Shown: positions 1 to 64,000 of the stretch, piece by piece | Layout of the letters: each line of letters starts with the position of its first letter | Position numbering within the stretch: position 1 is the first letter of the stretch | Origin: Sinorhizobium meliloti | GTDB taxonomy: Bacteria > Pseudomonadota > Alphaproteobacteria > Rhizobiales > Rhizobiaceae | NCBI RefSeq assembly: GCF_035610345.1 | Contig: NZ_CP141213.1 | Coordinates: 682,001 to 746,000, forward strand | Length of the DNA stretch: 64,000 nt | Direction: 5' to 3' | The notes under the pieces: model-generated | What the model was told of the DNA's origin: nothing | Databases searched by the model: none | Seen by the model: only the letters and a program-made list of their open reading frames with translations | Made by a program: the position numbers and the translations under genes

Positions 1-300
1 GTGAAGATCTACTCGGCCGACATCTCGACCTCGGACATCGCCGCCATGCGGGAGGCGGGCTCGGCCTGGGTGGCGACCGCCGCGACGAATCCCGCCGTCG
101 TCGGCCAGGTCTCGGTGCGTTCGCTTGCCATGCTGCTTGCCGGCGAGGATCCCGGCCGTCAGGTGATCGTGCCGCCGACGCTGATCACCCAGAAGGATCT
201 GAGCGATCAGGACATCAAGAACATGGAAGAACTCGGCGTGAAGCTGCCGCAATTCGCTCATGCCGACGTCGCCATGCCGGCCTGGATGCCGAAGCCCTGA
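1..300 (+). CDS. Sugar ABC transporter periplasmic binding protein, C-terminal part
   Basis: The last 99 codons of an open frame that enters from before the window. The residues read like the closing lobe of a ribose-type (Peripla_BP_4) substrate-binding protein: the frame has the usual 'ALAMLLAGE..P....VPP.LIT' style of segment (here SLAMLLAGEDPGRQVIVPP, then LITQKDL), which in that family precedes the C-terminus. The true start is outside the window, so the GTG at base 1 is not claimed as a start. It converges on the regulator at 341-1294, a SorC/DeoR-type protein often paired with sugar transporters, so the two may belong to one sugar-uptake locus; that pairing is inference. The substrate cannot be read from this fragment. 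Confidence 0.7.
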   Translation: MKIYSADISTSDIAAMREAGSAWVATAATNPAVVGQVSVRSLAMLLAGEDPGRQVIVPPTLITQKDLSDQDIKNMEELGVKLPQFAHADVAMPAWMPKP

Positions 301-306
301 TTGCGT

Positions 307-336
307 GCGCCGCGCGTCCCGATGGACGCTCGGCGC
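307..336. terminator. Stem-loop between convergent genes
   Basis: Inverted repeat with 13-base arms (one internal mismatch) and a CGAT loop, 7 bases after the stop of the sugar-binding protein and 5 before the end of the regulator. GC-rich and without a T-run, so it could end transcription from both sides only weakly or with Rho. Confidence 0.5.
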
Positions 337-340
337 GCAT

Positions 341-1294
341 TCAACGATCGCGGCTCCAGCGGTCCATGATCCGCCGCGCCATCGAGGCGGTGACGATGAG
401 ATGCGAAGCAAACCCGCCCTTCAGAGCCGCCACCAGCGGCTCGAATTTGCTGTCCTCCTGCACCACCAGCATGCGCTTCCGGATCGCGCGGATGGAGTCG
501 AGGTCTGCCGAGATGCAGCGCCGATTATGCGCGCAGTCCATCCACTGACCGTCGAGATCGATCAGTTGTCCGGCGATGACGCCGGCTGCCCCCTTTTTGC
601 CCATTGCATGCATGTCTTTCGCCGAAAGGGCACCGCATTTGACGAGGTGGCTGTCCTCCTCGATGCCCCCGACGGAGTAGAGCGCGAGCTTGCAGTCCGA
701 AATCGTGGCAAGTTGCTCCCGGATGACGGGCTCGCGGCGCAACTCCTCGGCAAGCCGCTCGGATGAGAGGACGAGGGGGGCATAAAAATTGATGCCTTCG
801 GCATTGAGACGACGGGCGATTTCCGTCGTGCACTGATCCGGGCGGTAGGAGTAGGGAGCGCCGAGATTGCCGCAGAGTTGCACGACCGACACGCCGCGAA
901 GATCGGCAAACGGCATGACGTCCGCTATGTGATACACGGTGCGGCCCCAGGCGACCCCTATCCTGTCGCCCTTGTTGATGAGCTCCAGGAAAACCGAGGC
1001 CGCCACCACGGGCATCTCGACGGCCGGGTCCATGGCCTGCCGGTCCTCGGGGACGATCCAGACGCTCGTCAGTCCCGCGGCGTCCTCCAGCTCGCGGGCA
1101 AGGACGTCGTCGGAGAAGAGCTCCGTAGATGTGGTGATGGTGACGATACCCATCTCGCGCGCCTTGCGCAGATACATGGCGATGGAAGCACGCGAGATTT
1201 CCAGCCGGTGGGCGACTTCATCCTGGCGCAGGCCATGCGTATAGTAGAGCCAGGCGGCCTTGTGGATGATCTGATCGTTGGCGCGGATCGGCAT
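341..1294 (-). CDS. SorC/DeoR-family sugar-binding transcriptional regulator
   Basis: A 317-residue regulator. The N-terminal 60 residues hold a helix-turn-helix of the SorC type (AAWLYYTHGLRQDEVAHRL followed by EISRASIAMYLRKAR). The remainder is the sugar-phosphate-binding fold, with the motif GDRIGVAWGRTVYHIAD near residue 110 and VQLCGNLG soon after, both typical of the family. I place the start at the ATG 1294-1292 rather than the longer frame from 1348, because a good promoter (TTGACA at 1348-1343, ATTATG at 1325-1320) would lie inside the longer version. The effector is unknown. The convergent neighbour is a sugar-binding protein, so the regulator probably controls a carbohydrate locus upstream of the window. 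Confidence 0.8.
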   Translation of the reverse strand: MPIRANDQIIHKAAWLYYTHGLRQDEVAHRLEISRASIAMYLRKAREMGIVTITTSTELFSDDVLARELEDAAGLTSVWIVPEDRQAMDPAVEMPVVAASVFLELINKGDRIGVAWGRTVYHIADVMPFADLRGVSVVQLCGNLGAPYSYRPDQCTTEIARRLNAEGINFYAPLVLSSERLAEELRREPVIREQLATISDCKLALYSVGGIEEDSHLVKCGALSAKDMHAMGKKGAAGVIAGQLIDLDGQWMDCAHNRRCISADLDSIRAIRKRMLVVQEDSKFEPLVAALKGGFASHLIVTASMARRIMDRWSRDR

Positions 1295-1319
1295 GGAGTT
1301 CTTTCGGACGGAATGCTGA

Positions 1320-1350
1320 CATAATTCATCACATGTGACAAATGTCAAGT
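1320..1350 (-). promoter_or_regulatory. Promoter with overlapping palindrome for the SorC-type regulator
   Basis: On the minus strand TTGACA (1348-1343), a 17-base spacer and ATTATG (1325-1320). The spacer holds the 8-base palindrome CACATGTG and the interrupted repeat TGACA-AA-TGTCA, which overlaps the -35. This is a plausible autoregulatory operator. Confidence 0.55.
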
Positions 1351-1399
1351 ATCGCTGCTTCGATCGATGCTGCCGGGCCGCCTCCCTCTCGGGCTAACG

Positions 1400-2005
1400 C
1401 TATCTCCACGCCTCCGTCTTCCGTATCCACTCCCTTGTCCTTCCTTCCGGATCGGCATTCAGCGTGATGTCCGTCACCACGGCGGCGCTGTCGGCGCCGT
1501 GCGCGAAGGCGCCTTCGATCCGCTCCGTATTGAGGCCGCCGATGGCGACGAGCGGGAGCGGGTGAACGCGCTCGCGCCACCATGAAAGCCGCTCCAGCCC
1601 CTGGGGCGCCCACTTCATCTTCTTGAGGATCGTCGGATAGATGGGTCCGAGCGCGACGTAGTCCGGTTCGGCTGCGAGCGCGTTTGCCAGTTCCGCCTCG
1701 TCATGGGTGCTGACGCCGAGCTTGAGCCCTGCGGCACGGATGGCGGCAAGATCGGCCTCCGCCAGATCCTCCTGACCCAGATGGATGAAATCGCAACCTT
1801 CCGCTATCGCCAGCTGCCAGTAGTCGTTGACGATCAGCTGGCATTCATGGGCGGCGCAGACTGCCCTGGCGACCCGTAGCTGGCGGCGGATGTCTTCCGC
1901 GTTCCGGTCCTTGATGCGGAGCTGGACGAGCCTGACGCCGAGCGGCACCAGCCGTTCGATCCATTGGGCGCTGTCGACGATGAGATAAAAGGGATCGAGC
2001 TTCAC
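1400..2005 (-). CDS. thiE: Thiamine phosphate synthase ThiE
   Basis: 201 residues, TIM-barrel thiamine-phosphate synthase, which joins HMP-pyrophosphate to the thiazole phosphate. Recognisable motifs are VQLRIKDR (phosphate/Mg-binding strand), [42 protein letters not shown] and VAIGGL, in the family order. The start is a GTG at 2005-2003 that overlaps the thiG stop in a GTGA junction, so the two are translationally coupled. An open frame continues far upstream in this phase, across thiG, but those residues are not ThiE-like. It is the last gene of thiCOSGE and shares the riboswitch ahead of thiC. Confidence 0.93.
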
Positions 2006-2775
2006 GAGAAGACTGCCTTTCCGATGACGGGGGTGGACGGGACGGCCATGTCGCGCGGCTCGAGCATGCCGGCGCCGTGAGCCGCGTGCCCGGCATCGAT
2101 TGCCTTGGCGAAGGCTTCGGCCATGGCGGCGGGATCGGCAGCGCCGGCAACGGCGGTGTTGAGCAGGACCGCGTCGTAGCCGAGCTCCATCACGGTTGTC
2201 GCATGTGACGGGCGGCCGATGCCGGCGTCGACGATCAGCGGCACGTCGGAAAATTCCGAGCGCATGGCGCGCAAGCCCTGCACGTTCTGCGGTCCCATGG
2301 CGCTGCCGATCGGCGCGCACCAGGGCATCAGCACCCGGCAGCCCGCCTCCAGCAGCCTTTCGGCGACGACGAGGTCGTCCGTCGTATAGGGGAAGACCTG
2401 GAAACCTTCCCCGGTGAGGATGCGGGCCCCCTCGACGAGGCCGAAGACGTCCGGCTGCAATGTGTCCTGGTGGCCGATCACTTCGAGCTTGATCCAGCTC
2501 GTGCCGAAAACCTCGCGTGCCATCTTCGCGGTCAGCACCGCCTCCGAGACTGAATGGCAGCCGGCCGTGTTCGGCAGCACGCGCACGCCGAGTTCGCGGA
2601 TCAGCTCGAAGAAGGCGCCGCCCTGCCGCCCGCCGGCCGTCTCGCGGCGGAGCGAGACCGTGACGATATCGGTGCCCGACCGCCGCACCGCCTCGGCGAG
2701 CACGGCCGGCGAGGGATAGCGGGCGGTTCCGAGCAGCAGTCTCGACCGGATTTCTGTTCCATAGAATAGCGGCAT
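2002..2775 (-). CDS. thiG: Thiazole synthase ThiG
   Basis: 257 residues, close to the usual 255-260. ThiG condenses 1-deoxy-xylulose phosphate, dehydroglycine from ThiO and sulfur from ThiS thiocarboxylate into the thiazole ring. Visible family motifs: [13 protein letters not shown] at the N-terminus, [29 protein letters not shown] (the Lys that forms the imine with the sugar), [18 protein letters not shown] and [12 protein letters not shown]. The ATG is 2775-2773, two bases after the thiS stop. It sits fourth in the thiamine operon, directly after its sulfur carrier, and overlaps thiE. Confidence 0.95.
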
Positions 2776-2777
2776 CG

Positions 2778-2975
2778 TCAGCCTCCCTGCATCGGCGACA
2801 GAATCTCGATCCGGTCGCTGTCCTGCAGCCGGTAGCTGGATCGGTCTGCCTTCTGGACCAGTTCGCCGTTGACGGCGGTCGCCAGCCAGTCGCCTTCGAA
2901 ATCGAGGCGCTGCAAGACCTCGGCGAGTGTAGCGGCCAGAAGCTCGTGTTCCTCGCCATTGACGGTCAGCTTCAT
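2778..2975 (-). CDS. thiS: Sulfur carrier protein ThiS
   Basis: A 65-residue ubiquitin-fold protein ending in the required Gly-Gly (residues 64-65), which is adenylated and then thiocarboxylated to deliver sulfur to ThiG. The start [12 protein letters not shown] is typical and the interior has the characteristic VAVNGELV-like strand ([10 protein letters not shown]). It overlaps the 3' end of thiO by 4 bases and lies 2 bases before thiG, fitting tight co-translation. No ThiF is seen in the operon, so activation must rely on a ThiF or MoeB encoded elsewhere. Confidence 0.95.
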
Positions 2976-3949
2976 CGGATATCTCCTCTAAGATTCTCTT
3001 CGCCAAGGGCCAATGCCGCCACCTCCCCGGCCATGGCCGGGGAGAGAAGAAAGCCGTGCCGATAGAGGCCGTTGACGGTAATCCTGTTTGCGCGCCGCAG
3101 GACCCGCGGCAGGTTGTCGGCGAAAGCGGGGCGTACGCCCGTGCCGGTCTCGACCAGGCGCGCTTCGGCGAAAGCCGGATGGAGCGCATAGGCGGCGTTC
3201 AGCAGTTCCATCAGCGAGCGGGTGGTGATCGGGCCGGCGTCGTCGCTCTCGATCATTGTCGCGCCACACATGAAGAGCCCGCCACCGCGCGGCACGATAT
3301 AGAGCGGGATGCGGGGATGCAGCATGCGCACGGGGCGCGAGAGCGTCACTTCGTCCGTCTGCAGATTGGTCATCTCGCCGCGCACCCCGCGTAGCCCGTC
3401 GATCTCGCCGATCCTGGACGCGCCGGTGCAATCGACGGTGAGCGCGAAATCGCGATCGTCCATGTCCTCGCCGGCGAATACCGCGCCGCGTGCCATCAGC
3501 CCTTGCCGGAGCGCCGAGAGTGCCCGGCGCGGGTCGAGATGCGCCTCCTGCGGAAAGAACAGCGCCTGCCGGAAACGGCCGGCGAGTGCCGGCTCCAGCG
3601 CTGCGATCTCCTCCGCCTCGAGCGAGCGGAAGCCGGAGGTGCGGGAGGCGAAGCGCTTGAGTTCGGCTCCGTCACGGGGTTGCGCGACGACGAGCGTGCC
3701 GTTGCGATGCACGGAACCGGCAGGGAGCGTGGCTTCCCACCAGTCGGCGGCGCCGATCCCCAGCCTCAGGACGGTTTCCTCGGCGCTTTCGCGCTCGCAC
3801 CAGGGAGCGAGCATGCCGCCCGCATACCAGGAAGCGGCCCCGGTAAAGCCGGCGGCATTTTCCATGATCGTCACTGCGGCGCCGCGCCCGAGAAGTTCAT
3901 GAGCGGCGGTGAGGCCGGCGACGCCGGCCCCTCTGATCAGCACGCGCAT
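2972..3949 (-). CDS. thiO: Glycine oxidase ThiO
   Basis: 325-residue FAD-dependent D-amino-acid-oxidase-family protein. It oxidises glycine to the dehydroglycine (iminoacetate) used by ThiG. The N-terminus has the dinucleotide-binding [13 protein letters not shown] (GxGxxG), followed by an acidic strand end [22 protein letters not shown] residues ([13 protein letters not shown]) follow, then TVDCTGASR and a C-terminal [12 protein letters not shown] and [14 protein letters not shown] chose the ATG at 3949-3947, one base from the thiC stop; the frame is open further upstream but those residues overlap thiC and look unrelated. The thiO gene rather than thiH is the aerobic version of the pathway. 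Confidence 0.93.
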
Positions 3950-3950
3950 C

Positions 3951-5992
<2,042 letters not shown>

Positions 5993-5999
5993 TGGCGCA

Positions 6000-6029
6000 A
6001 TTAGGGACGGTTATCGCCGCGGCGTCAAG
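6000..6029 (-). promoter_or_regulatory. Probable promoter of the thiCOSGE operon
   Basis: Minus strand CTTGAC (6029-6024), the preferred rhizobial -35, then 18 bases and CCTAAT (6005-6000). Transcription would start near 5993, exactly at the first base of the riboswitch aptamer. Confidence 0.5.
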
Positions 6030-6146
6030 ATGGTTTTTGCACCGGCTAAATCCCGTGCGCAGGGCTCGCGCCATGCTTGCAGATGCAAAGTTCTAAATCT
6101 ACTTACCGTCCGAGTCGAAGCGCCATGATGCGCATAGCGAAAAGGG

Positions 6147-8198
6147 GTGAAGGTCTTGGGGCAGGCGGAGACGGGGACCAGGAAAAGGGGACGCAAGGCG
6201 CTTTGGGCGGCTGTTGCGGTCATCGCAATCGCAGCCGCAGGCGCGACCGGTTACAAGATTGTTGTCGAAAAGAGCGTGGGCAGGCTGATCGCCGAACGGG
6301 GCGGCAGAGTGGGCACGGTCGACGCGGACTTCTTCGGGCGCATTCACCTGCGCGACCTGACGCTGCCGCTGAAGGAAGGATCCGAACTTCGCGTCGCCGC
6401 GATCGACGGGCGGCCCAGGATCCTGTTCCTGGACGGCATGCTCGAGGTCAGCCGCGTGGAACTCGATATGCGCCCAGGCAAGATCGCCGTGCCGAAGGTG
6501 ATCGTCGAGCAGGCGGAGTTCGGTCGCGACACGCTGGCGCAAATGTTCGGCGCGGGAAGCGACATTTCGCTGCCGAAACAGCTGGCGCTTTTTACGGCAA
6601 AGAGCGTCGCCGCCCCTGAGGTGATCATCACGCAGACGGTTGCCGGTAGCGAGCAGAAGCTGGTCTACAAGAACGTGGTCTCGGAAGGTATCGTGGACGG
6701 CCGCATCGCGCGCTATTCGGCGAGTGGTGCGAGCTTCGAAGCCGGCATAGGCGCCTCCGATGGAGAGGGCGGCGAGAAGAGGCGGCTGACGGGCTCCTTT
6801 GGAGCCATGACGGGGCAGGACGTCGATGCCGCCTATCTGGCCCGCATCTATACTGAAAAGGCCGGGCCGGGCGACGAGCAGGCAAGGCCTGTCTATGGGC
6901 GATTCTCGATCAAGGATATAGCCTTTTCGGATGGCGAGGCGAGCTTCGGCTATGACGAGGTTCGCAGCAGCGGCGTAAGCATGCGGATGCTGGACGAGCC
7001 GCTTAGCGAAACTCTGGAGAAGCTCAACTCGGTCTCGTCGCCCGCGGATCTGCCCGTGGCGGAGCGTCAGGACTATTTCGCCCGGATTCTGTCGGTCGCC
7101 GATTTGACGAGGAAGGCCGACATGGAAATGCTGGGTCTGAAGATCGACGCGCCGGACAAGGATGGTGAAGAGGGCGAGAGGATCAAGCTGGCGATGGATC
7201 GCCTCGCGCTCCGGCTCGATGGCCGGAAGCTCGACGCGTCGGTGAATGGCTTCTCGATGGCGGAGGGCGCGGACTACGTCAAAGTCTCCGAAGCAAGCAT
7301 TTCGGGCTTTTCCTGGGATCCCAGCGTGGAAGCGCTGAAGAAGTTCGTCGCTCTGCAGGATGGGCAGCATGAGAACTTCCCTTTCACGACGCTGCTGCCG
7401 GAGTTCGGAACGTTCCGCGTGGCGGGAATCGATGCGGATCTGCCTGACTCGGGCACCGGCGTGGAAGACTGGGACGAATACAACGCCACTCCGCATGCTG
7501 GAGAGGGCGATCGGCCGCAACGCATCCGCTTCACGATGAAGGGATACGAGCTGGCGCTCGCGAAACCGCGAAACGGCATTCCGACTGACGTCCGCGCCGG
7601 ATACCAGGACTTCGCCCTTCAAATCCCGGAGCATACGCAGGACGAGACTCTCGCCAAGCTTCGCAAGCTGGGCTTCAACGAGTTGGTCCTCTCCTCCAAC
7701 CTCGAAGCCGCCTGGGACGAAGCGAACGAGACTCTGGTGATCAAGGATATTTCCACGAGCGGAAAGGATATCGGCCGCTTTTCCCTCTCCGGCCTTCTGG
7801 GGGGCGTGAGCGGCGACTTCTTTTCGGGCGATGCGGCCAAGGCGCAGGCGGCGTTGTTCGGCCTCACCGCGCGGGAAGCAAGCCTGAAGATCGAGGACAA
7901 GGGCTTCACCGCCAAAGGGATACAGGTCTATGCCGAACAAAACGGCATGACGGAGGATCAGGCACGCGGTATGCTGGAAATGACGGCGTCGGTGATGCTG
8001 CAGCAATTTGCCGCGCAAGAGCCTCGGCTGCGGAACGTGATGGATGCAGTTTCGCGGTTCATCGCGAAACCGGGGACATTCACGCTGACGGCCAAGGCCA
8101 AATCCGCCAGCGGCATCGGTGCGCTCGAATTCGCGGTTGCTTCGCAAAATCCGCTTCTGCTTCTCGACAGGGTCGACTTCGAGGCGACGGCGGAATAG
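6147..8198 (+). CDS. Membrane-anchored hypothetical protein
   Basis: 683 residues that I do not recognise. A GTG start at 6147 is the likely initiation site; no ATG occurs in frame near it. Residues 1-16 are basic, residues 18-36 form one hydrophobic segment (ALWAAVAVIAIAAAGATGY), and the rest looks exported, with many charged residues and no further membrane span. The layout, a single N-terminal anchor followed by a long periplasmic region with repeated beta-rich stretches of the form 'GRFSLSGLLGG..', resembles AsmA/YdgA-like proteins of the envelope, but no defining motif was found. It is transcribed away from the thiamine operon and stands alone. Confidence 0.6.
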   Translation: MKVLGQAETGTRKRGRKALWAAVAVIAIAAAGATGYKIVVEKSVGRLIAERGGRVGTVDADFFGRIHLRDLTLPLKEGSELRVAAIDGRPRILFLDGMLEVSRVELDMRPGKIAVPKVIVEQAEFGRDTLAQMFGAGSDISLPKQLALFTAKSVAAPEVIITQTVAGSEQKLVYKNVVSEGIVDGRIARYSASGASFEAGIGASDGEGGEKRRLTGSFGAMTGQDVDAAYLARIYTEKAGPGDEQARPVYGRFSIKDIAFSDGEASFGYDEVRSSGVSMRMLDEPLSETLEKLNSVSSPADLPVAERQDYFARILSVADLTRKADMEMLGLKIDAPDKDGEEGERIKLAMDRLALRLDGRKLDASVNGFSMAEGADYVKVSEASISGFSWDPSVEALKKFVALQDGQHENFPFTTLLPEFGTFRVAGIDADLPDSGTGVEDWDEYNATPHAGEGDRPQRIRFTMKGYELALAKPRNGIPTDVRAGYQDFALQIPEHTQDETLAKLRKLGFNELVLSSNLEAAWDEANETLVIKDISTSGKDIGRFSLSGLLGGVSGDFFSGDAAKAQAALFGLTAREASLKIEDKGFTAKGIQVYAEQNGMTEDQARGMLEMTASVMLQQFAAQEPRLRNVMDAVSRFIAKPGTFTLTAKAKSASGIGALEFAVASQNPLLLLDRVDFEATAE

Positions 8199-8296
8199 CG
8201 GCCTTCTCACCGCAAGCGGGGCGAAGAGGGCTCGCAGCGCCGCCTCAACTCTCTCCGGTCGAACGGGGAGGGTCGGAGTGGGGGCAAACTATCCAC

Positions 8297-9667
8297 CTAC
8301 GCGTCGCCACTCTTCGCGCCTGCCCGGTCGATAAAATCCGCCCGGTTGATCCCATGTCGCTGCAGCTTGTCGTAAAAAGTCTTGCGGGGGATGCCGAGGG
8401 CCTGCAGGGTCTCCTTGACGTCGCCGCGGTGCGCCGTGAGGGCCTGCTTGAGGATATCGGCCTCGTAGCGTTCCAATCTTTCCGGCAGGGTTGCTCCGCT
8501 TAAGGCGGGCGCTGCGGCCGGAGCTCCCAGGTTGCCCTCCACCCCCAGCGCGACCCGTTCGGCGAAGTGCGAAAGCTCGCGCACATTGCCCGGCCAGGAA
8601 TGCGTGGCCAGGTAGGCGCGCATGGCAGCCGAGATCGCGGGCACGTCGCGGCCGAAGCGCTCCGAGGCGCGGGCCAGGAAATGGGAGAAGAGGAGGGGGA
8701 TGTCGTCGCGCCGTTCGCGCAAGGGCGGGATCGAGAGCGTCACGACATTCAGCCGGTAATAGAGATCCTCGCGGAAATCGCCGCGCGCGGCCGGATCGCC
8801 GAGGTCGACCTTGGCTGCGGCGACGACGCGGATGTCGACGGGACGGGTCAGGTTGGTGCCGAGTGGGGTAATCTCGCGTGCTTCCAGCACGCGCAGCATC
8901 TTCACCTGGGTTGCCGGCGGCATCGCCTCGATCTCGTCGAGGAAGAGGGTGCCGCCGTTCGCATGCTCGATCCTGCCGACCCGCTTCTTGACGGCGCCGG
9001 TAAAGGCGCCGGGCTCGTGGCCGAAGAGCTCGCTTTCGATGACCGTTTCCGGCAGAGCGCCGCAATTCAGTGCGACGAAATTGCCGGTTCTGCGCCGGCT
9101 CCATTGGTGCAGCAGCGTGGCGACGACCTCCTTGCCGCTGCCCGTCTCGCCGGCGACCAGCACATCGACATCGGTGTCGGCGATGTGTTTCAAGGTCTGG
9201 CGAAGCCGCTCCATGGCCGGCGTCTGGCCGATCAGCGGCAGGCCTTCGGAGGCGGCTTCGGCCGCGCGGCGCAGCGCCCGGTTCTCCATGACGAGCCGCC
9301 GTTTCTCCTCTGCGCGCCGGGCGCTCTGGACAAGACGGTCGGCGGCAAACGGCTTGGCGATGAAGTCATAGACGCCGTCCTGGATCGCCTGCACCGCCAT
9401 CGGTATGTCGCCGTGTCCCGTGACAAGGATCATCGGCAGGTCGGGATCGAGCGACAGAACCTTGCGGAAAAGGGCGAGCCCGTCCATGCCCGGCATGCGG
9501 ATATCGCTGATGACGACGCCCGCGAAGTCGGCGGAAAGTTCGGAGAGCGCCTCCGTCGCGCTGGCAAAGGACGAAACGGTGAAGCCCGCAAGCTCGAGCG
9601 TCTGCTGCATCGCCTTGCGCAGATCGCGGTCGTCATCGATCAGGAACACGGATGGGGCGGCGCTCAT
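8297..9667 (-). CDS. dctD: C4-dicarboxylate response regulator DctD (sigma-54 activator)
   Basis: 456 residues with receiver, AAA+ and DNA-binding domains. The receiver has the acidic pair at 11-13, phosphoacceptor D55 ([10 protein letters not shown]) and K105 region (AKPF). The AAA+ domain has Walker A GETGSGKE at 173-180, the sigma-54 contact loop GAFTGA at 220-225 and Walker B LFLDEIE at 241-247. A Fis-type helix-turn-helix ends the protein ([19 protein letters not shown]). DctD phosphorylated by DctB activates dctA from the sigma-54 promoter at 11654. The gene starts 3 bases after the dctB stop, so the pair is one transcript. Confidence 0.96.
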
Positions 9668-9670
9668 CGC

Positions 9671-11536
9671 TCAGGCCTTCTTGAGATTGACGGTAAATGT
9701 CGTTCCGGAGGGACTGCTCTCGACCTCGATCGTGCCGCCATAGTCGGAGACGATCTCCTTGGAGATCGCGAGACCGAGGCCCAGCCCGTCTTCCTTCGAA
9801 GTGTTGAACGGCGTGAACAGCTCTTCGCGGACATCGGCCGCAATCCCCGGGCCATTGTCGGCGACGGTCAGCGCGATACCGCCGGCCACGTCCTCGCAGC
9901 GCACCCGGATCGCGCCGTTCTCGCCGTCGCCGATCGCTTCCAGCGCATTCTGCAGAAGGTTGATCAAGACCTGCTCCAGCCGGATGCGGTTGCCGAGTGC
10001 CTGGAGGTCGTCGGGCGGCAGATCGATGCGTATTGCGTCCATCCGTCCGGCAAAACGGCTTCGGAGCAACATGAGCGCACCCTCGACGACGTCCTTCATC
10101 GCGGTAGGCCCGGCCGCGAAATGGCCCTTGCGGGCGAAGCGGCGCAGTTCGTCGGTGATGGCGCCGACCCGGTCGGTAAGTTCGGCGATGCTTTCCATGT
10201 TCTCGGCGGCGGTGGAGCTCTGGCCACGGTCGAGAAAGGTGCGGGCATTATCGGCATAGGCGCGGATGGTGGCGACCGGCTGGTTGATCTCATGGGCAAC
10301 CCCGGCCGCGACCTGGCCGAGGATCGCCAGTCGGTTCGCCTGGACGAGGTCCTGCTGCACGGCCTGGAGCTTCTCGGTGGTCTGCCGGTGGTCGGCGATC
10401 TCGGTTTCGAGACGGTCGCGCGCCATGCGCAGGTCGCGCGTCCGCTCCTCGACGCTCGCCTCAAGCGCGTTGCGGGCCAGCCGCTCCTCGGCGCTGCGCA
10501 TGGCGACTACCTGGCGACGGCGCAGGAGCAATGCGGCAAGTGCGAGAAGCGGTACGAGCGCGGCAAGGGTGAGGAGCTGCGCTTCCCGCGCACCCGCGGC
10601 AAGCGGCGCCTTAAGCGGCGACAACTGCTCGAGCCGCCAGTTCGTCGACGGCACCATGGTTTCCACACGCAGGAAGGCTGCGTTGGAGTCGCCCGGCAGC
10701 AGGGCGTCCAGCGTGGAGGAGCCATCGGGCCGCGCTTCGATCTTCCGGAAAGGCAGCGGCAGCAGCGGTGCATCGCCGAACTGCAGGCTTTCGCGGATGG
10801 GTGCGAGCCGGTCTTCGGGGATCGGCTTCGTCGTCATGAAGCGCCAGGAGGGCAGGCTGGTGATGAGGACGATGCCGCGCCGGTCGGTGACATAGGCCGG
10901 CTTTCCGGAAACCTGCCAATCCGCCTCGACCCCGTCGAATTCGAGCTTGGCGACGATCACCCCCAGCGGACCGCCGGGCCCGTCGACGCGCCGGGAAATA
11001 TAAAGCCCGGGCCGCTTGCTGACCGTGCCCATGGCGAAGTGTTCGGCCATGCCGTCGCGCACGGCGAGCCGAAAATAATCGCGGAAGGCATAGTCGTTGC
11101 CGACGAAGCTCGTCGGCGCCTGCCAATTGCTGGCCGCGAGGGCCACGCCGTTCCGGTCGATCAGATAGATGACCGCGGCTTCGGCGCTTGTCGCCAAAGC
11201 CTCGAGCTTGCGGTTGATACGGTCGAGCGACTGCCTATCCGGCGAAAGCAACGCCCCACGAATGGCTGCGTCATCGGCGAGGACAAGCGGCAGGGCGCGC
11301 TGCCGTTCCACGACTGCCCGAAGAAGCGAGGCTTTCAGGCTGGCGTCGATCCGGCTCTGGCCGGCAAGGCCGGCGAGCGCCTGCGACCGCCCGTAGTCAC
11401 GCGCAAGAAGAAGGCCGGCCGCCAGAAGGACGAGCGCGACTGCCGCGAAAACCAGCCAGGACCGTCGGGCCCGGCTGCGAAGCGCATGCGGATCGTTCGC
11501 ATCTGCAGGAAGTCTGACCATGCGAGCATTGTGCAT
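9671..11536 (-). CDS. dctB: C4-dicarboxylate sensor histidine kinase DctB
   Basis: 621 residues when started at the ATG 11536-11534, the known length of rhizobial DctB; the frame is open 60 bases further, but that would run through the dctA control region. TM1 is residues 27-45 and TM2 is around 300-322, enclosing a periplasmic double-PAS sensor of succinate, malate and fumarate. A coiled linker leads to the kinase: H415 in [14 protein letters not shown], the N-box [10 protein letters not shown] at 526-535, DNGPGIA and [11 protein letters not shown]. In rhizobia DctB activity is also modulated by the transporter DctA, encoded divergently next door. The start codon lies inside a DctD-type binding site (11530-11547). 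Confidence 0.95.
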
Positions 11537-11547
11537 GATTTCGCCCA
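11530..11547. promoter_or_regulatory. Distal DctD upstream activating site (degenerate)
   Basis: TGTGCATGATTTCGCCCA matches the perfect site at 11563-11580 at 12 of 18 positions and begins exactly 33 bases (about three helical turns) before it. It covers the dctB start codon. Tandem DctD sites of unequal strength are known at rhizobial dctA. Confidence 0.6.
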
Positions 11548-11560
11548 GCGCGCCAGCGTG

Positions 11561-11582
11561 TATGTGCGGAAATCCGCACATA
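11561..11582. promoter_or_regulatory. Proximal DctD upstream activating site
   Basis: A perfect inverted repeat with 10-base arms TATGTGCGGA and TCCGCACATA around AA, about 80 bases upstream of the sigma-54 promoter of dctA. Its position and dyad symmetry fit the DctD dimer site described for dctA. Confidence 0.8.
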
Positions 11583-11653
11583 TCTACGAACAGCAAGCGT
11601 GCGTCGCTCCCAAAAATCTCACGAATTCAATCGCATCGGCCTCCGCGGCAAAC

Positions 11654-11669
11654 TGGCACGCATGTTGCT
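11654..11669 (+). promoter_or_regulatory. Sigma-54 promoter of dctA
   Basis: TGGCACGCATGTTGCT: GG at 11655-11656 and GC at 11667-11668 separated by 10 bases, an almost ideal -24/-12 element. It lies about 100 bases upstream of the dctA start and downstream of the two DctD sites. Confidence 0.92.
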
Positions 11670-11766
11670 CACCAGCTCCACAAGGCAGCCATTGCTGTCG
11701 ATCTTCGGAAAGCGGCCCGGGAGGCCCGGCATGTTGCCGGACTGGGCCTGCCACGTGGAGGATATC

Positions 11767-13092
11767 ATGATTATCGAACATTCCGCGGAGGTCCGCGGCA
11801 AGACACCCCTTTACCGCCATCTCTATGTCCAGGTGCTGGCCGCGATCGCCGCGGGCATCCTGCTCGGGCATTTCTATCCGGACATCGGCACGGAGCTCAA
11901 ACCGCTCGGCGACGCCTTCATCAGGCTCGTGAAGATGATCATCGCGCCGGTGATCTTCCTGACGGTCGCGACAGGCATTGCCGGCATGACCGATCTCGCC
12001 AAGGTCGGCCGCGTGGCCGGCAAGGCGATGATCTACTTTCTCGCCTTCTCCACCCTTGCCCTTCTCGTCGGCCTCGTCGTCGCAAACGTGGTCCAGCCGG
12101 GCGCGGGAATGCATATCGATCCGGCCTCGCTGGACGCCAAGGCGGTCGCGACCTATGCCGAGAAGGCGCACGAGCAGTCGATCACCGGCTTCCTAATGAA
12201 CATCATCCCGACGACGCTTGTCGGCGCCTTCGCCGAGGGCGACATCCTGCAGGTCCTGTTCATCTCGGTGCTCTTCGGTATTTCGCTGGCGATCGTCGGC
12301 AAGAAAGCCGAGCCCGTAGTCGATTTCCTGCAGGCGCTGACGCTTCCGATTTTCCGGCTCGTTGCGATCCTCATGAAGGCCGCCCCGATCGGCGCCTTCG
12401 GCGCCATGGCCTTCACCATCGGCAAGTACGGCATCGCCTCGATCGCCAATCTCGCCATGCTGATCGGTACCTTCTATCTGACGTCGTTTCTCTTCGTCTT
12501 CATCGTGCTCGGCGCGGTCGCACGCTATAACGGCTTCTCGATCCTCTCGCTCATCCGCTACATCAAGGAGGAGCTGCTGCTGGTGCTCGGGACGTCTTCC
12601 TCGGAGGCGGCGCTTCCGGGCCTCATGAACAAGATGGAGAAGGCCGGCTGCAAGCGCTCGGTCGTCGGTCTCGTCATTCCGACCGGCTATTCCTTCAACC
12701 TGGACGGCACCAACATCTACATGACGCTTGCGGCCCTGTTCATCGCCCAGGCGACCGATACGCCGCTCTCATACGGCGACCAGATCCTGCTGCTCCTCGT
12801 CGCGATGCTGAGCTCGAAGGGTGCGGCCGGCATTACGGGCGCCGGCTTCATCACGCTTGCCGCAACGCTCTCGGTCGTTCCCTCCGTGCCGGTCGCCGGC
12901 ATGGCGCTGATCCTCGGCATCGACCGCTTCATGTCGGAATGCCGCGCCCTGACCAATTTCGTCGGCAACGCGGTTGCGACGATCGTCGTGGCGAAGTGGG
13001 AAGGCGAGCTCGACCAGGCGCAGCTTTCCGCAGCTCTCGGCGGCGGGGCGTCTGCCGAAGCCATCCCGGCGCTCGTCCAGCCCGCCGAATAA
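11767..13092 (+). CDS. dctA: C4-dicarboxylate transport protein DctA
   Basis: 441 residues, the standard length, from the ATG at 11767 with GGAGG eight bases before it; the frame is open to 11599 but those codons cover the promoter. DctA is a secondary symporter of succinate, fumarate and malate with protons/sodium, in the glutamate/dicarboxylate (DAACS) family. Family motifs are visible: the helical hairpin serine-rich [12 protein letters not shown], the TM7 motif [12 protein letters not shown] and the re-entrant loop motif [13 protein letters not shown], then the TM8 [23 protein letters not shown]. It is needed for nitrogen fixation in nodules in related rhizobia. Expression depends on DctBD and sigma-54; a strong terminator follows. 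Confidence 0.97.
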
Positions 13093-13131
13093 GCTTGCCT
13101 CCCAAGGCGAGACCGCACGCCGGTGCGGTTG

Positions 13132-13163
13132 GCGCGGTCCGGTTCTCCGGGCCGCGCTTTTTT
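13132..13163 (+). terminator. Rho-independent terminator after dctA
   Basis: GCGCGG-T-CCGG-TTCT-CCGG-G-CCGCGC stem (13132-13157) followed by six T residues (13158-13163). A smaller stem-loop ACCGCAC/GTGCGGT precedes it at 13112-13129. Confidence 0.9.
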
Positions 13164-13230
13164 GCGATGGCGTGCGGCATCCGCAATCCTCTCGCGGCTT
13201 TTCGGGAAGGTCCCCCGCCGCATGGGCCGA

Positions 13231-14160
13231 TCAAATCCCGTGCAGCACCTGCGTCGCCTTCACTGCCGCCGAGGCCCGGTTTTCGACGCCGAGCTTCACA
13301 TAGATCTGTTCGAGATGCTTGGTGACGGTGCGCGCGCTCAAGCCCAGGATTTCGCCGATGTCGCGGTTGGATTTCCCTTTGGCGATCCACAGCAGCACCT
13401 CGGACTCCCGTTGGGTGAGCCGGAAGTGCTGGCGCAGCGTTTCGTCGTCGCTCAAGCCGTTCTCGGCCGTCAGCCGGAAGAGGTATTCATTGGCGCCGAC
13501 CGCGCCGAGATAGGAGATCTGCAGGCCCGTCTGGCTGGCGCGCTGCAGGGTGAAGGTCCCTTGCCTTTCGCCGGGACTGGTTTCCCGCTCCCGCATCCAC
13601 TCGGCAATGCGCCCGGCGACGAAGGCGAGACCGTCGTCGCTGCCGGTGGCCGCGTTGACGAGACGGGTCGCCTGCGGCGTCGACCAGCGGACCGTTCCAT
13701 CGCCTCGCACCGCCAGCAGATGCCGCCCCGCCGCGTCCAGGGCGACGCGGGCGCTCTGGGCGGAGCGCGCATTGGAGAGATGGACGCGGATGCGGGCGCG
13801 GAGCTCGTCGATATTGATCGGCTTGGTCAGGTAATCGACGCCGCCGGCTTCGAGCGCCCGCACCACATGCTCCGTCTCGGTAAGGCCGGTCATGAAGACC
13901 ACGGGCACCTGGGCGACGGAAGCATTCGCCTTCAGCCGGGTGCAGGTGTCGAAACCATCCATGCCGGGCATGACCGCATCGAGCAGGATGATGTCCGGCG
14001 TGATGCGATCGGCAATGTTGAGCGCCGCGTTGCCGGAGGTCGCGATCAATACGGAAAAGCCGGACTGTTCCAGCGCTTCGGTCAAAAAGCCGAGCGCCTC
14101 CGGTGAATCGTCGACGAGGAGTACGATGTCTCGCACGTTCGCTGCCTCAGGCACGGGCAT
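13231..14160 (-). CDS. LuxR/NarL-type response regulator paired with the permease-kinase
   Basis: 309 residues from the ATG 14160-14158, which overlaps the 3' end of the kinase gene by 14 bases. The receiver domain has the acidic residues DD at 17-18 and phosphoacceptor D61 (ILLDAVMPGMD), with TKPI near residue 111. A middle region of about 110 residues (VRGDGTVRWSTPQATRLVN) resembles a PAS-like fold. The C-terminal LuxR helix-turn-helix is clear: LTQRESEVLLWIAKGKSNRD and then GLSARTVTKHLEQIYVKLGV. Gene overlap and order mean it is the cognate partner of the hybrid kinase. Its targets are not shown by the sequence. Confidence 0.88.
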   Translation of the reverse strand: MPVPEAANVRDIVLLVDDSPEALGFLTEALEQSGFSVLIATSGNAALNIADRITPDIILLDAVMPGMDGFDTCTRLKANASVAQVPVVFMTGLTETEHVVRALEAGGVDYLTKPINIDELRARIRVHLSNARSAQSARVALDAAGRHLLAVRGDGTVRWSTPQATRLVNAATGSDDGLAFVAGRIAEWMRERETSPGERQGTFTLQRASQTGLQISYLGAVGANEYLFRLTAENGLSDDETLRQHFRLTQRESEVLLWIAKGKSNRDIGEILGLSARTVTKHLEQIYVKLGVENRASAAVKATQVLHGI

Positions 14161-17100
14161 TCGCCTCCCCGGCGAGCAGGCGTTTGAGGAAGGCGTCATA
14201 GCCCGCGAGATCGAATGCCCCGACATAGGCGCGCGCCGCCTCGGCGAAGGCTCGGTTGTCCGGGTTCAGGGCGATCTCCGTCAATTTTGCTTCGATGCCC
14301 CTCACGTAGCCGATTTCGCCGAGCTCGATCAATTCCTTCAAATGATGATGGCCGGGGCTCGCCACCGCAGGGGTCATGCCGGTGCCGGACGTTTCCTGCG
14401 GGCCGTCGTCGTAGATCCATTCGAGTTTCAGGTGGATCGCGAGCTTGTCGGTGAGCTGGCGCAGGCCGAAGGGCTTGGCAAGCGCATCGTTGTGGCCGAT
14501 GGCGCCGGCGGCCGAGCCGTCGCCAATATTGGCCGAAAGCATGATCGCCGGCGCGCTCTGGCCGCCTTCCCTCAGACGCATCACCAGATCCCAGCCGCTC
14601 ATGCCGGGCATGGAGATGTCGATCAGGAACAGGTCCGGTTTCGTATGTTCGACGAGCGCCAGACAGGCCGCCCCGCTCGCCGCCGCAAGAACGGTGAAAC
14701 CGAGCGGCGCCAGCAGCTCGCCCATCAGCTCGCGGTGGTCCGCATTGTCGTCGACGACGACGATCGTCCGACGTGGTCCTCGATAGGACTTGATCCTACG
14801 GACCGGGTCCTTGAGCGCGGCGGGCCGGTCGACGGCAGAGAGCATCAGCCGGACCTTGAAGGCCGTGCCCTTGTCCTTCTTGCTGGTGACGGAGATTTCG
14901 CCGCCGAGCGTCTGAGTGAGCAGGCGCGTGATGGTCAGGCCGAGACCGAGGCCCGGCATGCGATATTCCGCCTCGCCGCGCTGAAAGGGCTCGAAGATCC
15001 TGGGCAGGTCCTTCTCGCCGATGCCGCGGCCGCTATCCTCGATGGTGAAACTTGCGACCTGGCTGCGATAGGCGACGTCGAAGCGGATATGCCCCCGTTC
15101 CGTGAACTTCAGGGCATTGGAGAGCAGGTTGACGAGGATTTGCCGTAGGCGCTTGTCGTCGGTCCGCACATATTGCGGCAGCGAGGCTGCGCGGTTGTGC
15201 TCGAAGGCGATGCCCTTGGCCTGCGCCTGCGGGCGGAACATGTCGACGATCTGATCCAAAAAGTCCTGAATGTTGATCTCGTTGGAATAGACCTGCAGCT
15301 TGCCGGCTTCGATCTTGGAAATGTCGAGGAGGCCGTCGATCAGTCCGGAGAGATGGTCGGCGCTGCGCCTGATCGCCTTGATCGCGCCCTGCCGCGGCGG
15401 CGGTATCGTCTCGTCGCGCTCGAGGATCTGAGCGTAGCCGAGCACCGCATTGAGCGGCGTGCGCAGTTCGTGGCTCAGGCCCACGACATAGCGGCTCTTC
15501 GCACGATTGGCCGACTCCGCCCTTTCCTTCGCGTCCTGCAGCGCCGCGTCCGTCTTCTTGTGGGCGGCGATCTCCTTCAGGAGAGCCGTGTTCTGCCGGG
15601 AGGATTCCTCTTCCGCAACGACCCGGCTGTCATGAGCAAGCACGTAGAACCAGGACACGACGCCGGCAAGAATGGCGAAGACGAAGAAGACGATGGCGAT
15701 GGTCCGCTGGACGACGTCGGCGGTCTCGGGAGAGGCGGCCGTGGTCTGGTGAGCAATCATCGCCAGGATGACCCCGATGCCGGTAATAGAGATCACCGCC
15801 GAAATCGCGTAACGGCCGAGCCTTGTCGCGAGCTTTGCGACGACCGTTTCGGGCAGGACCGCCTTGGCCACGGTCGCGATCTGCGCGTTCAGACGCGCCT
15901 TCGGCTTGCACATGTCGTGGCAGCGGCTGTCGAGCGAACAGCAGAGCGAGCAGATCGGCGCCGCATAGGCCGGGCACCAGGCCATGTCCTCCGGTTCGAA
16001 CGGGTGCTCGCAGATCGAGCAAGTGATCTCGTTTTCGCGGAGCCAGCTCTTGCGCGGCTTGCGGGCGAGATAGAATTTCCCCTCCGTCCACCAGGCGATC
16101 AGCGGCGAGACGACGAAAGCCGTGACCAGCGCGATATAGGGTGCGAGCGAGGCGGCGATTTCGCCCGCCGCGCCGAAATGCGCGACGAGGGCGAAGAGCG
16201 TCGACACGCCCATGGTGCCGAGTCCGACGGGATTGATGTCGTAGAGATGGGCGCGTTTGAACTCGATTCCTGGCGGGGCGAGACCGAGCGGCTTGTTGAC
16301 GAAGAGATCGGCCGAGATCGTCGAGAGCCAGGCCATGGCGACGATCGAAAAGATACCGAGCGTTTCCTCCAGCAGGCGATAGATGCCGAGCTCCATCAGG
16401 AGGAGCGCGATCGCCACATTGAAGACCAGCCAGATGACGCGGCCCGGATGGCTGTGGGTGAGCCGCGAGAAGAAGTTCGACCAGGCGAGCGAGCCCGCAT
16501 AGGCGTTCATCACGTTGATCTTGAGCTGCGAGACGACGACGAAGGCTGCCATCAGCAGGAGCGCGGCCGTGTCCGACGGGAAGATGTAGCCGAAGGCCGT
16601 GTAATACATCTGCGCCGGGTCGGCGGCCCAGGTCGAGGGAACGCCGGTGCTGAGCGCCAGGACGACGAGAAAGGAACCGGCCAGCAGCTTCGGCGCGCCG
16701 ACGATCACCCAGCCGGAGCCGGCAAGAAAGACGGCGATGCGGTGGCGGAGCTTGCGCTCGCCCTCAGGCGGCAGGAAGCGCAGGAAGTCCACCTGCTCGC
16801 CGATCTGCGCCATCAGAGCGAAGATGACCGCCGAGGCAGCGCCGAATTCGACGAGATGGAACGGCGCGAGCGTGCCGGGGGGACCCGATGTGTGATGGAT
16901 GCCCGCATAGGCGAGCCACAGGCCTACCTTCTCCCAGTCCGCAAACGCGATGAAGACGAAGGGAAGAATGTTCAGGACGATCCAGAAGGGCTGCGTGACG
17001 AGCTGGAACCGGCTGATCAGCTTCACGCCATGAGTGACCAGCGGGATCACCATGACGGCGCTGACGATGTAGCCGATCCAGAGCGGTATGCCGAGCGCAA

Positions 17101-17527
17101 GCTCCAGCGCCCCGGACATGATCGAGGCTTCGATCGCGAAGAGGATGAAGGTGAAGCTCGCATAGATCAGCGAGGTTATCGTCGAGCCGATATAGCCGAA
17201 GCTCGCGCCGCGCGTGAGAAGGTCGATGTCGACGCCGTGACGAATGGCATAGCGGCTGATCGGCAAGCCGACGAGAAGGATCATCAGGCTGGCGACGAGG
17301 ATCGCGACGATGGCGTTGGTCGTGCCGTAGGACATGGTAATGGCACCGCCGATGGCTTCCAGCGCCAGGAAGGAGATGGCGCCGATCGCCGTCTGCGAAA
17401 TGCGCGCCGAGGAGAAGCGCCGCGCGCTCTTGGCGGTGAAGCGCAGCGCATAGTCTTCGAGCGTCTGGTTGGCGACCCAGCGGTTATATTCTCGCCGAAC
17501 GGGAATGATGCGCTGGCGTGCCGCCAT
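14147..17527 (-). CDS. NCS1 permease fused to hybrid sensor histidine kinase
   Basis: 1126 residues in one frame. Residues about 1-490 are a full NCS1 (cytosine/purine/hydantoin permease-like) transporter with roughly 12 hydrophobic segments. Residues 501-542 form a Cys-rich, zinc-ribbon-like module with Cys at 503, 506, 518, 526, 529, 530, 536 and 540. Two more membrane segments follow (about 573-593 and 609-631), then a coiled linker, HisKA with H686 in GLSHELRTPLNA, HATPase (NLLSNALKF, DSGRGIG, GLGLGLTITR), and a receiver with D970 (LIDISMPGM). A short C-terminal helical tail with GHHHLKEL follows. The design implies sensing through a transporter domain, as in CbrA-type kinases, which use an SLC5 domain. 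The ligand is unknown; nucleobases, hydantoins or thiamine-type compounds are possible. Confidence 0.9.
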   Translation of the reverse strand: MAARQRIIPVRREYNRWVANQTLEDYALRFTAKSARRFSSARISQTAIGAISFLALEAIGGAITMSYGTTNAIVAILVASLMILLVGLPISRYAIRHGVDIDLLTRGASFGYIGSTITSLIYASFTFILFAIEASIMSGALELALGIPLWIGYIVSAVMVIPLVTHGVKLISRFQLVTQPFWIVLNILPFVFIAFADWEKVGLWLAYAGIHHTSGPPGTLAPFHLVEFGAASAVIFALMAQIGEQVDFLRFLPPEGERKLRHRIAVFLAGSGWVIVGAPKLLAGSFLVVLALSTGVPSTWAADPAQMYYTAFGYIFPSDTAALLLMAAFVVVSQLKINVMNAYAGSLAWSNFFSRLTHSHPGRVIWLVFNVAIALLLMELGIYRLLEETLGIFSIVAMAWLSTISADLFVNKPLGLAPPGIEFKRAHLYDINPVGLGTMGVSTLFALVAHFGAAGEIAASLAPYIALVTAFVVSPLIAWWTEGKFYLARKPRKSWLRENEITCSICEHPFEPEDMAWCPAYAAPICSLCCSLDSRCHDMCKPKARLNAQIATVAKAVLPETVVAKLATRLGRYAISAVISITGIGVILAMIAHQTTAASPETADVVQRTIAIVFFVFAILAGVVSWFYVLAHDSRVVAEEESSRQNTALLKEIAAHKKTDAALQDAKERAESANRAKSRYVVGLSHELRTPLNAVLGYAQILERDETIPPPRQGAIKAIRRSADHLSGLIDGLLDISKIEAGKLQVYSNEINIQDFLDQIVDMFRPQAQAKGIAFEHNRAASLPQYVRTDDKRLRQILVNLLSNALKFTERGHIRFDVAYRSQVASFTIEDSGRGIGEKDLPRIFEPFQRGEAEYRMPGLGLGLTITRLLTQTLGGEISVTSKKDKGTAFKVRLMLSAVDRPAALKDPVRRIKSYRGPRRTIVVVDDNADHRELMGELLAPLGFTVLAAASGAACLALVEHTKPDLFLIDISMPGMSGWDLVMRLREGGQSAPAIMLSANIGDGSAAGAIGHNDALAKPFGLRQLTDKLAIHLKLEWIYDDGPQETSGTGMTPAVASPGHHHLKELIELGEIGYVRGIEAKLTEIALNPDNRAFAEAARAYVGAFDLAGYDAFLKRLLAGEANARA

Positions 17528-17643
17528 GGTCCCTCGTCATCTAGCAGTGCCGGCCGAATGCGCCAGCCGCCCATGTCGTAACACGGACGCGCGCCCCGGG
17601 AAATTGCTGCATTGCGGAAAACGTCGCAGACCGATCGCAGCCC

Positions 17644-17672
17644 TTGACAGAACGCCACGCTGCTGCAATAAA
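17644..17672 (+). promoter_or_regulatory. Promoter of the ArsR-SRPBCC-GFA operon
   Basis: TTGACA at 17644-17649, 17-base spacer, AATAAA at 17667-17672. The -10 overlaps the left arm of the operator palindrome 17669-17700. Confidence 0.55.
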
Positions 17673-17700
17673 CCATCAAGTTAATTAACCTGATGGTTTA
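17669..17700. promoter_or_regulatory. Operator palindrome of the ArsR repressor
   Basis: Perfect 10-base arms TAAACCATCA (17669-17678) and TGATGGTTTA (17691-17700) around a core that itself contains TTAATTAA. The dyad ends three bases before the ArsR start codon and overlaps the -10, so a bound dimer would block transcription. Confidence 0.75.
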
Positions 17701-17703
17701 TCA

Positions 17704-18045
17704 ATGTTGGACCAACTCAGCAACACCCTCTCGGCATTGGCCGACCCGACCCGCCGGGCCATCGTTGCGCGCCTCGCCGCCGGCGAGGCGACGGTGAACG
17801 AACTTGCTGCTCCGTTCGATATGAGCCTGCCGGCGGTTTCCAAACATCTGAAGGTCTTGGAACGTGCGGGGCTGATATCCCGGGGCCGCAACGCCCAATG
17901 GCGACCCTGCCGGCTGGAGGCGGCGCCGTTGAAGGAAATCGCCGATTGGGTCGAGCGCTACCGCCACTTCTGGGAGGGCAGTTTCGACCGGCTCGACAGC
18001 TATCTTCATGAGTTGCAGCGCAACGAAAAATCGGATCACGACTGA
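17704..18045 (+). CDS. ArsR-family transcriptional repressor
   Basis: 113-residue winged-helix protein: LADPTRRAIVARLAAGEATV, then NELAAPFDMSLPAVSKHLKV and LERAGLISRGR, the classical ArsR fold. It lacks the ELCVCDL metal box of arsenic sensors. Its C-terminus (LKEIADWVERYRHFWEGSFD) is that of the ArsR subgroup encoded next to SRPBCC/AHSA1 proteins, which is the arrangement here: the SRPBCC gene starts 32 bases downstream. A strong dyad directly before the start codon suggests autoregulation. The inducing signal is unknown. Confidence 0.88.
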   Translation: MLDQLSNTLSALADPTRRAIVARLAAGEATVNELAAPFDMSLPAVSKHLKVLERAGLISRGRNAQWRPCRLEAAPLKEIADWVERYRHFWEGSFDRLDSYLHELQRNEKSDHD

Positions 18046-18077
18046 ACCGGGTTCGCCCGACCGCAAGGGAGAAGATC

Positions 18078-18542
18078 ATGAATGCCCCGTCTCCGAAGGA
18101 AGAGATCGCGCTTACCATCACGCGTGTCTTCGACGCGCCCGCCAAACTCGTCTTCAAGGCCTGGACCACACCCGAACACCTGGTGCGCTGGTGGGGCCCG
18201 AAGGACTTCACGGTGCCCGCGATTACTGCGGATTTCCGTGAAGGCGGCGCCTGGCGCGGCTGTATCCGCTCGCCTGAGGGCCAGGACTACTGGGCGCACG
18301 GCATCTATCGCGAGATCGTGGACCCGAGCCGTATCGTCCTCAGCTTCGCCTGGGAAGAGGAGGGCGCCATCGACACGCTGATCACGGTCACCCTTGAGGA
18401 CGTGGCGGGCGGCACGCGTCTCACCTTCCGCCAGGCGCCGTTCACGAGCGCCGAGAGCCGCGATTCTCATGCGGATGGATGGGGCGAGTGCATGGACCGG
18501 CTCGTCTCCTATGTCGCTGCCCGGAAGGAGGAACTGCAATGA
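18078..18542 (+). CDS. SRPBCC/AHSA1-family protein
   Basis: 154 residues of the START-like (AHSA1) fold: ITRVFDAPAKLVFKAWTTPE at the N-terminus, HLVRWWGPKDFTVP, then GGAWRGCIRSPEGQDYW and the C-terminal HADGWGECMDRL. The W-W-G-P motif is the hallmark of the subfamily often named 'activator of Hsp90 ATPase homologue', which binds hydrophobic ligands; the biochemical role is generally not known. It follows its ArsR regulator and its stop overlaps the next start (ATGA), so it is co-translated with the GFA protein. Confidence 0.88.
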   Translation: MNAPSPKEEIALTITRVFDAPAKLVFKAWTTPEHLVRWWGPKDFTVPAITADFREGGAWRGCIRSPEGQDYWAHGIYREIVDPSRIVLSFAWEEEGAIDTLITVTLEDVAGGTRLTFRQAPFTSAESRDSHADGWGECMDRLVSYVAARKEELQ

Positions 18543-18988
18543 AGAAAACCTATCACGGGAGCTGCCACTGCGGCGCGGTGCGCTTTTCCGCAAAACTCGA
18601 CCTTGCGCCGGAGGGAAAACGCTCCCCAGCGCCGCGGCCTGGCGTGTGGTGGACGACGACCTTCCGCTGCAACTGTTCCTCCTGCCTCAAGACGCGTTTC
18701 TGGAAGGTGTTCGTCACGCCCGAGGATTTCTCCTTGCTTTCCGGCGAAGAGGCCTTGGCGGAGTACCGCTTCGGCGAGCGCATGATCCGCCACGTGTTCT
18801 GCCGGCACTGCGGCGTCCACCCCTTAGGCAGCGCCGACTTCGAGATCATGGGCGGGCCGTTCCATGCGGTGAATATCGCCTGTCTCGACGACGCGACCGA
18901 CGAGGAGCTGGCGAATGCCCCAATCGTTTATGAGGACGGGCGCCATGATGCATGGGACCGGCCACCCGCGGTGACGGCCTATTTGTGA
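18539..18988 (+). CDS. GFA-domain (glutathione-dependent formaldehyde-activating) family protein
   Basis: 149 residues starting at the ATG 18539, which overlaps the preceding stop. The GFA/CENP-V zinc fold is evident: GSCHCGAVRF (Cys pair) at residues 8-17, RCNCSSCLKTRFW at the second metal site, and HVFCRHCGVHPLG at the third. Members bind two zinc ions; only some act on S-hydroxymethylglutathione. The link to the SRPBCC protein and ArsR repressor suggests a small stress or detoxification operon, which is inference. Confidence 0.85.
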   Translation: MKKTYHGSCHCGAVRFSAKLDLAPEGKRSPAPRPGVWWTTTFRCNCSSCLKTRFWKVFVTPEDFSLLSGEEALAEYRFGERMIRHVFCRHCGVHPLGSADFEIMGGPFHAVNIACLDDATDEELANAPIVYEDGRHDAWDRPPAVTAYL

Positions 18989-19042
18989 GGAGCGTGCCGC
19001 TCCTTCGCGTCTGCCGCGGTAGCGACCTGGATCCGCGGCAGA
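18988..19042 (+). terminator. Tandem stem-loops after the GFA gene
   Basis: AGGAGCG-TGC-CGCTCCT (18988-19004) overlaps the stop codon and is followed by TCTGCCGCGG/CCGCGGCAGA (19010-19042, 13-base loop). No T-run, so a Rho-assisted or processing role is possible. Confidence 0.5.
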
Positions 19043-19198
19043 AACCCCGGGCAGTAAGCCCAAGCTTCCTTCTTCCCCCCGCCACCTACGTAGAATGACG
19101 TATGTGCAGTGCAGCGCGGCTGCCCGATGCTCCCCGAGCAACGGCCATGGAGAACGGCCACTTGCCTTGCGGCGATCAGAACAAGGGGATTCAATCAA

Positions 19199-20491
19199 AT
19201 GACTATCAGGGCACGCGTCACCGGCGCATTTCTCGCTGCCGTCCTTTCGACGACGGCGTTCAACGGCGCCTTTGCGGCCGACGACACGATCAAGGTCGGC
19301 ATCCTGCATTCGCTTTCCGGCACCATGGCGATCTCCGAAACGACGCTCAAGGACGCCATGCTGATGCTGATCGAGGAGCAGAACAAGAAGGGCGGCCTGC
19401 TCGGCAAGAAGCTGGAAGCGGTCGTCGTCGACCCGGCCTCGGACTGGCCGCTCTTTGCCGAAAAGGCGCGCGAGCTCGTCTCCGTCGACAAGGTGTCCGC
19501 CGTCTTCGGCTGCTGGACGTCGGTGTCGCGCAAATCCGTGCTGCCGGTCTTCGAAGAGCTGAATTCCATCCTCTTCTATCCGGTCCAGTACGAGGGCGAG
19601 GAAAGCCAGCGCAACGTCTTCTATACGGGCGCCGCTCCCAATCAGCAAGCTATCCCCGCCGTCGACTATCTGATGGAGAACGAGGAAGTCGAGCGCTGGG
19701 TGCTCGCCGGCACCGATTACGTCTATCCGCGCACGACCAACAAGATCCTCGAGGCCTACCTGATCTCCAAGGGCGTCGCGCCCGAGGACATCATGATCAA
19801 CTACACGCCTTTCGGCCATTCCGACTGGCAGACGATCGTTTCCGACATCAAGAAGTTCGGCTCGGCCGGCAAGAAGACCGCGGTCGTCTCGACAATCAAC
19901 GGCGACGCCAACGTGCCGTTCTACAAGGAGCTTGCCAACCAGGGCATCAAGGCCGAGGACATCCCGGTCGTCGCCTTCTCTGTCGGCGAGGAGGAACTTG
20001 CCGGCCTCGATACCGGGCCGCTCATCGGACACCTCGCTGCCTGGAACTATTTCCAGTCGGTCGACAACCCGGCCAATGCCGCGTTCATCGAGACCTGGCA
20101 GGCCTACACCAAGAACGACAAGCGGGTGACCAACGACCCGATGGAAGCCCATTATATCGGCTTCAACATGTGGCTGAAGGCAGTCGAGAAGGCCGGCACC
20201 ACGGATACCGATGCCGTGCTCGACGCCATGATCGGGGTCTCGGTACCGAACCTTTCGGGCGGCTATTCGACGATGATGCCGAACCACCACATCACCAAGC
20301 CCGTGCTGATCGGCGAGATCCAGTCCGACGGCCAGTTCGAAACTGTCTGGGAAACGCCCGGCCTCGTCGTCGGCGACGAATGGTCGGACTACCTGCCGGA
20401 CTCGAAGGACCTGATCTCCGATTGGCGCGCGCCCATGTCCTGCGGCAACTTTAATGTGGCCACCGGCAAGTGCGGCGGCAAGGGTTCCTGA
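19199..20491 (+). CDS. urtA: Urea ABC transporter substrate-binding protein UrtA
   Basis: 430 residues from the ATG 19199 with AAGGGG ten bases upstream. The signal peptide MTIRARVTGAFLAAVLSTTA with cleavage after AFA (about residue 27) directs export. The mature part starts DDTIKVGILHSLSGTMAISE, the UrtA signature, and contains VFGCWTSVSRKSVLPVFEE, NSILFYPVQYEGEE and the Cys-containing C-terminus RAPMSCGNF. It captures urea (or short-chain amides) in the periplasm for UrtBC. A stem-loop at 20515 before urtB may raise its level over the membrane proteins. No urease genes are in the window. Confidence 0.93.
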   Translation: MTIRARVTGAFLAAVLSTTAFNGAFAADDTIKVGILHSLSGTMAISETTLKDAMLMLIEEQNKKGGLLGKKLEAVVVDPASDWPLFAEKARELVSVDKVSAVFGCWTSVSRKSVLPVFEELNSILFYPVQYEGEESQRNVFYTGAAPNQQAIPAVDYLMENEEVERWVLAGTDYVYPRTTNKILEAYLISKGVAPEDIMINYTPFGHSDWQTIVSDIKKFGSAGKKTAVVSTINGDANVPFYKELANQGIKAEDIPVVAFSVGEEELAGLDTGPLIGHLAAWNYFQSVDNPANAAFIETWQAYTKNDKRVTNDPMEAHYIGFNMWLKAVEKAGTTDTDAVLDAMIGVSVPNLSGGYSTMMPNHHITKPVLIGEIQSDGQFETVWETPGLVVGDEWSDYLPDSKDLISDWRAPMSCGNFNVATGKCGGKGS

Positions 20492-20514
20492 TTTCATGAC
20501 GAAAGACTTGCTAA

Positions 20515-20541
20515 GGGAGCGGCCCGGGTCGGATCGCTCCC
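20515..20541 (+). terminator. Intercistronic stem-loop between urtA and urtB
   Basis: GGGAGCG (20515-20521) and CGCTCCC (20535-20541) around a 13-base loop, with TCTTTTT 10 bases later (20551-20557). It could act as an attenuator or mRNA stabiliser so that the binding protein is made in excess. Confidence 0.5.
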
Positions 20542-20631
20542 CCAGACGCCTCTTTTTGACGAACCGCTAGCTCGAAATCCCCTCCGTCCGAATGCTTTCC
20601 TTCGGAAGGAGGACTGCAAGGCGAGAGACGA

Positions 20632-22245
20632 ATGTACCGCATCATCCAAACCGTGCTGGCTGCCCTGTTCCTCTTCGTTGCGATGGCTCCGGGGCTTCGC
20701 GCGGAAGAGGGACTGCGCGATCTGGTGAACGCGCTCGGCGAGGCGAAGCTGTCCGAGATGGACGAGCATATCGCGGCACTGGCAAGAACCGGAAAGCCCG
20801 AGGCCGTCGCCATCCTCGAGGCGCTCGGTGAAGGCGGGCTCTATGCCCGCAAGGCGGACGGCCAGGTCTTCCTGACGAAGGAGAGCGGTTCGAACCTGAC
20901 CCTCACGGATCCGATCTCCGGCGACAGCGCCGGCGAAGCGCCGAAGGCGGCACTTTCGAAGATCAGGGTGAACAACAGCGTGCGGCGCGCCGTGCGCACC
21001 GCCCTCGGCAGCCTGACGCTCCTCAGTCCCGATCGAAATCAGCGACTCAGGGCTGCGCAGTCGGTGCTGCAATCGGCCGATCCCGACGCGCTTGGCACCA
21101 TCGAGAATGCGCTGGCTGCCGAGAAGGACGGAGCCGTTCGTGCGGTCCTCGAACAGGCACGCGCCACGATGCTCCTTTTCTCCGACCGGCCGGTCGAGGA
21201 GAAGAAGGAGGCGGTGAGGCTGCTGGAGGAAAGCGGCGGGCGCGAGGCGCTTCCAATCCTTTCTGCCGCGCTCGGCTCCGCCGACGAAAGCCTGAAGCCG
21301 GACATCGAGGCGGCGCTCGCCAGCATCGAACAGGCGCAAGCCTTCTGGAATGCGGGCCAGAACATATGGTACGGCCTGTCGCTGGGCTCGGTGCTGCTGC
21401 TTGCGGCGATCGGCCTCGCCATCACCTTCGGAGTCATGGGCATCATCAACATGGCGCATGGCGAGATGGTGATGCTCGGCGCCTATACGACTTTCCTCGT
21501 TCAAGATGTGGTGCGCACCTCCTTTCCTCATCTTTTCGATTGGTCCCTGGCGATCGCGCTGCCGCTCGCCTTCCTTGTCACAGGCGCCGTGGGCCTCGCA
21601 CTGGAACGCGGCGTCATCCGCTTCCTCTACGGTCGCCCGCTCGAAACGCTGCTTGCCACCTGGGGCATATCGCTCATCCTGCAGCAGACCGTGCGGACGA
21701 TCTTCGGCCCTACCAACCGCGAGGTCGGCAATCCGTCCTGGATGTCCGGCGCCTTCGAGATCGGCGGACTGGCGATCACCTGGAACCGCCTCTGGATCAT
21801 CGTCTTTGCGCTTGCCGTGTTTGCAGCACTTCTCTTTCTGCTCAAGAAGACGCCGATGGGCCTGCAGATGCGCGCCGTAACGCAAAACCGGCGCATGGCC
21901 TCCTCCATGGGCATCCGCACGCCCTGGGTCGATGCGCTGACCTTCGCGCTCGGCTCCGGCATTGCAGGCATTGCGGGTGTGGCGCTTTCGCAGATCGACA
22001 ACGTCTCGCCGAACCTCGGGCAGGGTTACATCATCGACAGCTTCATGGTCGTGGTCTTCGGCGGCGTCGGCAATCTCTGGGGAACGCTTGTCGGCGCCTT
22101 CTCGCTCGGCATCCTCAACAAGTTCCTCGAGCCCTACGCCGGCGCCGTGCTCGGCAAGATCCTCGTGCTCGTGCTGATCATCCTCTTCATCCAGAAGCGG
22201 CCGCGGGGGCTCTTCGCACTCAAGGGCCGGGCGGTGGAAGCATGA
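20632..22245 (+). CDS. urtB: Urea ABC transporter permease UrtB
   Basis: 537 residues. A signal-like segment (residues 1-24, ending GLRAEE) is followed by about 210 residues of helical, periplasmic sequence with HEAT-like repeats, and then a LivH-type permease from about residue 245 (IWYGLSLGSVLLLAAIGLAI, FGVMGIINMAHGEMVMLGAY). The long N-terminal extension is normal for UrtB and separates it from LivH. MRAVTQNRRMASSMGI is the coupling loop to the ATPases. Its stop overlaps the urtC start (ATGA). Confidence 0.92.
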   Translation: MYRIIQTVLAALFLFVAMAPGLRAEEGLRDLVNALGEAKLSEMDEHIAALARTGKPEAVAILEALGEGGLYARKADGQVFLTKESGSNLTLTDPISGDSAGEAPKAALSKIRVNNSVRRAVRTALGSLTLLSPDRNQRLRAAQSVLQSADPDALGTIENALAAEKDGAVRAVLEQARATMLLFSDRPVEEKKEAVRLLEESGGREALPILSAALGSADESLKPDIEAALASIEQAQAFWNAGQNIWYGLSLGSVLLLAAIGLAITFGVMGIINMAHGEMVMLGAYTTFLVQDVVRTSFPHLFDWSLAIALPLAFLVTGAVGLALERGVIRFLYGRPLETLLATWGISLILQQTVRTIFGPTNREVGNPSWMSGAFEIGGLAITWNRLWIIVFALAVFAALLFLLKKTPMGLQMRAVTQNRRMASSMGIRTPWVDALTFALGSGIAGIAGVALSQIDNVSPNLGQGYIIDSFMVVVFGGVGNLWGTLVGAFSLGILNKFLEPYAGAVLGKILVLVLIILFIQKRPRGLFALKGRAVEA

Positions 22246-23417
22246 TCACCTCGTTTCTCGTCAAATCGCTGGATCGGACCATCGTCACGGCCGTCGCGAT
22301 CCTGCTGGCACTGGCCGTCACCGTTCCCGCGCTCAACCTCCTGACCGCCCCGGACCACCCGCTGCATGTGCCGACCTATCTGGTTTCACTCTTCGGCAAG
22401 TACCTGACCTATGCGCTCCTGGCTCTGGCGCTCGATCTCGTCTGGGGTTTCTGCGGCATTCTCTCGCTCGGGCACGCTGCCTTCTTCGCGCTCGGGGGCT
22501 ATGCCATGGGCATGTATCTGATGCGCCAGATCGGTTCACGCGGCTCCTACGGCAATCCGCTGCTGCCGGACTTCATGGTCTTTCTCAACTGGAAGGAGCT
22601 GCCCTGGTTCTGGCACGGCTTCGACATGTTCTGGTTCGCAGCGCTGATGGTGGTGCTGGTGCCGGGCCTCCTTGCCTTCGTCTTCGGGTGGTTCGCCTTC
22701 CGATCGCGCGTCAACGGGGTCTATCTCTCGATCATCACCCAGGCGATGACCTATGCGCTGCTGCTCGCCTTCTTCCGCAACGACATGGGTTTCGGCGGCA
22801 ATAACGGGCTCACGGATTTCAAGGACATCCTGGGCTTCAACATCCAGGCAGACGGAACGCGTGCGGCGCTTTTCGCCGCCTCCGCGCTGGCGCTCGCCGT
22901 TTCGCTCGTCGTCACCTCGGGCATCGTCCGCTCGAAATTCGGAAAGGTGCTGGTGGCGCTGCGCGACGCGGAAAGCCGCACCCGCTTCCTCGGCTATCGC
23001 GTCGAGCACATGAAGCTCTTCGCCTTCACGGTCTCGGCCATGATGGCAGGCGTCGCCGGCGCGCTCTACGTACCGCAGGTCGGCATCATCAATCCGGGCG
23101 AGTTCGCCCCCGCCAATTCGATCGAGGTGGTCATATGGACGGCGGTCGGCGGGCGCGGCACGCTGATCGGACCGATCGTCGGCGCGATCCTCGTCAACGG
23201 CGGAAAAAGCATCTTCACCGCCGCCTTCCCCGAATTCTGGCTCTTTGCGCTCGGCGGGCTCTTCGTCCTCGTCACGCTTTTCCTGCCGAAGGGGGTGGTC
23301 GGCACGGCGCAGAACTATCTGGCAAGCCGGCGCGCTTCCCACGCGGCGGCCCGGAAGCAAAGCGAGAGCGAAAAAGCGGCGACCCTTGCGGCCGCCGAAA
23401 CGATGGCCGCGGAGTGA
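22242..23417 (+). CDS. urtC: Urea ABC transporter permease UrtC
   Basis: 391 residues from the ATG 22242, which overlaps the urtB stop. A LivM-type permease with 8-9 membrane segments; GFCGILSLGHAAFFALGGYA near residue 70 and the UrtC-specific loop NNGLTDFKDILGF are present. VALRDAESRTRFLGYRVEHM is the ATPase coupling loop. The C-terminal 30 residues are hydrophilic and Ala/Glu rich. The frame is open much further upstream in this phase, but that is the shadow of urtB. Confidence 0.92.
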   Translation: MITSFLVKSLDRTIVTAVAILLALAVTVPALNLLTAPDHPLHVPTYLVSLFGKYLTYALLALALDLVWGFCGILSLGHAAFFALGGYAMGMYLMRQIGSRGSYGNPLLPDFMVFLNWKELPWFWHGFDMFWFAALMVVLVPGLLAFVFGWFAFRSRVNGVYLSIITQAMTYALLLAFFRNDMGFGGNNGLTDFKDILGFNIQADGTRAALFAASALALAVSLVVTSGIVRSKFGKVLVALRDAESRTRFLGYRVEHMKLFAFTVSAMMAGVAGALYVPQVGIINPGEFAPANSIEVVIWTAVGGRGTLIGPIVGAILVNGGKSIFTAAFPEFWLFALGGLFVLVTLFLPKGVVGTAQNYLASRRASHAAARKQSESEKAATLAAAETMAAE

Positions 23418-23422
23418 TCGTC

Positions 23423-24175
23423 ATGACCGGAAAGAAGCCCAGGAACCTGCTCTATCTCGATGGCGTCTCCGTCTCCTTCGACGGCTTCAAGGCGCTGAAC
23501 TCGCTCTCCTTCGTCGTGGAGCCGGGGGAATTGCGCGCGATCATCGGCCCCAATGGCGCCGGCAAGACGACGATGATGGACATCATCACCGGCAAGACGC
23601 GGCCGGATGAGGGCGAGGTCTTCTTCAAGGGCGACATCGACCTCACCAGGAGGGACGAAGCGGCAATCGCCGAGCTCGGCATCGGCCGCAAGTTCCAGAA
23701 GCCGACCGTCTTCGAGAACCATACCGTCTGGGACAATCTGGAGCTGGCGTTGAACCGCAGCCGCGGCGTCTTCGCGACGCTGTTCTATCGGCTGACGAGA
23801 GAGGACGAGAGCCGCATCGAGGAGATCCTTTCGACTGTGCGGCTCACGGCGCGCCGGGACGAACTCGCCGCCAATCTCTCGCATGGCCAGAAGCAATGGC
23901 TGGAGATCGGCATGCTGCTCGCCCAGGAACCGGAACTCCTGCTCGTGGACGAGCCGGTGGCCGGGATGACCGATGCGGAGACGGCGGAGACCGCGATCCT
24001 CCTGAAGGAGATCGCCAGGACGCGCTCGGTGATCGTCGTCGAGCACGACATGGGCTTCATCCGCGATCTCGGCGTCAAGGTCACCTGCCTTGCGGAAGGT
24101 TCGGTGCTGGCGGAAGGCTCGATCGATTTCGTCAGCAACGATCCGAAGGTGATCGAAAACTATCTCGGCCGATGA
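23423..24175 (+). CDS. urtD: Urea ABC transporter ATP-binding protein UrtD
   Basis: 250 residues from the ATG 23423, five bases after the urtC stop. LivG-type ATPase: Walker A GPNGAGKTT (near residue 44), the Q-loop FQKPTVFENHTVWDNLELAL, the signature LSHGQKQWLEIGMLL (the SHGQ variant is typical of UrtD), Walker B LLLVDEPVAGMTD and the switch His in VVEHDMGF. It pairs with UrtE to drive UrtBC. Confidence 0.93.
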   Translation: MTGKKPRNLLYLDGVSVSFDGFKALNSLSFVVEPGELRAIIGPNGAGKTTMMDIITGKTRPDEGEVFFKGDIDLTRRDEAAIAELGIGRKFQKPTVFENHTVWDNLELALNRSRGVFATLFYRLTREDESRIEEILSTVRLTARRDELAANLSHGQKQWLEIGMLLAQEPELLLVDEPVAGMTDAETAETAILLKEIARTRSVIVVEHDMGFIRDLGVKVTCLAEGSVLAEGSIDFVSNDPKVIENYLGR

Positions 24176-24193
24176 GCGGGAGGAATTGAACCG

Positions 24194-24889
24194 ATGCTGA
24201 ACGTCGAAAACGTCAGCCTGCATTACGGCGCCGCGCAGGCGCTTCGCGACGTCTCGTTCAAGGCGGAGATGGGCAAGATCACCTGCGTGCTCGGCCGCAA
24301 CGGCGTCGGCAAGTCGAGCCTGCTCAGGGCCGTCACCGGCCAGCATGCGGTGACGAGCGGCACGATCTCTTTCAACGGCACGCCGCTCGACGGCATGGCG
24401 CCCTTCCGACGCGCCAAGCAGGGCGTCGGCTACGTGCCGCAGGGCCGCGAGATATTTCCCCTGCTGACGGTGAAGGAGAATCTCGAAACCGGATTCGCTC
24501 CGCTGAGGCGGGCTCAACGCTCGATCCCCGACGACATCTTCAGCCTGTTTCCGGTACTTCAAACCATGCTCGGCCGGCGGGGCGGCGACCTTTCGGGCGG
24601 CCAGCAGCAGCAGCTCGCGATCGCCCGCGCTCTCGTGACACGCCCGAAAATCCTGGTGCTGGACGAGCCGACCGAGGGCATCCAGCCGTCGATCATCAAG
24701 GACATCGGCCGCGCGATCAAATATTTGCGAGATTCGACCGGCATGGCGATCCTGCTCGTGGAGCAATATCTCGATTTCTGTCGCGAGCTTGCCGACCACG
24801 TCTATATCATGGACCGCGGGGCTTTCGTGCATGAGGGGCCGCCGGAGACGCTCGACACGCCGCAAGCGCGCCGGCATCTAACCGTTTGA
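24194..24889 (+). CDS. urtE: Urea ABC transporter ATP-binding protein UrtE
   Basis: 231 residues, LivF-type ATPase. Walker A GRNGVGKSS, the Q-loop region YVPQGREIFPLLTVKENLET, the signature LSGGQQQQLAIARAL, Walker B LVLDEPTEGIQPS and the switch region LLVEQYLDF. GGGAGGAATTG gives a strong ribosome site before the ATG. It is the last gene of the urt operon; nothing with the form of a strong terminator follows directly. Confidence 0.93.
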   Translation: MLNVENVSLHYGAAQALRDVSFKAEMGKITCVLGRNGVGKSSLLRAVTGQHAVTSGTISFNGTPLDGMAPFRRAKQGVGYVPQGREIFPLLTVKENLETGFAPLRRAQRSIPDDIFSLFPVLQTMLGRRGGDLSGGQQQQLAIARALVTRPKILVLDEPTEGIQPSIIKDIGRAIKYLRDSTGMAILLVEQYLDFCRELADHVYIMDRGAFVHEGPPETLDTPQARRHLTV

Positions 24890-25255
24890 AGCCGCATAAC
24901 GAGCCTGCGCGCGGTTTTCCACAGACCCGAAAATAGCCCGCAAAGTCAATGGTTTGGACCGAAGATCTGATCTCAGCGTCGCCTGCGGGCGACAGAAAAA
25001 TCCACTTCTTTTGTGGATTGCGTTTGCCCGCTCAAGCGCTTTGACCCATACTGCACATGCATGTTCGATGATTGCTCCTGCGTGGTTCTTCGACCGGAAC
25101 CGGTCGAAGGGTTAGCCCATGCAGCAGTTCAAAGTGTCACGGCGCGTTCCATGTCTCCGGACGAAGCATGGTGCCGTGGCGAGTTTCGCAATCACATCCC
25201 GCTGACAGAATTGGCCATTTCGCGTTTCCGGCCTATCCAATCGGAGGAGACCCTA
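24890..25255. other. Intergenic stretch with stem-loops after urtE
   Basis: No gene seen. It holds three inverted repeats: GTCGCC-TGCG-GGCGAC (24979-24994), AATCCAC/GTGGATT (24999-25019) and the perfect CTTCGACCGG-AA-CCGGTCGAAG (25088-25109). The last lies in front of the small gene at 25256 and could be an operator or a REP-like element. Confidence 0.5.
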
Positions 25256-25684
25256 ATGACGAATTTCCTGCCCGCCCTTCACGAAGGGCACGCCCCCATT
25301 ACGCTCCAGACGCTCTTCAAGGACGCCCTCGAAGCCTATGACGATTGGGAGGAGGGCATGCCCGAACCCATCGTTTCCTTCGAGGACAAGGTGCTTCCGG
25401 TCAGTGCCGTTTTCGAATGGATGAGACCCTGCACGGACCTCATGCCGGCCAATATGATCGGTATAGTCACCGATCGGCTGACGAAGCCCTGGAGCGGCGC
25501 CGGACCGCTGGACGCAATGACCTTCTCGACCGCCGCCCGGGTCATGTCCATTCTGGTGCGGCGGCGCTTGAGACGCTTCGGGCGCGGCTCCATCGAGGCC
25601 TTTGCCGACCGCTTCAGCCATCCGATGCATTCCGTTCCGTCGCCATCGCCGGATTCGGCGGGATCTCGATCGGCACGCTTATAA
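25256..25684 (+). CDS. Small hypothetical protein
   Basis: 142 codons from an ATG at 25256 preceded by a strong ribosome site (TCGGAGGAGAC). I do not recognise the product. Residues 1-105 look like a soluble acidic protein (TLQTLFKDALEAYDDWEEGM, then VSFEDKVLPVSAVFEWM and TFSTAARVMSILVRR). After about residue 110 the composition turns Arg/Ser/Pro rich, and from base 25640 the same DNA in the +1-shifted phase encodes a LacI fragment. The original C-terminus was therefore probably lost or replaced when LacI-like DNA was joined here. Whether the present gene is functional is uncertain. Confidence 0.45.
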   Translation: MTNFLPALHEGHAPITLQTLFKDALEAYDDWEEGMPEPIVSFEDKVLPVSAVFEWMRPCTDLMPANMIGIVTDRLTKPWSGAGPLDAMTFSTAARVMSILVRRRLRRFGRGSIEAFADRFSHPMHSVPSPSPDSAGSRSARL

Positions 25685-25745
25685 AGCCACCGCCCACGAC
25701 CGTGGCGATGCCCGATATGGTCATCGTTGCGGCCGAGCTGCACAA
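25640..25745 (+). pseudogene. Remnant of a LacI-family regulator gene
   Basis: In one frame this DNA reads SVAIAGFGGISIGTLIKPPP and TTVAMPDMVIVAAEL, matching SVAGFDGIAIGRLMKPSL and TTVAMPDADMGVAAA of the intact LacI gene at 26081-27067. The nucleotides are also alike, including an identical CACGACCGTGGCGATGCC block. No helix-turn-helix or ligand domain precedes it and the reading frame decays after it, so it is a C-terminal scrap of a paralogue, about 1.2 kb before the complete gene. Confidence 0.7.
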
Positions 25746-26080
25746 TCCCCCGCCGGTCGCGCCTGCCGTCGCCGCTGCCGGCCTCGGCTATCCGGGTGCC
25801 TTTGGCGCCATTCCCGTCGGTGTGCTTCGTTCGTGCCGCTCGCAGGCTGTGCGTCCGAGGCGGCCCAGGCGATGGGGACGCATATCACCTGCCGTCGATT
25901 GCGGCGGTCGTGCTCGAAGGCACGTCGATCCCTGGCGGCGGGACTCCTATCTCGGCACGGTAGCAGGCGTCTCCTGATCACGCTCCTGCTTTACGGCCGC
26001 GCGCCGCCGAGCCGCTAGAGCCCTTTCATAAACCGGCACCTTCAATCCGCTGTCATGAAACCGCGATAGGGCGTCGGCGG
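25746..26080. other. Gene-free stretch before the LacI gene
   Basis: No convincing gene in any frame. One phase contains a lipobox-like FVPLAGCASEAAQ, but without a start, signal peptide or continuous frame. It is probably decayed coding DNA. Confidence 0.4.
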
Positions 26081-27067
26081 ATGGCGACGCTGCAACAGAT
26101 AGCTTTTCATGCCGGCTGCTCGCTGGCGACGGTCTCACGCGTCTTGCGGGGCGAGGGGCCGGCGAGCGGCGAAATGGTGCGCCGCGTGCGCCGCGCAGCT
26201 GCCGAACTCGGCTACAGACCGGTGCCTTCCGCGGGCGCAAATAGCGGGCGCAGCCGCCCGGTCGTCGGCGTGCTGGTGCCGAGCGTGACCAACCCGGTCT
26301 TCGCGGCGTCGCTGGCGGGCATACAGCACCGCATGCAGACCGCGTCGCATGGCGTTCTGATCGCCCAATCGAACTACGATTCTTCGGCGGAAGTCCGCGC
26401 CGTCGCTGCACTTCTGGAGCAGCGCCCGACCGGGCTCATTCTGACCCTCTGCAACGCCGAGACCAGCGAGGCGCTCTCGGCCGCGCTGCCGCCGACGATC
26501 CTTCTCAACAATCGGCCGGTCCCGCGTTTTCCAGCCGCCGTGACCGTCGACAATTACCGGGCAGGATACGAGATCACCAAACACATTCTCGCCCATCGCC
26601 ACCGCCGCATCCAGTTCGTCTCAGGCTATTTCGCCTCGTCCGACCGCGCGCACCTGCGCTACGCCGGCCATTCAGCGGCGATGCGGGACGGCGGGTATTC
26701 GGCACTTCCGGCGCTCCAAATCCCCTTCGTCGACGGCTACCAAGATCTGGAGCTTTCCCAGGCCATCGAAAAGCATGCGCCAACGGCGATTGTCGCATCC
26801 AACGACCTCCTGGCGCTGGGGGTAATCGCCGCGCTCAGGCGCGAAGGCCTCTCCGTTCCCGAAGACGTTTCCGTCGCCGGTTTCGACGGAATCGCGATCG
26901 GCCGGCTGATGAAGCCGTCGCTCACGACCGTGGCGATGCCGGATGCGGACATGGGTGTCGCCGCTGCCGCCATGCTGCTCGACATCGCTGAAAACAGCGT
27001 GCAATGCCGCCACCTTTGCCTCGACTACCGGCTTTATCCCGGCGAGACGGTGAGGATGGCGGGCTAA
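26081..27067 (+). CDS. LacI-family transcriptional regulator
   Basis: 328 residues. The N-terminal helix-turn-helix is standard (LQQIAFHAGCSLATVSRVLR, residues 4-23), with a hinge helix GEMVRRVRRAAAELGYRP. The effector domain shows GVLVPSVTNPVFAASLAGI, GLILTLCNAETS, TVDNYRAGYEITKHIL, AIVASNDLLALGVIAALR and VAGFDGIAIGRLMKPSLTTV. The family controls sugar or polyol genes by effector-sensitive repression. Its stop overlaps the end of repB by 4 bases on the opposite strand. The nearest transport operon is the Ugp-type system at 29725, beyond repAB, so its target is unclear. Confidence 0.88.
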   Translation: MATLQQIAFHAGCSLATVSRVLRGEGPASGEMVRRVRRAAAELGYRPVPSAGANSGRSRPVVGVLVPSVTNPVFAASLAGIQHRMQTASHGVLIAQSNYDSSAEVRAVAALLEQRPTGLILTLCNAETSEALSAALPPTILLNNRPVPRFPAAVTVDNYRAGYEITKHILAHRHRRIQFVSGYFASSDRAHLRYAGHSAAMRDGGYSALPALQIPFVDGYQDLELSQAIEKHAPTAIVASNDLLALGVIAALRREGLSVPEDVSVAGFDGIAIGRLMKPSLTTVAMPDADMGVAAAAMLLDIAENSVQCRHLCLDYRLYPGETVRMAG

Positions 27068-28125
27068 GTCTTCTGATTCTCGACGAAGGCAGCATGCCAC
27101 TTGGCGAGCATCGACACGGCTTCCTGGACGACGGCCGGATGGGTGCCGGGCAGGAACTCGATCCTTGGCGCTTTGCCGTCACGCTTCAGCCGCGCGAAGA
27201 CCCGCCCCTTAGCATCTTTCAGCTCCTCCGGCTTTTCCGGTTCCGGCTTGTCGCTTTGCGACAGGCGATTGAAGACGAGCTGAAAGCGCTGGTCTGAATC
27301 GACGGCGCGGAACCGTGGCGATGCGATCTCGTCCTGGGCTCTGGCGCGCGCCTCTTGCCTTTCAAGCAGCGTCCCGATCGCCATCCAGCGCTCGCGCCCG
27401 GCCTTCGGCGCCGGGCCGATGGCGCGGGCGACTTCGTGCGGCACGCCGTCCGCCACCTGCAGGAGGCGCGAAAGCTCGCTTTTCTGCACCGCGAGCGCAT
27501 CGCCGATCACCTTGCGGTCGAAGCCGCGCGCTACGAGCGCAGCGGCGAAAAGCGCCCGTTCGATGAAAGAAAGGTTGCGCCGCTCGGCATTTTCCTTGCC
27601 TTGGGCAAGCACGAGCTCGTCGTCGGTCAGCGTCCGGACGATCGCCTTTACCTGGAGCTCGAGCCGGCGCACCGCCTTCAGGCGCCGGTGGCCGTAGGCG
27701 GTCTGGTAATGGCCCCGCTTTTCCGGGTGCGGCCGCACGAGGATCGGCGATTGCTGGCCGTTCTCGCGAATGCTCTCGACGAGCGCGAGGAAATCCGCAT
27801 CGTCTACCTCGCCATCGGTCAGCCGATCCTCGACGAAGGAGCTTTCGACCAGAGCCGGATCGAGCGAAACGACGCGTTCTCCCTGGGTCAACGCCTCCCT
27901 GAGCACCCGTGCTTCCTCGGCCTCGCGGGTGATGCTGCCGAGAGAAAGCCCCATGGCCTTCACTGCGCCGGAAGCCGCACGGGGCGCATCGAGCGGGGCG
28001 GCGGGCCTGGCGTTGACAGGTGTCAACTCGGCCGGCGCCGCTTCGGCGGGGGCTTGCTGATCGCCGGCAGGCGCGCTTCCCGAAAACAGTGCCCGCAATT
28101 CGTTTTTCCGGTTGTTGCCAGCCAT
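27064..28125 (-). CDS. repB: Plasmid partitioning protein RepB (ParB family)
   Basis: 353 residues. ParB-like layout of RepB from repABC replicons: a Pro/Ala-rich N-terminal arm starting MAGNNRKNELRALFSG (contact to RepA), the nuclease-like domain with ENGQQSPILVRPHPEKRGHY and TAYGHRRLKAVRRL, the helix-turn-helix ALAVQKSELSRLLQVADGVP, and a C-terminal dimerisation part. It starts 3 bases after the repA stop. RepB should bind centromere-like parS sites; I found no site of the 16-base repABC type near the genes. No repC follows: the next gene is a LacI regulator on the other strand. Confidence 0.9.
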   Translation of the reverse strand: MAGNNRKNELRALFSGSAPAGDQQAPAEAAPAELTPVNARPAAPLDAPRAASGAVKAMGLSLGSITREAEEARVLREALTQGERVVSLDPALVESSFVEDRLTDGEVDDADFLALVESIRENGQQSPILVRPHPEKRGHYQTAYGHRRLKAVRRLELQVKAIVRTLTDDELVLAQGKENAERRNLSFIERALFAAALVARGFDRKVIGDALAVQKSELSRLLQVADGVPHEVARAIGPAPKAGRERWMAIGTLLERQEARARAQDEIASPRFRAVDSDQRFQLVFNRLSQSDKPEPEKPEELKDAKGRVFARLKRDGKAPRIEFLPGTHPAVVQEAVSMLAKWHAAFVENQKT

Positions 28126-28128
28126 GAC

Positions 28129-29376
28129 TTAGCGCCCCCATGCCGCGTGAATGAGAGCCTCGATCTCGCCGTTGACCGCGTTCAGCGATTCGATCGCGCG
28201 GTCATAGGTCGCGCGGGTGAAATTCTCCCGGCCGACCTCGTAGAGCGTCTGCTTGGTGAGACCTGCATCCGAGATCGCGGTCGATTTTACCATGGCGGAG
28301 GTCAGCACCCGGTCGCCGAAGAGCGAGCGCATGAAGCCGACGATCTGCGCCTGCGGTCCGTCATTCGGCTCGAAGCGGGTGACGAGATAGCGCAGGAAAT
28401 CGAAATTGAGCTCACCGCCGGCCTCGCGCACGACGCTGAGCAGGTCCGAAGTCATGTAGAGGAACTGGTTCATCGATGCGACGTCGAGCATCTGCGGATG
28501 CACGGTGACGATGACCGACGTCGAAGCGCAGAGCGCCGAGAGCGTCAGGTAGCCGAGCTGCGGCGGGCAGTCGATGACGACGACGTCATAGTCGTCGGCG
28601 ACGCTTGTCAGCGCCGCCTGCACCCGTGCGAAGAAGAGCGGCCCCGCATCGGCACCGCTCTGCCGCGCACTGAGCGCCTGCGGCGTCGTGTGTTCGAACT
28701 CCTGCAGTTCGAGGTTGCCCGGCACCAGGTCGAGCCCGTCGAAATAGGTCTTGCGGATGATATCCTTCAGTGGCCGCGCCTCGGCGTCGTAACGGATTGC
28801 GCCGTAGAGCGTATCGTTGCCGGTCAGGTCCAGTTCCGGCTGGTAGCCGAACAGCGCCGAAAGCGATGCCTGTGGGTCGAGGTCCACCGCGAGCACCCGG
28901 TGCCCGGTCAGAGCGAGATATTGTGCGAGATGGACCGATGAGGTCGTCTTGCCGGAGCCGCCCTTGAAGTTGGTGACCGAGATCACTTGCAGATGCTCGC
29001 TTCTCGCGGCATCGCGCCATTTGAGATAACCGCGCGCCTTGGCGCCATTGCCTTTGGCAATCGCCTGTTCGGCCAGATGCCGACGCAGCGCGTTGATATC
29101 GGAGAGCGAATAGGAGCGTCGTCCGCCGGCTCCGGTGTCGGGCTGCGGTCCCTCGCCAGCCAGCGACAGCTGGCGCAAGTATCCGTCGGAAACCCCGATG
29201 AGCTTGGCTGCCTCGCCGGAGGTGAAGCTCCGGAGCGTCTTCCTCGCTGTCGGCGCAAAGAGCCGGTCTCGCATCGCCTTCAGCTGTTCGGAAAGCGCCC
29301 GCGCGTCGGCGGCGATAGCCTCGTCTGCCGGTTTGCGCAATGCCCCGCCGGTCGCTCCTGCCGTCATCATATCCAT
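28129..29376 (-). CDS. repA: Plasmid partitioning ATPase RepA (ParA family)
   Basis: 415 residues. N-terminal DNA-binding region (residues 45-72, SFTSGEAAKLIGVSDGYLRQ) as in other RepA proteins, which autorepress the operon. The ParA ATPase has a deviant Walker A NFKGGSGKTT around residues 136-145, the A' motif AVDLDPQASLS and Walker B VVVIDCPPQLGYLT. It drives segregation with RepB. In Sinorhizobium megaplasmids a second, repC-less repAB pair exists besides the replicating repABC set, and this resembles it; that equivalence is inference. A 348-base upstream region with a short dyad probably holds the promoter. Confidence 0.92.
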   Translation of the reverse strand: MDMMTAGATGGALRKPADEAIAADARALSEQLKAMRDRLFAPTARKTLRSFTSGEAAKLIGVSDGYLRQLSLAGEGPQPDTGAGGRRSYSLSDINALRRHLAEQAIAKGNGAKARGYLKWRDAARSEHLQVISVTNFKGGSGKTTSSVHLAQYLALTGHRVLAVDLDPQASLSALFGYQPELDLTGNDTLYGAIRYDAEARPLKDIIRKTYFDGLDLVPGNLELQEFEHTTPQALSARQSGADAGPLFFARVQAALTSVADDYDVVVIDCPPQLGYLTLSALCASTSVIVTVHPQMLDVASMNQFLYMTSDLLSVVREAGGELNFDFLRYLVTRFEPNDGPQAQIVGFMRSLFGDRVLTSAMVKSTAISDAGLTKQTLYEVGRENFTRATYDRAIESLNAVNGEIEALIHAAWGR

Positions 29377-29724
29377 GGTCTAAACTCCTCGTGCCCGCAT
29401 GGCGCCTCGCCGCCGTGCAGATGCGCCTGCCGCATTTCCTAACAGGTAATCACTGAGCTACGCCGAAATGCGAAATATGCGGTCTATTCCGTTAGAGGAA
29501 TGATTCATCCTCTGATTCGCGTCAACCATTTTTCGGAGCGTGCGCTCGGCAAAGCGATGGGCTGGAGATTGAAACTTTCATGGAGAAACTGAAAAACAAC
29601 TGAGAAAGCCTGTTACCAAACTGACATGGGAGCCCCTTAAAGAGAGCGCCAAAGCGGCGCTGAGCGGGGGTACGACCTCTCATGCATGTCGCCCCTGTCA
29701 ACACGCGCCGGAGGCCATGCTCCC
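29377..29724. other. Divergent control region between repA and the metallophosphoesterase
   Basis: No gene seen. It contains the interrupted palindrome AGAGGA-N8-TCCTCT (29494-29513), around the sub-repeat GAATGATTC, and the tandem words CGAAATGCGAAATATGC (29464-29480). These are candidates for RepA/RepB or promoter binding but do not match the usual repABC parS palindrome. Confidence 0.4.
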
Positions 29725-30561
29725 ATGAGGATCGTGCAGATCAGCGATACCCATTTCAGCCCGACAAAATCCCATTTCAACGACAATTGGGAACCCGTTG
29801 TCCGCTGGATCGAGACGATCGGCGCCGACGTCGTCGTGCATACGGGCGACCTTACGGTCGACGGCGCGGACCAGGAGGAAGACATCGTCTTCGCGATGGA
29901 CCTCCTCCGCAGGCTGCCGGTACCGGTGCTGATCGTGCCCGGCAATCACGATGTCGGCCATCTGCCGGGCTCGGATCAGCAGGTCAACGCCTTGCGCCTC
30001 GCTCGCTGGCGCAGGCTCGTCGGCCCGGATTTCTGGTTCTCCGATCACGGCGGCTGGCGGCTCATCGGCCTCGACAGCCTTCTTCTCGGCTTCGACGACG
30101 CGGAAGAGGAGAGGCAGTTCCGCTGGCTGGCGGAGGCACTTGAGAGCCGCGACGGCCGCCCCGTCGCGATCTTCGCCCATAAGCCGCTTTTCGTCGACGA
30201 TCCGGCGGAAGGCGATACCGGCTATTGGAGCGTGCGGCCGAAACAGCGGCAGCGGCTTTACGGGCTGATGGCGGAGAACGATGTCAAGCTCCATGCGAGC
30301 GGTCATCTACACTGGGCCTGGCAAGGCCAACATGCCGGCACCGACCTCGTATGGGCGCCGCCGACCTCCTTCATCATAGACAAGCTGGAGCGGGAAATGC
30401 CCGGCGAGCGCCTCGTAGGCGCGGTTGTCCACCACCTGGGCGAAGGACGCATCGACAGCGAGATCGTCGCGGTGCCCGGGCTGAAGCCTTATGTCCTGGA
30501 TCATATGGTGGAAGAGGTCTATCCGCAGGCCGCGAAGAAGCTCGTGGGAGCGGCGCGATGA
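29725..30561 (+). CDS. Metallophosphoesterase (CpdA/Icc-like phosphodiesterase)
   Basis: 278 residues from the ATG 29725 (GGAGG ten bases upstream). The calcineurin-like metal motifs are all present: QISDTHF near residue 5 (D-x-H), HTGDLTVDG (GD), PGNHDVGH (GNHD), FAHKPLF and SGHLHWAW (GHxH). It should hydrolyse a phosphodiester using two metals; the substrate could be cAMP, glycerophosphodiesters or a related ester. Its stop overlaps the start of the ABC ATPase (ATGA), so it is the first gene of a transport operon, suggesting it works on the imported solute or is tied to phosphorus metabolism. Confidence 0.85.
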   Translation: MRIVQISDTHFSPTKSHFNDNWEPVVRWIETIGADVVVHTGDLTVDGADQEEDIVFAMDLLRRLPVPVLIVPGNHDVGHLPGSDQQVNALRLARWRRLVGPDFWFSDHGGWRLIGLDSLLLGFDDAEEERQFRWLAEALESRDGRPVAIFAHKPLFVDDPAEGDTGYWSVRPKQRQRLYGLMAENDVKLHASGHLHWAWQGQHAGTDLVWAPPTSFIIDKLEREMPGERLVGAVVHHLGEGRIDSEIVAVPGLKPYVLDHMVEEVYPQAAKKLVGAAR

Positions 30562-31724
30562 GCATTCTTTCGCTCCGCGGCATCGCCAAGTCCTTCGCCG
30601 GCAATGCGATCCTCAAAGGCGTGAGCCTCGAAGCGGAGGAGGGCGAATTCGTCGCGCTCGTCGGACCCTCCGGCTGCGGCAAGAGCACGCTTCTCCGCAT
30701 CGTCGCGGGATTGGATCATGCGGATCGCGGCGAGATCGTCATCGGCGGCCGCGAGGTCTCCCCGGTCGCAGCCGCCGACCGCAACGTTGCCATGGTGTTC
30801 CAGTCCTACGCCCTTTATCCGCATCTGACCGCCGGCCAGAACATCGCAGTACCCCTCGCCATGCGGCGGCTTTCGGCGGCTGAGCGATTTCCGTTCGTCG
30901 GCAATCTTCTTACCGGTCAGCGCCAGATCCGCGCCGACATCCAGCGGCAGGTTCGCGAGATGGCGTCCTCCCTCAAGATCGACCATCTGCTCGATCGCAA
31001 ACCCGGACAGATGTCGGGCGGCCAGCGCCAGCGTGTGGCGCTCGCCCGCGCCATGGTCCGCCGCCCTAGCGTCTTCCTGATGGATGAGCCGCTCTCCAAC
31101 CTCGACGCGAATCTGCGGGTCCATGCCCGCAGCGAGATCGTCGAGTTGCACCGGCGCGCCGGCGTGCCGACGCTCTATGTCACGCACGACCAGTCCGAGG
31201 CCCTGTCTATGGCCGACAGGGTGGCGGTGATGATCGGGGGCACGCTCCTGCAACTGGCGTCGCCCAGGGAAATCTACGACGATCCGGCCCATATAGAGGT
31301 CGCCCGCTTCCTGGGCCAGCCGCGCATCAACGTGGTGGAAACGCGGATGGATCCGTCGGGCATCGTGCGTTTCGGACCGCTCACGCTGGCTGGCGAGAAG
31401 CCGGCTTCGGGCGAGGCGTCGGTAATGCTGGCCGTGCGTCCCGAATTCGTCCGTTTTAGCGGAAATCCGGACGGCATCCTCACGGCGCGCGTAGAGCGGA
31501 CGGAATTTCTCGGCTCCGAAGTGATCGTGCATGCCCGTCTCGGCGCCATTGGCGAAACGATCGTCGCCAAGATCAGCCCGGCCGAAGCTTCCTCCCTTAC
31601 CACCGGCATGCCGGTGTCGGTCGAGATCGAACCGGATCGGGCGATGCTCTTCGCCGCCTCGGGCGAGCGGCTGCGGGCAAAGACAGTTGCCGCCGCCGCG
31701 GCGCCGGAGAAGGCTCATGGTTAG
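30558..31724 (+). CDS. CUT1-type ABC transporter ATP-binding protein (UgpC/MalK-like)
   Basis: 388 residues. Walker A GPSGCGKST near residue 37, Q-loop FQSYALYPHLTAGQN, signature MSGGQRQRVALARAM, Walker B VFLMDEPLSNLDAN and switch His YVTHDQSEA. A C-terminal TOBE regulatory domain follows (VMLAVRPEFVRF). There is an insertion of about 25 residues after the Q-loop region (RRLSAAERFPFVGNLLTGQR) that is longer than in most MalK proteins. It powers the two permeases encoded downstream and overlaps both flanking genes. Confidence 0.88.
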   Translation: MSILSLRGIAKSFAGNAILKGVSLEAEEGEFVALVGPSGCGKSTLLRIVAGLDHADRGEIVIGGREVSPVAAADRNVAMVFQSYALYPHLTAGQNIAVPLAMRRLSAAERFPFVGNLLTGQRQIRADIQRQVREMASSLKIDHLLDRKPGQMSGGQRQRVALARAMVRRPSVFLMDEPLSNLDANLRVHARSEIVELHRRAGVPTLYVTHDQSEALSMADRVAVMIGGTLLQLASPREIYDDPAHIEVARFLGQPRINVVETRMDPSGIVRFGPLTLAGEKPASGEASVMLAVRPEFVRFSGNPDGILTARVERTEFLGSEVIVHARLGAIGETIVAKISPAEASSLTTGMPVSVEIEPDRAMLFAASGERLRAKTVAAAAAPEKAHG

Positions 31725-32628
31725 CATCGCGTCCGATATGTCCATGGCGAGGGCCGACCGGCGCGAAGCGCGGGTCGCCTGGTTGCTCGCCGCTCCCGCG
31801 ATCGCGCTCTTGTTCCTCTTCATTCTGCTGCCGACATTCGCGGTCGTGCTCCTCGGCTTCACCGATTTCGAGCTCGGCTATGGCGGCTTCCGTTTCGTCG
31901 GGTTGGAAAACTACGCGGAACTGATCGGCGACCGCACCTTCCGCCGTTCGCTCTGGAACACGGCCGTCTATACGGCGATCGTCACGCCGGTATCGATCGT
32001 GCTGGCGCTGGGCGTCGCGCTCCTGATCGAGGCGGAGACCCGCGCAAAGGCGTTCTTCCGGACCGTCTATTTCCTGCCCGTCGCCTCGCTTCTGGTCGCA
32101 ATGGCGACGGTCTGGCAATTCCTGTTCCATCCCTCAATCGGGCCGATCAACACCTTCCTGGCACAGCTCGGCATCCCCGGACCGAACTGGCTCGGCGCCT
32201 CCGGCACCGTGCTTTACGGGCTTTCGATCATCGGCATCTGGCAGTCGGTGGGCTTCAACATGGTGCTGTTTCTCGCCGGGCTGACCGCGATCCCGGGCGA
32301 GCTCTATGCCGCCGCGCAGGTGGACGGCGCGAAATCCCGGCTGGACCGGTTCCGGCTCGTCACCTGGCCGATGCTCGCGCCGACGACGCTCTTCGTCACC
32401 ACCATCAGCATCATCAATTCCGTCAAGGTCTTCGAGACGGTGAAGACGCTCACCGAAGGCGGGCCGAACAAGGCTTCCGAAGTGCTGCTTTTCACCATCT
32501 ACCAGGAAGGCTTCGTCTATCTCCGGGTCGGCTATGCCTCGGCGATGACGGTGATCTTTCTCGCGATCCTCGTCGTCCTGATGTTCCTCCAATACCGCGT
32601 TCTCGACCGGAAGGTGCATTACGCATGA
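31717..32628 (+). CDS. ABC transporter permease, UgpA/MalF type
   Basis: 303 residues from the ATG 31717, 8 bases inside the end of the ATPase gene. Six membrane segments; the first is at about residues 23-45 (LLAAPAIALLFLFILLPTFA). The coupling motif is ELYAAAQVDGAKSRLDRFRL (EAA loop). The start GLENYAELIGDRTFRRSLWN is typical of CUT1 inner-membrane proteins for sugars, polyols and glycerol-3-phosphate. It overlaps the second permease gene by 4 bases. Confidence 0.88.
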   Translation: MVSIASDMSMARADRREARVAWLLAAPAIALLFLFILLPTFAVVLLGFTDFELGYGGFRFVGLENYAELIGDRTFRRSLWNTAVYTAIVTPVSIVLALGVALLIEAETRAKAFFRTVYFLPVASLLVAMATVWQFLFHPSIGPINTFLAQLGIPGPNWLGASGTVLYGLSIIGIWQSVGFNMVLFLAGLTAIPGELYAAAQVDGAKSRLDRFRLVTWPMLAPTTLFVTTISIINSVKVFETVKTLTEGGPNKASEVLLFTIYQEGFVYLRVGYASAMTVIFLAILVVLMFLQYRVLDRKVHYA

Positions 32629-33461
32629 CCGTAAACAGCCTTTCTCCCGGCCGCATCCTGCGGTTCACGCTCGTGTCGCTCGGCGCTCTCATCTTCCTTG
32701 CGCCTTACATCTTCATGATCTCGACGGCCGGCAAGGCGCAGAGTGAGATCTTTTCCTCCTCGCTGTCGCTGATCCCGCAGCAATGGTCCTATGTCGAGAA
32801 CTTCACCAAGGCGCTGTCGCGCGTCTCGATGCCGATCCTGCTTCTGAACGGCGTGATCGTCTGCGCGATGATCTTTATTGTCCAGGTCGTGGTCGCCATT
32901 CCCTGCGCCTATGCCATGGCGAAACTGAAGTTCCGCGCCGCACGCCTGATGATGGTGCTGGTGATGCTGGGGCTGCTCGTGCCGATCCATGCGACCGCGC
33001 TGCCGCTCTATGTCGCCTTCGACCGGCTGGCAGTGCTCAACAGCTACACGGCCCTCGTCGCGCCCTTCTCGATCTCGGTCTTCGCGATCTTCCTGTTCCT
33101 GCAGTTCTTCCGCGCCATTCCCGATGACCTGATCCATGCCGCCCGGCTCGACGGCATGTCGGAGATCGGCATCGTCGCACGCGTCGTCGTGCCCAATGCC
33201 TGGCCGGCGATCACCGCCTTCGCAATCTTTTCGGTGGTGGCGCACTGGAACGACCTGTTCTGGCCGCTGGTGGTCGTCACCAACCAGAACTACGCCACCC
33301 CTCCGCTCGGCCTTCTCTATTTCCGCGCTGCGGAAGCCGGCGACGACTACGGCGCGCTGATGGCCGCCACGCTGATCATTACCCTTCCCGTCGTCGCCGC
33401 GTTCCTCGTCGCACAGAAGCGCTTCGTCGAGGGCATAACCATGACCGGTCTCAAGGGCTGA
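32625..33461 (+). CDS. ABC transporter permease, UgpE/MalG type
   Basis: 278 residues, six membrane segments. The EAA loop is IPDDLIHAARLDGMSEIGIV. N-terminal SLGALIFLAPYIFMISTAGK and the C-terminal LVAQKRFVEGITMTGLKG are characteristic of the MalG/UgpE group. It begins with an ATGA overlap to the first permease and is followed 22 bases later by the binding protein. Confidence 0.88.
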   Translation: MTVNSLSPGRILRFTLVSLGALIFLAPYIFMISTAGKAQSEIFSSSLSLIPQQWSYVENFTKALSRVSMPILLLNGVIVCAMIFIVQVVVAIPCAYAMAKLKFRAARLMMVLVMLGLLVPIHATALPLYVAFDRLAVLNSYTALVAPFSISVFAIFLFLQFFRAIPDDLIHAARLDGMSEIGIVARVVVPNAWPAITAFAIFSVVAHWNDLFWPLVVVTNQNYATPPLGLLYFRAAEAGDDYGALMAATLIITLPVVAAFLVAQKRFVEGITMTGLKG

Positions 33462-33483
33462 TCGGTCGAACCAGGAGAACATC

Positions 33484-34749
33484 ATGAAACATTTCACGCA
33501 ACTTCTCACCGCCGCGGCGGTGTCGATGACCCTTGCCCTACCGGCCCGGGCCGAAACAGTGCTGACTGTGCATTATCCGATGCCCGGCTTCTTCAAGGAC
33601 GTGATGGACACGATCTCCAAGAAGTTCATGGAGGAAAATCCGGATATCAAGATCGCCTTCGCCAATCCTTCCGCAACTTACGAGGAGGGGATCCAGACGA
33701 TCATGCGCCAGGCCGGAACGGCCGAAATGCCCGACATCACCTTCATCGGGCTCAACCGCCTGCGCATGCTCAACGAACGCGACGTCCCGGTCGACCTCGG
33801 AGCCTTCATCGCCAAGGACGGCGACATGGCCGAACAGGGCTTCTCGGAGAACATCCTGAAGCTCGCCCAGGTCAACGGCAAGCAGGTGGGCCTTGCCTTC
33901 GCGACCTCCAATCCGATCATGTATTACAATGCCGATCTCGTGCGCAAAGCGGGCGGGGATCCGGATACTCCGCCGAAGACCTGGGACGAGGTGATTGCGC
34001 TCGGCGGCAAGATCAAGGCGCTCGGCGACGGCGTCGAGGGGATCGACTTCCGCTGGCAGGGCGACGACTGGATGTTCTCCGCTCTCCTCTTCGGCGCGGG
34101 CGGCCGCATGCTGACCGAGGACGAGAGCAAGGTCGCTTTCAACGGTCCGGAAGGCAAAAAGGCGATCGAAGTTCTCGACCGAATGGTCAAGGAAGGCGGC
34201 CTGCCGGTGCTCACCAAGCAGGCCGGCGAGCAGGCCTTCGTCGCGGGCAAGGTCGGTTTCGCCTTCCAGACGACCGGGGCGCTCCGCAACACGATCAAGA
34301 ATGTCGGCGAAAAGTTCGACCTGCGCACCGTGGCCATTCCGCGGATCGACCCGGTTAACGGCAAGCTGCCGACCGGCGGCAACGCGGTCGTGATCCTCAC
34401 GCGCGACGTCGACAAGCAGGACGCTGCGTGGAAGTTCGCCAAGTTCGCGGCCGGCCCCTATGGCGCTTCGGTCGTCGTTCCGGGTACCGGCTACGTCCCG
34501 AACAACGAGCTCGCGGCGAAGTCGCCGGAATATCTCGCAAACTTCTACAGGGAAAATCCGCTCTTCCGCGCCGGCCTCGAGCAGATGCCGGTTATGATCC
34601 CGTGGTATGCCTTCCCGGGCACGAACGGCGTCAAGGTCACGCAGACGATCGTCGAGAACCTGTCGCGCGTCGTCGAGCAGGCGGCAACCCCCGAGGAGGC
34701 GCTGAACGACGCAGCCGCGGAAGTCGAAAGCCTGCTGCCGCGCAGCTGA
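33484..34749 (+). CDS. ABC transporter periplasmic solute-binding protein (UgpB-like)
   Basis: 421 residues. The signal peptide MKHFTQLLTAAAVSMTLALP ends at ARA (residue 23). The mature protein has the family-1 extracellular binding fold: GFFKDVMDTISKKFMEENPD, SNPIMYYNADLVRKAGGDPD, PKTWDEVI, and AGEQAFVAGKVGF. It resembles UgpB-type proteins for glycerol-3-phosphate or related glycerophosphoryl compounds (PSATYEEGIQTIMRQ), and the metallophosphoesterase in the same operon fits this; the substrate is not proved. A GC-rich stem-loop follows at 34771-34805. Confidence 0.85.
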   Translation: MKHFTQLLTAAAVSMTLALPARAETVLTVHYPMPGFFKDVMDTISKKFMEENPDIKIAFANPSATYEEGIQTIMRQAGTAEMPDITFIGLNRLRMLNERDVPVDLGAFIAKDGDMAEQGFSENILKLAQVNGKQVGLAFATSNPIMYYNADLVRKAGGDPDTPPKTWDEVIALGGKIKALGDGVEGIDFRWQGDDWMFSALLFGAGGRMLTEDESKVAFNGPEGKKAIEVLDRMVKEGGLPVLTKQAGEQAFVAGKVGFAFQTTGALRNTIKNVGEKFDLRTVAIPRIDPVNGKLPTGGNAVVILTRDVDKQDAAWKFAKFAAGPYGASVVVPGTGYVPNNELAAKSPEYLANFYRENPLFRAGLEQMPVMIPWYAFPGTNGVKVTQTIVENLSRVVEQAATPEEALNDAAAEVESLLPRS

Positions 34750-34770
34750 GCCTTGAACCGTCATTCATAA

Positions 34771-34805
34771 GTCCGCCTGCGGATCATTATCCTCCGCAGG
34801 CGGAC
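34771..34805. terminator. Bidirectional stem-loop between convergent genes
   Basis: Perfect 13-base arms (34771-34783 and 34793-34805, GTCCGCCTGCGGA) with a 9-base loop, midway between the binding-protein gene and doxX, which converge. No T-run on either side. Confidence 0.7.
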
Positions 34806-34809
34806 CCGT

Positions 34810-35214
34810 TCAGGCCGGGGCGGTACGTCCGTCCAGGCTGAAGGCACCCGCGCCGAAGGCGGCGATCTGAAGGAAGCCGCCGGTGATCGCCAGGTTCTTC
34901 ATGAAGTGGATCATCTGGTTCTGGTCGGCGAAGTCGGTGTGAAAGCCGATCGCCGAGGCCAGGGTGAAGGCTGCAAGGATCAGCGCCACCCACCGGGCCC
35001 GATAGCCGAGGACGAGGAGGATGCCTGCGCCGATCTCCACGACAAGAGCAATCGCATAGGCGACCGGAGGCAGGGGCAGCCCCGCCGAGGCGATGTAGCC
35101 GATCGTGCCGGATGGATCGCCCAGTTTCCCGAAGCCGGAAAGAATAAACATGGCGGCGAGAAGCAGGCGGCCGATGAGGGCCAAGGAGCCTTGAAGTGCG
35201 GGATTGTCGCTCAT
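34810..35214 (-). CDS. DoxX family membrane protein
   Basis: 134 residues with four membrane segments: about 10-30 (LALIGRLLLAAMFILSGFGK), 50-72, 74-96 and 103-125. The N-terminal RLLLAAMFILSGFGKL and the later GYRARWVALILAAFTL are typical of DoxX/YphA-like proteins. Some relatives act in quinone or thiosulfate oxidation or in redox stress, but for this subgroup the role is not known. Monocistronic. Confidence 0.85.
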   Translation of the reverse strand: MSDNPALQGSLALIGRLLLAAMFILSGFGKLGDPSGTIGYIASAGLPLPPVAYAIALVVEIGAGILLVLGYRARWVALILAAFTLASAIGFHTDFADQNQMIHFMKNLAITGGFLQIAAFGAGAFSLDGRTAPA

Positions 35215-35542
35215 GTGACGTGCCTTTCTTCACAATGGCCTGATCGCGAACGCATACCCGCTCCGGGCCTTCGGAACGGCGGCAGGCGTTCGCTGCTCCA
35301 TGATTGTAAATGCAGAGCCCGCGGATCGGAAATTTTCCACAGCTGAAACAGAAATTGAACGGAACGGAATTGCATCGTCAAAGCGCGGGAAAGCCTTGCA
35401 CCGCGAGCACGGAACAGCACTCGGGAGGGTTTTCAAGGCGGCCCGGCACCCTTCCGGCGAGGCTCACGGAAGGAAGTTGTTAACCTTCATTTCCTATTCC
35501 CTAGGGCAGCCCCTTCGATGATGAATTTCGAGTTTTCAGGCC
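35215..35542. other. Intergenic region upstream of ftsK
   Basis: No gene seen. It carries promoters for doxX (leftward) and ftsK (rightward) by position. The A/T-rich part near 35478-35505 (GTTAACCTTCATTTCC and neighbours) is the best candidate for the ftsK promoter, but no hexamer pair is convincing. Confidence 0.35.
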
Positions 35543-38383
35543 ATGCGCATTCCCCGGACAAATTTCTCGCCTGCAGCTTTGTATGACGCAAATCACGCGG
35601 TTGATTTCGAGGAGCCGCATCCGGTTGCGCAAGGTTCCGCGGACGCTTCGGCGCCTGAGGCGGCCGCTCACGACCATCTGTTCGAAGCACCGGAAGCGCC
35701 GCGGCGCGCGCCCGGCCATCGGGACCAGGAGACAGGCTATGCGGGACGCGCCGCGCGCCTCTACGGTCATGGCTCCGCCTATGCTCCGGCCGAGGTTACC
35801 GTCTCTACGCGCGATCCGCTTCCCACGCTTGCCGAGATCACCGGCCTATCCGGCGAGCCGAGCTGGGAGAGCCATTTCTTCCTGTCGCCGAACGTGCGCT
35901 TCACGCGCACGCCCGAGCGCGAACTCATGAAGCGTCACCCGCCGGCGCCCGAAGAAAGCCGGGCTGAGGCCGACGAAGCCGCGGCGGAAGCATCCGATCC
36001 CGAAACGGTGATGGACGCAGTACCGGCCGAACCCGCTCCGTCCGTGGTCGAAACGGAACTGCCGTCCTACAGTCCGTCCGAGCTCCTCCGGGTGCTGACG
36101 CAGCAACTGCCCTCCTGGAGCGCTGCACGCTCGCCGGCGCCGGAAGCGAGCACGACCGAACCGGCAATCACCGAAAGCGCGGCCGTGACGGAGGAAGAGC
36201 CCACCACTCCTGAAACGTCATCGGCCCTGCCGGTAGCGGACGAGGTGCCTGTGGTTCCGCATGCACTGCCCGTTGCGAACCTTGCGCCCCGGAGTGCCGG
36301 AGTGGAGGAGGATGTGCCCCAGCAGGCAGAAGCGCATCTGGCCTATCTATCCGATTTTGCGTTTTTCGAGTTCATGCCGCTCGAAGCGGCGGCTGTTCCG
36401 ACGGCTGCCGCGGAACCTGTGAAGGAAGCCGCGCACCTTCGCGCGCCGGTCGCAGCCGCGCCGAAGGTCTCGCCACCAAAGATCGCCGCCGCGACGCCTG
36501 TCGAAATCCGGCCGCAGCCGCCCACGGCGATAAGCTCGCTGTTCCGGGTGGTGGAATGCCGGCGGCCCGAGCCCGCCGCTGCCGAACCGGCTTCGGCCGC
36601 GCCGCAGGATCTTGCCGCTGAGCCGACCGTCGTCGAGACAGCCGCCCCGGTTATAGCCGAAGCACCCGCTTCGGCTATAACCGAACCCCTCGTGCCCGGC
36701 GTCGTGCCCGCAAACGAACCGCCTCCCGAAGTGCCGGTGACCAGGGCGGCGATCACCATGCCGGCCGTGATACAGCGTTCGTCGCCGTCTCTGCCGCCGA
36801 TCGGCGCCATCGAGCCGCTGCAGGGCGGCGACGCCTACGAGTTTCCTTCGAAGGAACTTCTGCAGGAGCCGCCGCAAGGCCAGGGTTTCTTCATGACGCA
36901 GGAGCAGCTCGAGCAGAATGCCGGACTGCTCGAAAGCGTGCTCGAGGATTTCGGCGTCAAGGGCGAGATCATCCATGTCCGCCCCGGCCCTGTCGTCACC
37001 CTTTACGAATTCGAGCCCGCGCCGGGCGTCAAGTCCTCGCGCGTCATCGGTTTGGCCGACGATATCGCCCGCTCGATGTCGGCGCTCTCTGCCCGCGTCG
37101 CGGTGGTGCCCGGCCGCAACGTTATCGGCATCGAGCTGCCGAATGCCACGCGCGAAACCGTCTATTTCCGCGAGCTGATCGAGTCCGGCGATTTCCAGAA
37201 GACCGGCTGCAAGCTGGCGCTCTGCCTCGGCAAGACGATCGGCGGCGAACCGGTGATCGCCGAACTCGCAAAGATGCCGCATCTGCTCGTCGCCGGCACC
37301 ACCGGCTCGGGCAAATCAGTGGCGATCAACACCATGATCCTGTCGCTGCTCTACCGGTTGAAGCCGGAAGAATGCCGGCTCATCATGGTGGATCCGAAGA
37401 TGCTCGAACTCTCCGTCTATGACGGCATCCCGCATCTGCTGACCCCCGTCGTCACGGATCCGAAGAAGGCCGTAATGGCGCTGAAATGGGCGGTGCGCGA
37501 GATGGAGGACCGCTATCGCAAGATGTCGCGGCTCGGTGTGCGCAACATCGACGGCTACAACCAGCGCGCGGCGGCCGCGCGGGAAAAAGGCGAGCCGATC
37601 CTCGCGACGGTGCAGACCGGTTTCGAGAAGGGCACCGGCGAGCCGCTCTTCGAGCAGCAGGAAATGGACCTTTCGCCGATGCCCTATATCGTCGTCATCG
37701 TCGACGAGATGGCCGACCTGATGATGGTCGCCGGCAAGGAGATCGAAGGGGCGATCCAGCGGCTTGCGCAGATGGCGCGTGCTGCCGGCATCCACCTGAT
37801 CATGGCGACCCAGCGTCCCTCGGTCGACGTCATCACCGGCACGATCAAGGCGAACTTCCCGACCCGCATCTCCTTCCAGGTGACCTCAAAGATCGACAGC
37901 CGCACCATCCTCGGCGAGCAGGGGGCCGAACAGCTCCTCGGCCAGGGCGACATGCTGCACATGGCCGGCGGCGGCCGCATTGCCCGCGTCCACGGTCCGT
38001 TCGTTTCCGATCAGGAAGTCGAGCATGTGGTCGCGCATCTGAAGACGCAGGGGCGTCCGGAATATCTCGAGACGGTGACGGCGGACGAAGAGGAGGAAGA
38101 GGTCGAGGAGGATCAGGGCGCCGTGTTCGACAAGAGCGCGATCGCCGCCGAAGACGGCAACGAGCTCTACGATCAGGCGGTGAAAGTGGTGCTGCGGGAC
38201 AAGAAGTGCTCGACCTCCTATATCCAGCGCCGCCTCGGCATCGGCTATAACCGCGCCGCCTCGCTGGTCGAACGGATGGAGAAGGACGGTCTCGTCGGCC
38301 CGGCGAACCATGTCGGCAAGCGCGAGATCATCTACGGCAACCGCGACAATGCGCCGAAGCCGGAAAGCGACGATCTGGACTGA
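35543..38383 (+). CDS. ftsK: FtsK/SpoIIIE-family DNA translocase lacking membrane anchor
   Basis: 946 residues. Residues 1-420 are Ala/Pro/Glu-rich linker without any membrane segment, unlike cell-division FtsK with its four spans. The motor follows: [40 protein letters not shown], Walker A GTTGSGKS at 585-592, Walker [15 protein letters not shown], and [20 protein letters not shown]. The C-terminal gamma winged helix is intact ([40 protein letters not shown]) and should read KOPS-like sequences. It may segregate or resolve dimers of this replicon or act with another FtsK. A perfect 15-base hairpin lies inside the linker at 36649-36682. Confidence 0.9.
36649..36682. repeat. Perfect hairpin inside the ftsK linker coding region
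   Basis: GGTTATAGCCGAAGC (36649-36663), loop ACCC, and its exact complement (36668-36682), encoding residues about 369-380. No stop or frame change results. Confidence 0.85.
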
Positions 38384-38398
38384 GTTGTCGGTTGCTTC

Positions 38399-38429
38399 AG
38401 CTCCCTCCGCCTACGGGCGGGAGGGAGCT
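38399..38429. terminator. Stem-loop between ftsK and the cupredoxin gene
   Basis: AGCTCCCTCC-GCC paired with GGCGGGAGGGAGCT, one bulged base, 4-base loop. It sits between convergent genes and could stop both; no T-run. Confidence 0.65.
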
Positions 38430-38434
38430 GCGGG

Positions 38435-38752
38435 TCACGGCCGCACGGTGATGTGGCCCTTCATGTTGGGATGGTAGCGGCAGATATAATCGAAGCTGCC
38501 CGCCTCCTGAAGCACCAGCCGGCCGGATTTCTTCGCCGGCAGAAGCACGTCCGCGCCGCCTTTGACGGTCGCCGTGTGGACGAGCGCATCCTTGTTGATC
38601 CACTCCACCTCGTCGCCCACCTTCGCCTCGATCTCCACGGGCAGGTAGACGAGGCGATCGATCGTCACACGGATGGTTTCGGCCTGAGAAGGAGTGGCCA
38701 CGACGGCCGCTCCCATCGAAAATAAGACAGTTGCCGCTCGCGTCATGAACAT
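38435..38752 (-). CDS. Small exported cupredoxin (plastocyanin/amicyanin-like)
   Basis: 105 residues. The signal peptide MFMTRAATVLFSMGAAVVAT is cleaved near SQA-ET (residue 24). The mature domain carries type-1 copper ligands in order: His in DALVHTATV, then Cys in YICRYHPNMKGHI with the following His and Met. This is the amicyanin-like spacing. It could carry electrons in the periplasm or bind copper. It is the third gene of a minus-strand set with an exported DUF4142 protein and an ECF sigma factor. Confidence 0.88.
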   Translation of the reverse strand: MFMTRAATVLFSMGAAVVATPSQAETIRVTIDRLVYLPVEIEAKVGDEVEWINKDALVHTATVKGGADVLLPAKKSGRLVLQEAGSFDYICRYHPNMKGHITVRP

Positions 38753-38759
38753 CGCGGTC

Positions 38760-39284
38760 TCACTTCAATTCGGCCGCGACGTGTTCGGCATGCTGCTGAT
38801 GTCCCTGGAACAGCTTAAGCCCGGTCTCGAGCAGCGATTTGAGTTCTGCATTCTGAGCCGACGGTATCAGCAGCGTTTCCAGCGCGCCGTTGACCTGCTT
38901 GTGGTAGGCGACCTCATGCGCGATATAGGCCTTGTCGAATTCCTCGCCCTTGAGCTTCGCCAGCTCCTGCCGCTTCGCCTCGGCCGCTTGCGAGAGGGTC
39001 TGGCTCGTATCGTTGTCCTCGGGCGTGACGTTGAGCTTCTTGACGAGATCGAGAGCTTGCTTGTTAACCGACTCGTGGTCGCGCAGCATGCTCTCGGCGA
39101 ATTCGACGACGGTCTCGTTCTTCGACGTCGCGATCGCCTGTCTGGCGGCTTCGATATCGAGCACGCCGGCAGTGTAGGCGATATGGGCGATCTGCGGGTC
39201 GGTCGGCTTGTCGTTGCCGAGTGCCCCGCCGGTGCCGAAAAGGAGGGCGATCACGGCCGTTGCGGTCGTCAGTCTGATGGTCAT
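38760..39284 (-). CDS. Exported DUF4142 (ferritin-like fold) protein
   Basis: 174 residues with a signal peptide (first 23 residues, TAVIALLFGTGGALG) and a helical mature part: DPQIAHIAYTAGVLDIEAAR, FAESMLRDHESVNKQALDLV, KLKGEEFDKAYIAHEVAYHK and KLFQGHQQHAEHVAAEL. The repeated His/Glu positions are those of DUF4142 proteins, predicted four-helix bundles of unknown function often near ECF sigma factors and copper proteins. The gene lies 7 bases upstream of the cupredoxin gene and 77 bases downstream of the sigma gene. Confidence 0.85.
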   Translation of the reverse strand: MTIRLTTATAVIALLFGTGGALGNDKPTDPQIAHIAYTAGVLDIEAARQAIATSKNETVVEFAESMLRDHESVNKQALDLVKKLNVTPEDNDTSQTLSQAAEAKRQELAKLKGEEFDKAYIAHEVAYHKQVNGALETLLIPSAQNAELKSLLETGLKLFQGHQQHAEHVAAELK

Positions 39285-39361
39285 GGGATGTTCCTTTCCT
39301 CGAAGATCAAAGCGTGTCTGAACGCCATGCTTTGGATGCTTCGCGGCTCGAAGCGTTCCCG

Positions 39362-40045
39362 CTATTTTCCGTCTGTTTCCGGCGGCCGAGGCGAAATGCG
39401 GGCAAGAACGGACTCGGTCAGACGCTCGCAGCGCTTTCCCGCGAAAGGAAAGGCATCCAGCAGAACCGGGCCGATCTGCCGCTCCAACTGCTCTTTCAGG
39501 ATGCGGCGCGCCCGGTGCAGCCTTGTGCGTGCCGTTTCAGGCTTGAGACCAAGCAGGGCGGCCGCCTCGTCGTTGTCGAGCCCTTCGATGACGCGCAGCA
39601 CGAATACGGTGCGGTAGGTGTCCGGGAGATCGTCCGTCAGCCTTTCGACGAGGTCGAGGATTTGTCGCTGTGCCATCGTCTTTTCCGGATCGCCGATGCC
39701 TGAGTTGAGGGGAAAGGCGATGATCTCCGCCTCTTGCGACTGCCGCATATCTTCGGCAAGTTTCATCAGCCGCCGTTTTTTCCGCAGGCGGCCGAGCGCC
39801 TCGTTGATGACGATCCGGGCGAGCCAGGTCGTGATCGCCGCATCGCCGCGAAAACCCTCAAAGCGCGTGAAGGCACGGACATAGGCCTCCTGCAGCACGT
39901 CTTCCGCATCGCTGTCGTTGCGCAGGATGCTCCGGGCGATCCGGTAGAGCTTGCGGTTATGTGCCTGCATGATCGCGCGGAAACGGGAGAGGTCCTGCGC
40001 AGGTGGCGGCGCATTCAGGCAAAGCTCGGTTTCAGCGATAGGCAT
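39362..40045 (-). CDS. ECF-family RNA polymerase sigma factor
   Basis: 227 residues from the ATG 40045-40043; the frame is open to 40243 but the added residues are not family-like and would run through the small-RNA terminator. Region 2: LYRIARSILRNDSDAEDVLQ, EAYVRAFTRFEGFRGDAAIT, TWLARIVINEALGRLRKKRR. Region 4: LTDDLPDTYRTVFVLRVIEG, LDNDEAAALLGLKPETARTR, LHRARRILKEQLE. No anti-sigma gene is adjacent, which is unusual; the DUF4142 and cupredoxin genes downstream may be its targets. Confidence 0.9.
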   Translation of the reverse strand: MPIAETELCLNAPPPAQDLSRFRAIMQAHNRKLYRIARSILRNDSDAEDVLQEAYVRAFTRFEGFRGDAAITTWLARIVINEALGRLRKKRRLMKLAEDMRQSQEAEIIAFPLNSGIGDPEKTMAQRQILDLVERLTDDLPDTYRTVFVLRVIEGLDNDEAAALLGLKPETARTRLHRARRILKEQLERQIGPVLLDAFPFAGKRCERLTESVLARISPRPPETDGK

Positions 40046-40185
40046 GGTCGGGCTCCTTCTCGGATATTGGATGCCCCATCTCCGGAAATGTTCCCAGCTA
40101 TGTGCCGGCCATGTTTCGGATCTTACCGCGGTCTGGTCTTGCAGGGATAACGGAATTCGGGATCGCGCTGGCTCGACGCCTCGGC

Positions 40186-40302
40186 TGAAAGAGAAAGCCC
40201 GGCGCGGGAGGAGGTGCGCCGGGCTTTCGATCCTGACCGGCAACTGGGAGGAGGAGGGTTGCCGATCCCGCGATGGAACTGGGAGGAGGAGTGTTCCATC
40301 GA
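40186..40302 (-). ncRNA. Small RNA of alpha-r14/NfeR1 type with three aSD-loop hairpins
   Basis: Read on the minus strand, about 117 bases fold into three successive hairpins, each presenting the pyrimidine motif CCTCCTCCC or CTCCTCCTCCC in its loop: hairpin 1 arms 40300-40293/40279-40272, hairpin 2 arms 40263-40258/40244-40239, hairpin 3 a perfect 12-base stem 40227-40216/40205-40194 followed by TCTCTTT. Such repeated anti-Shine-Dalgarno loops are, from memory, the hallmark of the rhizobial alpha-r14 family, whose member NfeR1 acts in osmoadaptation and symbiosis. It would bind ribosome sites of several mRNAs. No open frame covers it sensibly. Confidence 0.82.
40194..40227 (-). terminator. 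Terminator hairpin of the small RNA
   Basis: AAAGCCCGGCGC and its exact complement, 12-base arms, 10-base loop, then TCTCTTT on the minus strand. It separates the small RNA from the sigma-factor gene 149 bases downstream. Confidence 0.8.
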
Positions 40303-40305
40303 CAG

Positions 40306-40340
40306 TTATATAATAATGCTGCAGTGCAGCATCTTCAAGG
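40306..40340 (-). promoter_or_regulatory. Promoter of the aSD small RNA with internal dyad
   Basis: Minus-strand CTTGAAG (40339-40333) as -35 and the TATTATATAA block (40315-40306) as -10. The spacer is almost entirely the perfect inverted repeat ATGCTGCA-G-TGCAGCAT (40316-40332, plus-strand reading), a strong candidate operator. Confidence 0.65.
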
Positions 40341-40464
40341 CCGAAAATGAAATTTTTTCCGGCCGATAAAAGAAAGGACCGGGGTCCCGCGCCGGAAGCT
40401 TCAGGAAGACGCTTGCCTTAGCCGCCATTTGCGCCAGATTCGAAGCGGAAAGGAGGGCAACGCC

Positions 40465-40749
40465 ATGACGAAGGACCGCAGGGCCGCTTTGGTCAGAATT
40501 ACCGGACGGGTACAGGGCGTGTGCTTTCGCGACTGGACACGCGAGGAGGCCGAAAGGCTCGGCCTTGACGGTTGGGTTCGCAACGAGAGCGACGGCTCGG
40601 TGACCGCCCTCATCGCCGGGCCGGACGGCGCCGTCAGCAGAATGCTGGATCACTTCTGGAAAGGGCCGCCCGGCGCTTCCGTCGCCGATGTCGCAAGCGA
40701 GGAGGCTTCTTCCGTCGAAGCGCCGGCGGGATTTCGCATTACACGATAA
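40465..40749 (+). CDS. acyP: Acylphosphatase
   Basis: 94 residues from the ATG 40465 with AAAGGAGGG upstream. The acylphosphatase signature is complete: TGRVQGVCFRDWTREEAERL, with catalytic Arg22 and Asn40 (GWVRNESDGSV). It hydrolyses acyl phosphates such as acetyl phosphate or carbamoyl phosphate. It stands alone, immediately next to the end of pcaF on the other strand (no gap). Confidence 0.93.
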   Translation: MTKDRRAALVRITGRVQGVCFRDWTREEAERLGLDGWVRNESDGSVTALIAGPDGAVSRMLDHFWKGPPGASVADVASEEASSVEAPAGFRITR

Positions 40750-41952
40750 CTACACCCGCTCCAGCGCCACCGCGATGCCCTGGCCGACGCCGATGCACAT
40801 GGTGGCGAGCGCGGCGCGGCCACCCGTCTCGGCGAGCTCCAGCGCTGCCGTTCCGGTGATGCGCGCACCCGACATGCCGAGCGGATGGCCGAGTGCGATG
40901 GCGCCGCCGTTGCGGTTGACGCGGGGATCGTCGTCGGCGATTCCCAGCGCGCGCAGGACCGCAAGTGCCTGGCTGGCAAAAGCCTCGTTGAGTTCGATGA
41001 CGTCGAACCGATCCTGCGTCACGCCGAGCCGTGTCATGAGCCTCTGCGAGGCGGGCACCGGTCCCATGCCCATGATGCGCGGCGGCACGCCTGCCGAAGC
41101 GCCGCCTAGGATGCGGGCCATGGGTCGCAGCCCATATTTTCTGGCAGCCTCCTCCGAGGCGATGATGAGCGCCGCAGCGCCGTCATTGACGCCCGAAGCA
41201 TTGCCGGCAGTGACGGTGCCGCCCTCCCGGAAGGGTGCCTTGAGTTTAGCGAGCGCTTCGATGGTCGTGGCGCGTGGATGCTCGTCGCGGTCGACGACGA
41301 CGGGTTCGCCTTTCCTTTGGGGGATGGTGACGGGGACGAGCTCGCTCGCAAGGCGGCCGTTCGTCTGGGCGGCCGCGGCCTTTGCCTGGCTGCGCAGGGC
41401 GAAAGCGTCCTGGTCCTCGCGCGAGACCTTATAGTCTTCGGCGACATTCTCGCCGGTCTCCGGCATTGAGTCGACCCCATATTGTGCCTTCATCAGCGGA
41501 TTGACGAAGCGCCAGCCGATCGTCGTGTCGTGAATTTCGGCATTGCGTGAAAAGGCGCTCTCGGCCTTCGGCAGCACGAAAGGCGCCCGCGACATGGATT
41601 CGACCCCGCCGGCGATCATCAGGTCGGCCTCGCCGCATTTGATCGCCCGGGCGGCCGCAATCACGGCATCCATGCCGGATCCGCAGAGCCGGTTGATCGT
41701 CGTGCCGGGAAGGGCGACGGGCAGCCCCGCAAGTAGCAGCGACATGCGCGCGACGTTGCGGTTGTCCTCGCCCGCCTGGTTGGCGCAGCCGAAGATCACG
41801 TCATCGACCGCTTCCCAGTCGACCGACCTGTTGCGGGCCATCAGCGCCTTCAGCGCAATGGCGCCGAGGTCGTCGGCGCGCACCGAAGCGAGCGAGCCGC
41901 CGAAGCGGCCGATCGGAGTGCGGATATAGTCGCAGATATAGGCTTCGCGCAT
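40750..41952 (-). CDS. pcaF: Beta-ketoadipyl-CoA thiolase PcaF
   Basis: 400 residues, the usual length. The thiolase nucleophile is Cys90 in TTINRLCGSGMDAVIAAARA; the general base and second Cys appear in GGAIALGHPLGMSGAR and LATMCIGVGQG. The internal ESMSRAPFV, NAEIHDTTIGWRFVNP is typical of PcaF/PaaJ. It cleaves beta-ketoadipyl-CoA to succinyl-CoA and acetyl-CoA, the last beta-ketoadipate step. The ATG overlaps the pcaJ stop (TGATG), and the set pcaI-pcaJ-pcaF is one operon behind the PcaR operator. Confidence 0.95.
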   Translation of the reverse strand: MREAYICDYIRTPIGRFGGSLASVRADDLGAIALKALMARNRSVDWEAVDDVIFGCANQAGEDNRNVARMSLLLAGLPVALPGTTINRLCGSGMDAVIAAARAIKCGEADLMIAGGVESMSRAPFVLPKAESAFSRNAEIHDTTIGWRFVNPLMKAQYGVDSMPETGENVAEDYKVSREDQDAFALRSQAKAAAAQTNGRLASELVPVTIPQRKGEPVVVDRDEHPRATTIEALAKLKAPFREGGTVTAGNASGVNDGAAALIIASEEAARKYGLRPMARILGGASAGVPPRIMGMGPVPASQRLMTRLGVTQDRFDVIELNEAFASQALAVLRALGIADDDPRVNRNGGAIALGHPLGMSGARITGTAALELAETGGRAALATMCIGVGQGIAVALERV

Positions 41953-42737
41953 CAGGTGGCCTCTCTTCCCGCGGCCTCGTGGGCTTTTTTGGTGCGGGCG
42001 TTGATGTCGCGCAGAACGACAAGCTCGGTCTCGGTCGGTGCCGGTGTTTCGATGACGGTCTCCGCGAATTTGATCGGCCAGCCGCAATTTCCGGCGATCT
42101 GATCCCGGGTGACGCCGGGGTGCAGGGAAACGACGGTCAATTCCTTCGTCTCCGCATCCGGCTCCAGAATGCAGAGATCGGTGACGACGCGGGTCGGGCC
42201 GCTGGTCGTCAATCCAAGCCGCTCCCGATGATTGCCGCCTTCGCCGTGTCCCATGGAGGTTACGAAGGGCAGCCTTTCCACGAAGCCGCGCTTCGTCAGC
42301 GCCATGGTGATGAAGATGCGGCCGCAATTGGAGGCGATTTCCGGCGCGCCGCCGCCTCCCGGCAGGCGCACCTTGGGATGGTCATAGGGGCCGACGACGG
42401 TCGTGTTGAGATTGGCGAAACGATCGATCTGGGCGCCGCCGAGAAAGCCCGTGGTTATCCGGCCGCCCTGGAGCCAGTAGCGGAACATTTCCGGCACCGA
42501 GACGGTGAAAAGCGCGGTATCGCAGAGCTCTCCGTCGCCGATCGAGAGCGGCAGTACGTCGGGCCTGGTGCCGACGGTGCCGCTCTCATAGATCAGCGTG
42601 ATATCCGGCGCATGCGTCAGCCGCGCCACATTGCAGGCGGCTGACGGCGCGCCGATGCCGACGAAGCAGACGTCGTCGTTTGAAAGCGCGCGCGCCGCGG
42701 CGACCGTCATCATCTCTATGGGGGTGAAATCAGTCAT
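41952..42737 (-). CDS. pcaJ: 3-oxoadipate CoA-transferase subunit B PcaJ
   Basis: 261 residues. The catalytic glutamate is E51 in TLIYESGTVG; the family motifs GIGAPSAACNVARL, GGAQIDRFANLNTTVVG and GGGGAPEIASNC are present. With PcaI it transfers CoA from succinyl-CoA to beta-ketoadipate. The start is the ATG 42737-42735, 14 bases after the pcaI stop; an open frame extends further but overlaps pcaI. Confidence 0.95.
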   Translation of the reverse strand: MTDFTPIEMMTVAAARALSNDDVCFVGIGAPSAACNVARLTHAPDITLIYESGTVGTRPDVLPLSIGDGELCDTALFTVSVPEMFRYWLQGGRITTGFLGGAQIDRFANLNTTVVGPYDHPKVRLPGGGGAPEIASNCGRIFITMALTKRGFVERLPFVTSMGHGEGGNHRERLGLTTSGPTRVVTDLCILEPDAETKELTVVSLHPGVTRDQIAGNCGWPIKFAETVIETPAPTETELVVLRDINARTKKAHEAAGREAT

Positions 42738-42751
42738 TCTTCGCTTTCCCC

Positions 42752-43612
42752 TCAAGCAACCTTGGCCGCTGTCTTCGCGGCGTGGCGGGCGAAGTCCTCC
42801 GGTGTGGCGGCAAGGACGTTCTCCCTGATCCATGCGTTGAAGGTTTCCCGTTCGCGCGCAATCTCGTCCCAACGGATGTAGAAGGCGTTGGAGCGGGGAT
42901 AGTAACCATGCGCATAGGACGGGAAGGCGCCCCCCGGCACATGCGCGACGGCGGTCACCGCCCACTCCGGCAGCACCACCGAATTGGGGGAGGGCGGGTC
43001 GAGTTCGTCGACGATCTCCTCCACCGTTACGATCGAGCGCCTGGCGGCGAGCACCGCTTCCTTCTGCACGCCGACGATCCCCTCGATCAGGACGTTGCCC
43101 TTGCGGTCGGCGCGTTGGGCATGGATGATCGTGATGTCCGGGCGGATTGCAGGCACCGCGGCGAGCACCTCGCCGGTGAAGGGGCAGGTCACGCTTCTGA
43201 TATTGAGGTTCACCTTGGGCAGGTCGGCGCCGATATAGCCGCGGAAGGACGCAAAAGGCAGGTTCGCGGCACCCGCCTCATAAGCATTGGCCATGGCCGC
43301 ATGCGAATGTTCCTCAATCTCGATCGGCCGCGGCCATTGGTTCTCGACCGCATCGCGGAAGCGGTGCAGCGAGCCGACGCCCGGATTGCCGCCCCAGGAA
43401 AACTTCATGCCCCGCGCCGCACCGACGCCGATCAACTGGTCGTAGAGGATGTCGGGCGTCATGCGCACGAGGAACAGGTCCTTCCGGCCCTGGCGAATCA
43501 CCTCGTGTCCCGCGGCATAGGGGATCAGGTGCGTGAAGCCTTCCATCGCCACCGTATCGCCATCCCTGACATTTTCCGCCACCGCCTCGGCGAGAGACAC
43601 TATCCGCGCCAT
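42752..43612 (-). CDS. pcaI: 3-oxoadipate CoA-transferase subunit A PcaI
   Basis: 286 residues from the ATG 43612-43610 (GGAGGAAAACG just upstream). CoA-transferase alpha fold: LAEAVAENVRDGDTVAMEGF, HLIPYAAGHEVIRQGRKDL, FSWGGNPGVGSLHRF, and TIIHAQRADRKGNVL. It is the longer alpha type (about 285 residues) seen in rhizobia. It is the first gene of pcaIJF, and its promoter region is shared with the divergent pcaR. Confidence 0.94.
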   Translation of the reverse strand: MARIVSLAEAVAENVRDGDTVAMEGFTHLIPYAAGHEVIRQGRKDLFLVRMTPDILYDQLIGVGAARGMKFSWGGNPGVGSLHRFRDAVENQWPRPIEIEEHSHAAMANAYEAGAANLPFASFRGYIGADLPKVNLNIRSVTCPFTGEVLAAVPAIRPDITIIHAQRADRKGNVLIEGIVGVQKEAVLAARRSIVTVEEIVDELDPPSPNSVVLPEWAVTAVAHVPGGAFPSYAHGYYPRSNAFYIRWDEIARERETFNAWIRENVLAATPEDFARHAAKTAAKVA

Positions 43613-43672
43613 CGTTTTCCTCCAGTGATGTTCGAGCCGAATAAGCGCCTGTTCCTCCCAGGCGTCAATTTC

Positions 43673-43713
43673 TTTTGTGCGAAATTTGACATTTGTTCGT
43701 ATGTCGCACAAAA
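43673..43713. promoter_or_regulatory. PcaR operator between pcaI and pcaR
   Basis: Perfect 10-base inverted repeat TTTTGTGCGA (43673-43682) and TCGCACAAAA (43704-43713), centres three helical turns apart (31 bases), enclosing a TTGACA (43686-43691). Located between the divergent pcaI and pcaR genes, it is the expected site for the IclR-type PcaR. Confidence 0.75.
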
Positions 43714-43742
43714 TCGCAGGCCGGAAACCGGCGGGAGACACG

Positions 43743-44498
43743 ATGCGGGAAACGGATTTCGTCAGCGGCTTTGCGCGCGGTCTGAGGGTGATCGAAGCCT
43801 TCGGCGAGTCGCAGCCGCGGCTTTCGATCGCCGACGCCGCGAAGATCACCGGGCTCGACCGGGCGACCGTCAGGCGATCCCTGCTGACGCTGTCGCAGCT
43901 TGGTTATGCCAATTACGACGGCAAGTTCTTCACGCTCACACCGAAGATCCTGAGGCTCGGCCATGCCTATCTTTCGGCGACGCCGCTGCCGGCCATTGTC
44001 CAGCCTTACCTGGACCAGCTCGCGGAAAAAGCCGGGCAGAGCGCTTCCGCCTCGGTGCTCGACGGGACCGAGATCGTCTATGTGGCACGCGCGTCGCAGC
44101 GCCGGGTGATGTCGATCAACCTGACGCCCGGCTCGCGTCTTCCCGCCTATTGCGCCTCGATGGGGCGGGTGTTGCTGGCCGCACTACCCGAGACCGAGGC
44201 ACGCGAAATACTCGGACGTTCCGACTTGAAGGCGAACACACCGCTGACGAGAACCGACCCGGAAGAGCTGGTGGCGGAATTGCGGCGGGTTCGCGACGAG
44301 GGCTATGCGATTATCGACCAGGAACTGGAGCTCGGCCTCTGCTCGATCGCGGTACCGGTCGCCAATGATCGCGGGCAGGTGCTCGCGGCCGTGAACATCG
44401 GTGCATCCGCCGCCCATGTGCCGGCCCGCGAGATGGCCGAGCGCTTTCTGCCGCTGCTCAGGGAAACACAAGCCGCGTTGCGGCTTGTGTTGCGCTAG
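43743..44498 (+). CDS. pcaR: IclR-family regulator PcaR
   Basis: 251 residues from the ATG 43743 (GGGAGA before it); the longer frame from 43677 would include the operator. N-terminal winged helix: RGLRVIEAFGESQPRLSIAD, AAKITGLDRATVRRSLLTLS. The IclR effector domain follows: SASVLDGTEIVYVARAS, GSRLPAYCASMGRVLLAAL and IDQELELGLCSIAVPV. In related bacteria PcaR responds to beta-ketoadipate and activates pcaIJF. The last 27 coding bases form a perfect 12-base hairpin (44465-44491). Confidence 0.9.
   Translation: MRETDFVSGFARGLRVIEAFGESQPRLSIADAAKITGLDRATVRRSLLTLSQLGYANYDGKFFTLTPKILRLGHAYLSATPLPAIVQPYLDQLAEKAGQSASASVLDGTEIVYVARASQRRVMSINLTPGSRLPAYCASMGRVLLAALPETEAREILGRSDLKANTPLTRTDPEELVAELRRVRDEGYAIIDQELELGLCSIAVPVANDRGQVLAAVNIGASAAHVPAREMAERFLPLLRETQAALRLVLR
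44465..44491 (+). terminator. Hairpin embedded in the last codons of pcaR
   Basis: AACACAAGCCGC (44465-44476), GTT, GCGGCTTGTGTT (44480-44491): a perfect 12-base stem with a 3-base loop, ending 7 bases before the pcaR stop ends. No T-run follows. It encodes residues TQAALRLVL in frame. Confidence 0.7.
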
Positions 44499-44865
44499 TC
44501 TAGGCGTGTTGAGATCGGATACCCGCGGCGGCTTGTTCGATTTCCTCATTCCTGTGACGAGCACAGGGATGAGCGACCGGGATGTGCGGCTCCTACATCG
44601 CTTGCGAATATGCGAGGGATGGTCAACCTGTGACGCAATGAAACGCGTCGAGAGACCGCACCCTCTCCGACCTCATTCCTGTGACAAGCACAGGAATGAG
44701 GAAATCAAACAAGCCGCCGCGGGTGGCCCGAATCTCAACAGGCCTTACGATGATTTTAGGTCGAGTCGACCTAAAATCATGAAGGTGATCAATTCAATAG
44801 GTTAGAGCGGGATGCGGGGCGGAAAACCGCACGCATTTTTCCTCATCCCGCTTTAGCCATCGCCC
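44499..44865. repeat. Gene-free island of nested inverted repeats
   Basis: Three elements in a row. First, 53-base arms at 44521-44573 and 44672-44724, inverted and 46 of 53 identical by my count, each with its own inner hairpin (CTCATTCCTGTG...CACAGGAATGAG). Second, a 31-base palindrome with perfect 15-base arms at 44750-44764 and 44766-44780. Third, a RIME-like stem (44806-44814 with 44844-44852) holding GCGG-AAAA-CCGC. No gene is seen. The whole looks like a mosaic of rhizobial intergenic repeats. Confidence 0.8.
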
Positions 44866-46611
<1,746 letters not shown>

Positions 46612-46728
46612 GCTTTCCTCCCGGACAGGAATGTTGGCTTCAAGTTCGGCGCGGGGATGCGTTACCGCCCCCCTCAACCGGGGACTGTAGCATCAAAAAT
46701 CACGAGTTGCAGTCGAAGACGAGAGCGT

Positions 46729-46800
46729 CAGAGCATTTCCGTTTTTCTCCGAATCGCGGACACTCGCTAACGCTTTTCCGCAATCCCGGACGGAAAACCA
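46729..46800. repeat. RIME-like intergenic repeat
   Basis: The stretch AGAGCATTTCCGTTTTTCTC, GAATCGCGGACACTCGCTAA and CCCGGACGGAAAACCACAC has the wording of short rhizobial intergenic mosaic elements, with imperfect complementarity between its ends. Assignment is from memory of such repeats. Confidence 0.45.
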
Positions 46801-46819
46801 CACTCATCCCGCGCTGGCG

Positions 46820-48826
<2,007 letters not shown>

Positions 48827-48916
48827 GGCCGCGCGCAAACTCCCTGGACGCTACTTGCGCGCGGATACCGGCTCTGCTCGACTGCCGCCGGTGAGGCAGC
48901 CGCCAGGGAGGGTGCG

Positions 48917-49837
48917 ATGGGGCTTACGCTACGCCAGATCGAAGTGATCCGGGCGGTGATGATCGCCGGCACGATCGCCGGCGCGGCGCGTCTGATGAAT
49001 GTCGCCCAGCCGGGCGTCAGCCGGACGATGAAGCATATCGAAAGCGCGCTGGGGATAAAGCTCTTCGTCAAGAAAGCCGGGCGTTACGTGCCGACCGACG
49101 AAGCGCGCGACATCTTCGCCCAGCTCCAGGAGGTCCATCGCAAGGTCGACGACCTGCAATTTTCCATCCGTCAGTTGGAGCGAGGACGAGGTGTGGAACT
49201 CGCGCTCGGCTCCGTGCCGAGCATTGCGAATGCAATGATGCCGCAGGCCATCGCCGGGCTTATGCGGCTCTACCCGGACATCCGCATCAATTTCGATATT
49301 CTGAGGATAGAGGAGGCGATCGATTATCTGTTGCTCGGCAAGGGAGAGCTGGTCGCGATGAGCTATCATCTCACCCATCCCTCGATCACGTTCGAGCCCC
49401 TGTCCAAAGGGCACCTCGTCTGCATCGCCGCCAGGGAGCATCCGATTGCCGGCCGGACCGAAATTTCCGCCCGCGAGATCGCCGAGCATCCGCTCATCGG
49501 TATCGACCCGCGCGATCCCTACGGGGCGATCATGGCGGGCATATTCGAGAGGGAGAGGCTCGAATATCGTACCCCGATCAGGGCGCGTTTCGGCACGACG
49601 GTTTGTGCGCTGGTCAAGCGGAATCTCGGCATCGCGGTCATCGACGCCTTCACCGTGGGCGGTATCGCCGACCAGGAACTGGCCGTCATTCCGATCAGCG
49701 AGGATACGGAGTTCCAGACCTATGTCGCCTATCGCGGCGACGCCGCGCTCTCCAGCTATGCCGAGCGGCTGGTCACGACGCTGCGCCGCGTCATGGATGA
49801 ATCGACCCGCCGTTCGCGCGGCGGCCGAGATACATAA
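48917..49837 (+). CDS. LysR-family transcriptional regulator
   Basis: 306 residues. Winged helix at residues 3-60 (LRQIEVIRAVMIAGTIAGAA, RLMNVAQPGVSRTMKHIESA) and a LysR substrate-binding domain (LALGSVPSIANAMMPQAIAG, LVCIAAREHPIAGRTEISA). It lies between pobA and quiC, both plus strand, so it may control one or both; substrate candidates are quinate, shikimate or hydroxybenzoate. A strong GGGAGGG precedes the ATG. Confidence 0.85.
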   Translation: MGLTLRQIEVIRAVMIAGTIAGAARLMNVAQPGVSRTMKHIESALGIKLFVKKAGRYVPTDEARDIFAQLQEVHRKVDDLQFSIRQLERGRGVELALGSVPSIANAMMPQAIAGLMRLYPDIRINFDILRIEEAIDYLLLGKGELVAMSYHLTHPSITFEPLSKGHLVCIAAREHPIAGRTEISAREIAEHPLIGIDPRDPYGAIMAGIFERERLEYRTPIRARFGTTVCALVKRNLGIAVIDAFTVGGIADQELAVIPISEDTEFQTYVAYRGDAALSSYAERLVTTLRRVMDESTRRSRGGRDT

Positions 49838-49987
49838 CAACAGGTTATGGAGGACGAAAAAAACGGTATTTGCGGTATAGGTAGGAAGTGACCATCATCA
49901 AGGCTTCGACGCTTCGCCTTTTTGCGGAAGCAAGCCGGCCCTGCCACGCGGACCGGCAAAGGACGAGGCCGGCGAGAGGAGATCGGC

Positions 49988-51877
49988 ATGAAGACCTCGA
50001 TCGCGACCGTTTCGATCAGCGGCACTCTTTCGGAGAAGCTCGCCGCCGTCGCTGCGTCGGGCTTCGATGGCGTAGAGATATTCGAGAACGATTTCCTGAC
50101 CTTCGACGGCTCGCCGGCGGAGGTCGGCCGCATGGTCGGCGATCACGGGCTGGAGGTGACGCTTTTTCAGCCGTTCCGCGATTTCGAAGGTCTGCCGGAA
50201 CCGCACCGGTCGCGTGCTTTCGACCGGGCGGAGCGCAAGTTCGACGTGATGCAGGAGCTTGGAACGGAACTGATGCTCGTCTGTTCCAGCGTTTCCCCGC
50301 TCGCATTGGGCGGTATCGACCGCGCTGCCGACGACCTTCGGGAACTGGGCGAGAGGGCGGCCAAGCGCGGCTTGCGTGTCGGCTACGAGGCGCTTGCCTG
50401 GGGCCGCCACGTCAACGATCATCGGGATGCTTGGGAAATCGTGCGGCGGGCGGACCACCCGAATATCGGGCTGATCCTCGACAGTTTCCACACCCTGTCG
50501 CGCAATATCGACCTGCGGTCGATCCGCTCCATTCCGGGGGACCGCATCTTCATCGTTCAGCTCGCGGACGCGCCGCGAATCGACATGGATCTGCTTTATC
50601 TCAGCCGCCATTTCCGCAACATGCCCGGCGAAGGCGATCTTCCGGTCGTCGATTTCATGCAGGCTGTCGCCGCGACCCGCTATGACGGTGCCCTATCGCT
50701 CGAAATCTTCAACGACCAGTTCCGGGGTGGATCACCCAGGGCGATCGCCGAGGACGGACACCGTTCCCTGGTCTACCTGATGGATCGGGTGAAGCGGCGC
50801 GAACCGGTCGCGAAGAGCGCGGAGGCAATGCCCGACCGCGTCGAGGTGCTGGGCGTCGAATTCGTGGAGTTCACCGCCGATCGGGCAGAGGCGGAGGCGC
50901 TCGAGTCGCTTCTGGGAGCGATGGGTTTTCACGCGGTCGCCTCACATCGCGAGAAATCGGTGGCGCTATGGCGCCAGGGTCGCGATCGTGGAGGCGTAAA
51001 CATCGTCATCAACACCGAGCAGCATGGCTTCGCTCATTCGAGCTACCTGGTGCACGGGGCATCGGCCTATGCGATCGGCCTGAAAGTGCCCGATGCCGCG
51101 GCCGCCGTCGAACGCTCGGGCGCGCTCGGGGCCGAAATATTCCGGCCCGAGGCAAACGAAGGCGAGGGGGCGATGGCCGCAATCCGCGGCATCGGCGGCG
51201 GCTTGATCTATTTCCTGAACGAGGCCGACGACGTCTGGTCGCGCGAGTTCGTCCGGTCGGGAAAGGCGCCTCAGGGATCATCGCCCCTTGTCGCCATCGA
51301 CCATGTGGCGCAATCCATGCAGGCGGAGGAGCTCCCGAGCTGGCTGCTTTTCTACACGTCTATCCTCGATGCCGACAAATCGGCAGAGGTCGATATCGTC
51401 GATCCTGCCGGTCTGATCCGCAGCCAGGTCGTGGAGAATGCGAGCGGGACGCTCCGGCTGACATTGAACGGAGCGGACAACCACCGCACGCTGGCAGGCC
51501 ACTTCATAGCAGAGAGCTTTGGCTCGGGTGTCCAGCATGTGGCCTTCCGCACCGACGATATCTTCGCAGCCGCCGACCATATGCGCCGGAGCGGCTTTCG
51601 CCCATTGGCAATCTCGCGCAACTACTATGACGATATCGAGGTGCGGTTCGGGCTCGAACCTGACTTCGTCGATCGACTAAGGGAAGAGAGCATCCTCTAT
51701 GATCGCGATGAGGAAGGCGAGTATTTCCAGATCTACGGCCCGACTTATGGAGAAGGCTTCTTCTTCGAAATTGTCGAGCGGCGCGCCGGCTATCGCGGCT
51801 ACGGCGCAGCCAACGCGCCCTTCCGCATCGCCGCTCAGAAGCGCTCGCTTCGACCCGCCGGAATGCCGGCTCTTTAG
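49988..51877 (+). CDS. quiC: Bifunctional 3-dehydroshikimate dehydratase / VOC protein QuiC
   Basis: 629 residues from the ATG 49988. Residues 1-270 are a xylose-isomerase-like TIM barrel (TVSISGTLSEKLAAVAASGF, DGVEIFENDFL, YEALAWGRHVNDHRDAWEIV, ILDSFHTLSR, LSLEIFNDQFRGG), which dehydrates 3-dehydroshikimate to protocatechuate. Residues 290-610 are a 4-hydroxyphenylpyruvate-dioxygenase-like VOC region with the metal triad intact: H439 (IDHVAQSM), H517 (VQHVAFRTD) and E594 (FFFEIVERR). It feeds quinate and shikimate carbon into the pca genes that follow. The role of the VOC half in such fusions is not well defined. Confidence 0.9.
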   Translation: MKTSIATVSISGTLSEKLAAVAASGFDGVEIFENDFLTFDGSPAEVGRMVGDHGLEVTLFQPFRDFEGLPEPHRSRAFDRAERKFDVMQELGTELMLVCSSVSPLALGGIDRAADDLRELGERAAKRGLRVGYEALAWGRHVNDHRDAWEIVRRADHPNIGLILDSFHTLSRNIDLRSIRSIPGDRIFIVQLADAPRIDMDLLYLSRHFRNMPGEGDLPVVDFMQAVAATRYDGALSLEIFNDQFRGGSPRAIAEDGHRSLVYLMDRVKRREPVAKSAEAMPDRVEVLGVEFVEFTADRAEAEALESLLGAMGFHAVASHREKSVALWRQGRDRGGVNIVINTEQHGFAHSSYLVHGASAYAIGLKVPDAAAAVERSGALGAEIFRPEANEGEGAMAAIRGIGGGLIYFLNEADDVWSREFVRSGKAPQGSSPLVAIDHVAQSMQAEELPSWLLFYTSILDADKSAEVDIVDPAGLIRSQVVENASGTLRLTLNGADNHRTLAGHFIAESFGSGVQHVAFRTDDIFAAADHMRRSGFRPLAISRNYYDDIEVRFGLEPDFVDRLREESILYDRDEEGEYFQIYGPTYGEGFFFEIVERRAGYRGYGAANAPFRIAAQKRSLRPAGMPAL

Positions 51878-51906
51878 GGTTGGTGAGGGGTTCAATTCCC
51901 CGGGTG

Positions 51907-52848
51907 CTACGCCGTCCCCTTTGCTTCCGCAGCCATCGCCGTCCCGGCCGCCTCGCGCAGCGTCTGCATCAGGATCGAGAGCGGCAGCGACGGGATAGCG
52001 TCGGTCCGCATGGTAAGCCCGACGGGTCCCCTCGTCTCGCTCGTGTCGACCGGCAGCGCCGCCAACACGCCATCCGCGATATCCGTGGCGACGACGCCCG
52101 CCGATATGATCCAGATGGCGTCGCTGGAGCGAACGAACGCCCGGCCGAAGGAGTCGGAAACGGTCTCGATTTGGTTCGCAAGGCCGGCGATGCCGTTGGC
52201 GATCAGGAAATGCTCGACGAAGGGGCGGATGATCGAGGCGCGGGTAGGCATCAGCACCGGATAGTCGCTCAGATGCGCGAACACAGACTGCTTGCCGGAG
52301 ATGAGCGGATGTCCGGCGCGCACCGCGAAGACCACCTGTTCCGAGTAGAGATGCTCGAACGAGAAGCCGGTCATCTTGTCCGGAGCGGCGAGCCTGCCGA
52401 CGACGAGGTCGAGATCGCCCACGCGCAATTGTTCGAGAAGCACTGCGTTTTCACCCGTGACGATCTTGATGCGTGCGCCGGTCTTCTCTTTCAGGAAGAG
52501 TGCGATGGCGCGCGGCATGATGCGGGTTGAAACGGTCGGAAGCGCACCGACGCGGATCGGTGGGCCTTCGCCGGACCGCTCCTGCGAGACGGAATCCAGG
52601 CCTTGGCGCAACGCCGTCAGCGCGGCGCCTGCATGGCGCAGAAAGACCTCGCCGTAGCGCGTGATCTTGATGCCGCGCCCCTCGCGCTCGAAAACCGCGA
52701 CGCCCAGAACCACCTCGAGTTCCCGGATCGTCTTGGTGACCGCCGGCTGCGTGACATGCAGGAGTTCGGCCGCCTTCACCACGCTCTTCTGGCGCGCGAC
52801 CTCGACAAATGTCTGCAGATGGCGAAACTTAACGCGAGCGTCGATCAC
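51907..52848 (-). CDS. pcaQ: LysR-family regulator PcaQ
   Basis: 313 residues from a GTG at 52848-52846, giving the start MIDARVKFRHLQTFVEVARQ that fits known PcaQ proteins. The ATG at 52857 is rejected because it lies within the PcaQ binding site. Helix-turn-helix: KSVVKAAELLHVTQPAVTKT, IRELEVVLGVAVFEREGRGI. Effector domain: GALPTVSTRIMPRAIALFL and GENAVLLEQLRVGDLDLVVG. PcaQ activates pcaDCHGB when beta-carboxy-cis,cis-muconate or the muconolactone accumulates. It is divergent from pcaD. Confidence 0.93.
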   Translation of the reverse strand: MIDARVKFRHLQTFVEVARQKSVVKAAELLHVTQPAVTKTIRELEVVLGVAVFEREGRGIKITRYGEVFLRHAGAALTALRQGLDSVSQERSGEGPPIRVGALPTVSTRIMPRAIALFLKEKTGARIKIVTGENAVLLEQLRVGDLDLVVGRLAAPDKMTGFSFEHLYSEQVVFAVRAGHPLISGKQSVFAHLSDYPVLMPTRASIIRPFVEHFLIANGIAGLANQIETVSDSFGRAFVRSSDAIWIISAGVVATDIADGVLAALPVDTSETRGPVGLTMRTDAIPSLPLSILMQTLREAAGTAMAAEAKGTA

Positions 52849-52855
52849 GGATCGC

Positions 52856-52871
52856 ATAACCCTCTGGTTAA
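52856..52871. promoter_or_regulatory. PcaQ binding site
   Basis: ATAACC-CTCT-GGTTAA, the exact inverted repeat ATAACC-N4-GGTTAA reported for rhizobial PcaQ sites. It lies 7 bases upstream of the pcaQ start codon and 70 bases before pcaD, suited to activate pcaD and repress pcaQ. Confidence 0.92.
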
Positions 52872-52941
52872 GGGAAAGCCACGAAATATCATTTTACCTA
52901 ACCAGATGAAACATCCAATTTGACGACGGAGGAGAGCTGCC

Positions 52942-53748
52942 GTGCAATTCACCCGCATCAACGACGTCACGATTCACTATCGCGTGGTCGGCGCGGTCAC
53001 GGAAAGGCCCGCGCTCGTCTTCATCAACTCGCTCGGCACGGATTTCCGTATCTGGCGCGATGTCGTCCTCCGACTGGCCGGCGATTTTACCATCGTGCTC
53101 TATGACAAGCGTGGTCATGGGCTGTCCGATATCGGCCAGGTTCCCTATTCCATCGAGGACCATGCGACCGATCTCGCCGGACTCCTCGATCGCCTCGCGG
53201 TGAAACAGGCGATCGTTTGCGGACTTTCGGTCGGCGGTCTCATCGCGCAATCGCTCTACGGCCGCCGCCCCGACCTCGTGCGGGCGCTCGTGCTTTCCGA
53301 CACCGCCCACAAGATCGGCACCGCCGAGTTCTGGGATGCCCGCATCGCGGCGATCGAGGCGCATGGCATCGAGGCGGTCGCCGACGGCGTGCTCGAACGC
53401 TGGTTCACCCCGGCCTTCCGGCGACCCGAAAACCTCGCCTTCACCGGCTACCGCAACATGCTGGTCCGCCAGCCGGTGCCGGGCTATGTCGGCACCTGCG
53501 CCGCCATCCGCGACGCCGATTTCACGGAAGCCGCAGGCAGGATCGCGGTTCCGGTGCTCTGCGTCGTCGGCGACCAGGACGGTTCGACGCCGCCCGACCT
53601 GGTGCGCTCGACGGCCGATCTCATGGCGGGCGCGCGCTTCGAAGTGATCCGCGGAGCGGGACATATCCCCTGCGTCGAGCAGCCGGAAGCCTTGACGTCG
53701 GTGCTGAAACGCTTCTTCCGATCCGTGTTGTCTGGAGGCAAACCATGA
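52942..53748 (+). CDS. pcaD: 3-oxoadipate enol-lactonase PcaD
   Basis: 268 residues with a GTG start at 52942 after GGAGGAGAG. Alpha/beta hydrolase: oxyanion region INSLGTDFRIWRDV, YDKRGHGLSD, the nucleophile Ser in VCGLSVGGLIAQ, the acid Asp in VVGDQDGSTPP and the His in GAGHIPCVEQPE. It hydrolyses the enol-lactone to beta-ketoadipate. First gene of pcaDCHGB; the stop overlaps the pcaC start (ATGA). Confidence 0.95.
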   Translation: MQFTRINDVTIHYRVVGAVTERPALVFINSLGTDFRIWRDVVLRLAGDFTIVLYDKRGHGLSDIGQVPYSIEDHATDLAGLLDRLAVKQAIVCGLSVGGLIAQSLYGRRPDLVRALVLSDTAHKIGTAEFWDARIAAIEAHGIEAVADGVLERWFTPAFRRPENLAFTGYRNMLVRQPVPGYVGTCAAIRDADFTEAAGRIAVPVLCVVGDQDGSTPPDLVRSTADLMAGARFEVIRGAGHIPCVEQPEALTSVLKRFFRSVLSGGKP

Positions 53749-54152
53749 GCGATGCCCTTGCGCCTTCCGGGCGCTACCGACAGGGAATGGCGACGCGACG
53801 CGCCGTTCTAGGCGACGATCACGTCGACCGGGCGGAGTCGGCATCGACCGATTTCGACCGTCCTTTCCAGGAGCTGATCACCGAGGCGGCATGGGGGCAT
53901 GTCTGGTCGCGTCCCGGCTGGACGACGCGGGAGCGGTCGATCGTCACCATCGCCCTGCTCGCCGCGCTTGGACAGGACGAGGAGGTGGCCATGCATGTCC
54001 GCGCCACGGCCAATACCGGGGCGACGCGCGAGGATATTTGCGAGGCACTGCTGCATGTTGCCATCTATGCAGGCGTTCCGGCGGCCAATCACGCGATCAA
54101 GATCGTCAAGCAGGTTTTTGCGGAAATGGATGCCGGCACGGCTGCTCGATAA
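53745..54152 (+). CDS. pcaC: 4-carboxymuconolactone decarboxylase PcaC
   Basis: 135 residues from the ATG 53745. AhpD-like CMD fold: GRYRQGMATRRAVLGDDHVD, DFDRPFQELITEAAWGHVWS, TRERSIVTIALLAALGQDEE, HVRATANTGATREDICEALL and HVAIYAGVPAANHAIKIVKQ. It decarboxylates gamma-carboxymuconolactone to the enol-lactone for PcaD. It is a separate protein, not fused to PcaD as in some Actinobacteria. Confidence 0.95.
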   Translation: MSDALAPSGRYRQGMATRRAVLGDDHVDRAESASTDFDRPFQELITEAAWGHVWSRPGWTTRERSIVTIALLAALGQDEEVAMHVRATANTGATREDICEALLHVAIYAGVPAANHAIKIVKQVFAEMDAGTAAR

Positions 54153-54170
54153 GGGCGAGGGAGAAGGACG

Positions 54171-54932
54171 ATGTCCGACAATCAAAATGGCAGACGGAAG
54201 GGCCAGCCCGAAACGGGCGCCTTTTTCGCCCGCGACCGCGCCTGGCACCCGCCGGCCTTCGCGCCCGGTTACAAGACCTCCGTGCTGCGTTCGCCGCAGA
54301 AGGCGCTGCTGTCGCTCGACGGGACCATATCCGAGATCACCGGCCCGGCCTTCGGCCATTCGATGCTTGGCGAGCTCGACAACGACCTGATCCATAACTT
54401 CGCCAGTGCCGGTGAAAGCGCGATCGGCGAACGCATCATCGTCCATGGCCGCGTCCTCGACGAACGCGGCCATCCGGTTCGGGGTGTGCTCGTCGAGTTC
54501 TGGCAGGCGAATGCCGGCGGACGCTACCGTCACAAGAAGGAAAGCTATCTCGCGCCGCTGGATCCGAATTTCGGCGGCTGCGGCAGAACGATCACCGACG
54601 AGGAAGGCCGGTACTGGTTCCGCACGGTCAGGCCCGGAGCCTATCCCTGGCCGAACGGCGTCAACGACTGGCGGCCCGCCCATATCCATTTCTCGGTCTT
54701 CGGCCACGGTTTCGCCCAGCGCCTGATCACGCAGATGTATTTCGAGGGCGATCCGATGATCTGGAAATGTCCGATCGTCGGCACGATCCCCGACCGCCGG
54801 GCGATCGAGCAACTGATCGCGGCTCTCGACTGGGGTAACACGGTGCCCATGGATGCGCGCGCCTACAGGTTCGACATCGTGCTGCGTGGCCGCCGCTCGA
54901 CCTTCTTCGAAAACAGGCCGGAAGGGAATTGA
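54171..54932 (+). CDS. pcaH: Protocatechuate 3,4-dioxygenase beta subunit PcaH
   Basis: 253 residues. PcaH carries the active-site iron: ligands are found in GGRYRHKKE (Tyr), [10 protein letters not shown] (Tyr) and [11 protein letters not shown] (two His). [18 protein letters not shown] is the intradiol dioxygenase signature and [17 protein letters not shown] the loop after it. With PcaG it opens protocatechuate between the hydroxyls to beta-carboxy-cis,cis-muconate. It is 18 bases after pcaC. Confidence 0.96.
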
Positions 54933-54942
54933 GGAGGCACCG

Positions 54943-55557
54943 ATGGTTCAGGATCCAGGCACCTTCAAGGAAACGGCGTCGCAGACGGCTGGCCCCTATG
55001 TCCATATCGGCCTGACGCCGAATTTCTGCGGCATCGGCGGCGTATATGATGGCGACCTCGGCGCTTCGATGGTCAACGACAAGACGCTCGGGCAGCGCAT
55101 CACCGTGACCGGTCGCGTCATCGACGGCGCCGGAATGCCGCTCAGGGACGCACTTCTCGAAATCTGGCAGGCGGACGCAGCCGGGCTCTACAATTCCCCG
55201 TCGGAGCTGCGCGGTATGGCGGACCCGAACTTTACCGGCTGGGGACGCTCACCGACGAGCGACGAGGACGGCGTCTTCACGTTCGAGACGGTGAAGCCGG
55301 GCCGCGTTCCATTCCATGACGGCCGGCTGATGGCCCCGCATGTCAGCTTCTGGATCGTCGCGCGCGGCATCAATATCGGCCTTCACACGCGCATGTATTT
55401 CCCAGACGAGGCGGCGGCGAATGCCGAAGATCCGTTGCTTGCCCGCATCGAGCAACGCCACCGGGCCAAGACGCTTGTCGCGGCGGGTCAGGCGCCTAAT
55501 TATGTCTTCGACATTCATCTCCAGGGCGAGAAGGAAACGGTCTTCCTGGATATATGA
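54943..55557 (+). CDS. pcaG: Protocatechuate 3,4-dioxygenase alpha subunit PcaG
   Basis: 204 residues from the ATG 54943 with GAGGAGG before it. Homologous to PcaH but without the iron ligands, as is normal for alpha: SQTAGPYVHIGLTP, LRDALLEIWQADAAGLYNSP, DPNFTGWGRSPTSDEDGVFT, APHVSFWIVARGINIGLHTR. It completes the alpha/beta dioxygenase. The frame is open in from 54853 but overlaps pcaH. Confidence 0.95.
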   Translation: MVQDPGTFKETASQTAGPYVHIGLTPNFCGIGGVYDGDLGASMVNDKTLGQRITVTGRVIDGAGMPLRDALLEIWQADAAGLYNSPSELRGMADPNFTGWGRSPTSDEDGVFTFETVKPGRVPFHDGRLMAPHVSFWIVARGINIGLHTRMYFPDEAAANAEDPLLARIEQRHRAKTLVAAGQAPNYVFDIHLQGEKETVFLDI

Positions 55558-55640
55558 TCGTTCGGCAGCCCGCCCCCCGCGTTGCCGCATGCGTGTGAGG
55601 CTCCCTTCGAATCGAAGGGCGCGAGAGCTGGAGATGCGGC

Positions 55641-56696
55641 ATGACCTATTCGGCCTTCGATCACCCCTATCTTTCCGGTCTTCTGGGAGACGAAGCAGTG
55701 GCGGCGGAATTCTCCGTCGTCGCCGATGTTCGCGCCATGCTGGCCTTCGAGGCGGCGCTTGCGCGTGCCGAGGCGCGCCACGGCGTCATCCCCGAGGCCG
55801 CCGCCAACCGCATTGCCGAGGCATGCCGTGGCTTCTCTCCGGACGTCGGCGCCATGCGCCGGGCAACTGCCATCGACGGTGTCGTCGTTCCCGAGCTCGT
55901 GCGGCAATTGCGCCGGGCGGTCGGCGAAGAGGCGGCGGAACATGTCCATTTCGGAGCCAGCAGCCAGGACGTGGTCGATACCAGCCTCATGCTGAGGCTG
56001 AAGGCGATCGCGGAACTTTTCTCCGGCCGGATCGGCGACGTCGTGACGGCGCTCGAAGCTTGCGGGCGGCACTGGGGCGAGCGTACGCTGACCGCCCATA
56101 CGCGGATGCAGCCGGCGATCCCGATTACAGTGGCCGACCGCATGCGGAGCTGGATCGAGCCGCTGTTCGACCATCAGGACAGGCTGGATGCCACGGGAAC
56201 GGACATTTTTACGGTGCAGTTCGGAGGAGCCGCCGGCACGCTCGAAAAGCTCAAGGGCAAGGCCGATATCGTCCGCGCGACGCTGGCGGAGGAACTCGCG
56301 CTGGTCGACTGCCCGCAATGGCACAGCCAGCGTCTGCCGATCGCTGATTTCGCCCACCTCCTGTCGCTCGTCACCGGCAGCCTCGGCAAGTTCGGTCAGG
56401 ACGTGGCGCTGATGGCGCAGGCGGGAGACGAGATCGTGCTTGCTGGCGGCGGCGGCTCCTCGGCCATGCCGCACAAGCAGAACCCGGTCGCCGCGGAGGT
56501 GCTGGTGACGCTCGCCCGCTTCAACGCGACGCAGAATTCCGCCATCCACCAGTCGCTGGTGCACGAGCAGGAGCGGTCGGGCTCCGCCTGGACGCTCGAA
56601 TGGCTGATCCTGCCGCAGATGGTCGGCGCTACGGCGGCCGCATTGAGGCTCGCCGCCGAGCTCGCCGGCAATGTCCGGCGGCTGGGGCGGGTGTGA
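55641..56696 (+). CDS. pcaB: 3-carboxy-cis,cis-muconate cycloisomerase PcaB
   Basis: 351 residues, aspartase/fumarase fold: VADVRAMLAFEAALARAEAR, HVHFGASSQDVVDTSLMLRL (conserved second motif) and the mobile-loop signature GGSSAMPHKQNPVAAEVLV. It is shorter than the 450-residue Pseudomonas enzyme, as is usual for the alphaproteobacterial form, which ends after AAELAGNVRRLGR. It closes carboxymuconate to gamma-carboxymuconolactone. Last gene of pcaDCHGB, 83 bases after pcaG, and it converges on treY with a 10-base gap. Confidence 0.92.
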   Translation: MTYSAFDHPYLSGLLGDEAVAAEFSVVADVRAMLAFEAALARAEARHGVIPEAAANRIAEACRGFSPDVGAMRRATAIDGVVVPELVRQLRRAVGEEAAEHVHFGASSQDVVDTSLMLRLKAIAELFSGRIGDVVTALEACGRHWGERTLTAHTRMQPAIPITVADRMRSWIEPLFDHQDRLDATGTDIFTVQFGGAAGTLEKLKGKADIVRATLAEELALVDCPQWHSQRLPIADFAHLLSLVTGSLGKFGQDVALMAQAGDEIVLAGGGGSSAMPHKQNPVAAEVLVTLARFNATQNSAIHQSLVHEQERSGSAWTLEWLILPQMVGATAAALRLAAELAGNVRRLGRV

Positions 56697-56706
56697 GGTT
56701 GATCCC

Positions 56707-59328
56707 TCACGCCTCGACCAGCAAGGCGACAGGGAAGTCCCGCAGGATGTCCGCCACGGCAAGAAGAGGCCGAGGCTCGGTGATGCCGCCGGTCAGGAGA
56801 TTGCACATGGGCTTGAACTGGCAGCCCTCGGGCAAGGCGAGGAAGGCGTTTCGCCACAGTTCCGGACGGATGGACAGGCGGCCGTCGACCGTCTGGCCGA
56901 AGACAAGCCGTGGGACGACTGTGAGCGCAAAGCCATTCCTGCTGCGACGCATGAAAGCGGCGGCGTGACGGGCGCCCGGACCTTCGACGCGCACCGCGCG
57001 ATAGTCGCCTCTCGCAAGACAATCCGCGCCGCGCCCCCGGCGATAGTTCAGGCCTATCGAGATCAGCGTCTGCTTGCAGTCCTCGAAATCGCCGATCGGC
57101 GGCGCTTGCGGCAGCCGGGAAGGTGAGGGGCGCGGTGAAGAGCCGCGGCGGTTGTCGGGATCGACGAGGGAAAGGTCGACGCGTTCGCTGCCCTGATAGA
57201 TATCGGGAATGCCGGGCGCGGTGAGCTTCACCAGCGTTTGCGAGAGGCTGTTGATCAGGCCGGCATGGATGAACGGTCCGGCCGTTTTCTCGAAATCGCC
57301 GAGGAAGGACCGGTTCCGGCGATCCAGGAGATCGCCGAGAAAGGCCTTGATCGCTGCTTCATAGCGCTCGTTCGGATCGTCCCAGCTTGTCCTGAGCTTT
57401 GCCTCCCGCAGCGCCTTCACGGCGAAATCGACCATCCGCTCCTGCAGAAAGATCAGATCGTCTTCGTCCCCAAGGGGCGCGATGGGCCAGGCACCGAACA
57501 GGCTCTGATAGAGGAATTGCTCGACCGAAGCGTCCGGTTCCTCGCCGGCCGGGAGTCGGCCCATGCTCTCCGCATTCATCCCGTGCCAGCGGTCCACCGC
57601 TGCGGCCCAGACGTCCGGTGCCTCGCTGATGACGTGGAGCCGGGCGCGCGCATCTTCACCCCGCTTGGTGTCGTGCGTGGAAGTCGCCGACAGGCCGTGC
57701 GGCATCCGGCTTGCGCGATCCTGCATCGTCGCATGAAAGCGGCCGACGCCGCCGGGCGTCCATAAGGGGGAGGCACCCACCTCGTTCGCCGCGAGGTAAT
57801 CGCCTCTCCGATAGAAGAAGGTATCCTCGACCGCCTTGGCCATGATCGCGCCGCTCAACTGCTGAAAGCGCGTACGGAATTCAGAGCGCAGCTTGCCGTC
57901 GGCCGAGTCGATCGGCAGCCTGAGTGCGGGAACGATCGCTGCGATCTCGGCGCCGACGGCGGGCGCGCGCGCCGCTGCCTTCGCTGCGGCTGCGTCGAGG
58001 ATGTGGCTGTCGCGCGCTCCGGCCGCCCGGTCGCCGACATAGGTCCGATAGACGGGCAGTGCGGCCATCAACTGGGAAATGGCCTCACCGGTCCGCTCGT
58101 TCTGATCCGGAGCCCCATCGCCTGTGAAGCGAGCGGCCAGTCCGGTCAGCCGCCGGACTTCCGTATTGAAATTGCGGCTGAGGACCTGAAGCTTGCATCC
58201 CGTGACCGCCTCGTCGGCCGCCGATCGCCTTTCCTCGCTCGAAAGCCACGAAGAGGGAGTCTCGTCTGAAAGGAGATCCGCGAGGGCCGATATGAACTCG
58301 TAGCCCGTGGTTCCGTCGACCGGCCACTCGGACGGCAGCGTTTCGTTCTCGCCGAGTATTTTCTCGACGACGATATAGGTGCCGTCGCCGGCCTCCCGGC
58401 GGAGCCGGTCGAGATAGCCCTTGGGATCGGCCAGGCCGTCGATGTGATCGATCCTGAGCCCATCGATCAGGCCTTCCCGGACCAGGGCGAGCGCAAGCCG
58501 GTGGGTATCCGTGAAGACCGCGTCATCTTCTACGCGCATGCCGATGAGGCCGGCGACCTCGAAAAACCGCCGGTAGCTGAGCTTGTCCCGCGCCGTCTGC
58601 CAGCTCATCAGCCGCCAGGATTGCCTCCGATGCAGCCGGTCGAGTGTGTCTGCGGAGAACCGGGCGAGACATTGGTCGAGCTCGGCAGCGAGCGATGGCG
58701 TCGCGACGACAGAGGCGATTTCCGCGTGGAATTGTGCGGCGGCTTTCCGTTCGGCCGTGCCGGCGGCAGCCGCGAGCCTTTCGAGCACGGCATTGCCGTT
58801 GCGCGGGATCGCCGCATAGCTCGCGGGATTGAGCGGATAGAGAGCCTCGTAATAGCGGAGCGCCAGGCAGCGGCGCTCGTGGTCGTATGCAAGGCGCAGA
58901 TTGCCGGCTGCGACCTCTTCCTCAAACGAGCGCCCGAGGAAGGGGAGCGTAAGCGGCTCCCGCCAGTCGACGTCGAAATAGTCGGCAAATTCGCTAAGGC
59001 GGCCCCATTCGATCGCGCTGTGCCACCAGTCATTCTCGAGATGCGCGGCCATGTGGTTCGGGACGATGTCCAGAATGAGACCGAGTCCTTCGGCTTTCAG
59101 CGCATGAGCGAGCCGCACGAATCCGTCGTAGCCGCCCAGGGCCGGGTCGATCTCGTTGTAGTCGACGATGTCGTAGCCATGGGTTGACCCGCGGACCGCG
59201 GTGAAAACGGGCGAGGCGTAGAGGTGAGATATGCCGAGCCCGACGAGGTGCGGGATCAACTCCACGGCTTTTGCGAAGTCCATCCCGTTGCGGAATTGGA
59301 GACGGTAGGTTGCGTCGGGCAGATGCAT
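56707..59328 (-). CDS. treY: Malto-oligosyltrehalose synthase TreY
   Basis: 873 residues from the ATG 59328-59326 (MHLPDATYRLQFRNGMDFAK); a TTG-led extension to 59400 is not family-like. Glycoside hydrolase family 13: LYASPVFTAVRGSTHGYD, LGLILDIVPNHMA (region I), GLRIDHIDGLADPKGYL (region II nucleophile Asp), YIVVEKILGENETLP (acid Glu) and SATSTHDTKRGEDARARL (region IV). It isomerises the reducing end of maltodextrins to a trehalose unit. treZ and treX/glg are not in this window, so its partner is elsewhere. Confidence 0.93.
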   Translation of the reverse strand: MHLPDATYRLQFRNGMDFAKAVELIPHLVGLGISHLYASPVFTAVRGSTHGYDIVDYNEIDPALGGYDGFVRLAHALKAEGLGLILDIVPNHMAAHLENDWWHSAIEWGRLSEFADYFDVDWREPLTLPFLGRSFEEEVAAGNLRLAYDHERRCLALRYYEALYPLNPASYAAIPRNGNAVLERLAAAAGTAERKAAAQFHAEIASVVATPSLAAELDQCLARFSADTLDRLHRRQSWRLMSWQTARDKLSYRRFFEVAGLIGMRVEDDAVFTDTHRLALALVREGLIDGLRIDHIDGLADPKGYLDRLRREAGDGTYIVVEKILGENETLPSEWPVDGTTGYEFISALADLLSDETPSSWLSSEERRSAADEAVTGCKLQVLSRNFNTEVRRLTGLAARFTGDGAPDQNERTGEAISQLMAALPVYRTYVGDRAAGARDSHILDAAAAKAAARAPAVGAEIAAIVPALRLPIDSADGKLRSEFRTRFQQLSGAIMAKAVEDTFFYRRGDYLAANEVGASPLWTPGGVGRFHATMQDRASRMPHGLSATSTHDTKRGEDARARLHVISEAPDVWAAAVDRWHGMNAESMGRLPAGEEPDASVEQFLYQSLFGAWPIAPLGDEDDLIFLQERMVDFAVKALREAKLRTSWDDPNERYEAAIKAFLGDLLDRRNRSFLGDFEKTAGPFIHAGLINSLSQTLVKLTAPGIPDIYQGSERVDLSLVDPDNRRGSSPRPSPSRLPQAPPIGDFEDCKQTLISIGLNYRRGRGADCLARGDYRAVRVEGPGARHAAAFMRRSRNGFALTVVPRLVFGQTVDGRLSIRPELWRNAFLALPEGCQFKPMCNLLTGGITEPRPLLAVADILRDFPVALLVEA

Positions 59329-59508
59329 GGCGGTCTTGCACTTGTCTGGCGGTAACACCGCGGCCGGTGCTTTGTTCCCCCAGGGAAGCCTCGAAAGCAA
59401 AGTCTTCTTGTTCGCGCATCGGGAATAGAACGGCGTTCCTTTAGTCTACTAAGATTATAGATTTTGATGAGTATCACGAAAGCACGGATCTCACGAGGAG
59501 CTAAAGCG

Positions 59509-60066
59509 ATGCCGCAGACACGAGTGGTGGGTATTTCAGGCAATATCACGCGTCCGTCCAGGACACGCGCATTCGTGGACCATATCGTCCACCGGCTGGC
59601 GGTTGATGCAGGGGCGTCGGCGCAGACCTTCGATATCGAAGACTTCGGGGCGTCGCTGCCCCCTGCGAGAAGGCTCGACGAACTCGCACCGGAAGCGCGC
59701 TATGTCGTCGGCCAGATGCTTGCAGCCGACATTCTGGTGGTGGGGTCGCCGACCTTCAAGGGAAGCTATACCGGCCTCTTCAAGCACGTCTTCGACCTGC
59801 TCGATCCCTCCTCGCTTCGCGGCAAGCCCGTCATCCTCGCCGCCACCGGAGGCGGGGAACGCCACTCGCTGATGGTGGAGCATCAGTTGCGGCCACTGTT
59901 CGGCTTCTTCGAGGCATTGGCGATCCCGACCACGATCTACGCTTCCGACAAGGACTTTGCCGACGGCTCTCTCGCCTCCGAGGCGATCCATGAACGCGTC
60001 GGCAGGGCGGTCGGCGAGGCAACGCAGGCGCTCGCGCGCACCGCCAGGGCAAGCCTGGCGGCTTAA
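59509..60066 (+). CDS. NADPH-dependent FMN reductase (MsuE/SsuE-like)
   Basis: 185 residues from the ATG 59509 with GAGGAG eleven bases upstream. Flavodoxin-like reductase: VVGISGNITRPSRTRAFVDH (phosphate loop), ADILVVGSPTFKGSYTGLFK, HVFDLLDPSSLRGKPVILAA and TGGGERHSLMVEHQLRPLFG, as in MsuE and SsuE. It should supply FMNH2 to the flavin monooxygenase encoded 84 bases downstream. Together with the SsuABC-like transporter it points to desulfonation of organosulfur compounds. Confidence 0.88.
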   Translation: MPQTRVVGISGNITRPSRTRAFVDHIVHRLAVDAGASAQTFDIEDFGASLPPARRLDELAPEARYVVGQMLAADILVVGSPTFKGSYTGLFKHVFDLLDPSSLRGKPVILAATGGGERHSLMVEHQLRPLFGFFEALAIPTTIYASDKDFADGSLASEAIHERVGRAVGEATQALARTARASLAA

Positions 60067-60149
60067 CCGCAATTTCAACCCAACCCGGTTTGCGTCGGCA
60101 ATCGAGGCGAGTGACGCCGGCCGGCGAAGCAAATCCAACGGAGGCAGCG

Positions 60150-61499
60150 ATGACCAGACAGATCAAGCTTGGAGCCTTTCTTCCCGGCGGCGGCCAGCAT
60201 ATTGCCGCCTGGAGGCATCCGGGCGCTCCGGCAGATGGTGCCACCAATTTCGAATTCCACAGAAGGCTCGCCGAGACCGCGGAGCGCGGCCTGTTCGACG
60301 CCTATTTTCTCGCCGACAACCTCTCCGTCGGGCTTGGCGGCCGCGAAGGCGGCAATGCGAAGATCGCCGGTTTCGAGCCTGTCACTCTCTTTGCAGCACT
60401 CGCGCCGCTGACGAGCCATCTGGGCTTCATCGCCACGGCATCGACGACCTATGAGGAGCCCTACACGCTCGCCCGCAAGTTCGCCTCGCTGGACCTTCTG
60501 TCCAACGGGCGGGCAGGCTGGAACGTGGTCACCTCCGCCGGGGACGAGACGGCGCGCAACTTCAACAGAGAGACGCAGCCGAGCCACGCCGACCGATACG
60601 AGCGCGCACACGAGCACGTCGAGACCGTCAAGGCTCTATGGGACAGCTGGGAAGATGATGCCTTCATCCGCGACAAGGCGACCGGCCGCTTCTTCGATGC
60701 CGGCCGGGTTCACGACATCGACCACAAGGGCAAGCATTTCAGCGTCAAAGGACCGCTGAACGCGCCGCGTCCCGTCCAAGGACATCCGGTCGTGGTGCAG
60801 GCGGGGCAATCCGAGGACGGACGCAGGCTTGCGGCGGCCAGTGCCGAGGTGATCTTCACCGCCCAACAGAACCTCGCTTCGGCGCAGGAGTTCTACCGCG
60901 ACATCAAGGCACGCGTGAAGCACGCCGGGCGCAACCCCGACCATGTGCTGATCATGCCGGGGGTGGCTCCTTTTGTCGGCCGGACCGAAGAGGAGGCGCG
61001 CTCCAAATATGAAGAGCTGAATGCGTTGATCGTGCCGGAGGACGGCGTGGCGCTGTTGAATGGCCTGACCGGCGGCACGCTCGACCTGACGGGATATCCG
61101 CTCGATGGGCCCTTGCCCGTCAGCAATGAGACAGAAGGAATGAAAAGCCGGCAGGCGCTGATCCGAAAGATCGCGGACGAGCATAGCTTCACCATCCGCC
61201 AGCTCTATCAGTGGATCGCGACGGCACGCGGTCACTGCACCGTCGTCGGCAGCGCCGAGCAGGTCGCCGATCAGCTCGAGGAGTGGTTCCTGAGCGAAGC
61301 CGCCGACGGTTTCAACATCCTGCCGCCATGGCTTCCGGGCGCGCTCGACGATTTCGTCGATCTGGTCGTCCCCATACTGCAGAGACGCGGCCTGTTCCGC
61401 ACCGCCTACGAGGGGCGGACGCTGCGGGAAAATCTCGGACTTCCCCGTCCGGCGAACCCGTGGACTTTGGCGCGCGCGACCGTTCAGGCGGCCGAGTAA
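60150..61499 (+). CDS. FMN-dependent monooxygenase (NtaA/SnaA/DszA/SfnG-like)
   Basis: 449 residues from the ATG 60150 (GGAGG upstream). Bacterial luciferase-like family, NtaA/SnaA/DszA group: KLGAFLPGGGQHIAAWRHPG, FDAYFLADNLS, TASTTYEEPYTLARKFASLD, NGRAGWNVVTSAGDETARNF, HADRYERAHEHVETVKALWD, WEDDAFIRDKATGRFFD and HPVVVQAGQSEDGRRLAA. It probably oxidises a sulfur compound using FMNH2. In ABC neighbourhoods of this type the substrates are sulfonates, sulfones or related; it is not a close match to SsuD by these motifs. Confidence 0.88.
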   Translation: MTRQIKLGAFLPGGGQHIAAWRHPGAPADGATNFEFHRRLAETAERGLFDAYFLADNLSVGLGGREGGNAKIAGFEPVTLFAALAPLTSHLGFIATASTTYEEPYTLARKFASLDLLSNGRAGWNVVTSAGDETARNFNRETQPSHADRYERAHEHVETVKALWDSWEDDAFIRDKATGRFFDAGRVHDIDHKGKHFSVKGPLNAPRPVQGHPVVVQAGQSEDGRRLAAASAEVIFTAQQNLASAQEFYRDIKARVKHAGRNPDHVLIMPGVAPFVGRTEEEARSKYEELNALIVPEDGVALLNGLTGGTLDLTGYPLDGPLPVSNETEGMKSRQALIRKIADEHSFTIRQLYQWIATARGHCTVVGSAEQVADQLEEWFLSEAADGFNILPPWLPGALDDFVDLVVPILQRRGLFRTAYEGRTLRENLGLPRPANPWTLARATVQAAE

Positions 61500-61515
61500 G
61501 AGGGGAGACACGAAA

Positions 61516-62361
61516 ATGAGCTTGCAGGAACTCGACAGGTCGATCCTCCACGAAGGCGGCAGCGTCAGCGCAAAAGCGGACGAGTATCTCCGCCGGTCAG
61601 GCGCCGCCGCCGGCAGCTGGCTGTCGCGCTACGGACTGCTCATCGCCTTTCTTGCGCTCTGGCAGGCGGCCAGCACCGCCGGCTGGATCAATCCGGCCGT
61701 GTTTCCGTCCGTCGGTGCCATCCTTTCCGCCCTGTGGACGGGAATTTCCGGCGGAGCCTTGCTCGACGACATCGCGATCAGTCTTCAGCGCTCCGGAACC
61801 GCCTTCGTCGGGGCGGTGGTCCTAGCCATACCGCTCGGTCTCTTGATGGGGCAGGTGCGTCCGATCGAGAACGCGCTCGATCCCGTCCTCCAGCTTTTCC
61901 GCCAGACGTCCGCGCTCGCTCTCTATCCAGTTTTCATTCTGCTTCTCGGACTCGGCGAGGCGTCGAAAGTCTTCGTCATCTTCTGGGCGACGCTCTTCCC
62001 GTTGCTTCTGAATACCATCAACGGGGTCAAGGAAGTGGATTCGAAGCTGATCGAGATGGCGCGCGTCTATGGCGCGTCGCGTCTCACTGTGTTCCGTCGC
62101 GTGGTTCTTCCGGGCGCCGTTCCTTCGATCTTCGTCGGCCTGCGCCTGAGTGCGACGACTGCCCTGCTGCTGCTCATCGCATCCGAGATGATCGGGGCCA
62201 ATAAGGGCATCGGGTTCCAGGTCATGAACGCCCAGTACAATTTCCAGATTCCCCTGATGTTCGCGGCGATCTTCATTCTCGCCGGGCTGGGGCTCGTCTC
62301 CAACTACGCGCTGGTCTTTGCGCAGCGCCGCCTCTGCCGCTGGAGCGACGCCTCGAACTAG
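61516..62361 (+). CDS. ABC transporter permease, SsuC/TauC type
   Basis: 281 residues with six membrane segments from about residue 38 (SRYGLLIAFLALWQAASTAG). The family EAA loop is KLIEMARVYGASRLTVFRRV followed by VLPGAVPSIFVGLRLSATTA, and LLLLIASEMIGANKGIGFQV. It imports an alkanesulfonate-, taurine- or similar sulfur compound together with the binding protein and ATPase that follow. A RIME-like repeat lies just after it. Confidence 0.88.
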   Translation: MSLQELDRSILHEGGSVSAKADEYLRRSGAAAGSWLSRYGLLIAFLALWQAASTAGWINPAVFPSVGAILSALWTGISGGALLDDIAISLQRSGTAFVGAVVLAIPLGLLMGQVRPIENALDPVLQLFRQTSALALYPVFILLLGLGEASKVFVIFWATLFPLLLNTINGVKEVDSKLIEMARVYGASRLTVFRRVVLPGAVPSIFVGLRLSATTALLLLIASEMIGANKGIGFQVMNAQYNFQIPLMFAAIFILAGLGLVSNYALVFAQRRLCRWSDASN

Positions 62362-62415
62362 AGCAATTCCAGAAAAAGTGCGCAGCGGCCTTCCGCCCGG
62401 AATTGCGGCAAAACG
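62360..62415. repeat. RIME-like repeat between ssuC- and ssuA-type genes
   Basis: GCAATTCC (62363-62370) pairs with GGAATTGC (62399-62406), inside which GCGGCC-TTCCGC-type bases form a second stem. The AGAGCAATTCCAG...AATTGC wording matches common rhizobial intergenic elements. It could partly separate expression of the permease and binding-protein genes. Confidence 0.6.
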
Positions 62416-62457
62416 GCCTCGACATTCGAAACTTCCAGATCATGGAAAAGGTGACAT

Positions 62458-63450
62458 ATGACGATTTCCATTCGCGCCCTCGCATTCGGCAGCCTGTTGT
62501 CGATCGGGCTTTCCAGCCTTGCAGCAGCAGAAGCTCCGGAACCGGTGACGCTGCGGTTCCTCGCGAGCCAGGGCAGCCTGTCGCCGCACGAACTCGCCTA
62601 TGAGCTCGGCTATTTCGACAGCCTCGGCATCAGGCTTGAGAATGTCGGTTATGCGGGAGGCGGGCCCGCATCCCTGTTCGCGCTTGCCTCCGGCAGCGTC
62701 GACATCGGCTCGGCGGCGACCGCAGCCGTCATCAACTCGATCGCCGGCGGAAACGATTTCGTCGCGGCCTTTCCGACCAACGGCATCAACGAGCAGGTCA
62801 AGAGCATATTCTACGTGCTCGACGACAGCCCGATCAGGTCCATCGAGGACATCGCAGGTAAGACGATTGCGGTGAATACGCTCGGGGCGCATCTCGACTA
62901 TGCGGTACGCGAGGCGCTGCACAGCAAGGGTTTGCCCGAAAACGCAGCAAACCTCGTCGTCGTACCCGGGCCGCAGCTCGAACAGACGCTCCGGTCGAAC
63001 CAGGTCGACATCGCCGCCGTGGGATACTGGCAGGCGACCTTCAACGGCCAGATCTTGGATCACGGCGGGGTGCGCGCGGTCTTCGACGACACGGATGTGC
63101 TCGGCGAAATTGCCGGCGGTTTTGCGGTTCTCAGGCGGGATTTCGTCGAAAAGAATCCGGAGGCCGCCAAAAACTTCGTTGAACAATCCGCGCGCGCCGC
63201 CGACTGGTCACGCGAGCATCCGGAAGAAGCGCGCGCCGTGCTCGCCCGTATTCTGACCGAGCGCGGCGAAAACGGCGATCTCGCGAGGCATTGGACGGGA
63301 TTCGGTCTACGAAAGGGCGCGCAAGCGACCGAGCGCGATCTGGATTTCTGGATCGGCGTTCTCGAACGCGAGGGCAGCCTGCCGCAGGGCAAATATAAGG
63401 TTTCCGATCTTCTGTTCCGGCCGGACGCGACGTCCGCCGCGGCGAATTGA
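62458..63450 (+). CDS. ABC transporter substrate-binding protein, SsuA type
   Basis: 330 residues, signal peptide of about 23 residues ([16 protein letters not shown]). Mature part of the nitrate/sulfonate/taurine family: [80 protein letters not shown] and [18 protein letters not shown]. It should bind the sulfur compound handled by the upstream monooxygenase. Confidence 0.88.
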
Positions 63451-63460
63451 GGGGGTGAAA

Positions 63461-64000
63461 ATGGCTGAAGTCAGAAGCCTGCGCAAAGGGGAGGTGGCGT
63501 TGCGCGATCTCTCGAAATCCTTCCGGATCAACGGGCGGCGGCTCAGCGTCCTCAGGAACCTCAATCTGGACATCCGGTCCGGGGAATGCCTTGCAATCGT
63601 CGGGGCGAGCGGATCGGGCAAGACGACATTGCTGCGGGTTCTCGCGGGTCTCGAAACGGCCGATGCGGGCCGGGTATTGATCGACGGCCGGCCGGTTGCC
63701 GGTGTCGGCAAGGAGCGCGCCGTCATTTTCCAGGAGCCGCGGCTGCTTCCCTGGCTGACGGTTCTCGGCAATGTGGCCTTCGGCCTGAAGGTGCGAGGCG
63801 AGGATTCCGGACGCGCCGAGGAGCTTGCACGTCACTACATTTCGCTTGTCGGCCTTGCCGATTTCCAGGATGCCTATCCGAAGCAGCTTTCCGGTGGAAT
63901 GGCGCAGCGGGTCGGGCTTGCGCGAGCGCTGACGGTAAAGCCCGAGATCCTGCTGCTGGACGAGCCGCTGGGCGCCCTCGATGCGATGACGAAACTGACG
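63461..64000 (+). CDS. ABC transporter ATP-binding protein, SsuB type, cut by window end
   Basis: The first 180 codons, with no stop before the window ends. ATG at 63461 after GGGGGTGAAA, 10 bases downstream of the binding-protein stop. Walker [10 protein letters not shown] near residue 51, Q-loop [16 protein letters not shown], signature [15 protein letters not shown], Walker [16 protein letters not shown]. The Q-E-P-R-L-L-P-W string is characteristic of SsuB/TauB/NrtD. It completes the SsuCAB-like importer; the D-loop follows and the rest lies outside. Confidence 0.92.

Follow-up and report, generated by a model that had tools for sequence, protein, structure and literature searches.

The window analysed here, a 64,000-nucleotide stretch of the genome of Sinorhizobium meliloti, encodes a hybrid histidine kinase with an N-terminal NCS1-fold permease, followed by the gene of a LuxR-type response regulator. 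Comparison of the sequence with its relatives suggests that the kinase is probably a receptor of urea and short amides, whose regulator would drive the urt and fmd genes. It is likely to detect urea-like compounds and to turn on the genes that use them, as urea or formamide genes lie beside it, often together with a shared DNA site.

The kinase gene (14147..17527, minus strand) is a single frame of 1126 residues with no internal stops. All its domains are encoded on the same strand, in the following order: the permease (residues 27-485, 16073..17449), a module with eight cysteines (residues 503-540, 15908..16021), a two-helix membrane hairpin leading into the coiled coil of the kinase (residues 570-635, 15623..15820), HisKA with the phospho-acceptor H686 (residues 677-742, 15302..15499), HATPase_c (residues 790-896, 14840..15160), and a receiver with D970 (residues 922-1029, 14441..14764). 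The last three domains match Pfam profiles above the cut-off and contain the required histidine and aspartate, which makes the protein a hybrid histidine kinase; H686 and D970 are invariant in all 81 aligned copies. Thus the fusion and the places of the kinase domains and of both residues, given in a preliminary description of this DNA made from the letters alone, are real. No linker family was matched in the Pfam search of the kinase protein, STAC not being among the profiles used. No frame break between the permease and the kinase was observed, apart from one truncated, permease-less homologue, L174 (genome G582). It has 618 residues, a divergent regulator gene and a degenerate CCNLDVCCTNNC stretch, and is possibly a sensor that lost its carrier.

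The response regulator gene (13231..14160, minus strand) encodes 309 amino acids with a receiver and a LuxR/GerE domain (Pfam). It overlaps the kinase gene by 14 bases, as had been described, if the start is the ATG at 14160; the longest frame opens at 14226. A regulator gene directly 3' of the kinase gene is present in 80/80 genome loci (the best 80 of 593), which supports the LuxR-type partner described. Two short kinases, L185 and L187 (885 and 880 residues), have no receiver; they lie beside a formamidase and an AmiS/UreI channel, and no regulator of this type was found above the threshold near by. In the window, the kinase and regulator pair is adjoined by a dctB/dctD-like sensor and sigma-54 regulator beside the dicarboxylate carrier gene dctA (8297-13092). 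Another replicon of the same genome contains a fragment (L032, G000:C3:960623-961030) that is 96% identical to kinase residues 14-149 and has one internal TAG; this is a degraded, incomplete copy of the permease region.

Residues 27-485 take the NCS1 fold, as the AlphaFold model matches CodB (7qoa) and Mhp1 (2jln, 4d1a, 2x79) by VIA-align/Foldseek. The NCS1 profile PF02133 does not match kinase residues 1-503 at E<=10, nor does it match a free-standing permease of the same branch from Tsukamurella, but it does match a free relative that is about 40% identical to the permease part (38.1 bits at a cut-off of 23.5). The assignment to NCS1 is therefore made by fold, with the free relative as a bridge. 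Not all NCS1 members are sodium coupled, according to a part of PMC13390362. In passages of PMC9379551, the CodB residues W108 and F204, which sandwich the base, are called conserved throughout NCS1. In the alignment of 48 of the 128 collected kinases, the position of W108 is L/F129 (L in 10, F in 38) and that of F204 is L238 (L in 47, F in one). The position of CodB Q105 is T126, and that of Mhp1 Q121 is E133 (48/48). Eight residues, T126, E133, Q241, D247, R250, K336, N341, and Y343, are kept in all 48. Thus the aromatic nucleobase clamp of NCS1 is replaced by a conserved Thr/Glu/Leu/Gln set. The sodium-site threonines of CodB, T278/T279, align to V/L/I/M and M/T/A or, without gaps, to K336/I337, the register of TM8 being uncertain. 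The core pocket is common to kinases from urea and amide contexts; no single position changes in every urea clade. Of the complete NCS1 permease that had been described, the fold stands, whereas the profile match and the aromatic clamp, and with them the usual binding-site residues (now L/F129, L238, T126, E133), do not.

The cysteine module has the spacing C-x2-C-x11-C-x7-C-x2-C-C-x5-C-x3-C and contains eight of the nine cysteines of the protein. All eight, at identical spacing, are present in 128/128 collected kinases, the window copy included, and are invariant in the alignment of 81 kinases; the degenerate stretch of the truncated L174 is the only exception found. They are equally invariant in kinases beside nickel urease and in those beside formamidase. 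Fold matches of the module are weak and mostly to zinc fingers. The module, inferred to face the cytoplasm, probably serves as a structural zinc coupler and is a putative two-zinc finger. It is not special to the kinase fusion, since half of it (C503, C506, C526, C529) is kept in two free-standing permeases of the same branch, from Klebsiella and Acinetobacter. The module that the preliminary description pointed out between carrier and kinase is thus conserved, but it is not unique to the fusion. The suggestion made there, that metal or redox state at the module gates the signal, gains no support from its invariance across urease and formamidase contexts, its probable cytoplasmic location, and the weak zinc-finger matches.

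The kinase is present in 29 of the 30 sampled genomes of the genus. Within the class, matches were found in 23/289 genomes, 20 of them (counting the own genome) along almost all of the 642 residues, and within the phylum in 58/398 genomes, 52 with full-length or near full-length copies. The best matches in the plasmid collection are 97-99% identical and lie on replicons of S. meliloti and relatives; Klebsiella plasmids carry the same kinase, with 342 matching records. The 128 collected kinases are the window copy, those of 80 genome loci, 37 from further genomes, and 10 from plasmid records. The 80 loci lean to Rhizobiaceae, as the best 80 of 593 were taken. Left out of the 128 were L164 (a permease on its own, lacking the module), L174 (permease-less, with degenerate cysteines), and L167 (cut by a contig end, with the cysteine module intact). 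The permease of L164 (genome G490) is NCS1-like but more distant and has a two-part nitrilase-type gene next to it; it shares E133, Q241, D247, and R250. The same genome also holds a formamidase-side kinase.

Genes for uptake or hydrolysis of urea or short amides (urt, urease, fmdA, amidase) were observed in 122 of 130 loci, namely 80 and 40 genome loci and 10 plasmid records. By context, 86 loci were labelled urea, 35 amide, one mixed, and eight none, where the amide label means a formamidase, an amidase/nitrilase, or the Klebsiella type of UrtA. In the flanks (up to 10 kb) of the 80 genome loci (the best 80 of 593), UrtA was found in 76, UreD in 39, and UreA in 34. All but three of the 40 further loci (L164, L167, L174) have urt, urease or amide genes, which makes 37. 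The eight loci with no such context are three complete kinase loci (L091, L042, L193), three cut by contig ends (L081, L105, L167), the free permease L164, and the truncated kinase L174. In the Azospirillum record (L042), genes of the xanthine dehydrogenase family lie about 2 kb away. In Acinetobacter (L193:4287-9563), where no urea or amide gene was recognised near by, a kinase copy is divergent from a free permease of the same branch. None of eight ordinary NCS1 genes, collected as a control by a PF02133 search of 76 genomes of the class (a ninth match, below the cut-off, was excluded), has urea or amide neighbours, four of the eight stretches being shortened by contig ends.

The plasmid-borne loci and other records show the same association in several arrangements. 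The kinase gene is divergent from urtABCDE on plasmids of Klebsiella (with formamidase, on a conjugative plasmid), Burkholderia (with formamidase, FmdB, and nitrilase), Methylosinus (with urease), and Shinella. It lies behind a urease operon with urt near by on a Novosphingobium plasmid, is divergent from urease with no urt within 9 kb in a Mitsuaria record, and is divergent from formamidase with an AmiS/UreI protein on a Paracoccus plasmid. A free-standing permease is located directly behind ureG in Klebsiella, and another near fmdA in Tsukamurella. Four genomes (G457, G521, G542, G665) contain two kinase copies each, one by urease and one by formamidase. Urease-side copies with no urt match in a stretch of about 20 kb also occur (L153, L169, L182, L184). 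On a tree built by a quick method from 65 kinases and three free permeases, the urea/amide label needs at least five changes, and each context group alone needs six, compared to a mean of 22-23 after shuffling (0/500 shuffles were as low). Such a neighbourhood can be inherited by descent, even if the tree calls for those changes of label. Passages of PMC13209695 suggest that urt beside fmdA imports formamide.

The shared DNA site is the palindrome TACGTNNNNTGACGTA, with the 7-2-7 structure TACGTCA-NN-TGACGTA, first noticed in 12 kinase upstream regions. At one mismatch or less, it has 104 matches in 91 of 120 loci (2.44 Mb), and only one match in Markov-simulated sequence of the same size; the count of 104 is descriptive, as the motif was chosen on part of these loci. 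All 104 matches fall in the interval from 60 bases inside to 500 bases upstream of a gene start, 96 of them at urtA or the kinase gene and eight at fmdA. The 29 loci without the palindrome notably include urease-side copies. In some of the urease-side copies without it (L169, L179, L184), another palindrome, about ATACGCC, a gap, and GGCGCA, can be seen by eye and is perhaps their operator.

The tests on the window, on its own genome, and on kinase-free genomes were made after the motif had been chosen. The only exact copy in the window and in the 6.63-Mb genome, TACGTAGAATGACGTA (19087..19102, plus strand), is located 97 bases before the ATG of urtA and is the predicted operator of the regulator. 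The genome contains four more copies with one mismatch. The count is not enriched there, with five copies at one mismatch or less against 19 for the reversed control and one exact copy against one; in the window, the two matches at two mismatches are reached in 14 of 100 shuffles. Thus the case for the operator rests on position. Within the class, the exact palindrome occurs in 11 of 278 genomes, 4/19 with the kinase and 7/259 without it. In the four with the kinase, it precedes urtA or is no more than about 300 bases upstream of the kinase gene, and none of 24 urtA loci in kinase-free genomes of the class has it upstream at one mismatch. In 1.5 kb upstream of the class-level kinases (L010-L028), it was found in 4/19 at one mismatch and in 11/19 at two. 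Operators of the NarL type consist of two heptamers in a 7-2-7 arrangement. The palindrome resembles them in having two inverted TAC-led heptamers two bases apart and a LuxR/GerE regulator, and the arrangement thus fits a regulator of the GerE type. It differs in the heptamer itself, TACGTCA, and is a predicted operator only.

The urt operon of the window is on the plus strand, opposite to the kinase gene. The frame of urtA, encoding the urea-binding protein, opens at 19109, but its likely start is the ATG at 19199 (19199..20491), 1.7 kb from the kinase, with ArsR, AHSA1, and GFA genes between. It is followed by the permease genes urtB (20632..22245) and urtC (22242..23417, beginning with MITSF and assigned from the urt gene order) and the ATPase genes urtD (23423..24175) and urtE (24194..24886, as far as its tblastn match reaches). 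A urease gene was not found anywhere in the window. A 21-base sequence at 17602..17622 (minus strand), which lies 75 (near edge) to 95 bases (far edge) upstream of the start of the kinase, is identical to the published PhaR-binding site of SMb20609. Parts of PMC12542648 report that PhaR binds the SMb20609 promoter at a site 95 bases before that gene (pSymB 1622073-1622093). The kinase and regulator of S. meliloti 1021 are 97% and 98% identical to the pair in the window, and the position of the PhaR site agrees with 1622168, where the tblastn match starts; hence the window genes are the orthologues of SMb20609 and SMb20610. The same parts of that paper call the SMb20609 kinase functionally uncharacterised, give its increase in phbC phaR relative to phbC (log2 0.72 in low phosphate, 3.38 in TY), and place SMb20609, SMb20610, UreA, and UreB in one protein module (PMC12542648).

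The proposed mechanism is as follows. The permease domain would bind urea, formamide or another such small amide; in its binding pocket, T126, E133, Q241, and the Asn/Lys of TM8 would stand in for the nucleobase clamp. Ligand binding or alternating access would shift the C-terminal helices of the permease, and the cysteine module, as a structural zinc finger on the cytoplasmic side, may together with the helix hairpin relay this change to the coiled coil of the kinase. Phosphate would then pass to D970, to the partner regulator, or to both. The phosphorylated regulator is predicted to bind TACGTCA-NN-TGACGTA and to switch on urtABCDE here, and fmdA and the kinase gene itself in relatives. In Sinorhizobium, PhaR would also repress the kinase gene, as published for SMb20609, and so tie urea use to carbon storage.

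The case for urea or amides as the signal, strong but genomic throughout, derives from the urea or amide genes around most copies, the pocket without the clamp, the free permeases by urease and formamidase, and the paralogue pairs split by substrate. Another possibility is that the kinase controls urt, fmd, and ure genes but uses its permease-like domain to read a general nitrogen signal, the ammonium released by hydrolysis, or the state of the membrane or pH. The core pocket is identical in urea- and amide-type copies, as if there were one common signal, and a part of PMC5424462 mentions that NtrBC controls urea assimilation in Rhodobacter capsulatus. Yet a permease fold beside the matching uptake system points to the substrate itself. 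So do the free permeases of this branch, which lie within or next to urease and formamidase clusters and, in one case, next to a kinase copy, and the four genomes with paralogues split by substrate. We thus consider a general signal unlikely.

It is still less probable that the permease domain is a mere anchor and that the kinase reads ligand-loaded UrtA or FmdD docking from outside. UrtA is indeed near the kinase in 76 of the best 80 loci of 593, but the four urease-side copies mentioned have no urt within about 20 kb, the Mitsuaria record has none within 9 kb, and the conserved residues sit at the expected ligand site. Least credible of all is the reading of the preliminary description, that a nucleobase, hydantoin or a relative is sensed and that metal or redox state gates the signal. 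The NCS1 fold, the invariance of the cysteines, and the Azospirillum locus with its xanthine dehydrogenase family genes and no urea genes agree with it. A nucleobase or hydantoin ligand is ruled against by the absent clamp and the urea or amide genes in 122/130 loci, and two free permeases keep half of the cysteine module.

Among the closest known systems are CbrA, CrbS, and RpuS, proposed transceptors in which, as here, a transporter is joined via a small linker module to a histidine kinase for nutrient use. The CbrA-like reading of the preliminary description is borne out, as are the LuxR-type partner and a conserved cysteine module that connects the carrier with the kinase. Passages of PMC13022988 provide the SLC5-type histidine kinases as a precedent for transporter-fused kinases. 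These have an SLC5 carrier and a helical STAC linker, whereas the present kinase has an NCS1-fold carrier, the eight-cysteine module with a membrane hairpin, and urea or amide genes near by. In the ammonium sensor kinase Ks-Amt5, the precedent for Amt-type sensor kinases (PMC8534201, in part), a transporter fold likewise became a receptor on a histidine kinase, with a nitrogen compound as the ligand (proposed in our case), but the fold is Amt and the ligand ammonium. CodB and Mhp1 have the aromatic substrate clamp that the kinase has not kept, and PF02133 does not match its permease part. The free "cytosine permease" behind ureDABCEFG in Klebsiella and its Acinetobacter homologue are 39-42% identical to the permease part and have the same pocket and half of the cysteine module, but lack a kinase and end soon after ICSLC. 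The kinase would work like CbrA or Ks-Amt5 but belongs to neither; it is a variant of the transporter-fused histidine kinases.

A broader reading, to which we commit ourselves only tentatively, is that these kinases are a widespread and distinct class of their own, serving as receptors for urea and short amides. An NCS1 permease adapted to urea or amides may have brought its own zinc finger, the four-cysteine tail of free permeases from urease clusters, which would have become the eight-cysteine coupler that joins the carrier to the kinase. Through repeated duplication and changes of target, urea-type and formamide-type sensors may have arisen, sometimes both per cell, and much of the family would read TACGTCA-NN-TGACGTA as its operon code.

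In soil and in urine, urea is a major source of nitrogen. No bacterial kinase sensing urea directly was found among the matches listed in the open-access literature searched for one. The Klebsiella UrtABC-AmiF cluster is treated as a possible urinary fitness factor in a preprint (PMC13060141); in its main text, the terms "histidine kinase", "two-component" and "response regulator" are absent, though the cluster appears to be the same urt-formamidase one. SMb20609/SMb20610 is a named candidate urea sensor in a model strain, with a predicted operator and a predicted pocket, and thus the question of urea sensing can be tested at once. If our reading is true, it would add a second carrier fold beside the SLC5-type transceptors, and the natural pairs of urea and formamide paralogues would allow one to study how a transporter becomes a receptor.
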